From Halobacteriales archaeon SW_6_65_15 (lineage in GTDB: Archaea > Halobacteriota > Halobacteria > Halobacteriales > Haladaptataceae): 36,573 nucleotides of DNA. The stretch spans positions 1 to 36,573 of the forward strand of contig PXSM01000091.1 of NCBI GenBank assembly GCA_003023465.1, read 5' to 3'. The notes below the pieces were generated by a model, which saw nothing but the letters and a program-made list of their open reading frames with translations, was not told the origin of the DNA and made no database searches. Position numbers and translations under genes: made by a program. Positions 1 through 36,573 of the stretch are shown here, piece by piece (within the stretch, counting starts at the first letter, position 1; every line of letters starts with the position of its first letter).

Positions 1-564
1 CTCGCAGAAGAAGACGGTCGGGGCGTCGAACACCCCGGCGAAGTTGAGGCCCTCGTGGAAGTCGCCCTCGCTGGTCGCGCCGTCGCCGAAGTAGCAGAGG
101 ACGGCGTTGTCGTCGTCTTCGCCGTTGACTTCCCGCTCGTAGTTCATCGCCATCGCCGCACCCGTCGCGTGGGGAATCTGGGTGGCGATGGGGACCGCCT
201 GCGGAAAGTTGGGTACGTCGTGGCCGGAGTGGAACTCGGGCATGCCGCGCCGGAAGAGCAGGATGTCGCTGATCGGCACGCCCCGGGTCACCTGCATCGC
301 GTTCGAGCGATACGTCGGGAACAGCCAGTCGTCGTCGGCCATCGCCAGCGCGGCCCCGACCTGCGAACCCTCCTGGCCTTTGTACGGCGGCCAGCTGCTC
401 ATCCACCCGCGACGCTGGAGCGCCAGCGCCCGCTCGTCGAACGCCCGCGCGCGGACCAGATGTCGGTAGGTCGTCCGCGCCTGTTCGGCGGAGAACGGTG
501 TCTGCGAAAGGTCGCGCTCGCCGATGATGCGGTTCATGCGCCGCGGTTTGGCCGCCCTGCGCAT
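1..564 (-). CDS. 2-oxoacid (pyruvate/branched-chain type) dehydrogenase E1 component, alpha subunit (3' end outside window)
   Basis: Reading leftward from an ATG at 564, the frame stays open to the window edge (188 codons, C-terminus cut off). The protein contains the thiamine diphosphate motif GDGATSEGDFHEGLNFAGVF near residues 160-180. Upstream are the family blocks YKGQEGSQVGAALA and DWLFPTYRSNAM. E1 alpha/beta decarboxylates 2-oxoacids and passes the acyl group to lipoylated E2 in the cytoplasm; an E1 beta gene would be expected just beyond the left edge. An alternative in-frame ATG lies nine codons in (537). The TATA-like box at 588-596 favours 564 as a leaderless start. Substrate (pyruvate, 2-oxoisovalerate or acetoin) cannot be told from this fragment. 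Confidence 0.9.
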   Translation of the reverse strand, partial: MRRAAKPRRMNRIIGERDLSQTPFSAEQARTTYRHLVRARAFDERALALQRRGWMSSWPPYKGQEGSQVGAALAMADDDWLFPTYRSNAMQVTRGVPISDILLFRRGMPEFHSGHDVPNFPQAVPIATQIPHATGAAMAMNYEREVNGEDDDNAVLCYFGDGATSEGDFHEGLNFAGVFDAPTVFFCE

Positions 565-587
565 AGTGGTTCCGGAAGTGCAGTCGA

Positions 588-596
588 GATTAGAAT
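588..596 (-). promoter_or_regulatory. TATA-like promoter of the E1 alpha gene
   Basis: The minus strand reads GATTCTAATCTC about 24-32 nt before the ATG at 564, in otherwise GC-rich DNA. This is the spacing expected for a leaderless haloarchaeal transcript. Confidence 0.5.
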
Positions 597-648
597 CGGC
601 CAAACTTCCTTATCGGGTGGCGGTGAACACGAATCGCCATGGACGTCG

Positions 649-691
649 CGGTTGCGGTGCGGTCTCCCCGAGGCTTCGGGAGTAGCTAGCT
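649..691 (+). repeat. Dispersed repeat R1, 3' half (copy 1)
   Basis: The stretch GCGGTTGCGGTGCGGTCTCC is followed by the 20-nt word GGCTTCGGGAGTAGCTAGCT at 672-691. The same word, or a one-mismatch form, recurs at 13985-14004, at 14023-14042 in reverse complement, and at 19144-19163. It sits between the divergent E1 alpha and amidohydrolase genes. Confidence 0.8.
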
Positions 692-774
692 TCTTCGTCT
701 CAGTCAGTTTTCTACTGTGTGTCAGTTTTCTACTTCTCCCGTACCTTCTGTCTCGCCATCACCGATTCCCCAAC

Positions 775-783
775 GGTTATCGC
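775..783 (+). promoter_or_regulatory. TATA-like promoter of the amidohydrolase gene
   Basis: GGTTATCGC lies 23-31 nt before the ATG at 806. This spacing supports 806 as a leaderless start rather than the upstream in-frame ATG at 719, whose extension translates to an un-haloarchaeal, non-acidic leader. Confidence 0.5.
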
Positions 784-805
784 CCTCCCGGCGCACGTCT
801 CGGGT

Positions 806-2443
806 ATGACAGAGGCCGCAGACCGCATCTTCACGAACGCGGAGGTCCACGCACTCGCGGGCGAACCCGGCGACGAGTCTGCGGGTGACGATGCCACGCC
901 GACCGCGGAGGCCGTGGCGGTCCGGGACGGCGAAATCGTGCGGGTGGACGACGCCTACGAAGTCGAGTTTCTGGAGGGCGTCGAGACCGACGTGATCGAC
1001 CTCGGGGGTCGCGTGCTCCTCCCGGGCTTCATCGACGCCCACACGCACCTCTCACACCTCGGGCGGTCGCTGGTCCACGCCGACCTCGCCGCGGCCGACT
1101 CGCCTGCTGACTGCGTGGAACTCCTCGCCGAGTCCGCGGACGAAGGGACGGCAGACGGGGAGACGGGCGACGAATGGGTCCTCGGCTTCGGCTACGACGA
1201 GAGTACGTGGGAGGAGTCGAGATACCTGACTCGCGAGGACCTCGACCGAGTCTCCAAGGACCGCCCGGTCGCGGCGTTCCGCGAGGACATGCACATCGCG
1301 ACAGTCAACTCGGTCGCGCTCGACCGTTTCGTGGACGAGATGCCCGACGAGGACGTCCAACGTGGCAGGACGGAGGGTCAGCGACCCGGCGAACCCACGG
1401 GCGTCATCGTCGAGGAGGCGGTGGACGTGATCTACGAAGAGATCGAACCCGACGCCGAGCAGATGCGCGACCTGCTCGACGCCGCCCAGCGCGAGGCCCA
1501 CCGCAAGGGCGTCACGGGCGTCCACGACATGGTCCGGGACTCGCGCGCTCCGGAGGTCTACCGCCGGATGGACCTCGACGGCGACCTCGGGCTCCGGGTG
1601 CGACTCAACTACTGGTCGAATCACTTGGACGCCCTCGTAGAGATCGGCTTGCGAACGAACCACGGCAGCGAGTTCGTCCGGGTCGGCGGCGTCAAGACCT
1701 ACACCGACGGGAGCCTCGGCGGTCGGACGGCGAAGCTCTCGGAACCCTACGCCGACGCGGAGAGCGCAGACACTGATGGAGAGGACGGAGGCGACGACGC
1801 GACCGGCCAGTGGGTCGTCTCGCCGGAGGAGCTCCGCGAACTCGTCGGCGAGGCCGACGCCGAGGGCTACCAGATGACCGCCCACGCCATCGGCGACGAG
1901 GCGGTCGAGGCGGTGCTGTCGGCCTACGAGGAGACGGGCGACCCCGCTACTGCGCGCCACCGGGTCGAGCACGCGGAGCTGACCAGCGACGAGGCCGTCG
2001 AGCGATTCGCCGAGTCGGGAATCGTGGCGTCGGTCCAACCGAACTTCCTCAAGTGGGCCCAAGAGGGCGGCCTCTACGACACCCGGCTCGGCCCCGAGCG
2101 CCGGAAGCGCTCGAACCGATACGCCGACCTGCTGGAAGCCGGTGCACCCCTCGCGTTCGGGAGCGACTGCATGCCGCTGGACCCCCTGTTCGGCGTCCAC
2201 CAGACGGTCAACGCGCCCGAGGACCGCCAGCGACTCTCGGTCACGGAGGCGCTCCGGGCCTACACCCGCGGGGCGGCCTACGCCGGGTTCGACGAGGACC
2301 GACTGGGGACCATCGAGGTCGGCAAAAGGGCCGACTTCGTCGCGCTGGAGCGGTCGCCGTGGGAGCATTCCGGAGACGTTCAGAACGTCGACGTGGCACT
2401 GACGGTCGTGGACGGTGACGTGGTGTACAACAATCTAGAGTGA
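806..2443 (+). CDS. Amidohydrolase family 3 (YtcJ-like) metal-dependent hydrolase
   Basis: This 545-residue protein has the full amidohydrolase TIM-barrel pattern. It opens with a small beta-sandwich part (RIFTNAEVHALAG). The metal-binding GFIDAHTHLSHLG follows near residue 80. Then come VGGVKTYTDGSLGGRTA, which carries the conserved YtcJ lysine, MTAHAIGDEAV, HRVEHAELTSDEAVERF and FGSDCMPLDPLFGVH. The C-terminal closing strand is LGTIEVGKRADFVALE. Family members hydrolyse amide or ester bonds; the substrate is unknown. An acidic loop (ESADTDGEDGGDDATG) near residue 318 is a typical halophilic insertion. The gene stands alone, divergent from E1 alpha. Confidence 0.9.
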   Translation: MTEAADRIFTNAEVHALAGEPGDESAGDDATPTAEAVAVRDGEIVRVDDAYEVEFLEGVETDVIDLGGRVLLPGFIDAHTHLSHLGRSLVHADLAAADSPADCVELLAESADEGTADGETGDEWVLGFGYDESTWEESRYLTREDLDRVSKDRPVAAFREDMHIATVNSVALDRFVDEMPDEDVQRGRTEGQRPGEPTGVIVEEAVDVIYEEIEPDAEQMRDLLDAAQREAHRKGVTGVHDMVRDSRAPEVYRRMDLDGDLGLRVRLNYWSNHLDALVEIGLRTNHGSEFVRVGGVKTYTDGSLGGRTAKLSEPYADAESADTDGEDGGDDATGQWVVSPEELRELVGEADAEGYQMTAHAIGDEAVEAVLSAYEETGDPATARHRVEHAELTSDEAVERFAESGIVASVQPNFLKWAQEGGLYDTRLGPERRKRSNRYADLLEAGAPLAFGSDCMPLDPLFGVHQTVNAPEDRQRLSVTEALRAYTRGAAYAGFDEDRLGTIEVGKRADFVALERSPWEHSGDVQNVDVALTVVDGDVVYNNLE

Positions 2444-2446
2444 GTT

Positions 2447-2470
2447 TTAGATTTGTTTCTCACCCTTTTC
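2447..2470 (+). terminator. Possible T-rich terminator after the amidohydrolase gene
   Basis: Several T runs (TTTTAG, TTTGTTTCTC, CCCTTTT) directly follow the stop codon in an otherwise GC-rich region. This fits the oligo-T terminators used by archaea. Confidence 0.4.
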
Positions 2471-2619
2471 AGACATATATAGAACTCTTCAGGATTGTTA
2501 TTCATCCTTCTGGTGGCCAGAACAGTGGCGAGAGGATGGCAATTTGAACCCCCACGCGGCCGCGGTTGCGGTGCGGTTTCATCGGCTCAACGGACATCGT
2601 TGTCGATGAAGACGTTGTA

Positions 2620-2678
2620 GTGAACGACTTTTAGAAAGCCCCGCCCGGCCGCGACCGGGCGGCCCCTTTCATCCACCC
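2620..2678 (-). repeat. Palindromic element P, minimal copy (P1)
   Basis: The ends read GTGAAC, then TTAGAAAGCCCCGCCCGG, and CCGGGCGGCCCCTTTCA then CCACCC. They are the same ends, in inverted orientation, as the longer element at 31530-31665. P1 has almost no interior, so it looks like bare termini of the element family. Confidence 0.75.
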
Positions 2679-2957
2679 AAACCGGTCGAACGTGATACCG
2701 AGCGAGAGCCACGTCCTCCCCAGCCGATTGCGTTACTCGCCTCCGCGTCGCTCCGGCTTGCGTTACTCATCCACCGGCAGACACACCGCGTCTGCCGAGC
2801 CGTCGTTCACTCCGTTCACGACGACCTCGCGCGGTTTCGACGCGGCACGAGGCCGCGTCCCCGCACGCCGAGGGTTGATAGTATCACCGGGCGCTTCCCG
2901 CGGCTGGTGACACCTCGCGGTTCGTCTGGAAAGTGTCGGTCGCGCCTCGTCCTCGTC

Positions 2958-3596
2958 TCACCCGGAGAACTCGTCGTAGGAGACCTCCCCTTGGTCCACG
3001 ATGGTCTGGCTCTCGGGCACGTCGCCGTCCGGCGGCATGTCGCCCTCCGCGGGGCCGCCGGGTTCCCCGCAGACGACCCGTCCGACCATCCCGAGCGACT
3101 TGTGCGGGATGCAGAAGTAGTCGTAGGTCCCCTCGACCTCGAAGGTGTGGCTGAAGGTCGCACCCTCGTCGGAGAGGGTTTCGCTGTTCCACGCTTCGGC
3201 GTCCTCAGGAATCCGGCGCACTTCCGCCCCGCCGTTGCCCTCGGCGTAGGCCGTCGCGGAGTGCGCGCCCGCCTCGTTGACCCACTCCACGGTGGTCCCC
3301 GGCTCGACGGACAGCCCGATGGGGTCGAAGTAGTACTCGCCGTCTTCGGTCACCATCCGAACCTGTACGGTGTCGCCGCCACCCTCCGTGGTCGTCTCTT
3401 CACCACCCGTCTCCTCCGTCGTGGTCCCCTCGTCCTCGGTCGTGGTCGTCGTCTCGGTCTCGTCCCCGTCCGCCTGCTCTTCTCCGTTTTCGTCCCCGTT
3501 CCCCCCGCCGTCGGTCGGCGCGTTGCACCCCGAGAGAGCCACGAGTCCACCCGTCGTGAGCGACCCCGCGGCCGTAACGAACGTTCGACGTTTCAT
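2958..3596 (-). CDS. Halocyanin-like blue copper protein (lipoprotein)
   Basis: This 212-residue precursor starts MKRRTFVTAAGSLTTGG and continues to a lipobox-like LVALSGC. That is a twin-arginine-type signal with probable lipid anchoring to the outer face of the membrane. A long Thr/Glu/Gly-rich linker follows, then a plastocyanin-like domain. Copper ligands are visible as His in NEAGAHSATAY, Cys and His in YFCIPHKS, and Met in LGMVGRV. Halocyanins shuttle electrons in haloarchaeal respiratory chains. The frame continues open upstream to 4103, but that part is non-acidic shadow sequence. The ATG at 3596 has a good signal peptide and a TATA-like box. Confidence 0.9.
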   Translation of the reverse strand: MKRRTFVTAAGSLTTGGLVALSGCNAPTDGGGNGDENGEEQADGDETETTTTTEDEGTTTEETGGEETTTEGGGDTVQVRMVTEDGEYYFDPIGLSVEPGTTVEWVNEAGAHSATAYAEGNGGAEVRRIPEDAEAWNSETLSDEGATFSHTFEVEGTYDYFCIPHKSLGMVGRVVCGEPGGPAEGDMPPDGDVPESQTIVDQGEVSYDEFSG

Positions 3597-3621
3597 GCTA
3601 ACCGGCCTAGGCTTCGGGGAC

Positions 3622-3630
3622 GAATAACGC
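3622..3630 (-). promoter_or_regulatory. TATA-like promoter of the halocyanin gene
   Basis: The minus strand reads GCGTTATTC 26-34 nt ahead of the ATG at 3596, consistent with a leaderless transcript. Confidence 0.5.
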
Positions 3631-3679
3631 GTTCGGCCGTCAATCGTCCGCCGAAGGCGCAGCGACGGTCTCGACGCCG

Positions 3680-4608
3680 CTATCGACGCTCGACCAGCCG
3701 CTCGACTCGCTCGTCCATCTCGGGGTGAGTCGAGAGCAGGCGCGTCAGCAACCCCTCCTCGTCGCCGCGGACGTACAGCGGCGAGGTCATGCCCCACCGT
3801 GGCTTCGTCGCCCGTTCCAGCTTCCGGAGCGCCCGGGCGAGCGCGAGGGGGTCGCCGGTCACCTCGGCGGCCCTGTCGTCGGCCGCGAACTCCCGCCGCC
3901 GGGAGTGGGCGAGCAGGAGGACCGTGAGCACGGCGAACCCGACCGTGACGACCTGTCCGACGCGATGCCGAAACTCCGCGGCCGGAGAGAACGACCGACG
4001 ACCTCCGGAACGAACGGCGGGCGGACGGCCGCGAATCCAGTCGAGCGCGCGCCGGAGGCTGCCGATCACGAGGACGAACGGGAGCGCGAGGAGGACGACC
4101 CACGCGAGCGACTGCCCCGCGCTGTAGGCCACCGTCTGGACGAGGCCGTCTCGGCTCTCCAGATGCGCGAGTTCGTGGGCCAGCAGGGTTTCGAGTTCGG
4201 CGGCCGAGAGGAGGCGAAACAGCGACCGGTCCACCACGACGACCCCGCCGCCGACTCCGCCGAGCGCCATCGCGTTGGGGCCGCCATCCGCGCGACGAGC
4301 AGGCGGGGCCGGCCGACGTCCATCGACTCGCAGAGCCGGTCGAACCGGGCGTGGAGGCCGGGTGCGCGCGACCGCGGCAGTTCGGCCGCGTCCAACTGCG
4401 CGAGGACCTGCGCGGCCCCGAACCGGTAGCTGAGGTAGCCGAGCAGGACCGTCAGTCCGGTCGTCCAGAGGACGACCGTGAGCAGGTCCCCGCGGGCGAG
4501 CCAGACGGCCGCGAGCAGCCGGTAGCCCAGATACGCCACGTCCGCGTAGACGACGAGCAGTGCGACTCCGACGAAGAACATCAGTGCGCGGAGTCCGAGC
4601 CGTCGCAT
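3680..4608 (-). pseudogene. M48 family (HtpX-like) zinc metalloprotease, frameshifted
   Basis: Two overlapping frames together make one HtpX-like protein of about 309 residues. The first part (ATG 4608) carries membrane helices and runs to DVGRPRLLVARMAAP. The second begins NAMALGGVGGGVVVVDRSLF and carries the zinc motif HELAHLESRDG. Two more membrane helices and the third zinc ligand in REFAADDRAAE follow. The break is at the four-base G run at 4277-4280 (C run on the coding strand); one more C restores APNAMALGG. HtpX-type proteases degrade damaged membrane proteins. The catalytic parts are otherwise intact, so this may be a consensus error. An upstream in-frame ATG exists at 4635. The gene is divergent from moxR. 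Confidence 0.8.
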
Positions 4609-4687
4609 GGGTGCGTGTTGGAGTGGGTCGAGCAAGGGGGTGTCGGTCGAAACCCCGCCGGGCGAGGAGCCCCGATGAGAGGAACTT

Positions 4688-4696
4688 TCTTTACGG
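4688..4696 (+). promoter_or_regulatory. TATA-like promoter of moxR
   Basis: TCTTTACGG lies 20-28 nt before the ATG at 4716. The leaderless spacing selects MDQSTATERCERVL as the start over the longer frame from 4560. Confidence 0.5.
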
Positions 4697-4715
4697 CTTG
4701 CCGAGACGACTCCCC

Positions 4716-5678
4716 ATGGACCAATCTACGGCGACCGAGCGGTGCGAGCGCGTCCTCGACGCGGTAAGCTCGGCGGTCGTCGCCGACCGCGAGTTCCTCG
4801 AAACGGTTCTCACGGGGGTTCTGGCCCGCGGGCACGTCCTGCTGGAAGACGTGCCGGGGACCGGCAAGACCCTGACCGCGCGGAGCTTCGCCGACGCGCT
4901 CGGCCTCTCGTTCTCGCGCATCCAGTTCACGCCCGACCTCCTGCCCGCCGACATCACGGGGTCGAACGTCTTCGACGAGGGGACCGGCGAGTTCGAGTTC
5001 TCGCCCGGTCCGGTGTTCGCCAACGTGGTGCTGGCCGACGAGATCAATCGCGCGCCGCCGAAGACGCAGGCCGCCCTGCTCGAAGCCATGGGTGAAGGAC
5101 AGGTCACGGTGGACGGGACGACCCACGAGCTTCCGGACCCGTTCTTCGTCCTCGCCACGCAGAACCCCGTCGAGCAGGAGGGGACCTTCGGCCTGCCGGA
5201 GGCCCAGCGCGACCGCTTCATCGTCAAGACCTCGATGGGCTACCCCGACTTCGACGGCGAGCGCGAACTCGTGGACCGGCGGGCCGACCGGACCTCGAAG
5301 GCCCCCAGCGCCGAGTCCGTGCTGGCGGGCGACGAGGTGGCCGCGGTCCAGCGCGTCCTCGAGTCGGTCCGGGTGGACGGCAAGTTGCGCGACTACGTGG
5401 TCGCGCTCGGCCGCGAGACCCGGCAGGACGACCGCGTCGAGGTGGGCGTCTCCCCGCGGGGCATCCAGCGACTGTTCGAGGTCTCCCGCGCCCGCGCCGT
5501 CATCGCCGGCCGGGACTACGTGGCTCCCGACGACGTGAAACGGGCCGTCCGTCCGACGTTCGCCCACCGACTCGTCCTGACAGACGAGGCCAGCGTCCGC
5601 GGGACCGAACGGCACGAGGTCGTCACGGACGTGCTGGACGCGGTGGCGGTGCCCGCGGTGGAGGCCCCGCAAGGATAG
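4716..5678 (+). CDS. moxR: MoxR family AAA+ ATPase
   Basis: The protein has 320 residues, a typical MoxR length. Walker A is EDVPGTGKT (44-52) and Walker B is VVLADEINRAPPKTQ (104-118). The sensor-1 region FFVLATQNPVEQEGTFGLPEAQRDRF and an arginine-rich lid (VSPRGIQRLFEVSRARAVIAGR) follow. MoxR ATPases act as chaperones that help activate or assemble partner proteins, commonly DUF58/vWA proteins encoded next door. Here the DUF58 and transglutaminase genes lie 3-8 kb away on the opposite strand (8707-13669), so the usual cluster is split by four small genes. The start is supported by the TATA-like box. Confidence 0.93.
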   Translation: MDQSTATERCERVLDAVSSAVVADREFLETVLTGVLARGHVLLEDVPGTGKTLTARSFADALGLSFSRIQFTPDLLPADITGSNVFDEGTGEFEFSPGPVFANVVLADEINRAPPKTQAALLEAMGEGQVTVDGTTHELPDPFFVLATQNPVEQEGTFGLPEAQRDRFIVKTSMGYPDFDGERELVDRRADRTSKAPSAESVLAGDEVAAVQRVLESVRVDGKLRDYVVALGRETRQDDRVEVGVSPRGIQRLFEVSRARAVIAGRDYVAPDDVKRAVRPTFAHRLVLTDEASVRGTERHEVVTDVLDAVAVPAVEAPQG

Positions 5679-5738
5679 CAGTTCTGCACTGTACCGTTCG
5701 CGATTCGGAATCCGATCCCCGAGTTCACGACTCGGCGG

Positions 5739-5873
5739 CTACTCCACGGAGTAGATGAGGACGAAGTGGTCCGGATGGTCGGACTCGTGGTCCTTCGCGT
5801 CGGCGTAGGCCTCGCTCTCGGTGTCCACGGTCCGGTCGAAGTCGCAGGTGTCACACCGCAGGTCGTACGCCAC
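5739..5873 (-). CDS. Small CxxC protein, 44 aa
   Basis: A GTG at 5873 opens a 44-codon frame: MAYDLRCDTCDFDRTVDTES, followed by a His/Asp-rich tail ending LIYSVE. The CDTC pair and later histidines (DHESDHPDH) could bind zinc. Composition is acidic, as expected for a real haloarchaeal protein. A box reading AAAAGTTATCGG lies about 27-38 nt upstream on the minus strand. Small zinc-finger proteins are abundant in haloarchaea and mostly uncharacterised; no specific function can be assigned. The gene converges on moxR. Confidence 0.6.
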   Translation of the reverse strand: MAYDLRCDTCDFDRTVDTESEAYADAKDHESDHPDHFVLIYSVE

Positions 5874-5994
5874 GATAGTTCACGGCACGGTTTCCACGCC
5901 GATAACTTTTCGCCGGGCGACGCCCAGTTTTCGGGGCTGACGACCCACATCACCTACATTCAAGTGTCTCGCAGGGGGACCTACAGACTGGTAC

Positions 5995-6690
5995 ATGTCC
6001 GACGGTCCGAACGAATTCAAGTGTGTCCTCCCGACGTGGGACTACATCTACGACCTCTGTCGAGAAGTGAGCAACGACGTGAAGCGCGACGCCTTCGAGC
6101 CGGACGTGGTGGTCGCGCTGGCCCGCGGCGGCTGGTTCGGCGGTCGGTGCGTCTGTGACTTCCTCGGCCTCGACGACCTGTCGAGCCTCAAGGTCGAACA
6201 CTACGTCGGCACGGCCGAACGCGGCGACGAAGCCACCGTGCGATACCCGATGCCCGAGGGGAGCGTCGAGAACAAGGACGTGCTCATCATCGACGACATC
6301 GCCGAGACCGGCGAGTCCATCGAGCGCGCCTACGAGTACGTCAACGACCAGAACCCGAACGGCGTCCGGACCGCCCTCCTCCAGTTGCTCCCCGAGTGCG
6401 ACTACGACCCCGATTACGTCGGCGAGGAGCTCAACGAGTGGGCGTGGGTCGTCTATCCGTGGAACTTCATGGAGGACATGGTGGAACTCCTGGAGAAGGT
6501 GATGACCCAGACCGGCGACGAGACGTTCACGCTCGACCAGAATCGGCGCTACCTCCGGGAGTACTACGGCATCGAGCGCATCACGCTGGAGATCGCCCAG
6601 CCGAACCGACTCCAGGAAGTGCTGACGGAGATGGAACGGTTGGACGTCGTCGAACAGGTCGGCGAGGAGACGTGGACGCTCTCGGACTGA
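5995..6690 (+). CDS. Phosphoribosyltransferase family protein (COG2236-like)
   Basis: The product has 231 residues. The PRPP-binding signature is DVLIIDDIAETGESIERA (about residues 95-112), preceded by FEPDVVVALARGGWFGGR. This pattern fits the Gpt/Hpt-like type I PRT family that transfers phosphoribosyl from PRPP to purine-like bases. The C-terminal 70 residues (FTLDQNRRYLREYYGIERIT onward) form a probable small helical or winged-helix-like extension, so a regulatory role is possible. The substrate cannot be read from the sequence. It is a single gene, with no obvious operon partner. Confidence 0.85.
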   Translation: MSDGPNEFKCVLPTWDYIYDLCREVSNDVKRDAFEPDVVVALARGGWFGGRCVCDFLGLDDLSSLKVEHYVGTAERGDEATVRYPMPEGSVENKDVLIIDDIAETGESIERAYEYVNDQNPNGVRTALLQLLPECDYDPDYVGEELNEWAWVVYPWNFMEDMVELLEKVMTQTGDETFTLDQNRRYLREYYGIERITLEIAQPNRLQEVLTEMERLDVVEQVGEETWTLSD

Positions 6691-6740
6691 GTCGGCTCGC
6701 TTGCGTTCGATTTCGGTTTCGCTTCCCACGTCGTCTATCC

Positions 6741-7040
6741 TTACTCGGTGGACGAGTCCAACGACGACCCGCAGTGCGAACAGGCGTTCTGGTCTCCGGA
6801 ATTCGGCGCTCCACAGTCCGGGCAGTTGACGGTTTCGGGTGCTCGATGGCTTCGTTCGGCCTGCCCGTCCGGTTCGTCCGACTCCGTATACTGATGGTCG
6901 TAGAGGACGCCGCACTCGTTACATCGGGCCACGTTTCGGCCCTCCCACGTGCTCCCGACCAGTTGCTTGAGGTCGCTTTCTCGGGAAACACGGACGTTGA
7001 TCAGCTTCACATCCGTGGCGTTACAGACGGGGCAAGCCAT
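6741..7040 (-). CDS. Double zinc-ribbon protein, 99 aa
   Basis: The protein has four Cys pairs: CPVC, CNEC, CPDC and CSHC. The first two would form one zinc ribbon and the last two a second, separated by a charged, histidine-containing linker. Such proteins usually bind nucleic acid or act as adaptors; no named family is recognised. The gene stands alone and converges on the phosphoribosyltransferase gene. The ATG at 7040 gives MACPVCNATDVKLINVRV. Confidence 0.75.
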   Translation of the reverse strand: MACPVCNATDVKLINVRVSRESDLKQLVGSTWEGRNVARCNECGVLYDHQYTESDEPDGQAERSHRAPETVNCPDCGAPNSGDQNACSHCGSSLDSSTE

Positions 7041-7126
7041 GCGTGTTCGACGTATCTAAGTGCGATTCCTTAGATGTACCGTCCCTCTTCGGTCAACTGC
7101 TGCTCGACCGGCGTCTCGACCCCTGA

Positions 7127-8704
7127 CTACCGAAGCGCCGCCACCAGCAACACTACCGCGACGACCGCGACCGACAGCGCCACCGAGAGACCGCCCAGTT
7201 CTCCGCCCGCGGTCGCTCCGCCGCCGGTCGTCCCACCCGCGGCCGCACCGAACGGGGCGGCCTGCGCCACCCATCCCGCCGCGACGGCACCCACAGCACC
7301 GACCGAGAGCGCCCCGAGCGCGTGGAGGAGTTCCACCCGGCGCGTCCGGGCGCGTCGCCCGACCTCCGAGCCGAGCGTCGTGGCGAACTCGCCGGCGTCC
7401 CAGACGACCAGAGCAGCGACGAGACTGCCCAGCACGAGCGGTAGCGACGCGTTCGAGGTCGCCGCGAACGCCGCCGCGAGGAAGAGTCCGCCCGCGGCGA
7501 GGGCGGGTCCGGCCACGCGGTCCGAGACGAACCCGAGGGCGAAACAGATGTAGAGCGCGAAGACGCCGACGGACGCGAGGGCGAGCACCCCTGCTGTCAG
7601 GCCGAGGACGATGGTCTCCGACCCGTAGAACGCGACGACCTGCCCCGAGATCTCCCGGAAGACCCCGGAGAGGGGCGATTCGAGCCGCCCGGCCACGAAC
7701 TCGATAAGTCCGTCGAGCACCGGGCGATGGACGACGCCGACGCCGGCCACCACGGCCAGTCCGGAGAGGTACGGCGCGTAGGCCACCAGCACGTCCTCGG
7801 TCGAGGTCCGCGAGGACCGCCGGACGAGCGCGGCGATAAGTGCGAGCGCGCCAGCGACGACCGCGACCCGAACCAGCAGATGGCGGACGAGGCCGGAACT
7901 CGTGAGTGCGACGAGCGCGCCGTAAACCGCGTCGGGAAGCTGATTGCGGATGGCGGCGTCCCACGGAGCGACCTCGACGAGGAACAACGGCGGCACCAAC
8001 AGTGCGGCGATGGCGGCGAGCCGACCGAGGCCGCGCTGGAGCGAATCCACGAGGTCGGCGACGCGGAGTTCGGCCATTCCCTGCCCGCTCTCGGAATCGC
8101 CGCTGATGGTCGCCTCCCCTGCGAGTTCCTGCAACGGGAGGTCCCTGACCGCGCGATACGTCGCGTAGCTCGCGGCCGCGAACAGTACCCAGAACGCGAG
8201 GAGGTGGAGCCGACCCGCGGCGGGCGCGAGCAGCCAGAGTGCGACCCGGTTGACGAGGCCGAGACATCGCGAGAGGGTCTCGGCGGTGGCGACCCCGCGG
8301 ACCGACGCCGCCGCCCCGAAGACGGCGACCGTACATCCCCAGAGAACGGCCACCACGGCGACGATGCGAAGCGTCTGGGCCACCACCTCGGTCGGCGACG
8401 AGGCCGGGAACGACGCGGCGAACGCCACCAGCGTCTCGTAGCCGACGCCCGCCGTGACGCCCGCGCCCACGGGGACGAGCAGGAGGCTCGCGGCCACCGT
8501 CGCGGGGACCCGCCAGCGGTCGAACGCGAGGAGCCAGAGCGCGACCGCGAGACAGAGCGCGCCGACTCCGGCGACGAACACGCCCTTCCGGACGCCGACC
8601 GCGCCGCTCAGTGCCCCGACTCCTCCGGCGGTCCCGAGGAGGGCGACGGCGGTGCTCGCGCGGGTCGGTGCCCAGTTCGTCTCGGAGTGGTCGGTTCGCG
8701 TCAT
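7127..8704 (-). CDS. Polytopic membrane protein of the MoxR/DUF58 cluster (DUF7519-like)
   Basis: The protein has 525 residues and roughly a dozen Ala/Val/Leu-rich membrane segments, with no catalytic motif that I recognise. It is the last gene of a four-gene minus-strand operon: its ATG (8704) lies two bases after the DUF58 stop. From memory, this position and architecture fit the haloarchaeal family DUF7519, found with MoxR, DUF58 and transglutaminase genes; the DUF number is not verified. It may serve as the membrane platform that TgpA-type proteins carry in their own N-terminus in bacteria, because the transglutaminase here has only one N-terminal helix (inference). Confidence 0.8.
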   Translation of the reverse strand: MTRTDHSETNWAPTRASTAVALLGTAGGVGALSGAVGVRKGVFVAGVGALCLAVALWLLAFDRWRVPATVAASLLLVPVGAGVTAGVGYETLVAFAASFPASSPTEVVAQTLRIVAVVAVLWGCTVAVFGAAASVRGVATAETLSRCLGLVNRVALWLLAPAAGRLHLLAFWVLFAAASYATYRAVRDLPLQELAGEATISGDSESGQGMAELRVADLVDSLQRGLGRLAAIAALLVPPLFLVEVAPWDAAIRNQLPDAVYGALVALTSSGLVRHLLVRVAVVAGALALIAALVRRSSRTSTEDVLVAYAPYLSGLAVVAGVGVVHRPVLDGLIEFVAGRLESPLSGVFREISGQVVAFYGSETIVLGLTAGVLALASVGVFALYICFALGFVSDRVAGPALAAGGLFLAAAFAATSNASLPLVLGSLVAALVVWDAGEFATTLGSEVGRRARTRRVELLHALGALSVGAVGAVAAGWVAQAAPFGAAAGGTTGGGATAGGELGGLSVALSVAVVAVVLLVAALR

Positions 8705-8706
8705 GG

Positions 8707-10191
8707 TTACAGGAGCGTCTTCAGCGAGCGTTCGAGCGCGAGGTCGAGGGGGTCGTCCACGTCCCAATCGACGGTGGTCGCCCCGTTCGTCCGGAGGTCC
8801 CAGAGCCGGATCGCGCGGTGGGTCGCCGCGACCGTCCGGCCGGGCGACGGGTCGCCAGCGGATTCGCCGACCGCCAGTTCGCCACCCGAAGACCCGCCGG
8901 TCACGTCCGGACTCAGGACCGCGAGGTCGTGGCCCCGGGTCGAGAGCGACCGGGCCAGCGACGCGGGCCAGTCGTCGGGGACCGGCGAGACCAGCACGAC
9001 CTGCGCGTCGGCCGGCAGACGGGCGAGCAGTCGGCGTATCGAGCGGTCGGCGTCGCCGCCGTCGGTCGCCGTGGTGGAATCGGCGTCAGCGGCAGTAGAA
9101 ACGTCTTTGCCTGTTTCTTCACCATATATGCTATCCTCAGGAACTCCTATGTGTTTCTCTTCCGCTTCGTTCGGGGGTCGCACGACCGCACCGTCGCCCG
9201 GAACCGCGTCGGGGTCGTCGCGGTCGGCCGCCCGGCCTGCGGCCTCGAAGACGAGCCGGGGGCTTCCGGACCCGTCGGAGGCCGCCCACGGCAACTCGTC
9301 GGCCGGGAGGCCGCCGGTCAGGTCCTCGTCGGCCAGTCCGACCGCGGTGACGCTCGTCGCCACGCCCGCGGCCGTCAGCGCGTCGTAGAGGCGCTCGCCC
9401 GCGTAGGCGGAGAGTTCGGCCCCGTTGGGGTAGCCCGCGCTCGGGGTCGTCCGGGCGACGGGCCGGGCGTCCACCACGACGACCGGCCGGGCGGCCCGCT
9501 CCTCGCGGAACTGGACCGTGGTGAGGTCGCCGGTCTTCCCGAACCGCCGCCAGTCGATGCGGCTCAGCGGGTCGCCCGGTCGATACTCGCGGGTCGAGTG
9601 GAACTCCACGCCCTCGCCGCCCGAGTCGGTCGCGTGGGTGCCGACCCGGCGGGGCGACGCCCGGCCGAACGGCGGGTCCGAGACCGATTGGGCGCACGAG
9701 AGCGTCGTGTCGCCGTCGGCCTCGACTGCCGCGGTTACGCGATCCGTCGCGCTGGCGGTCCGCACTCGGACGGCGGGGTCGTCGAACTCGTGGTCGCCGC
9801 GCTTGGCCACGACCGAGTACGAGACCGTCGCCTCCTCGCCGGGCCGGAGCGCGAGCGCCGCGCGCGGCGACCCATCGACCACGGCCAGTTCGTCGGGCAC
9901 GCCGTCGATGACCCGCACGTCCGCGAGCGCCGACTCGCCCTCGTTGCGGACTCGCAGGGAAACTTCCACCCTCGCGCCCGGCGGCGGGCTGGTCGGCTCG
10001 AAGCTCCGCTCGACGGTCGGCGCGGTCGTCCCGGACAGCGACGAGAGCGCACCGAACGCCACGTAGGCCAACGGAACCAACGCGGCCGCGAACAACCGGT
10101 GCTCGGCGTAGAGCAAGCCGAGCGTCGTGAGCAGGAGCGTCCCGGCCAGCGCACCCCGCCAGCGGGGCACTCGCTCGCGGGTTCGGGTCAT
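8707..10191 (-). CDS. DUF58 domain protein
   Basis: The product has 494 residues. Two N-terminal membrane helices (about 12-30 and 32-52) are followed by an extracytoplasmic-looking beta domain (VEVSLRVRNEGESALADV). The DUF58 hallmark EFHSTREYRPGDPLSRIDW starts near residue 196, followed by RRFGKTGDLTTVQFREE. A vWA-like fold follows (RPVVVVDARPVART), although a full MIDAS DxSxS is not evident. DUF58 proteins pair with MoxR ATPases. The start ATG overlaps the upstream stop by four bases (ATGA), indicating translational coupling. A 70-bp AT-rich patch at about 9097-9170 encodes KHIGVPEDSIYGEETGKDVS with codons unlike the rest of the gene. Confidence 0.9.
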   Translation of the reverse strand: MTRTRERVPRWRGALAGTLLLTTLGLLYAEHRLFAAALVPLAYVAFGALSSLSGTTAPTVERSFEPTSPPPGARVEVSLRVRNEGESALADVRVIDGVPDELAVVDGSPRAALALRPGEEATVSYSVVAKRGDHEFDDPAVRVRTASATDRVTAAVEADGDTTLSCAQSVSDPPFGRASPRRVGTHATDSGGEGVEFHSTREYRPGDPLSRIDWRRFGKTGDLTTVQFREERAARPVVVVDARPVARTTPSAGYPNGAELSAYAGERLYDALTAAGVATSVTAVGLADEDLTGGLPADELPWAASDGSGSPRLVFEAAGRAADRDDPDAVPGDGAVVRPPNEAEEKHIGVPEDSIYGEETGKDVSTAADADSTTATDGGDADRSIRRLLARLPADAQVVLVSPVPDDWPASLARSLSTRGHDLAVLSPDVTGGSSGGELAVGESAGDPSPGRTVAATHRAIRLWDLRTNGATTVDWDVDDPLDLALERSLKTLL

Positions 10192-10685
10192 CGGGTCTCA
10201 CCCTCCTCGTCGTTCGCAGAGTCGAGTTCCGTGGAGTCGAGGTCCGACCGCATGCCGCCGTCGAGCGGGCCACCGACCGCCTCGACGGTTCGCTCGACGC
10301 GCCGCCGTCGCGTCTCAGCGAGTGTCGAGCGTACCGCGTCGAAAGCCGCCTCGTCGCCGGTGCAGGCCGCCTCGATGCTGGCGTCGAGCGACGCGCCGGT
10401 TCTGACCCGGTCGGCCGCGCTCACAGCTTCGGGCGGGTCACCGACTCCGGCGAATCGGGCGGCGGGCTCCTCCCTCGGGGTCTGATCGCCGGACCCCGAG
10501 CGGGCCGCCCACGCGGCGTAGGCCCCGACAACGAACCCGAGGGCGAGCAGGAGACGCTCGGGGTCCTGCGATTCGACGACGGCGACGGGTCCCGAGAGCG
10601 AGTCGGCGAGGTCCGGGCGGAGGACGACCGCGGCCGCCGCGAGGGTCAGGAGCGCGCCGACGCCGCCGAGGAGGCGGGTCCGCAT
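10188..10685 (-). CDS. Small membrane protein of the MoxR/DUF58 cluster (DUF7269-like)
   Basis: The protein has 165 residues. Two hydrophobic segments are visible: LLGGVGALLTLAAAAVVL (4-21) and LLLALGFVVGAYAAWAA (about 45-61). An acidic, Arg-rich cytoplasmic tail (RSTLAETRRRRVERTVEAVG) follows. It is coupled to its neighbours: its ATG overlaps the transglutaminase stop by one base (TGATG), and its stop overlaps the DUF58 start. I recall haloarchaeal DUF7269 proteins in this place, unverified. Its role is unknown, presumably accessory to the DUF58/transglutaminase complex. Confidence 0.8.
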   Translation of the reverse strand: MRTRLLGGVGALLTLAAAAVVLRPDLADSLSGPVAVVESQDPERLLLALGFVVGAYAAWAARSGSGDQTPREEPAARFAGVGDPPEAVSAADRVRTGASLDASIEAACTGDEAAFDAVRSTLAETRRRRVERTVEAVGGPLDGGMRSDLDSTELDSANDEEGETR

Positions 10686-13669
10686 CAGGCCTCACCTCCG
10701 GCGTCGCGCTCCGAATCGTCCTCGTGGCGTTCACCGGCCTCGTTTCGCACCCCGTCCTCCGTCTCGCGGGTCGCCCGTTCGATGGTCTCGACGGCGTCCT
10801 CGACGCGCGCCAGTCGGTCGGCGGGCGAGCGCGCGCCGTACTCCACGTCCCGGAAGGCGTCGCGCAGGGTGGCGACCGCGCCGGGCGGCAGGTCGTCCTC
10901 CCGGACCGCGTGGGTCGCCAACTCCTCGGGCGTCATCGCGGCGGGGCGGCGGACCGACACCAGATCGAGGAACGTCTGCCACGCCTCCCGAAGGGTCCGA
11001 TAGGAGTCGTCGTCTCTGCGGGGTCGGGCACCCGCGGCGGGGTCGCGCGCCCGGCGTGCGGTCTGGCGGGCCGCCTGCGTGTGCTCGCTCAGCCACGCCC
11101 GGAGGCGCGCGAGGAGTTCTCCCACCGTGGTCTCGCCCGCCCGGAGTTCCTGTAGGGCGTCGTATATCGTCTGGAACGTCCACTCAAGCCGGTCGGCGAT
11201 TCCGAACAGGACCGCGACGACGAGTTCGGGGACCGCTCGAAGCCCCGCGAGCAGGAGGGCGACGAGGCGGCGCGGCCCGAGGTCGCGTCGGTAGGCACCC
11301 CAGCCGAGGCCGCCGAGTACGACCGCGAGGCCGCCGAGGAGCGCGAGCAGGTTGACGAACAGCCCCGAGACCGTCGTCCGACTGGTCTGACCCCGCGCCG
11401 AGACGACCACGTCGGCGCTCCGCTGGAACGGGAGGGGCGCCGAGGCGGTGCCGTTCAGGTCGGTCGTCGCGTTCCGGCCACCGACAGCGACCGAGGCGTT
11501 GGGGACGGGGTCACCGCCGTAGGAGACCTCGACTTCGGCGGGCGTTCCGGGCAGGGCCAACGGAAGTGCCGGCTCGACGGACGCGGTCAGGTTCGGGACG
11601 GAGACGGTCGTCTCGCCGGAGACGTCCCCGCGGGAGACTTCGATAGTCGCGTTCCCGGGCGAGTCGGGCAGGCGGACCCGGGCGCGGCCGTCCTCGTCGG
11701 TCGTCCCGACGCGCTCGCCGTCGAGTCGAACCGCGGCGTTTCGGACCGGCACGTCCTCGACGGTCGCGGTCACGACCACCTCCTCGCCGGCGATCTCGTC
11801 GCCCGAGACGACGACGGTGGCGTTCGTGGCCAGCGAGTACTCGGTTCCGCCGCCCTCGTCTTCTCCGTTGCTTCCGCTGCCAGCTCGCCCATCGGTCTCG
11901 TTGGCTTGGTCGGACTGGAGATACCACGGGGCGCTGGGCGGTGGTCCCACGTCGAGCGCCATCGGAACGCCGAGGTCGGGGACCGGGAGCGCTCGGGCGT
12001 CCGCGCTTCGCGAGTCGTCCCCACTGACGGTTATCGTGAGGTTCCGGGCGTAGGGGACCTCTCCGACGACGGTTCCCCTCGCGCCGGTGTAGCCCACGAA
12101 CTCGCCGTTGAACGCCACGGCCACGTCGGGTTGCGGGGTGGCGTTGCGGAGGACCGTCGCCTCCACCGTCGCGCCGGGGACGGGCGTGCGATTCAACTCG
12201 ACCTCGTAATCGCCTTCGGACGGTGGACTGTCGGGGTCGTCTCCCGGTTCGTCACTGTCTCCGTCGGCTCCCGTAGTCGTCGTGGCCGTGGTCTCCTCTC
12301 CGGGTCTTCGGGACTCGCTGGTCGTCGCGCCGGTCCCGGCGGTCGTCGCCGTTCCGGATTCGCCTGCAGTCGTCGCGGTCACAGAACCGGTCGGCGGTTC
12401 ATCTCCGCCGGAGGAATCGGTCGTGGTGGCGTCGTCGCTCGGGTCGGTCGTGGCCGTCTCGTCGCCAGACTCGTTCGGCGAGAGTTCCTCGCCGGGACTA
12501 CCGGACTCGGTCGGCTGGTACTCGGCGTCGGTCTGGTTCTGGACGGCGTCCTGCTCGGCTTCGAGGCGGTCCTGCCCGGGCGTGGGGTCGAACTTCACCC
12601 AGCCCACGTCCGGGAAGTACACCTCGACCCACGCGTGGGCGTTCAACTCCCGGACGCGGTAGGTGTTCTCGCCGACCTGCTGGCCGGTCGAGTACCCCAC
12701 GACGTATCGGGCGGGGATGCCCTGCGACCGGAGCATGACGGTCATCGAGGTGGCGAAGTACTCGCAGTAGCCCTGCTCCATTTCGAAGATGAACTCCGAG
12801 GCCACGTCCTCGCCCGGTTTGGAGACGTTCAGCGAGTAGTTCTTGTTCGCCTCCAGCCAGCGCTCGATTCGCTTGGCGCTCTCGTAGGGCGAGTCGGCGT
12901 CCGCGGTCAGATTGGCGGTGAAGCGCCCGACTTCGCGGTCGGTGTCCTCGGGGAGGGCGGTGTATCTGCGCTCGATCTCGGCCGGGTAATCGCGGCCCGC
13001 GGTCTGGAGTACTCTCGGGCTCTGTGGCGGGCGGTAGCTGACGCCCTTGTACGTCGTTCCCGCGGGCAGGGGCTCCTCGGAGACAAACGCCCCTTGGTCG
13101 GTGACGAACAGCGAGTCGGATTCGACCTGCGAGACCGACTCGGCCCGCCAGACGCTCGGCAGGGCGGTCGCCGACTGGTCGAGCGCGACCCGGTACTCGA
13201 CGCGTTCGCCTCGGATTCTGTTCTCTCCGTCACCAGTTCCGTCGAGCGAGCCAGTGTTGGGCCGGCGGTCGCCCGACCGCTCCCAGCCGGAGCCGGTGTA
13301 GGTGTCGTAGGCTCCGGTCCGCCAGTACGCCGGGTCGGAACTCTGGACCCTGAAGTGGGTCTCGGCGCTCCGGGACTGGAAGGGACTATTGTCGCTGGCG
13401 AACGACCCGCCGACCGAGGTGCTGTCGCCGGGGTTGAGCGCGCCGAGGCCGCCGGGGGCGCTTCCGCCACCGCCCTGATCGTAAGGGTCCGCGTTGGGCT
13501 GGGGCACGACGGAGGCGAGTGGGCTCTGGCCGAGGCCGCCCGCCGATAGCGCGGGCACGACCGTCCCGGCGAGCACGAGCGCGACAGCACAGCAGACCGC
13601 CAGCGCGGCCCGGAGGCGGTCCCGCGTCTGCTCGTCGTCGGGCAACAGCGGCGTCGGCGAGTCGGACAT
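10685..13669 (-). CDS. Large transglutaminase-like protease/peptidase with DUF4129 tail
   Basis: The product has 994 residues. It has one N-terminal helix (about 21-43) and an extracytoplasmic transglutaminase core. The catalytic triad is visible: Cys302 in EQGYCEYFATS, His345 in LNAHAWVEVYF, and Asp361 in VKFDPTPG. A Thr/Ser/Asp-rich linker (about 370-480) and two or three Ig/carboxypeptidase-regulatory-like beta domains (about 485-770) follow. A second membrane helix is near 775-800, and the cytoplasmic tail carries the DUF4129-like SYRTLREAWQTFLDLVSVRR. Bacterial TgpA has several N-terminal helices; here there is only one. It is the first gene of the operon. The family function in archaea is unknown, with surface protein processing or cross-linking as candidates. 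Confidence 0.9.
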   Translation of the reverse strand: MSDSPTPLLPDDEQTRDRLRAALAVCCAVALVLAGTVVPALSAGGLGQSPLASVVPQPNADPYDQGGGGSAPGGLGALNPGDSTSVGGSFASDNSPFQSRSAETHFRVQSSDPAYWRTGAYDTYTGSGWERSGDRRPNTGSLDGTGDGENRIRGERVEYRVALDQSATALPSVWRAESVSQVESDSLFVTDQGAFVSEEPLPAGTTYKGVSYRPPQSPRVLQTAGRDYPAEIERRYTALPEDTDREVGRFTANLTADADSPYESAKRIERWLEANKNYSLNVSKPGEDVASEFIFEMEQGYCEYFATSMTVMLRSQGIPARYVVGYSTGQQVGENTYRVRELNAHAWVEVYFPDVGWVKFDPTPGQDRLEAEQDAVQNQTDAEYQPTESGSPGEELSPNESGDETATTDPSDDATTTDSSGGDEPPTGSVTATTAGESGTATTAGTGATTSESRRPGEETTATTTTGADGDSDEPGDDPDSPPSEGDYEVELNRTPVPGATVEATVLRNATPQPDVAVAFNGEFVGYTGARGTVVGEVPYARNLTITVSGDDSRSADARALPVPDLGVPMALDVGPPPSAPWYLQSDQANETDGRAGSGSNGEDEGGGTEYSLATNATVVVSGDEIAGEEVVVTATVEDVPVRNAAVRLDGERVGTTDEDGRARVRLPDSPGNATIEVSRGDVSGETTVSVPNLTASVEPALPLALPGTPAEVEVSYGGDPVPNASVAVGGRNATTDLNGTASAPLPFQRSADVVVSARGQTSRTTVSGLFVNLLALLGGLAVVLGGLGWGAYRRDLGPRRLVALLLAGLRAVPELVVAVLFGIADRLEWTFQTIYDALQELRAGETTVGELLARLRAWLSEHTQAARQTARRARDPAAGARPRRDDDSYRTLREAWQTFLDLVSVRRPAAMTPEELATHAVREDDLPPGAVATLRDAFRDVEYGARSPADRLARVEDAVETIERATRETEDGVRNEAGERHEDDSERDAGGEA

Positions 13670-13756
13670 GTGGTAAGTCTATCGAGTGGGCCGGACGTTT
13701 CGAGTCGGTGCGACCGCGGAGTCGGAGAGAGTCTTGGCGAAACATGTACGGAGGTA

Positions 13757-13767
13757 GGTAAAAAGAC
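13757..13767 (-). promoter_or_regulatory. Possible TATA-like promoter of the transglutaminase operon
   Basis: The minus strand reads GTCTTTTTACC about 90 nt ahead of the ATG at 13669. It would give a leader of roughly 65 nt. No better box is closer to the start. Confidence 0.35.
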
Positions 13768-13984
13768 TGTGGGAAACCCGGCTGGCGGACCGTCGTTTTC
13801 TCGGAGGTTCGGAATCGGATAGTGGGATGGGCTTAACCACAGTAACCACGGGAAGCGCCGCGAGCACCTTGTGTGCGAGCAACGCGGGGAGGGAGCGAGG
13901 GGAACGTGCGAGCCTGGTGGATGAAGGGCGAGTGACGGCTAGTGACCGAAGGGAGCGAGCCGAACGAGGGCTTCTTCTCTCATC

Positions 13985-14042
13985 GGCTTCGGGAGTAGCT
14001 AGCTCTGACTCTTCTTCGATGAAGCTAGCTACTCCCGAAGCC
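13985..14042. repeat. Perfect 20-bp inverted repeat made by two convergent R1 ends
   Basis: GGCTTCGGGAGTAGCTAGCT (13985-14004) and its exact reverse complement (14023-14042) are separated by 18 nt. As RNA this would form a strong 20-bp hairpin in either direction. Confidence 0.9.
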
Positions 14043-14319
14043 TAGGGGAGACTGCACCGCAACAGCACCGCGCCTCGTGCCTCCCCAGCCTCCTGCGGTC
14101 CTCACTGCGTTGCGGTCCTCGTCCCTCGCGCGACGATGGCTCGACATGAAGCCTCGCCAGCGCGCGCCGAACTGGAGAACAATACAACGAGCTTGGGACG
14201 ATAGAAAAGAGTGTTAGAAACTAGTTTAGAAGTCTAAAATACAACAAAACATTTTGATAACCAGACAGAGGATAGGACGAGATCAACAACTTTCACGCCT
14301 GATTGCGAATACCACGCAC

Positions 14320-16056
14320 ATGACCGACGAGTACACCGGGGCCGACCTGTTCGCGGACGCCCTCGAACGGTACGGGGTCACGCACGTCTTCGGCAACCCG
14401 GGCACCACGGAACTGCCCGTGTTGAACGCCATCGCGGACAGCGACCTCGAATACGTCCTCGGGCTCCACGAGGACGTGGCGGTCGGGATGGCCGCGGGCT
14501 ACGCCAGCACCCGGCGGTACCACGCCGACCGGGCCGAGCGCGCTGGCGACGAGCGCGGCGACGACCACTCCCGTCACGACGACTCCGTACTGCCCGTCGG
14601 CGTGGTGAACCTGCACGTCGCGCCGGGGCTCGCGCACGGCCTCGGCAACCTCTACGGGGCGAGCGTGGCGGGCGCACCCCTCGTGGTGACCGCGGGCAAC
14701 CACAGTACGGACTTCCGCCACGAGGAGCCCATCCTCTCGGGCGACCTCGTGGAGATGGCCGACGAGTTCGCCAAATGGAGCGACGAGGTGCGGGACGTGT
14801 CCGCCCTACCCACGATGCTCCGACGGGCGTTCCGGGTGGCGCTCACGCCGCCGACCGGCCCGGTCTTCCTCGCGCTCCCGCTGGACGTGATGATGGAGGA
14901 GACCGACGCCGAGCCCGAGCGACTCGGCGAGATTCCCGACGCGGGCCGGGGCGACCCCGACCAGATCGAACTCGCCGCCGACCTCCTCAGCGACCCCTCC
15001 GAAGACGTGGCACTGATCGTCGGCGACGGAGTGGCGCGGTCGGGCGTCGAGGCGGTCGAGGCCGCCGTGGCGTTCGCGGAGGCGGCGGGCGCGCGGGTCC
15101 ACGGCGAGATCCTCGCCTGCGAGGTGGACTTCCCGACCGACCACGACCAGTGGGTCTCCTACGTCCCGCCGGACGAGGACCTCGCGGCGACCCTGCTGGG
15201 CGCGGACAACCTCGTCTTCGCGGGCTGTTCGACCAACACGACGCTCACCCGCCACGAGCGCGAGCTGGTCTCCTCGGACACCACCTGCGTCCACGTCGGC
15301 GACGACGCGTGGCAGGTGGGGAAGAACCAGCCCGCCGACGCCGCGGTCGTGGGCGACCCCGGCCGCGTTCTCTCGGAACTTGCTGGCCTGCTCCAAGAAC
15401 GCGTCTCCGACGAGGGCCGCCGAGAGCGACTCGAACGCGTCGAGGCGGTCAAGGGGATGGTCGAGGCCAAGATGACCGAGATGGGCGACGACGTTTCCGA
15501 CGACCCGCGCGCCTCGAAGGCCGAACTCGTCGATGCGATGAAATCGGTCGCGTCAGACGCCTACGTCGTGGACGAGGGCGTCACCGCCAAGTACGCGATG
15601 CTCACCCGGTGGGACTTCGCGCCCGAGCAGTACATTTCGAACAAGGGCGGCGGCCTCGGCTACGGCCTCCCGGCATCGGTCGGCGCGGCCATCGCGGAGG
15701 CTCAGACCGACGACCCCCGCGACGTGGTCGGGTTCATCGGCGACGGCTCGTACCTCTACTACCCGCAGACGCTCTACTCGGCGGCCCGCCACGACGTTGA
15801 CCTGACGGTCGTCATTCCGGACAACCGCAACTACCGCATCCTCAAAGACAACACGCTGGACCTGTTCGGCGGCGAGGAGGACGACTACGAGTTCGTCGGC
15901 ATGGACTTCGAGCCACCCATCGATACTCCGGCGAACGCCGAGAGCCACGGCGCGCGAGGCCAACTGATCGAGGACCCCGAGGAGATCGGGTCCGCGCTGG
16001 AAGAAGCGATGGCTCGCGACGGCCCGGACGTGCTCGACGTGCTAGTCCACGATTAA
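14320..16056 (+). CDS. ThDP-dependent enzyme of the benzoylformate decarboxylase / acetolactate synthase family
   Basis: The protein has 578 residues. The N-terminal pyrimidine-binding domain has VFGNPGTTELPVLNAI and the cofactor-activating glutamate in GLHEDVAVGMAAGYA (Glu51). A central nucleotide-fold domain and the C-terminal pyrophosphate domain follow, with VGFIGDGSYLYYPQTLYSAA and PDNRNYRILKDN. The GNPGTTE block resembles benzoylformate decarboxylase more than acetolactate synthase, and no small subunit is nearby. The substrate is unknown. A charged insertion (DRAERAGDERGDDHSRHDD) follows GYASTRRYHA at about residue 70. The ATG at 14320 begins the conserved domain; the longer frame from 14254 adds an unlikely basic leader. 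Confidence 0.85.
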   Translation: MTDEYTGADLFADALERYGVTHVFGNPGTTELPVLNAIADSDLEYVLGLHEDVAVGMAAGYASTRRYHADRAERAGDERGDDHSRHDDSVLPVGVVNLHVAPGLAHGLGNLYGASVAGAPLVVTAGNHSTDFRHEEPILSGDLVEMADEFAKWSDEVRDVSALPTMLRRAFRVALTPPTGPVFLALPLDVMMEETDAEPERLGEIPDAGRGDPDQIELAADLLSDPSEDVALIVGDGVARSGVEAVEAAVAFAEAAGARVHGEILACEVDFPTDHDQWVSYVPPDEDLAATLLGADNLVFAGCSTNTTLTRHERELVSSDTTCVHVGDDAWQVGKNQPADAAVVGDPGRVLSELAGLLQERVSDEGRRERLERVEAVKGMVEAKMTEMGDDVSDDPRASKAELVDAMKSVASDAYVVDEGVTAKYAMLTRWDFAPEQYISNKGGGLGYGLPASVGAAIAEAQTDDPRDVVGFIGDGSYLYYPQTLYSAARHDVDLTVVIPDNRNYRILKDNTLDLFGGEEDDYEFVGMDFEPPIDTPANAESHGARGQLIEDPEEIGSALEEAMARDGPDVLDVLVHD

Positions 16057-16152
16057 GACTTGTCGTGATAGCTCCGACAGCACCCATTTGAGGTAATCAG
16101 TCATCAGGAGATACACCAACTACATTTTGAATACAGAGTTCTATAGAAGTGT

Positions 16153-16500
16153 ATGGAGTGCCCGGAATGCGGAAAGGAGCGCGAATTTAGCTCTGCAGAA
16201 ATCTATCAAAACTGTCATTACACGTTTCGATATGACGACGTTGCTAACTACGAGCCTCAGGACCTCGTGTTCACCGTCAAATTCCGATGCAAGAACTGTG
16301 GTGACGACATAAAATGGGGATTCAGTAAGAAAGACAAAGTCTGGCCGAAAGGAGCGGGGCCCAATTTCCAACTCAACGAAACAACCGGAAACCCCTATCT
16401 GGCGTCGGTCAATGGAAATCGGTGCTGGTTACAGTGTCCGACTTGTGAAATCGACACGTCGCTATACGAGATTAACCGGGTTCCCATCCGCGAGCGGTAG
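16153..16500 (+). CDS. Zinc-ribbon protein, 115 aa, unusually AT-rich
   Basis: The sequence starts MECPECGKEREFSSAEIYQN. Further Cys pairs CKNC and CPTC are present, plus isolated Cys at CHYTF and CWLQ, enough for two metal sites. Lysine- and asparagine-rich composition and AT-rich codons set it apart from its neighbours, which suggests recent acquisition. No family is recognised. The upstream 95 bp include CTACATTTTGAATAC, about 35 nt before the start, a possible promoter. It lies between the decarboxylase and PAP2 genes. Confidence 0.65.
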   Translation: MECPECGKEREFSSAEIYQNCHYTFRYDDVANYEPQDLVFTVKFRCKNCGDDIKWGFSKKDKVWPKGAGPNFQLNETTGNPYLASVNGNRCWLQCPTCEIDTSLYEINRVPIRER

Positions 16501-16575
16501 AAGGTAGAGAACTTCGTTCTCGATGACGGTCGTTTAAATCCGAGCCCGCCTGTTCTTCATACAGACGCGCCGAGT

Positions 16576-17388
16576 TCACTCCACCAGTTCGGGTGCCGCC
16601 AGAACCCCCGCCATCAGCGCGGCGTTGGTGACGAACACGGCCGCCGTGGGGATGTCCAACTCCGCGCCGACGTAGCCGAGACCCGCGAACACGGGCAGGG
16701 CGACGGCGAGAAGGGCGGGTTTGCTCCGGAGCGATTCGACGGTCGGCACCGCGTTGAGGTAGTTCCACGTCACGGCTCCGCCCAGCGCCGCCCCGAAGAC
16801 GGCCACGCCGTCGTGGCTCGCGCCGCTGACGACGAGTGCAGTTGCGCCGAACACGAGTGCGAGCGCGAACCCCGGGCGCGGGGCGTGTCTCGTGAGCCGG
16901 ACGGCGGCGACGAGAAACAGGAGTCCGACGAGCACGCCCGCCACCACGTCCCGGACGTAGTGGACGCCGAGGACGACCCGCGAGAGGGCGACGAGCACGA
17001 CGAACACCCCGGCGAGTGCGTACCGCCACCGCCGACTGCCGACCGTCAGGTCGTACGCGAGGATGCCGTACCCGATGGTCGAGGCGGTAGCGTGCCCGCT
17101 CGGGAAGCTGTACCCCGAGATGGGGATGAGGTTGATCGACGCGGGCGGGCGCGGCGCGTCGAAGAAGGTCTTGAGTGCGGTGACCAGCGCCATCCCGCCG
17201 ATAGCCAGTGCGAGAGCGTGGGAACCTCGGCCGTGGTCGCCGAACCAGTAGTCTATCGCGAACACCACGAGAAAGAACGCCGGATTCCCGAGGTGGGTAA
17301 TCAGTACGAACACCGGCACCAGCCACGGCGGCACCGCGGCTCTGATGGCTTCGCCGAACTCCGCACCCACGACCGGAATCGGAGGCAT
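16576..17388 (-). CDS. PAP2 family membrane phosphatase
   Basis: The protein has 270 residues from the ATG at 17388 (a GTG at 17397 would add three). About seven membrane helices carry all three phosphatase motifs: KTFFDAPRP, SFPSGHAT, and SRVVLGVHYVRDVVAG with the catalytic histidine. PAP2 enzymes remove phosphate from membrane lipids such as isoprenoid or phosphatidate phosphates. The specific substrate is unknown; an isoprenoid-lipid role would suit an archaeon. The gene follows GlcD in the same direction after a 56-bp gap. Confidence 0.9.
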   Translation of the reverse strand: MPPIPVVGAEFGEAIRAAVPPWLVPVFVLITHLGNPAFFLVVFAIDYWFGDHGRGSHALALAIGGMALVTALKTFFDAPRPPASINLIPISGYSFPSGHATASTIGYGILAYDLTVGSRRWRYALAGVFVVLVALSRVVLGVHYVRDVVAGVLVGLLFLVAAVRLTRHAPRPGFALALVFGATALVVSGASHDGVAVFGAALGGAVTWNYLNAVPTVESLRSKPALLAVALPVFAGLGYVGAELDIPTAAVFVTNAALMAGVLAAPELVE

Positions 17389-17444
17389 CGTCCCCACTAG
17401 GGTCGGTCGGGTCTTGTGCGTGACGGGCCGGAAGCGAGTCGATC

Positions 17445-18869
17445 TTAATGCTGGTCGTCCGCGCGCACGCGCTCGCCCTCGACCGTCTCGGGGAACAGCT
17501 TCCCCGGATTCAGGGTATCGCGGGGATCGAGCGCACGCTTGACCGCGCGCATGGCCTCGACGGCCTCAGAGCCGTGTTCGGCTTCGAGGAACTCGCGCTT
17601 GCCGAGGCCGATGCCGTGTTCCCCGGTCGCGGTGCCCCCGAGGTCGATGGCCTTCTCGACGGTGGCCTCGTAGACCTCCGCGGCCGCCTCGACCGCTTCC
17701 GGGTCCTCCTCGTCCACGAGGACGGAGTAGTGGAGGTTGCCGTCGCCCGCGTGGCCGAAGCAGGGGACCAGCAGATCGCGCTCCTGTGCGAGACCTTTCA
17801 CGGAGTGGACCATCTCCGGGTAATCGCCGATGGGAACCGTCACGTCGCCGGGGTGGAGCGCGGTCAGGTCGGGGTCGTAGGTCTGGATGGCGAACGCGAG
17901 GTCCTTGCGGGCCTGCCAGAGGTCGTCCATCGCCGCTTCGTCTTCTGCAACCTCGAATCGCTCGACGTCGTGGGCTTCGAAGATAGACTCGCAGAACTCG
18001 ATCTCGCGCTCGACGCCGTGGTTGGCGTGGAACTCGAAGAACACCATCGGCACGTCCGGCAGGTCCGTGCCTGTGTAGGCGTTGGCCATCCGGGCCGAGT
18101 CGGCGTCTACGAGTTCGATGGTCGCCACGTCCACGCCCGAGCGCACCGCGTCGAAGACCGCCTCGGCGGCGTGGTCGAGCGAGGGGAACAGCGCCCGTCC
18201 ACCGCGTATCTGCTCGGGGCGGCCGGCGAGTTCGAGAGTCGCGCGGGTGACCACGCCGAGGGTCCCCTCACTTCCGACCAGCAGGTCCTTGAGGTTGTAC
18301 CCGCTGGAGGTCTTGGCGGCCTTGCTCCCGAGGGTGACGACGGTGCCGTCGGCGAGGACGGCTTCCAGCTCCAGCACCCAGTCGCCGACCTCGCCGTACT
18401 TGACGGTCTTCATGCCGGAGGCGTCGTTGGCGATCATGCCGCCCACGGTCGAGATGTCGCCCGAGGAGGGGAGCGGCGGGAAGAACAGGCCCTCCGAGGC
18501 AACCGCCTCGTCCACCGCCGAGCCGAAGACGCCGGGTTCCACGTCGATCTGGAAGTCGTCGGGGCGAACGTCCAGCACGGCGTCCATCCGCGACAGGTCG
18601 AGGCTGATTCCCCGGTGGGCGGGGACGGCGTTGCCCTCCAGACTCGTCCCGGCGGCGTAGGGCGTCACGGGCACCCGGCGGTCGTTCACCGCGGCGAGAA
18701 TGGCGGACACGTCGGCGGTAGACTCGGGCCAGACCACCGCGTCGGGGGTGACGCCCATCCCGCGCTCGTCCCCGCCGAAGTCCGCGGCGTGGGTCTCGCG
18801 GACCGACTCGCCGAACGAGACCTCACCTTCGAGATCGAGATTGGAGAGAAACGAACAGTCGTATGCCAT
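17445..18869 (-). CDS. FAD-linked glycolate oxidase / D-lactate dehydrogenase (GlcD family)
   Basis: The product has 474 residues. The PCMH-type FAD domain is seen in RVPVTPYAAGTSLEGNAVP, SSGDISTVGGMIANDASGMK and LLVGSEGTLGVVTRATLEL. The C-terminal FAD-oxidase domain has CFGHAGDGNLHYSVLVD and GGTATGEHGIGLGKREFLE. Family enzymes oxidise 2-hydroxy acids (D-lactate, glycolate) and pass electrons to the respiratory chain. No GlcE or GlcF gene is adjacent, so the single-subunit D-lactate dehydrogenase type is more likely. The start is supported by a TATA-like box at leaderless spacing. Confidence 0.92.
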   Translation of the reverse strand: MAYDCSFLSNLDLEGEVSFGESVRETHAADFGGDERGMGVTPDAVVWPESTADVSAILAAVNDRRVPVTPYAAGTSLEGNAVPAHRGISLDLSRMDAVLDVRPDDFQIDVEPGVFGSAVDEAVASEGLFFPPLPSSGDISTVGGMIANDASGMKTVKYGEVGDWVLELEAVLADGTVVTLGSKAAKTSSGYNLKDLLVGSEGTLGVVTRATLELAGRPEQIRGGRALFPSLDHAAEAVFDAVRSGVDVATIELVDADSARMANAYTGTDLPDVPMVFFEFHANHGVEREIEFCESIFEAHDVERFEVAEDEAAMDDLWQARKDLAFAIQTYDPDLTALHPGDVTVPIGDYPEMVHSVKGLAQERDLLVPCFGHAGDGNLHYSVLVDEEDPEAVEAAAEVYEATVEKAIDLGGTATGEHGIGLGKREFLEAEHGSEAVEAMRAVKRALDPRDTLNPGKLFPETVEGERVRADDQH

Positions 18870-18892
18870 ACGGTATCGTTGGGCGTACGGGG

Positions 18893-18899
18893 CTTAAAG
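18893..18899 (-). promoter_or_regulatory. TATA-like promoter of the GlcD-family gene
   Basis: The minus strand reads ACTTTAAGCC 24-30 nt before the ATG at 18869, close to the haloarchaeal TATA consensus and at leaderless spacing. Confidence 0.6.
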
Positions 18900-18984
18900 T
18901 TTGGACTACGAGGTGTCTCTACTCACGGCGTTCTGGGTATCGACACCGAACACCGAGTTTCGCGAAGTGACGGCGACCACGGAG

Positions 18985-19170
18985 TTCCGGAAACCGACAC
19001 AGACCACGGGACGCGCCGCGAGGGCTTCATGCCCGAGCACGCGGGGAGGCACGGGGCACGGTTGCGGTGTCGTGGCGAACGCAGTGAGCCACGGCTTGTC
19101 GGAGCGTGCCTCCGACGGTGCTGTGCGGTTGCGGTTTCTCATAGGTTTCGGGAGTAGCTAGCTTCTCTCC
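18985..19170 (+). repeat. Dispersed repeat R1, longest copy
   Basis: The stretch from ACCACGGGACGCGCCGCGAG through CGAGCACGCGGGGAGGC and CGGTTGCGGT to GGTTTCGGGAGTAGCTAGCT (19144-19163) matches, in order, pieces of the copies in 13843-14150. The terminal word differs from the other copies by one base. Confidence 0.75.
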
Positions 19171-19209
19171 AACCAGTTTGTCAACACCGAACCGCAGAAT
19201 CAAATGTAG

Positions 19210-19506
19210 AGACTTTTTAGAAAGCCCCCGCCCGGTCACGGTCGTCGTCCGAAAATCTCCGATTTTCGTGACTGAGCGGGACGCAGTCCCGCGAGGGCAG
19301 CGAGAGCGTCGCTCTCGCGTGCTCACGAAAGAGCTCCGCTCTTTCGAACGACTCTGGCGGATATTTGACGCTCTCCGCACCGGAAGAGCAAGCTCTTCCG
19401 GGCTCCGCTCGCTACGCTCGCGGAGACACCGCCCGCGTCAAATAGAGCCGCCAGAGACGACCACGGGTCTGCGGCCCGCGACCGGGCGGCCCCTTTATCC
19501 CACCCG
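19210..19506 (-). repeat. Palindromic element P, long copy (P2) with hairpin-rich interior
   Basis: The left end is TTTTTAGAAAGCCCCCGCCC and the right end is CCGGGCGGCCCCTTTATCCC, as in P1 and P3. The interior of about 250 nt has several small palindromes: GAAAGAGCTCCGCTCTTTC, CGGAAGAGCAAGCTCTTCCG, and GCGAGAGCGTCGCTCTCGC. An outer pair GGATATTTGACGC / GCGTCAAATAGAG is also present. No coding frame in it looks real. Confidence 0.8.
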
Positions 19507-19530
19507 TGGTGGACTGGTTAGTCTGCCGCT

Positions 19531-19549
19531 AAAGATATATAAAAAATTT
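19531..19549 (-). terminator. Probable AT-rich terminator after the P450 gene
   Basis: On the minus strand AAATTTTTTATATATCTTT follows about 40-55 nt after the P450 stop codon. Such a T tract in a GC-rich genome is typical of archaeal intrinsic termination. Confidence 0.45.
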
Positions 19550-19586
19550 CTAGATATACTAAATTCAGTCTTAGAAATAAGGATAG

Positions 19587-20477
19587 TTAGTCAGCAGACG
19601 CTTCCGCTTCCATCTCCGCCGCTTCCCACTGAGTCCCGTCGCGCTCGTGAACCTGCATCCAGACCGGGTTCCGGGGTCGCGCGGTGATACTCGGCCGGAG
19701 GTCCAGACTCGGCGAGGAGACCAGTTCGAGATGATACTCCTGCAGGATGGTCGCCAGCACGAGGCGGGCCTCCAGCATGGCGAACCGGTCGCCGATGCAC
19801 CGCCGGGGTCCGGCCGCGAAGGGGAAGTACGCGAGGCGCGGCAGGGACCGTTCGAACTCGTCCGTCCACCGTTCCGGTCGGAACGCCATCGGGTCGTCGT
19901 ACCACCGGGGGTCGCGGTGGACGACGTGCTGGCTCATGCCGACCGTGACACCTGCTGGGACGTGGTACCCGCCGATTTCGTCGTCCTCGACGGGTTCGCG
20001 GACGATTCCCGGGACCGGCGGATAGAGCCGCATCGACTCCTTCACGACCCGTTCGAGGTAGGGCAGGTCGCCCACGTCGGCGACGGTCGGCGGCTCGCCG
20101 TCGAGTTCACGGTCCAACTCCGCGACCAGTGTCGCCTCCACGTCGCCGTGCTGGGCGAGCAGGAAGAAGGTGGACGTGAGCGCGAGGGCAGTGGTCTCGT
20201 GGCCCGCGAGCAGGAGCGTCATCATCTCGTCGCGGACCTGCCGGTCGGTCATGCCGTGGCCCGCCTCGTCGCGGGCGTCGAGGAGCTTCGAGACCACGTC
20301 GCCGTACTCGCGGTGGACCTCCCGCTCGAAGTCGAACGGGTCCCCGGCGTACTCGACGAGGCTGCCGACGACGGGGTACCCGTCGGGGCCGGGCGGTACT
20401 CGTCCGTCGTCCGGACCGGTCGGGGATCGTTCGTCGCCGGACGCGGACGACGCCCCTCCGGGTTCTTCGGTGGTCAT
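19587..20477 (-). CDS. Cytochrome P450 with a large internal deletion
   Basis: The C-terminal two thirds is a clear P450: I-helix LLLAGHETTALALT (residues 88-101), ExxR in KESMRLYPP (147-150), PERW, and the haem loop FPFAAGPRRCIGDRF with Cys227. Intact family members are about 440-450 residues; this one has 296. After the N-terminal PDGYPVVGSLVEYAGDPFDF, REYGDVVS (57-63) joins directly to KLLDARDEAGHGMTDRQVRD, which normally lies just before the I-helix. About 150-170 residues (helices B to G) are missing in frame, so activity is unlikely. The ATG at 20477 is preferred over the far upstream start at 20951, because the extra part is shadow sequence of the divergent genes. Confidence 0.85.
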   Translation of the reverse strand: MTTEEPGGASSASGDERSPTGPDDGRVPPGPDGYPVVGSLVEYAGDPFDFEREVHREYGDVVSKLLDARDEAGHGMTDRQVRDEMMTLLLAGHETTALALTSTFFLLAQHGDVEATLVAELDRELDGEPPTVADVGDLPYLERVVKESMRLYPPVPGIVREPVEDDEIGGYHVPAGVTVGMSQHVVHRDPRWYDDPMAFRPERWTDEFERSLPRLAYFPFAAGPRRCIGDRFAMLEARLVLATILQEYHLELVSSPSLDLRPSITARPRNPVWMQVHERDGTQWEAAEMEAEASAD

Positions 20478-20618
20478 CCCGTCTTGGTACGTCGCCCGGA
20501 AGCAAGAAACCCGCGTTAGAAACGCCGTACAACCCGAGTTCGGTTTACCTCGGTCGTTGCGCGTCGGACGCCGGCCCGGCTCACAAAGCTCATCACAGCC
20601 CTCCAAGAAGCGCCGGAC

Positions 20619-20849
20619 ATGCCCTTCGACGAAACCCCCGACCCCGCTGACGAAGACGGCTGTCCCAAGTGCGGCCACACCGAGACCGACGTGGGAACCA
20701 TCTCGACGACCGGCGGCGGTCTCTCGAAGATGTTCGACATCCAGACCAACACGTTCCAGGTCATTTCCTGTTTGAACTGCGGCTACTCCGAACTCTACCG
20801 GGACACCGGCTCGGCCGGGAGCGACATCGTGGACGTGTTCCTCGGCTGA
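20619..20849 (+). CDS. Zinc-ribbon nucleic-acid-binding-like protein, 76 aa
   Basis: MPFDETPDPADEDGCPKCGH is followed by TFQVISCLNCGYSELYRDTG. The two CxxC pairs form a single zinc ribbon, as in the small COG3478-like archaeal proteins. The exact role is unknown. It is divergent from the P450 gene and followed after 15 bp by a small membrane protein gene, so the two may be co-transcribed. Confidence 0.85.
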   Translation: MPFDETPDPADEDGCPKCGHTETDVGTISTTGGGLSKMFDIQTNTFQVISCLNCGYSELYRDTGSAGSDIVDVFLG

Positions 20850-20864
20850 ATCGGAGCACGACTC

Positions 20865-21077
20865 ATGTCCGGCGTAGCGATCTCCGTGCTGTTCCTGTTC
20901 GTCGCCGCCGGCGTCGGCCTGCTCCTCTACCTGCTGGTCCGCACCGAGCACGACCAGCGCCGGACCATGGACTGCGAGTCGGCCGAGAGGGTGGCACGCC
21001 GCGACCTGCTGGACGACGAGGAGCGAGACGCCGGACGAGAGCGAAACGCCGAACGCGAGAGAGATCGTTTCGGATGA
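20865..21077 (+). CDS. Small single-helix membrane protein, 70 aa
   Basis: The hydrophobic segment VAISVLFLFVAAGVGLLLYL (residues 4-23) is followed by a highly charged Arg/Glu/Asp tail, predicted cytoplasmic. No family is recognised. The 15-bp spacing from the zinc-ribbon gene suggests an operon. Its stop (21077) nearly abuts the end of the convergent ABC permease gene (21079). Confidence 0.65.
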   Translation: MSGVAISVLFLFVAAGVGLLLYLLVRTEHDQRRTMDCESAERVARRDLLDDEERDAGRERNAERERDRFG

Positions 21078-21078
21078 C

Positions 21079-22128
21079 CTACGTCCCGAGCCCTCGCCTG
21101 CCTACCACCCGCCGAAGTGCGAGGAAGCCCACCGCGGAGATCACCAGATAGACGCCGACCATCGCGTGCGTCAGGGTCGGCGGACTCCCGATGGCGAGCT
21201 TTGCGACCGCGTTCGGCGGCGACTCCGGCAGGAGGTAGGTCGCGCTGAACACGACCAGCACGCCCATCGAGAAGAGGAACTGGGACTGCTTGCGCTCGCG
21301 GAAGGCGAGGGCGGTGGCCGCGCCCATGGTGACCACCGCCAGCGAGAGGCCGGTGACGAGCAGAAGAATCTCGACGGGGTTGGCAATCTGCGTGCCGTTG
21401 AACGACAGGAGCGCGAGCCACGCCCCGGCCTGCACGGGTGCCAAGATTCCCATCGCCAGCATCTTCCCGTCCACGATGTCGGTGGGCGTCAGGGGCGTCA
21501 CTCGCAGAAGTTCGAGGGTTCCGCGGTCGTACTCCTCGGCGATGGCGTCCACCGCGACGCTCCCGCTGAGGAACACCGGGAGGAACGTGAGGAGAGGAAT
21601 CAACACGGTGTAGGTGAACCCGAAGTAGGGGCTAGACGAGGAGTCGGGCGGCAGTTCGACGGGGGTTCGTTCGAGCCGGGAACTCAGCCGGTCGCGCTCG
21701 TGGCGCTCGAAGGCTTCGAGCGCGTCCCGAATCTGGGTCACCACCAGCGTGGTCCGGACGTTGCCGTCGGGCGCGGTCGCCCACACGTGCGCCCGCCCGT
21801 CGTCCCCGCGCTCGACCGCGAGCACGGCGTGAATCTCACCCCGGCGGAAGTCCCGCATGGCGGCCTCCTCGGTGTCGTACTCGACCGCGCGCCAGCCGTC
21901 CTTGGCCTCCAGCACGGGCACGAGGTCCTCGCCGTCCTCGCCGGTCACGCCGAACTCGACGACGAACTGGTTCGAGACCGAGCCGGGGTCGTACAGCGAC
22001 ACCAGTCCGACCGCGAGGAACGACGAGAAGGCGGCCACGAACAACTGGATGAGGATGGCCAGCACGATGGTCTTCTCGCTCCGGAGCGAGGCGAGTTCCC
22101 GCCCGGCGACCGTCAGGCGCTTATCCAA
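21079..22128 (-). CDS. ABC-2 type transporter permease (NatB-like)
   Basis: The protein has 349 residues. One N-terminal helix (about 20-42) is followed by a large extracellular domain of about 120 residues. A C-terminal block of about five helices includes the typical EEYDRGTLELLRVTPLTPTDIVDGKM segment. This is the architecture of sodium/antibiotic/lipid exporter permeases. It is the last gene of the locus, and its start overlaps the end of the upstream permease by 8 bp. With the second permease it would form a heterodimer driven by the ATPase at 24048-24829, whose gene is broken here. Confidence 0.88.
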   Translation of the reverse strand: MDKRLTVAGRELASLRSEKTIVLAILIQLFVAAFSSFLAVGLVSLYDPGSVSNQFVVEFGVTGEDGEDLVPVLEAKDGWRAVEYDTEEAAMRDFRRGEIHAVLAVERGDDGRAHVWATAPDGNVRTTLVVTQIRDALEAFERHERDRLSSRLERTPVELPPDSSSSPYFGFTYTVLIPLLTFLPVFLSGSVAVDAIAEEYDRGTLELLRVTPLTPTDIVDGKMLAMGILAPVQAGAWLALLSFNGTQIANPVEILLLVTGLSLAVVTMGAATALAFRERKQSQFLFSMGVLVVFSATYLLPESPPNAVAKLAIGSPPTLTHAMVGVYLVISAVGFLALRRVVGRRGLGT

Positions 22129-23968
22129 GGTGGCTCACCACCGTTAGGTTGTAGGCGGCGTGAACGAGGGTCGCCCAGACGAGCGTGATAGCGTACCAGC
22201 GCCGGTCCCTGCTCGCGCCGTAGGCCGTCGTCGTGGCCGTGACCGCGTGGAGCGCGAGCGGTGCGAACAGGAGCCCTGCCAGCACGAGCGGGGAGGTCTC
22301 CACGCCGAGACCCGTCACCGTGCCGAAGGCGGCCCGACCGAGTTCGAGGTCCGGCAGGCCGACGAGTTGGGCCACCGCGACCGCCTTCTCGCCGAGGAAG
22401 AAGCCCAGTCCCGAGAGGAATCCCAGAATCCCGACCGAGCGAAGCGACCGGGCGAATCTGGCGTGGGCGAACCCGGCGTAGACGTGGACGCTCTTGGCGA
22501 CCTCCTCGACGAACGCGATGGCGATCAGCAGGATCGGCATCGAGAGTTCGACCGGCAGGGCGAACAGGAGCGCTACGGCGAGCAGTTCCCCGACGAAGAC
22601 GAACGGGATGGAGAGCGCGCTGAGTTTCGCCACGCTCCGCGCGCCCGAAATCTGGCCGTTCAGGGCGTCGAGGAACTTGAGCGGGACCGAGCGCTGGGTG
22701 AACATGTCCTCCTCGCGATAGACGCCCGCCCCGAGCGCGAAGAGGACGGCCGACGAGAGGTAGAGTGGACCGGTCGAGAAGGCGTACTCGCCCAGCGTCA
22801 CCGCGGTCCCTCGCAAAGCCCGAACCACCAGCGTCAGGGGCGAGATGGACGCGACCGGGTGGACGTTGGTGAAGATGGCCGGGACGAAGGCGTAGGAGGT
22901 CAGGAACACCGAGAGGGTCACGGTGACGAACGTGAGTTCCTTGAACGACCGGGCGAACATCGCGCCGACGAACGACGAGGCGAGGAAGAGGAGCGCGATG
23001 GGGATTACGGCCAAGACGGAGGTTCCGGCAGTCGTCGCTATCGAGACGGCTCCGTCGGCCGCGGGGGTCAGGACCGCGATACCGACCGCCGTCACCGAGG
23101 CGATGGCGACCATCCCCAGCAGGTACGGCAGGGTCTTGCCCGCGATGATGTCGCCTCGGGAGACGGGCGAGACCAGCAGGAGTTCGCCGCGGTCGTTGAT
23201 CCGTTCGTCCAGAATCGTGGAGGCGTACGCCTGAATCACGAAGTTCATCGGCAGGACGAACGCGAACGCCAGCACCAGCGACTCGAAGGGGAACGGCGGC
23301 GCGACGTCGGAAGGCGTCCCCTGCTGGCCGCCGCCGAACAGCGACCCTTGGCTACCCACCGAGGGAGCACCGACCTGTCCGTCCCCATCGCCGGTTCCAG
23401 AGTTGTCGCCAGATGCGTCGGTTCCGCTTTCGTCGCCCGGTGAGCCGTCCCCGCCGCTTCCGTCGCTTCCGCCAAGTCCGACCTCGCCTTCGTCCGGCGT
23501 CCGAGTCGCGGGCGCGGACGCTCCGCCACCTCCCACGCGGTCCTGCTCGACGTACTCGACCGACACCTCCACCGGGAAGGCCGCCGACCCGTCGGCTTCG
23601 GCCGCCATCAGTCGGTCGTTGTACGACTCCACCGTGGTCCGGAGTTCCGCGAGCGCGGCCCGGCCCTTCTGCGTGTCGGTCGCCCGTATCCCGTCGGAGC
23701 GAATCCACACGTCGGCGTTCTCAGTCTCGGGGGAGACTGCGACGAAGGTCGGGTCCTCGGCCACGGGGTCGTAGTAGGGGCTGTCCTCCGCGACGCCGAC
23801 CCGGTAGATGCCGTCGTCGAGCGTGATCCCCTGACTGGCGACCAGCGGGGTGAGCACCGCGACCAGCAGGAGGACCGCGGCCGCGACCGCGACCGTTCGG
23901 CGGTCGAACTGGCCTGCGTTCTTCGAGACCTCCCAGCGGGCGATGCGGAGAGTCTTTCGCGCCTTCAC
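22121..23968 (-). CDS. ABC-2 permease fused to a PrsW-like intramembrane protease domain
   Basis: The protein has 615 residues. The N-terminal half is an ABC-2 permease: helix about 26-44, an extracellular domain with a Gly/Ser/Asp linker, then helices around YASTILDERINDRGELLLVS. The C-terminal 140 residues match PrsW-type proteases: FVEEVAKSVHVYAGF (Glu488, Glu489, Lys492), GLGFFLGEK (Glu527), LHAVTATTTAYG (His574), and LVHAAYNLTVV (His603, Asn607). PrsW enzymes cut membrane-bound substrates such as anti-sigma factors. The fusion suggests coupling of export or sensing to proteolysis (inference). A CAAX-protease (CPBP) relationship is an alternative, but EExxK favours PrsW. Confidence 0.8.
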   Translation of the reverse strand: MKARKTLRIARWEVSKNAGQFDRRTVAVAAAVLLLVAVLTPLVASQGITLDDGIYRVGVAEDSPYYDPVAEDPTFVAVSPETENADVWIRSDGIRATDTQKGRAALAELRTTVESYNDRLMAAEADGSAAFPVEVSVEYVEQDRVGGGGASAPATRTPDEGEVGLGGSDGSGGDGSPGDESGTDASGDNSGTGDGDGQVGAPSVGSQGSLFGGGQQGTPSDVAPPFPFESLVLAFAFVLPMNFVIQAYASTILDERINDRGELLLVSPVSRGDIIAGKTLPYLLGMVAIASVTAVGIAVLTPAADGAVSIATTAGTSVLAVIPIALLFLASSFVGAMFARSFKELTFVTVTLSVFLTSYAFVPAIFTNVHPVASISPLTLVVRALRGTAVTLGEYAFSTGPLYLSSAVLFALGAGVYREEDMFTQRSVPLKFLDALNGQISGARSVAKLSALSIPFVFVGELLAVALLFALPVELSMPILLIAIAFVEEVAKSVHVYAGFAHARFARSLRSVGILGFLSGLGFFLGEKAVAVAQLVGLPDLELGRAAFGTVTGLGVETSPLVLAGLLFAPLALHAVTATTTAYGASRDRRWYAITLVWATLVHAAYNLTVVSHLG

Positions 23969-24047
23969 GGGCGGCCCTCCGTCGCAGGCGGTCCTCCACC
24001 GCAGTCGCCTTCCGTCGCAGTCGGCCCGCTACCGAAACTGTCCGCCG

Positions 24048-24829
24048 TCACGGACGACCCTCCACGTCTGGCGACTCCGCCGCGAGTTCGAGGAAGATGT
24101 CTTCGAGGCTCGGCGTGTGGGTCTGGATGTCCTCGACCCCGCCCCCGGACTCGGCGGCGAGTTCGCGGGTCTCCTCGACGGCGTCCATGCTCTCGACCAC
24201 GCGGCGGTAGGTGCCGTTCTCCTTGATCGCGCCCTCGACCGGGACCGAGGTGTAGACGTGATACTCGGTCTGGCCGTGCTCCTCGCGGATGGTCTCGACG
24301 CTCCCGCGGGCGACGATGCGACCGTCGTTCATCACGGCCACCCGGTCGCAGATGCTCTCGACGTGGAAGAGGTTGTGCGCACTGAAGACGACGGTCTTTC
24401 CCGACTCGGCGAGTTCGCGGGTGAACTCCACGATGTAGTTGGTCGTCAGGGGGTTGAGCCCGCTGGCGGGTTCGTCGTACGGTCCAGCGTGTCGTGGATG
24501 CGTCGAGTCGCCTCGTCGCCCGGCACGTCGTAGAGGTCCGCGAAGAATTCGAGGTAGGAGACGGCGGTCATGTCCTCGTACAGCGGCGACTCCTCGGGCA
24601 GGAAGCCGAGGTGCTGTCGCATCTCGGGGTTCTGGGCGTCGTAGCCCGCGACGCGGGCCGACCCAGAGGTCGGTTCGACCAGCCCTGCGAGCATCTTCAG
24701 GGTCGTGGTCTTGCCCGCGCCGTTCGGCCCGACGACGCCGAACACCTCGCCGTCGGGGACCGAGAAGCTACTCTCCTCGACGGCGGTGAAGTCGCCGTAC
24801 ACCTTCCGGAGGTTTTCCACTTCGATCAT
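24048..24829 (-). pseudogene. ABC transporter ATP-binding protein, internal deletion plus frameshift
   Basis: The first part (from ATG 24829, MIEVENLRKVYGDF) has Walker A GPNGAGKTTTLKM and the Q-loop region GFLPEESPLYEDMT, then runs to IHDTLDR. In another frame the sequence resumes at YDEPASGLNPLTTNYIVEFT. It continues with the H-loop VFSAHNLFHVESICDRVAVM and a C-terminal domain. About 40 residues that hold the ABC signature (normally LSGGQ/MSKGMKRK) and the start of Walker B are missing between 24475 and 24490. The product cannot form a normal ATP sandwich. It heads the permease locus 21079-23968. An upstream ATG at 24859 exists but is off-spacing from the box CAAAATCAAG at 24862-24871. Confidence 0.85.
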
Positions 24830-25158
24830 CGAATACTGGCCAGTGTTCGCCGGGGGCACTTGATTTTGTGGGCAGCGCCCGGAATATTGAGCGCCGGAGT
24901 ACCCCCCGGCGGCGTTCCGTCAAAACATATATTTTGTTGTCTTTAGATAATGTAGAATGGGCTTTGACAATCCTAAAAGCTTTCTCAGGGCTATCAGAAG
25001 CGAATTCGCATACGGCCCAACTGCCCGAGTTCCTTTAAGTGGTTCTGGTAACAAGGAGGAGCTATGACGGGAAGTGGGCGCTGTTCTGGGCGATTTCGGT
25101 TCTGGATTTCCTGAGAGTGCACAGACTATCGTGGGTTCTGGAACGGCCTCCGGCGCGG
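24830..25158. other. AT-rich intergenic region with one TTTAAGTG repeat
   Basis: I see no gene except a possible 16-codon frame at 25064-25114 after the promoter-like repeat. The part at 24920-24985 is AT-rich (CATATATTTTGTTGTC). The promoter of the ABC ATPase lies at its left end. Confidence 0.55.
25034..25066 (+). repeat. Promoter-like repeat Q, copy A
   Basis: TTTAAGTGGTTCTGG is followed by AACAAGGAGGAGCTATG. The same module recurs at 25862-25892 (minus), 25929-25960 (plus) and 26912-26945 (minus). The sequence after it (GACGGGAAGTGGGCG) also matches copy C. Confidence 0.75.
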
Positions 25159-25743
25159 TCACTCATCCTCGTTACGTGCTCTCGTAATCGACCGTAATCC
25201 GACGAATCGGGGAACCTCGCGGAAGTAGTCCTCGTAGGCTTCGCCGTACTGTTCGCGCAGCCACGACTCCTCGACCAAGACTGCGAGAAACAGCCACGCG
25301 ACGCCGAAGACGGCCAAGATGGCGACCAGTATCGAGTTCGAAAGGAGCGCACCACTGACGAAGACGATGGCGTATCCGACGGTCTGGGGATTCCGGGAGT
25401 AGCGGTAGACCCCATCTGTCTGTAGCTCCCCGACCTGACCCCTCGTCTCCGCGACGCCCAAATCGACGCCACCTTCTCTGGCGATGGCCATCCCGATCAC
25501 GAACAGACCGCCGCCGACGACGGCACTCGTCGGCCACGGAAGGGGTCCCGCGTTCCAGTCGAGGTACCCGGTAACTACGAAACTCAGCACGAAGGTCAGC
25601 GAGCAACCGCGATACAGTTGGAACTTGAGTGCGTCGTCTCCCGGCGGCCAGAACCTGTAGGAATCCGACGCGATGGTCACTGCCATCGCACTCACGAGAA
25701 CAGAAGTGCTGAGTGCTCCAACTGCGAACGATAGACACTCCAT
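25159..25743 (-). CDS. Isoprenylcysteine carboxyl methyltransferase-like membrane protein
   Basis: The protein has 194 residues and about five membrane helices. The C-terminal signature of the ICMT/PEMT superfamily is present: GVYRYSRNPQTVGYAIVFVS, VLVEESWLREQYGEAYEDY, and REVPRFVG. Family enzymes use SAM to methylate carboxyl groups or lipids at the membrane; the substrate here is unknown. The frame is open upstream to 25887. However, the ATG at 25743 (MECLSFAVGALSTSVL) starts at the first helix and has a TATA-like box 21-31 nt upstream. It lies between inward-facing copies A and B of repeat Q. Confidence 0.82.
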   Translation of the reverse strand: MECLSFAVGALSTSVLVSAMAVTIASDSYRFWPPGDDALKFQLYRGCSLTFVLSFVVTGYLDWNAGPLPWPTSAVVGGGLFVIGMAIAREGGVDLGVAETRGQVGELQTDGVYRYSRNPQTVGYAIVFVSGALLSNSILVAILAVFGVAWLFLAVLVEESWLREQYGEAYEDYFREVPRFVGLRSITRARNEDE

Positions 25744-25763
25744 AACACAGTCTAATAGGTTGA

Positions 25764-25774
25764 CGTAAAATACG
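25764..25774 (-). promoter_or_regulatory. TATA-like promoter of the ICMT-like gene
   Basis: The minus strand reads CGTATTTTACG 21-31 nt before the ATG at 25743, giving a leaderless transcript. Confidence 0.55.
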
Positions 25775-25861
25775 TCACGATATCGGCTGGTAAGCCATCG
25801 ATGCGGCCTCAGTTCGACACTCCAAGACTCGTAAACGAGAGAACGCGAGAATACTCCTTCA

Positions 25862-25892
25862 TATCTACCTCTTGTCGCCAGAAACACTTAAA
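25862..25892 (-). repeat. Promoter-like repeat Q, copy B
   Basis: The minus strand reads TTTAAGTGTTTCTGGCGACA followed by AGAGGTAGATATG. Confidence 0.75.
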
Positions 25893-25928
25893 CCGGGACG
25901 GCCGCTGCTGGAGTCACGGCAGTCCTCG

Positions 25929-25960
25929 TTTAAGTGCTTCTAGCGACAAGGGAGAGATGT
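25929..25960 (+). repeat. Promoter-like repeat Q, copy C
   Basis: The sequence reads TTTAAGTGCTTCTAGCGACA followed by AGGGAGAGATGT. It is continued by GACGGGAAGCGGGCCTCGTT, which resembles the continuation of copy A. Confidence 0.75.
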
Positions 25961-26059
25961 GACGGGAAGCGGGCCTCGTTCTACCGACGCAAGCCTCGAC
26001 AGCAGTGCGTCCCTCGAATTGCGTATCTATCTCGCACTCGTCAGTTCCCCAGAGGCGTA

Positions 26060-26068
26060 CCTTTAAAC
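26060..26068 (+). promoter_or_regulatory. TATA-like promoter of the RNA polymerase epsilon-like gene
   Basis: CCTTTAAACTATTC lies about 26-34 nt before the ATG at 26094, at leaderless spacing. Confidence 0.6.
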
Positions 26069-26093
26069 TATTCGCGCCGAGTACGGGATACCA

Positions 26094-26840
26094 ATGACCG
26101 AAGGGGGGACCGACCCGCAGGCGGCGACGTGGCAGAAGGGGCCGTTTGCCGACGAACGCGAGCGAGAGCGACCGCTGAGCCAGCGGCCCGGCGACGGGTC
26201 GGTGCGGCGGGCCGACCTCCAGCGCGACCAGACCGTCCGACAGTGGGGACCGGTCACGCCGAGCGCGACCCAGATCGGGCGCGCGGAGTCGCCCGAGGCC
26301 GACCTCTCCGAGAGCGTCCGGCGACTCCACGAGGAGCGCCACTCCGCGACGGCGGGCCACAGTTCGCGAATGCACCGACTCGACAAGCTCCGCATCTCCC
26401 ACGCGCTCTGCAACGACCTGTCGCTGACGCCGTGGCAGCGCGACCGGGTGGTGGGCATCATGGCCGACCTCGACCTGACGGCCTTCGGGAGCCAGCGCGC
26501 AATTCCGAAGGTCGCGCTGGTGGCCATCCGCCACGTCGTGGACCGCGAGCGCGAACGTCACCTCGGACTCCACGACGACGAGTGGATTCGCGGGCTGTCT
26601 CCCGACCAGCTGGACGAACTCTACGACCAGTTCCGGTCGATCACCGACGAACAGTCCTTCTCGGAACTCGTCACCAAACACGGTCTCGACGTGACGAGTC
26701 TGAACCGGCTCCGGCGCGTCCTCGTCGAGCAGTTGCGCGAGCAAGGGCTGGAGGACGCCGTCTACGGGCGCAATCCGTACCGGGACCCGAACCTGCCGAG
26801 CCTCGACGCTCGACGGGTGGACGACGCCGACGAGCAATAA
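26094..26840 (+). CDS. Haloarchaeal DNA-directed RNA polymerase subunit epsilon-like protein
   Basis: The protein has 248 residues and is soluble, charged and helical. The segments TPSATQIGRAESPEADLSES, MHRLDKLRISHALCNDLSLT and MADLDLTAFGSQRAIPKVAL match my recollection of the haloarchaea-specific protein annotated as RNA polymerase epsilon. Its exact role in transcription is poorly defined. The middle resembles a TFB-type cyclin fold (inference). It stands alone with its own TATA-like box, between inward-facing Q repeat copies C and D. No deletion or frameshift is visible. Confidence 0.6.
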   Translation: MTEGGTDPQAATWQKGPFADERERERPLSQRPGDGSVRRADLQRDQTVRQWGPVTPSATQIGRAESPEADLSESVRRLHEERHSATAGHSSRMHRLDKLRISHALCNDLSLTPWQRDRVVGIMADLDLTAFGSQRAIPKVALVAIRHVVDRERERHLGLHDDEWIRGLSPDQLDELYDQFRSITDEQSFSELVTKHGLDVTSLNRLRRVLVEQLREQGLEDAVYGRNPYRDPNLPSLDARRVDDADEQ

Positions 26841-26911
26841 CTAGCAATTAGAAGTCGCGAGAAACGGTGGGAAACACCGAGAACCCGCGAGAAGCGACGA
26901 GCGGAGCTTCC

Positions 26912-26945
26912 TCGTATCTACCTGTTGTCGCCAGAAGCACTTAAA
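26912..26945 (-). repeat. Promoter-like repeat Q, copy D
   Basis: The minus strand reads TTTAAGTGCTTCTGGCGACA followed by ACAGGTAGATACGA. It lies 3' of the epsilon-like gene and points back into it. Confidence 0.75.
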
Positions 26946-27028
26946 TCGCGGATCGGTGGAAATGCGTCCAACCCACCCGAGGTCGATGAGACTCGCTTGA
27001 GTGAATCCGTGTAGACCAGAGCGAATCG

Positions 27029-27523
27029 CTACTCGCCGGGATTGTCGGGGTCGTAGAACTCGGCGCGGAGGTCCTCGTCGTCCATCCCCGTCGCCGTGTC
27101 CGAGAGCTGCTGGCGGAGCGTGGCGAGTTCCTCCGTGAGTTCGGCGTACTCCTCGTTGGCTTCGAGCTCCTCGGCGTTCTTCTTGGTCTCCAGCGCCGCC
27201 TTCTTGTTCGCCAGCGAGAGGAACCGCTGGATCTGGGAGTCGTAGGTCGTGCGCCGGAGGAGCGTCTCGACGGTCTCGTGGAGTTCGGTGGCCTCCGACA
27301 CCGGCTTCTCGAGGTAGGCGTCGAAGCCGAGTTCGAGGATCTCGCCGGAGAGGTCCGGCATCCGGCGGTCCAAGAGGACGACGTCTACGGATTCGTCGAG
27401 CTTTTCCAACGCCTCGGACCCGCTGTAGGCGGTCCGGACGGTGTAGTCGTCTTCCAGCCACTGTGCGTAGGCGTCGGTGATCGGCTTCTCGTCGTCGACT
27501 ATCAACACTGTGGCGTTGGGCAT
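27029..27523 (-). CDS. HalX-type response regulator with a shortened receiver domain
   Basis: MPNATVLIVDDEKPITDAYA carries the acidic pair, VVLLDRRMPDLSG the phospho-acceptor Asp, and YLEKPVS the conserved Lys. A HalX coiled-coil-like tail follows (RFLSLANKKAALETKKNAEE). In intact HalX proteins about 20-22 residues (beta4 with MVTA and the conserved Thr/Ser) lie between LSG..IL and the ..GFD.YL.KPV segment. Here LSGEILELGFDAYLEKPV is contiguous. The loss is in frame and centred on 27333-27344. Signalling through the receiver is probably damaged. A start at 27562 would add 13 residues. Its neighbour at 27713-28787 is a likely functional partner. Confidence 0.8.
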   Translation of the reverse strand: MPNATVLIVDDEKPITDAYAQWLEDDYTVRTAYSGSEALEKLDESVDVVLLDRRMPDLSGEILELGFDAYLEKPVSEATELHETVETLLRRTTYDSQIQRFLSLANKKAALETKKNAEELEANEEYAELTEELATLRQQLSDTATGMDDEDLRAEFYDPDNPGE

Positions 27524-27620
27524 AGTTTCTGATTCGCTCGTACTCTGTAGTGATTCACTCATACTGCATCGAAATTAAACTGGCGTTTTCAGACGCACTC
27601 ACTCGTCCATCGTCTCGATA

Positions 27621-27685
27621 CGTGGGGTAAGCGCCGACCCGATTCGTGAGGCGAACGCCGACCTGCTTCGTGGGGCGAGCAGTTG
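27621..27685. repeat. Short tandem array, 24-nt period
   Basis: Three imperfect units begin CGTGGGG (27621), CGTGAGG (27645) and CGTGGGG (27669). GCGCCGACC and ACGCCGACC follow in the first two. The array lies between the HalX gene and the wHTH gene. Confidence 0.55.
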
Positions 27686-27712
27686 GTCGCCCGTGTCTCT
27701 GGTAACTCATCA

Positions 27713-28787
27713 TCAGTCGGTCTCCTGTTCCTGCTCGAAGGGTGACTTGGCCGTCTCCGGTTCGTAGCCGCTCAGGAAGACGAGGTTCCCTCGACCCACT
27801 TGCACGCGGGTGATGAGTCCCTTGTCCTCCATCTTCGAGAGCTTGCGGCTCACGGTCGATTTCGACCAGTCGGTCTCCTCGGTCACGTCCGCCTGCTTCA
27901 TGCGACCGCCGTACTGCGTGAGCAGTTCTCGGATGCGATCCTCGTCGGTGAGCATCGCGTCCTCGGGGAAGTCCTCGACGCTCGAGGACGGGGTCGCTCC
28001 GTCGTCGCCGCTCGTCGTCGAGTTTCCGCTGGTCGCGTCCGACTCGCCGGTTTCGGACGAGGCGACCGTGAACTCGGGTTCGCCGGACCCGGGGAACACG
28101 CCGGTGAGCGAGTCACGGATCGAGTTGATCAGCCCGCCCTCGGACTCGGGCGGGGACACGTCGGTGTCGTGGGACTGAACGTGGTCGCTCGTGATGGTCC
28201 GGTCCCCGTAAGTCTCGGTCACCGACCACTCCTGCCCGTCGTCGGACACGACGACCACCGCGTCGAACAGCGTCTTCAGCGTGTTGACCGTCTCCTCGTC
28301 GTGGATGTCCGGGTCCATGTGGTAGAACCCGATGGCGTCGGCCGCCTGCACCCGGTGGGTGAGGATGTGGAGGTACCGGAACGCGGTGTCGAAGTCCACG
28401 TACTCCAGCAGGATGGTCAGCGTCTGGACCGAGACCAGCGTCTTGTTGCCGTTGCCGTTCCACCGGGTCAACTGCTCGCTCAGCGGTGCGATGATGTCCA
28501 TCGGCTGGCGGAACCGCGGAGTCGCCCCCATCGCCGGTCGTCTCGACGGTGTTCGCGTGGATGAACGCCAACTCGGCCGGGAGCTGGTCGTTGTGGGTCC
28601 GCCAGTCCGAAATCCACGTTTCGGGTGGTGGCGTGTACGTCACGGCCGCCACGTTCGCCTGTTCGGGTGGCGTGGTGGACGCGAGCAGTTCGAGACAGGC
28701 CCGATTGCCGGTGGGTGTCAACGGTGCTAGCAGGAGTACGTTCGAGGATTGCTCCAGTTGCCTCCTGTCGGATGTATCGATGTTCAT
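27713..28787 (-). pseudogene. Haloarchaeal DUF7504-like sensor with C-terminal winged helix, frameshifted
   Basis: The N-terminal part (ATG 28787, NVLLLAPLTPTGNRACLELL) runs to HANTVETTGDG. The rest continues in another frame from ATPRFRQPMDIIAPLSEQLT. The break is the five-C run at 28525-28529; removing one base restores TGDGATPRFRQPMD and a protein of about 357 residues. The central domain has RTVV-like KTLVSVQTLTILLEYVDFDT and HMDPDIHDEETVNTLKTLFD, as in RecA-like HTR/DUF835-related haloarchaeal proteins. A Ser/Thr/Asp linker leads to a winged helix, RMKQADVTEETDWSKSTVSR. The protein probably links a signalling domain to DNA binding. The DUF name is from memory. Confidence 0.7.
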
Positions 28788-29169
28788 TCGTTGTCGGTCA
28801 GAAGCATCGGTTTTGTCTACTGTCGTAACTGTCTCGAAGATCTCCGTCGATAGTAGGTGTTGACGCCACGCCCACTAAACTGTTGGCCTTCGGTAAATCG
28901 TATCCGTATGGCCCAGTCGATACCTGCCATTGTATTTCCTGACGTGACATTCTGTCCTCAGCTCCGTCCAGTCGTCCGCGAAGGGTACGAGACCTAGCGC
29001 TGTCGGTACGTTTCTGTTCGAAGGTAGTCCCTCGGGACGACTTCTACCGAAGAGAGATACCGAGAGCGTAAAAGAACGCGGCGTGATAATTCACGGTGGT
29101 TAAATAGGCCTCGTAACTCCGGACGCGTCTCCGGGAGACTAAAACGGATGGGATGCGAAGCACCATCCG
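28788..29169. other. Intergenic region, no convincing gene
   Basis: One 29-codon frame (28908-28997, MAQSIPAIVFPDVTFCPQLR) is too short to defend. CTAAAACGG near 29140 lies about 28 nt before the next gene start and may be its promoter. Nothing else is recognised. Confidence 0.5.
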
Positions 29170-30351
29170 ATGCAAGCAGTGATTCTCGCTGCGGGCGAGG
29201 GGACTCGGATGCGGCCGCTGTCGGCGTCGGTGCCGAAGCCGATGCTGGCGGTGGCGGGCCGACCGCTGGCCGCGCACGCGGCCGACGCGGCCGTGCAGGC
29301 GGGCGCAGACGAACTCGTCTTCGTCGTGGGGTACGAGGCCGAGGTGGTCCGCGAGTACTTCGGTCGCGAGTACGCTGGCGTCCCCGTCAGCTACGCGATT
29401 CAAGAGGAGCAGGCTGGTACGGCCGACGCGGTCCGGGCCGCCCGCGACCAACTCGACGGTCCCTTCGCAGTACTCAACGGTGACAATCTCTACGACGCAG
29501 ACGCCATCGAAGCCCTCTTCGAGGACGGTCCCGCGGTCGGCGCGATATCGGTCGAGGAGCCCTCGAACTACGGCGTGCTCTCGACCGAGGGCGGGGGCGT
29601 CACCGACATCGTCGAGAAACCCGCCGACCCGCCGACCGACCTCGCCAACACGGGGGCGTACCTGTTTCCCGAGGAGGCGCGCGAGTGGCTGGAGGTGCCC
29701 GAGAGCGAGCGGGGTGAACACGAGATCACGGACGTACTCGCGCAAGTTATCGCCGAGTACGAGGTGTCTCCCGTGGAGATCGACCGGTGGCTCGACGTGG
29801 GCCGGCCGTGGGAACTCCTCGAAGCCAACGAGTGGAAACTGGACGAACTGGGGCGGGACCTCCGCGGCGACGTTCACGAGGATGCTGACCTCCGAGGTGA
29901 TGTCGTGGTCGAGGAGGGCGCGACTATCGATGCGGGCGTCGTCATCGAGGGACCGGCCCTCATCCGGTCGGGCGCAACTGTGGGGCCGAACGCCTACGTC
30001 CGGGGCGCAACGCTCGTGGACGAAAGCGCAAAAATCGGCCATAGCGTCGAGGTCAAGAACAGCGTCGTCGGTCGGGGAACCCACGTCGCTCACCTCAGCT
30101 ACGTCGGCGACAGCGTGCTCGGCCGGAACGTCAACTTCGGCGCGGGTACGAACGTCGCCAACCTCCGCCACGACGACCAACCGGTGAAGCTCACGGTCAA
30201 GGGCGAGCGGGTCTCGACCGGCCGCCGGAAGTTCGGCGTCGTGGCCGGCGACGACGCCAAGACCGGCATCAATACCAGCCTGAACGCGGGCGTGACGCTC
30301 TCGACGGGCGCGGCCACGACCCCCGGCGAGTCGGTGACGCGCGACCAGTGA
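29170..30351 (+). CDS. Bifunctional sugar-1-phosphate nucleotidylyltransferase (GlmU-like)
   Basis: The protein has 393 residues. The N-terminal nucleotidyltransferase has VILAAGEGTRMRPLS, the sugar-site Lys in PKPMLAVAGRP, QEEQAGTADAV and VLNGDNLYDADAIEAL. The C-terminal left-handed beta-helix (from about residue 235) has hexapeptide repeats and the block NVNFGAGTNVANLRHDD, as in archaeal GlmU-like acetyltransferases. It should make UDP-GlcNAc or dTDP-glucose-type activated sugars for surface glycans in the cytoplasm. Exact specificity is unknown. The PfkB sugar kinase gene follows 108 bp downstream on the same strand. Confidence 0.9.
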   Translation: MQAVILAAGEGTRMRPLSASVPKPMLAVAGRPLAAHAADAAVQAGADELVFVVGYEAEVVREYFGREYAGVPVSYAIQEEQAGTADAVRAARDQLDGPFAVLNGDNLYDADAIEALFEDGPAVGAISVEEPSNYGVLSTEGGGVTDIVEKPADPPTDLANTGAYLFPEEAREWLEVPESERGEHEITDVLAQVIAEYEVSPVEIDRWLDVGRPWELLEANEWKLDELGRDLRGDVHEDADLRGDVVVEEGATIDAGVVIEGPALIRSGATVGPNAYVRGATLVDESAKIGHSVEVKNSVVGRGTHVAHLSYVGDSVLGRNVNFGAGTNVANLRHDDQPVKLTVKGERVSTGRRKFGVVAGDDAKTGINTSLNAGVTLSTGAATTPGESVTRDQ

Positions 30352-30459
30352 CGTAAGAGTATCTCGACGACGTGCTGGCCTCGGTCGAACCGTAAACTCG
30401 CGAGCGACGAACATTGGCAAACCATTTCCCGGCTCCCTGCGAAGGCCCACCTAACAGGC

Positions 30460-31476
30460 ATGACGGACTCGGAGCCAGACCTCCTCGTCGCCGGAGAGAC
30501 CCTGATCGACTTCCTGCCGGACCGCGCGAGTTCTCTCGCCGACGTGGAGTCCTTCTCGCGGCGCGCCGGGGGTGCGCCCGCCAACGTCGCGGTCGCGCTC
30601 GCGCGACTCGATTCCGTCCCGTGGTTCTGGACCCGCGTGGGCGAGGACCCCTTCGGCGACTACCTCGTCGAGACCCTCGGGGAGTACGGCGTCCCCGACC
30701 GCTTCGTGGAGCGCGATCCCGAGGCCGACACCGCGCTGGCGTTCGTCAGCCACGACGAGGGCGGCGAGCGCGCGTTCACCTTCTACCGGGACGCTACTGC
30801 CGACACTCGCGTCGAACCGGGCGGCGTGCCCGACGAGACTCTCGACGGGGTGGACTGGGTGTACGTCGGCGGAGTGATGCTCGCCGCGGAGCCGGGCCGA
30901 TCCGCCACTCTCGACCTCGCCCGGCGGGCGGCCGACCGCGACTGTACCGTGGTCGTCGACCCGAACGCCCGGCCCGAACTGTGGGACTCGGACGATGGCA
31001 CGAGCGACCACGGGTTCCCCGCGTCCGTCCGCGAGATGCTCGACCACGCCCACGTCGTGAAGGCCACGCCCGAGGACCTCGCGGCGGCAGGGTTCGAATC
31101 AGAGAATCCCGAGGCTCTCACCGAAGCCGTCTGCGAGCGCGGTCCCCACACCGTCCTGCTGACCCTCGGTGGCTCGGGCGCGTTCGCCTACGCGACCGAG
31201 GCCGCTCCGTGGGGTGCCGGAACGGCCTTCCACGAGGGGTACGACGTGGACCCCGTCGATACCACGGGCGCTGGCGACGCCTTCACTGCAGGAGTTCTCG
31301 TGGCACTCTCCGACAGCGCGCTCGCGTCCACCTCCGACGCCGAAACCCCCGAAACTGAGTCGTCACTCTCGGAAGTGCTGGCGTTCGCCAACGCGGTGGC
31401 CGCGGTCACGACCACTGCGCCGGGGGCGATGACCGCCCTGCCGACCCGCGAGGCAGTCCGCGACTTCCGGAGATGA
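30460..31476 (+). CDS. PfkB family carbohydrate kinase (fructokinase-like)
   Basis: The protein has 338 residues. The N-terminal PfkB signature region is GAPANVAVALARLDSVPWFW. The catalytic C-terminal signature is VDTTGAGDAFTAGVLVAL, with the active-site Asp in GAGDAF. The N-terminal LLVAGETLIDFLPD with a conserved Asp fits fructokinase or ribokinase types. It phosphorylates a sugar with ATP in the cytoplasm; fructose or 2-keto-3-deoxy sugars are possible substrates. An acidic insertion (STSDAETPETESSLSE) follows the second motif. No sugar operon is adjacent. Confidence 0.9.
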   Translation: MTDSEPDLLVAGETLIDFLPDRASSLADVESFSRRAGGAPANVAVALARLDSVPWFWTRVGEDPFGDYLVETLGEYGVPDRFVERDPEADTALAFVSHDEGGERAFTFYRDATADTRVEPGGVPDETLDGVDWVYVGGVMLAAEPGRSATLDLARRAADRDCTVVVDPNARPELWDSDDGTSDHGFPASVREMLDHAHVVKATPEDLAAAGFESENPEALTEAVCERGPHTVLLTLGGSGAFAYATEAAPWGAGTAFHEGYDVDPVDTTGAGDAFTAGVLVALSDSALASTSDAETPETESSLSEVLAFANAVAAVTTTAPGAMTALPTREAVRDFRR

Positions 31477-31529
31477 CGGGTCGAGTACGACCTCCACCAT
31501 GATGCGCTCGGTGACTCAATCTACTGTTT

Positions 31530-31665
31530 GGGTGGACTGAAAGGGGCCGCCCGGTCGCGCTCGGCTTGGTCGCCTCAGCGGGATATTCCGGACCGCGATT
31601 CGCGGCCCGGAATATCCGCCGGAGCGACCGCGACCGGGTGGGGGCTTTCTACCCGTCGTTCACCC
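31530..31665 (+). repeat. Palindromic element P, mid-size copy (P3)
   Basis: The left end is GGGTGGACTGAAAGGGGCCG then CCCGGTCGC. The right end is GCGACCGGGTGGGGGCTTTC then TACCCGTCGTTCAC. Inside is a near-perfect hairpin: GGATATTCCGG (31581-31591) pairs with CCGGAATATCC (31607-31617). It lies between PfkB and YbaK. Its interior shares CTCAGCGGGATATT with the fragment at 34137-34178. Confidence 0.85.
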
Positions 31666-31715
31666 CGACTGTTCCAACATCTCTTTCAGTTGCTCCTAGT
31701 TGCTGTAACCCCGAG

Positions 31716-31724
31716 CTATTTGAG
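31716..31724 (+). promoter_or_regulatory. TATA-like promoter of the YbaK-like gene
   Basis: CTATTTGAG lies 24-32 nt before the ATG at 31748. Confidence 0.45.
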
Positions 31725-31747
31725 CGACCGGGACCCATTCGTCGGGC

Positions 31748-32224
31748 ATGCACCAGCGAGCGCAGGAGTTCGCCGAGCGAGCCAGTCGCGAGTACGGTTT
31801 CGAGGTGGAAGTGAACGAGTTCCCCGAGGGCACCAAGACCGCCGCGGACGCCGCGGAGGCCGTCGGCTGCGACGTGGCCCAGATCGCCAGCAGCATCGCC
31901 ATGCGGGCCGACGACGGGCTCGTCGTGGTCGTCACCAGCGGCGCGAACCGCGTCAGCGAGGCGAAGCTCGCCGACCGCCTCGGACTCGCAGAGGACGACG
32001 TCGAGATGGCCGGCGCCGGGGAGATCAAGTCAGTCCTCGGCTGGTCTATCGGCGGCGTGCCGCCGTTCTGCCACGACGCCGACGTGCCGGTGTTCATGGA
32101 CGAGACCCTGACCGAGTTCGAGACCGTCTGGGCCGCGGCCGGGACTCCGGAGGCGGTGTTCCCCATCGACCCCACCGAACTCAGGGAGCTATCGAGCGCG
32201 GAGGTCGCGGACGTGGCGGAGTAA
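31748..32224 (+). CDS. YbaK/EbsC family aminoacyl-tRNA deacylase
   Basis: The protein has 158 residues, the normal family length. FPEGTKTAADAAEAVGCDVA and the conserved lysine region AGAGEIKSVLGWSIGGVPPF match the YbaK editing domain, which hydrolyses mischarged Cys-tRNA(Pro)-type substrates in trans. The ATG at 31748 gives MHQRAQEFAERASREYGFEV, the usual N-terminus. It is a single gene and appears intact. Confidence 0.92.
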   Translation: MHQRAQEFAERASREYGFEVEVNEFPEGTKTAADAAEAVGCDVAQIASSIAMRADDGLVVVVTSGANRVSEAKLADRLGLAEDDVEMAGAGEIKSVLGWSIGGVPPFCHDADVPVFMDETLTEFETVWAAAGTPEAVFPIDPTELRELSSAEVADVAE

Positions 32225-32264
32225 CGCGGTGGAGACTTCGCGTCCCAATCGAACCCTCGGAAAC

Positions 32265-32273
32265 GTTTATATC
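32265..32273 (+). promoter_or_regulatory. TATA-like promoter of the UspA gene
   Basis: AACGTTTATATCACG is a strong box about 45-53 nt before the ATG at 32318. It would leave a leader of roughly 20 nt. Confidence 0.55.
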
Positions 32274-32317
32274 ACGCGGGAGAGGATGGTACGACAGGGA
32301 ATCCACTGGTATTCACG

Positions 32318-32761
32318 ATGTTCGACCGCATCCTCGTCCCGACGGACGGCACGCCCAGTTCGGACTGCGCCGTGGAGAACAGCCTCGAACTCGCGGCCAG
32401 ACACGACGCCGAGATTCACGCCCTCTACGTCGTGGAGACGGACTCCGCGATGGGCCACTACGACCTCGCGGTCGAGCGCGAGGAGGAACAGGGCGAGGCG
32501 GCGGTCGAAGCCGTCGAGCGCCGCGCGACGGAGTCGGGCCACGACCTGACAGTGACCAAGGCGTTCCGCTACGGCAACCCGCCCGAGGAGATCCTCGACT
32601 ACGCCGCCGACCACGACGTGGACCTCATCATGATGGGAACTCACGGACGCTCGGGGTTCGACCGCCTGCTGAACGCGGGGAGCGTCGCCGAGCGGGTCGT
32701 CCGCGAGGCCGACGTTCCAGTCATGGTCGCCGGTCCCGAGGCCTGTCGGCTTCCGGAGTGA
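32318..32761 (+). CDS. Universal stress protein (UspA family)
   Basis: The protein has 147 residues in a single Usp domain. It starts MFDRILVPTDGTPSSDCAVE and ends with the ATP-binding signature LIMMGTHGRSGFDRLLNAGS, followed by VAERVVREADVPVMVA. The G-2x-G-9x-G(S/T) pattern indicates an ATP-binding type. Such proteins are common in haloarchaea and respond to stress or growth state; the specific role is unknown. The gene is complete. Confidence 0.93.
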   Translation: MFDRILVPTDGTPSSDCAVENSLELAARHDAEIHALYVVETDSAMGHYDLAVEREEEQGEAAVEAVERRATESGHDLTVTKAFRYGNPPEEILDYAADHDVDLIMMGTHGRSGFDRLLNAGSVAERVVREADVPVMVAGPEACRLPE

Positions 32762-32809
32762 CCGAGGTTTCACTACCCCGGCGATTATCATTCTGGCGAC
32801 CGCATCGAC

Positions 32810-33629
32810 GTGCGCGAACCGATGGAACTCTATCCCCTTCAGGAAGTCGTAGACACGCCCGAGGAGGCCTACCGCGAGATTCTGCTTCCACTCGGCAAGT
32901 TCGCGGCGACCTTCCTCCTCGTCTACGTCGTCGGGCAGGTACTCGGCGGGCGTGCGGTCGTCCGAGTCGTCCGCCAGCGCAATCCGAACAACCGGAAGAT
33001 ACAGAACGCGGTTCGGCGGTACTTCCAGTTGGTCTTCCTCCTCGTGGCGCTGGCGTTCGGCGTCGCAGCGGCCGGGTACGGACACGTGCTGTCGCGGTCG
33101 GCGCTCGTCTTCGCCGCGGCCACCCTCGCGGTCGGCGTGGCGGGTCAGGAGGTCATCGGCGCGCTGGTTAGCGGCCTCTTCCTCGTCGACTCGCGTGCGC
33201 ACGGAGAACAACGAGACCCTCACCGTCCCGAACACCGAGTTGACGGCCAACAGCATCGTTCGCCTCTACGGCCGCGAGCAGTACCGCGTGGCCATGGAGG
33301 TCGGTATCGAGTACGACGACGACGTGGACGCCGCGATGGACGGCCTCCGAGCGGCCGCCGAGTCTCACCGCGAAATCCTAAACGACCCCGAGCCGCGGGT
33401 CTACTTCGACGAGTTCGGCGACGACGCCGTGCTGCTGGAGATACGGTACTGGATTCGGGACCCCACGCGCCGGGACGTGCGACGGGTGCGCTCGGAGTTC
33501 GGACTCGACGTGAAATCGCGGTTCGAAGCGGCGGGCCTCACCATCAGCCCGGCGTCCGAGCACGAACTGAGTGGGCATCTGGACGTGGACGGCTCGGCGG
33601 GCGACGCAGAAGCGGACCGCAATCGCTAA
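32810..33629 (+). pseudogene. MscS family mechanosensitive channel, internal deletion with frameshift
   Basis: The first frame (GTG 32810 or ATG 32822) has membrane helices and reaches AGQEVIGALVSGLFLVD. The second frame continues with TRVRTENNETLTVPNTELTA and the C-terminal MscS domain (YREQ-like REQYRVAMEVGIEYDDDVDA). In intact MscS proteins about 25-30 residues of the beta domain (F..GDWI....G.V..I..R) separate SGLFLV from the TRVRT..N strand. They are missing at 33185-33196, and the frame also shifts. The GTG start fits a box GATTATCATT at 32782-32791. Channel function should be lost unless this is an assembly error. Confidence 0.82.
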
Positions 33630-33682
33630 AGACGACGGGCGAGAGATAAGAATGAAGGACAATCACTAAATATTTCTAAACA

Positions 33683-34108
33683 ATGTCGAAAGGTACGTAT
33701 ACGTTGCTCATCGCGCTCGACGAACCGACCACCATCGAGTTCGGCGCGTTGGGCGAGCGCGACCTCGCCGCTGGCTGGTACGCCTACACTGGGAGCGCGT
33801 TCGGCACCGGCGGTTTCTCCCGAGTCGAGCGCCACCGCGAGTTGGCCGCGGGCGAGCGCGACGCCCGTCACTGGCACGTCGATTACCTACTGGGACATCC
33901 TGTGAGTCGGATTGCCGAGGTGGTGAAGACGGTCGGCGAGAGCGTGGAGTGTGAGGTGAGTCAGGAACTTGGTGATGTTGACGGGTGCGAGTCGGTCGGC
34001 GGTCTCGGCGCGTCGGACTGCGACTGTGATTCCCATCTGCGTTTTTCGGAAGAACGTGATGTCCTAGAGCGAGCAGTTCAGGAATCGCACGAATCTGCTA
34101 GCAGGTGA
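33683..34108 (+). CDS. DUF123 / GIY-YIG-like nuclease family protein
   Basis: The protein has 141 residues. GTYTLLIALDEPTTIEFGAL, GWYAYTGSAFGTGGFSRVER and DARHWHVDYLLGHPVSRIAE match the archaeal DUF123 family (COG1833), a divergent GIY-YIG nuclease fold. YTGSAFG corresponds to the YVGSA-type core. The biological target is unknown. Its C-terminal third (from VGESVECEVSQELGDV) is acidic and less conserved, with a cluster of cysteines (DCDCDSH). The region before it is AT-rich (CTAAATATTTCTAAACAATG). Confidence 0.85.
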   Translation: MSKGTYTLLIALDEPTTIEFGALGERDLAAGWYAYTGSAFGTGGFSRVERHRELAAGERDARHWHVDYLLGHPVSRIAEVVKTVGESVECEVSQELGDVDGCESVGGLGASDCDCDSHLRFSEERDVLERAVQESHESASR

Positions 34109-34136
34109 GGCGTGTCAAGAAATGAAATCGGGTTTT

Positions 34137-34178
34137 CGAAAGCCCCTCGCGCTGTCGCGGTCGCTCAGCGGGATATTT
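34137..34178 (-). repeat. Palindromic element P, fragment (P4)
   Basis: CGAAAGCCCCTCGCGCTGTC at the end, then CGCTCAGCGGGATATTT, match one end and part of the interior of P3. The other end is missing. Confidence 0.65.
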
Positions 34179-34204
34179 CGCGGCTCTCCATTCCCGCCCG
34201 AGGT

Positions 34205-34312
34205 TGGTGTCACCGAGCGTTTGCGCGTGGAACGTTTCGCCGAGCGCATCCATGCTGGAAGTCCCACCGAGCGCGTCCCGGTGGTCTGTGGCACCGAGCG
34301 CGGACCGCCGGT
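34205..34312. repeat. Four-unit tandem array, 27-nt period
   Basis: The core (C/G)(A/C)CCGAGCG-type word occurs at 34211, 34238, 34265 and 34292, exactly 27 nt apart. In one plus-strand frame it encodes nine-residue repeats: VSPSVCAWN, VSPSASMLE, VPPSASRWS, VAPSADRRL. No clear gene includes it. Confidence 0.7.
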
Positions 34313-34349
34313 TGCCAGCCGGCGACTCGTCCGAACGAAATCGGCTTGG

Positions 34350-35111
34350 TCACTCCGCCTTCCGGAGCGTCCAGACCTGCGTCGTGTCGCCGTCCGAGAT
34401 GGGCGACCCGTCGAAGTCGCCCGCGACCTGCCAGTCGTCGAAGGGCGAGAGGCGCGCCAGCAGTTCGACCTCGCGCTTGGGGAGCATGGCGAGTCGGTGT
34501 TCGTCGCGGAAGACCACCTCGCCCTCGGAATCGCGGAGTTCGTTCTCGACCGCGAACTCCTGTTCGACCTCGTCGGTGATCCGACTTCGCGTCCGGAGTT
34601 CGTGGATCTCGCCCGAGTACTCGACGTCGTCGGTCTCCCACTCGCCGTAGGTCTCGCAGATGAGGTCGAAGCTCGGGACGAACACGTCGAAGACGAACCG
34701 ACCGCCGGGTGCCAGCGCGTCGTGGACCTGCTGGAGACAGGCCAGTTGGTCCTCGACGGTCCGGAGGTGCAGGAACGTGTTGAACGGACAGATCGCGAGA
34801 GCGTACTCGCGCGCGACCGCGAAGTCGGTCATGTCGTCGCGCCAGACGTTGGGCTCGAGCCTTGCGTCGGCGGCCTTTTCGCGGAGTCGGTCGAGCGCGC
34901 CCGTCGAGAGGTCGAAACCGTCGGCGTCCGCGCCCGCCCGGAGGAGTTCGAGGTAGACGCGCCCGGTACCGCAGGCCAACTCCAGCACCGGCCCGTCGGC
35001 GTCTCCGGCGAGGTCCGCGTAGAACTCCACGTCGTCTCGGTCACCTGCACCTATCCAGTCGTCGTACACGTCGGCCAACTCGGCTCGATACCCCTGATTC
35101 GACTCGTCCAT
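34350..35111 (-). CDS. Class I SAM-dependent methyltransferase
   Basis: The protein has 253 residues. Motif I is GPVLELACGTGRVYLELLRA; the acidic residue after beta2 is in ADGFDLSTGALDRLREKA. Motif III-like CPFNTFLHLRTVEDQLACL and ALAPGGRFVFDVFVPSFD follow. A C-terminal beta domain (EFAVENELRDSEGEVVFRDE) covers the active site, as in the small-molecule methyltransferase group. The substrate is unknown. The ATG at 35111 fits the family N-terminus (YDDWIGAGDRDDVEFYADLA follows). A box CTACTATCCCCC lies about 25-34 nt upstream. Confidence 0.88.
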   Translation of the reverse strand: MDESNQGYRAELADVYDDWIGAGDRDDVEFYADLAGDADGPVLELACGTGRVYLELLRAGADADGFDLSTGALDRLREKAADARLEPNVWRDDMTDFAVAREYALAICPFNTFLHLRTVEDQLACLQQVHDALAPGGRFVFDVFVPSFDLICETYGEWETDDVEYSGEIHELRTRSRITDEVEQEFAVENELRDSEGEVVFRDEHRLAMLPKREVELLARLSPFDDWQVAGDFDGSPISDGDTTQVWTLRKAE

Positions 35112-35194
35112 GCACGAAACGTCGGAGACGTGGGGGATAGTAGTTCCGCCACTGTGACACGTACTCGCAAGCTCCGTTGCACCCCGCACCGACA

Positions 35195-35203
35195 GTTAAC
35201 TTT
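35195..35203 (+). promoter_or_regulatory. TATA-like promoter of the DUF2892-like gene
   Basis: CAGTTAACTTTCTCC lies 22-30 nt before the ATG at 35225, at leaderless spacing. Confidence 0.5.
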
Positions 35204-35224
35204 CTCCAGTCCGCAGTCTCCGGT

Positions 35225-35438
35225 ATGGCACTCGAACGGAACGTCGGCGGGCGGGATAGACTCGTCCGGGGCGTCCTCGGAACTACACTCGTCGTCGCCG
35301 CCGTCGGGGCGGTCCTCGCGGGGCGGCAACTGGTCGGTCGCCGCGGCACTCGTCGGCGCGGGCCTGCTGTTCAACGCCGCGACCCAGTTCTGCGGAGTGA
35401 ACGCGCTGCTCGGCATCGACACCTGCTCGCGGGAGTAA
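35225..35438 (+). pseudogene. DUF2892-like small membrane protein, frameshifted
   Basis: The first frame reads MALERNVGGRDRLVRGVLGT then a helix to AVLAG. The second continues NWSVAAALVGAGLLFNAATQ and ends FCGVNALLGIDTCSRE. Together they match the DUF2892 (YgaP C-terminal type) two-helix family, including the typical LLGIDTC end. Removing one G from the four-G run at 35320-35323 restores AGGNWSVAA and 70 residues. The function of the family is unknown. The gene is otherwise intact and has a good promoter, so a consensus error is a real possibility. Confidence 0.75.
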
Positions 35439-35476
35439 CGAGAGAATTTACGGGAAGGAGAGCCGATCTACGGGCG

Positions 35477-36573
35477 TCAGTACACCGCGTCGCGGATCTC
35501 GTCGGCGAGGTCCTCGAAGGTGTCGAGGTGGGTGCGGCGCTCGGTCCGGAGGGTCGCCAACTGCTCGTCCAGATTCTCGACGTGGTCGGCGACCGCGAAC
35601 TCCGAGACGTCCATGCCCGGCACTTCGCTGGGAACCGTGAGGCCGGTCGCCTCGTCGTCGGTCCACTCGACGGTGCCGCGGGCGATCTCCCGGAGGATGG
35701 TCACGGAGTGCTCGACCTCGATGTCCTTCGCCCCGTCGCCGAGGTGGCCGGTGTTGATGACGAAGCAATCCACGTCGAGGTTGGCCACGAGGTCGCGGAA
35801 CCGGTTGCCCTCCTCGCCCTTCGAGCCGATGATGAAGGGATTGGTGCCGACCACGCGGATGGACTCGCCCGCCTTCGAGGGGTCGCCCGCGCTGGTCTGG
35901 ATGGACTCGCCGAGCATGAACGCCGCCGCGGCCTCCTCGGGCGAGAGCTTGGTCACGGGCGGCATCGTGGGGTTGCGCGTGATGAAGAACACCTGATCGA
36001 CGCCGCCGAGGTCGATGTCCTCGCCCGCGGACGTGAGTTCGTCGCGCTCGATGACCGCCCGGCCGTTGGAGGTGTGGCGGTCGCTGTCGAAGTCCACGCT
36101 CCCGTCGTCGGCCACGTCCACGTTCTCCAGCACCGCGGACTCGTCGGTCACGGCCCGGTAGAGCGCGGGTTGCTCGTCGTCGTCCAGCCCGATGGTCTTG
36201 ACGTAGAGGCCGTTGCCTTCGCTCCCGGCGACGGTGCCGTCGGGGAGCAGGGCGCAGACGTCGTCCTGGAGCATCGTGGCCTCCTCGGGGTCGTCGAGCC
36301 AGAGCCCGTGGGCGGTCAGGGTGGACTTGCCGGTCGCCGAGAGGCCGAGGAAGACCTGCCCGACCTCTTCGAGGTCAGCCTCGCCGGAATCGCTTTCGGC
36401 GTCGTCGGCCCGGAGACACACGCGCTTGCTTCCGGCGTGGAGTCCGAGGCCGCCCTTTCGTTTAGCGTGGTACATGAACAGACGGAGGACCGACTTCTTG
36501 GCCTCGCCGGTGTAGTCGCTGCCGAGTACCGCGGTCAGGCCCTCGTCGGGGAGGATGCGGATGGCGGTCTCGT
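35477..36573 (-). CDS. pckA: Phosphoenolpyruvate carboxykinase (ATP), 5' end outside window
   Basis: The frame is open from the right edge to the stop at 35477, about 365 codons. Family blocks are LGSDYTGEAKKSVLRLFMYH, the kinase-1a P-loop GQVFLGLSATGKSTLTAHG, and kinase-2 MLQDDVCALL. Further blocks are NGLYVKTIGLDDDEQPALYR, VFFITRNPTMPPVTKLSPEE and TNPFIIGSKGEEGNRF. The enzyme interconverts oxaloacetate plus ATP with PEP, CO2 and ADP, the entry step of gluconeogenesis. The gene starts beyond the window; the internal Met at 36475 is not the start. It looks intact within the visible part. Confidence 0.93.
   Translation of the reverse strand, partial: ETAIRILPDEGLTAVLGSDYTGEAKKSVLRLFMYHAKRKGGLGLHAGSKRVCLRADDAESDSGEADLEEVGQVFLGLSATGKSTLTAHGLWLDDPEEATMLQDDVCALLPDGTVAGSEGNGLYVKTIGLDDDEQPALYRAVTDESAVLENVDVADDGSVDFDSDRHTSNGRAVIERDELTSAGEDIDLGGVDQVFFITRNPTMPPVTKLSPEEAAAAFMLGESIQTSAGDPSKAGESIRVVGTNPFIIGSKGEEGNRFRDLVANLDVDCFVINTGHLGDGAKDIEVEHSVTILREIARGTVEWTDDEATGLTVPSEVPGMDVSEFAVADHVENLDEQLATLRTERRTHLDTFEDLADEIRDAVY

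Follow-up and report, generated by a model that had tools for sequence, protein, structure and literature searches.

Does a haloarchaeal ABC transporter permease carry an intramembrane protease on its own polypeptide? The question arises from a contig of Halobacteriales archaeon SW_6_65_15 (GenBank assembly GCA_003023465.1, contig PXSM01000091.1), of which we analysed a stretch of 36,573 nucleotides, here called the window. A preliminary description, made from the letters alone, had read one open reading frame as an ABC-2 permease fused to a PrsW-like protease and had placed the partner ATPase and a second permease beside it. The reading frame is real and lies on the minus strand. The layout of the locus is as follows.

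22121–23968, minus strand: fused permease–protease, 615 aa with a GTG start, here called P1 (open reading frame and full-length orthologues)
22709–23968, minus strand: ABC-2 permease part of P1, residues 1–420 (Pfam, AlphaFold2 helices)
22124–22687, minus strand: very probable PrsW-type intramembrane protease domain of P1, about residues 428–615 (hhalign, PF13367 in orthologues, domain model)
21079–22128, minus strand: second ABC-2 permease, 349 aa, here called P2 (Pfam ABC2_membrane_3, 3.6e-21)
24446–24859, minus strand: N-terminal piece of the ATPase, with Walker A (Pfam ABC_tran, 1.7e-16)
24048–24431, minus strand: C-terminal piece of the ATPase, in a different frame (Pfam DrrA1-3_C, 4.8e-7)
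24479–24480, minus strand: junction of a 106-bp deletion in the ATPase (DNA alignment with orthologue L079)

The P2 frame begins within P1, sharing 8 bp with its end. The orthologue WP_227356692.1 carries the RefSeq product name 'ABC transporter permease subunit', and this current annotation as a plain permease subunit hides the protease domain of P1.

The first two thirds of P1 belong to an ABC-2 exporter. Residues 196–366 match ABC2_membrane_2 (E 2.3e-9, Pfam); across the pair of permeases, P1 and P2, Pfam gives PF12679 and PF12698, and a partner permease and an ATPase are adjacent. In the AlphaFold2 model of the full-length protein (pLDDT 79.8), the permease helices span residues 23–45, 228–256, 271–300, 307–338, 342–365, and 392–416; that is, one helix is followed by an extracellular part with a glycine/acid-rich loop and then by five more helices. 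The loop (about residues 141–222; window 23303–23548, minus strand) varies in length among haloarchaeal P1 proteins, was modelled with low confidence and is predicted to be disordered. When full-length P1 was used for a PDB fold search, its permease half matched NosY, ABCH, and an efflux pump from mycobacteria, with no value below 0.001.

What follows the permease is almost certainly a PrsW-type intramembrane protease domain, judging from profile and motif comparisons. P1 of the window alone did not match PF13367 (PrsW) in Pfam, and its protease part had no direct Pfam or PDB sequence match. Its orthologues did: in whole-genome searches, PF13367 was matched above its curated cut-off (23.5 bits) by P1 orthologues from five haloarchaeal genomes (24.7–31.5 bits) and from five genomes outside the class (24.3–31.1 bits). 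With hmmscan, 5 of the 47 full-length haloarchaeal P1 members matched PrsW (best 3e-9). The signal in single sequences is nonetheless marginal and depends on the filter used, because six full-length P1 proteins from outside the class missed 0.01 in hmmscan.

Comparison of profiles gave a clearer result. When a profile of 48 fused domains was aligned by hhalign with one of 14 stand-alone haloarchaeal PrsW proteins, the match had a probability of 92.9% (E 3.6e-7); the alignment covered 127 columns and brought EExxK, GLGF-E, and HxxYN into register. A profile of 21 CPBP proteins gave a probability of 8.7%. The domain of the clade outside the class, used on its own, scored 73% against PrsW (E 3e-5) and 1.7–3.9% against CPBP; as a negative control, the permease part of these proteins scored 0.3% against PrsW. 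A CPBP identity (PF02517) is rejected by these profile values and also by the motif, which is EExxK with an invariant K and not EExxxR. PrsW proteins have a conserved His in the fifth helix (TMH5) that CPBP proteins are without (PMC4602095). P1 has its K as far behind EE as PrsW proteins do, and it also has their additional His. Absence of a significant match to PrsW or CPBP, which the preliminary description had named as one of two outcomes that would refute its reading, did not occur, and the PrsW assignment is upheld by the orthologues that pass PF13367 and by the profile comparison (93% for PrsW against 9% for CPBP).

The motifs on which that description had relied (EExxK, FxxGE, HxxxTxxxG, and HAAYN) are all present at the C-terminus, in the following places.

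22493–22507, minus strand: motif 1, E488-E489-V-A-K492 (EExxK); E488, E489, and K492 unchanged in all 139 homologues with the domain
22385–22405, minus strand: motif 2, G522-F-F-L-G-E527-K528; E527 invariant, K528 in at least 95%
22238–22249, minus strand: motif 3, H574-A-V-T577; H574 invariant
22148–22162, minus strand: motif 4, H603-A-A-Y606-N607; H603 invariant, Y606 in at least 95%, N607 either N or D

G584 completes the H574-A-V-T577...G584 pattern. In the profile alignment, motif 2 lies against GLGFATIEN of stand-alone PrsW, where E-N comes after a GxGF helix and P1 has E-K, and motif 4, of the HxxxN/D type, lies against H-A-T-Y-N. We compared the 139 domain-bearing homologues (134 of them distinct), whose identity to the window domain goes down to 21%. 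Among the 176 positions from residue 440 to 615, the only invariant ones are E488, E489, K492, E527, P570, H574, and H603; six of these seven are PrsW motif residues and the seventh is a proline. Counted over all 140 homologues, the six motif residues are identical in 139, a pattern far beyond chance. The exception, L233 (1351–2976), is without the whole protease domain because it shifts to another frame around permease residue 404, perhaps as the result of a deletion or an error. Loss of the EExxK or His residues in orthologues, which by the preliminary description would have refuted its reading, did not occur either. The invariance is a sign of strong functional constraint, such as the site of a working enzyme would be under, and from sequence we predict that the domain is active.

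The structure model of the domain is confident (pLDDT 88.7, pTM 0.84) and has about five long helices, which cover the active-site core. EExxK lies inside the helix 473–501, and the EE pair, H574, and H603 are each near the middle of their helices (473–501, 560–587, and 589–614, respectively). A PDB fold search with the domain gave weak matches, headed by APH-1 at E 1.0, a value below significance that makes this match supportive only. APH-1 and PrsW belong to one superfamily (PMC4602095, PMC3482391), but APH-1 is a non-catalytic subunit of its own complex. This raises a second way of reading the domain, namely as a structural or regulatory PrsW fold that binds a transmembrane helix or an ion and cuts nothing, as is the case for APH-1 in gamma-secretase and, it seems, for the Abi-domain proteins SpdC and Abx1 with histidine kinases. 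Besides the rank of APH-1 among the fold matches, the change from E-N to E-K in motif 2 speaks for this reading, as does the Abi-domain protein SpdC, which works by binding membrane kinases (PMC5854430). We regard it as unlikely, given that a structural role should tolerate some changes and the charged and His motif residues are invariant in 139 sequences.

If the fusion is functional, how widely is it kept and with which genes? P1 was found in at least 23 of 28 genomes of the family, at least 106 of 145 genomes and at least 42 of 58 genera of the class, and at least 147 of 295 genomes of the phylum, including many families outside the class; these counts are lower bounds because few candidates were scored per genome. 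Genera with P1 include Halorussus, Haladaptatus, Haloferax, Halobellus, Natrinema, Halorubrum, and Haloarcula. Homologues found beyond the class belong to the same phylum, and we presume that they are those of methanogens and their relatives. In all 20 haloarchaeal loci inspected, the genes are ordered ATPase–P1–P2 on one strand and touch or overlap, counting one locus (L098) whose ATPase was seen only in a separate search. P1 and P2 also adjoin each other in 20 of 20 loci from outside the class, and in 17 of these 20 an ATPase is beside P1 on the other strand. Conservation of the fusion across haloarchaea and its constant company of the same ATPase had been put forward as points to survey: the fusion is conserved there and also beyond, P2 adjoins it in every locus examined, and the ATPase accompanies it in the proportions just given. 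No full-length P2 was found in 18 haloarchaeal genomes without P1. One genome that is without P1 contains a fragment of the C-terminal 65 residues of P2, with 68% identity (G003:C2:1183975-1184169), which looks like the remnant of a lost operon. In a tree of these proteins, a branch supported at 100/100 separates the haloarchaea from the rest, and the other families group by taxonomy, a topology that fits vertical descent predating the split of the class. By these comparisons, ATPase–P1–P2 fits an ancient, vertically inherited unit.

The genes around the unit bear on what it might act on. At the 20 haloarchaeal loci, no conserved neighbour or substrate gene that would name a cargo was found. 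Neighbours resembling an aldo/keto reductase and a RecA-like protein (names read from sequence) occur at a few loci and are not conserved. A PEMT/ICMT-type membrane methyltransferase (25162–25887, minus strand), upstream of the ATPase in the window, is a tempting candidate beside a CAAX-like protease, and we rejected it since it is not conserved beside the operon. The lack of a linked cargo gene would suit a transporter that need not export anything. In such a scheme the ABC cycle, acting as a sensor or as a mechanical switch, would open the protease, and the protease would then make the initial cleavage in a regulator anchored in the membrane. The NosY-like fold matches of the permease part, although below significance, lend themselves to the same idea; NosFY is thought to transmit force and not cargo. 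On the other side, no regulator gene is linked to these loci either, and to our knowledge archaea do not as a rule have anti-sigma/ECF sigma systems like those of Bacillus. There is a bacterial precedent in the PrsW of Bacillus, which makes such a cut in RsiW. The B. subtilis protein is the site-1 protease of a stress response to antimicrobial peptides (PMC4602095). On balance, transporter-gated signalling seems to us improbable.

The copy of the operon in the window is itself damaged. Adjacency of the partner genes, claimed at the outset, stands both for P2 and for the ATPase, but the ATPase of the window is broken. It reads in two frames and, in DNA alignment with the orthologue L079 of the same genus, has lost 106 bp. 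The deletion removes roughly LELDHRDRKIGDMSKGMTRKVAIARSLVNDPDVLV and shifts the frame. Lost with it are the ABC signature motif and the residues leading up to Walker B, so that of the three motifs of an intact ATPase (Walker A, signature, and Walker B) the signature is deleted in the window; the D-loop has N for D. These motifs are intact in the 19 haloarchaeal orthologous loci that were inspected. Compared with its orthologue L254 of the same genus, a cytochrome P450 gene in the same contig (19590–20480, minus strand) has an in-frame gap of about 184 residues, with a repeated D-V-V at the junction; several other genomes of this genus have a P450 orthologue within a few kb of the operon. Two lesions in one contig of a fragmentary assembly (169 contigs, 62% complete) point to an assembly or strain-mixture error, although the ATPase lesion may be a real loss. 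The same fragmentation and the same two internal deletions raise the suspicion that the fusion too is an assembly artefact, or its motifs a matter of chance. We consider this extremely improbable: an artefact is refuted by recurrence of the fusion in many independent genomes, some of them single-contig, and in a complete plasmid record.

The ATPase also suggests a more ordinary function. It is nearest to the DrrA- and GldA-type ATPases, and its N-terminal piece in the window matches NCBIfam drrA at 3.2e-35, which is below the cut-off of that model. P1 and P2 are distantly related to each other, as indicated by weak matches of P2 reading frames to the P1 model. Both observations would suit a drug or ion efflux pump of the NatAB/DrrAB type in which the protease is a maturation or quality-control module for the pump's own subunits. 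Self-processing, though, gives no obvious need for a phylum-wide fusion, and no cleavage site is evident; we hold this to be quite unlikely.

A different coupling of the two activities is suggested by work on Firmicutes. In S. aureus, Eep and EcsAB are both required for processing and export of linear peptides derived from lipoproteins (PMC7157817). Loss of Ecs blocks proteolysis by RasP, and this led to the proposal that Ecs clears the membrane of peptides (PMC2996298). Because P1 unites, in a PrsW domain and an ABC-2 permease, the kinds of activity that Eep/RasP and Ecs have, we tentatively favour cutting of a membrane peptide followed by its export or clearance over both the signalling and the non-proteolytic readings. 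The unit is an ABC exporter of two unlike permeases, P1 and P2, with one ATPase, and the PrsW-type protease is built onto the C-terminus of P1. According to this model, the protease would act inside the bilayer, next to the route of transport, on a hydrophobic peptide, on what remains of a signal peptide, or on a precursor anchored in the membrane. The two permeases, driven by ATP, would then remove or export the cut product. The P1 unit might thus be a one-polypeptide counterpart of Eep/RasP with EcsAB/PptAB. With the same reserve we infer three things: the domain is an active protease, it acts on a membrane peptide, and the transporter exports the product of the cut. With still more caution, we suggest a phylum-wide archaeal machine that combines intramembrane proteolysis and ATP-driven export in one polypeptide. 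If true, it would be the first route in archaea by which membrane-derived peptides, whether signals or waste, are released. The unit is tractable, being a single operon with a handful of key residues that occurs in culturable Haloferax species. The functions and targets of archaeal PrsW- and CAAX-type proteases are largely unknown (PMC9263693).

How does this unit compare with systems already described? The P1 domain shares EExxK, GF...E, the His, and HxxYN, in that order, with members of the PrsW family such as the B. subtilis and stand-alone haloarchaeal proteins, but it is fused behind an ABC-2 permease and has about five modelled helices as compared with eight in most members. No NCBIfam model that was matched names a PrsW–ABC fusion, and our literature searches on fusions of PrsW with ABC permeases found no description. 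Similar in architecture is NCBIfam NF041647, a permease subunit with a CPBP protease, which is like P1 in domain order, length (636 positions), and protease superfamily; its protease is of the CPBP type whereas that of P1 is of the PrsW type. P1 is rejected as a member of this family (21.6 bits against a cut-off of 435), and no protein exceeded the cut-off in 7 archaeal genomes. Coupling of cutting and export is also found in C39-type bacteriocin exporters, in which a peptidase is fused to an ABC exporter. Their peptidase is a soluble, N-terminal cysteine peptidase, unlike the intramembrane domain of P1, and Pfam gave no match to a C39 peptidase domain.

The parallel with Firmicutes is one of function. 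P1 matches ABC2_membrane families, and neither P1 nor P2 matched the EcsB family among Pfam matches up to E 1, which argues that the resemblance to Ecs does not reflect homology. We know of no structural account of how ABC transporters and intramembrane proteases are functionally linked in Firmicutes. That the fusion has been kept phylum-wide suggests that intramembrane proteolysis and ABC transport belong together. Eep/RasP with EcsAB/PptAB likewise bring an intramembrane protease and an ABC exporter to bear on membrane-derived peptides (PMC7157817, PMC2996298), but they are encoded by separate genes, the permease is of the EcsB type, and the protease is a site-2-type metalloprotease that is not homologous to that of P1. 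PrsW-dependent polymorphic toxins (PMC3482391) offer a parallel within the PrsW family itself: there, as in our model of P1, a fused PrsW is proposed to process and release exported material, with the difference that PrsW is joined to toxin domains in those proteins and to a transporter permease in P1.
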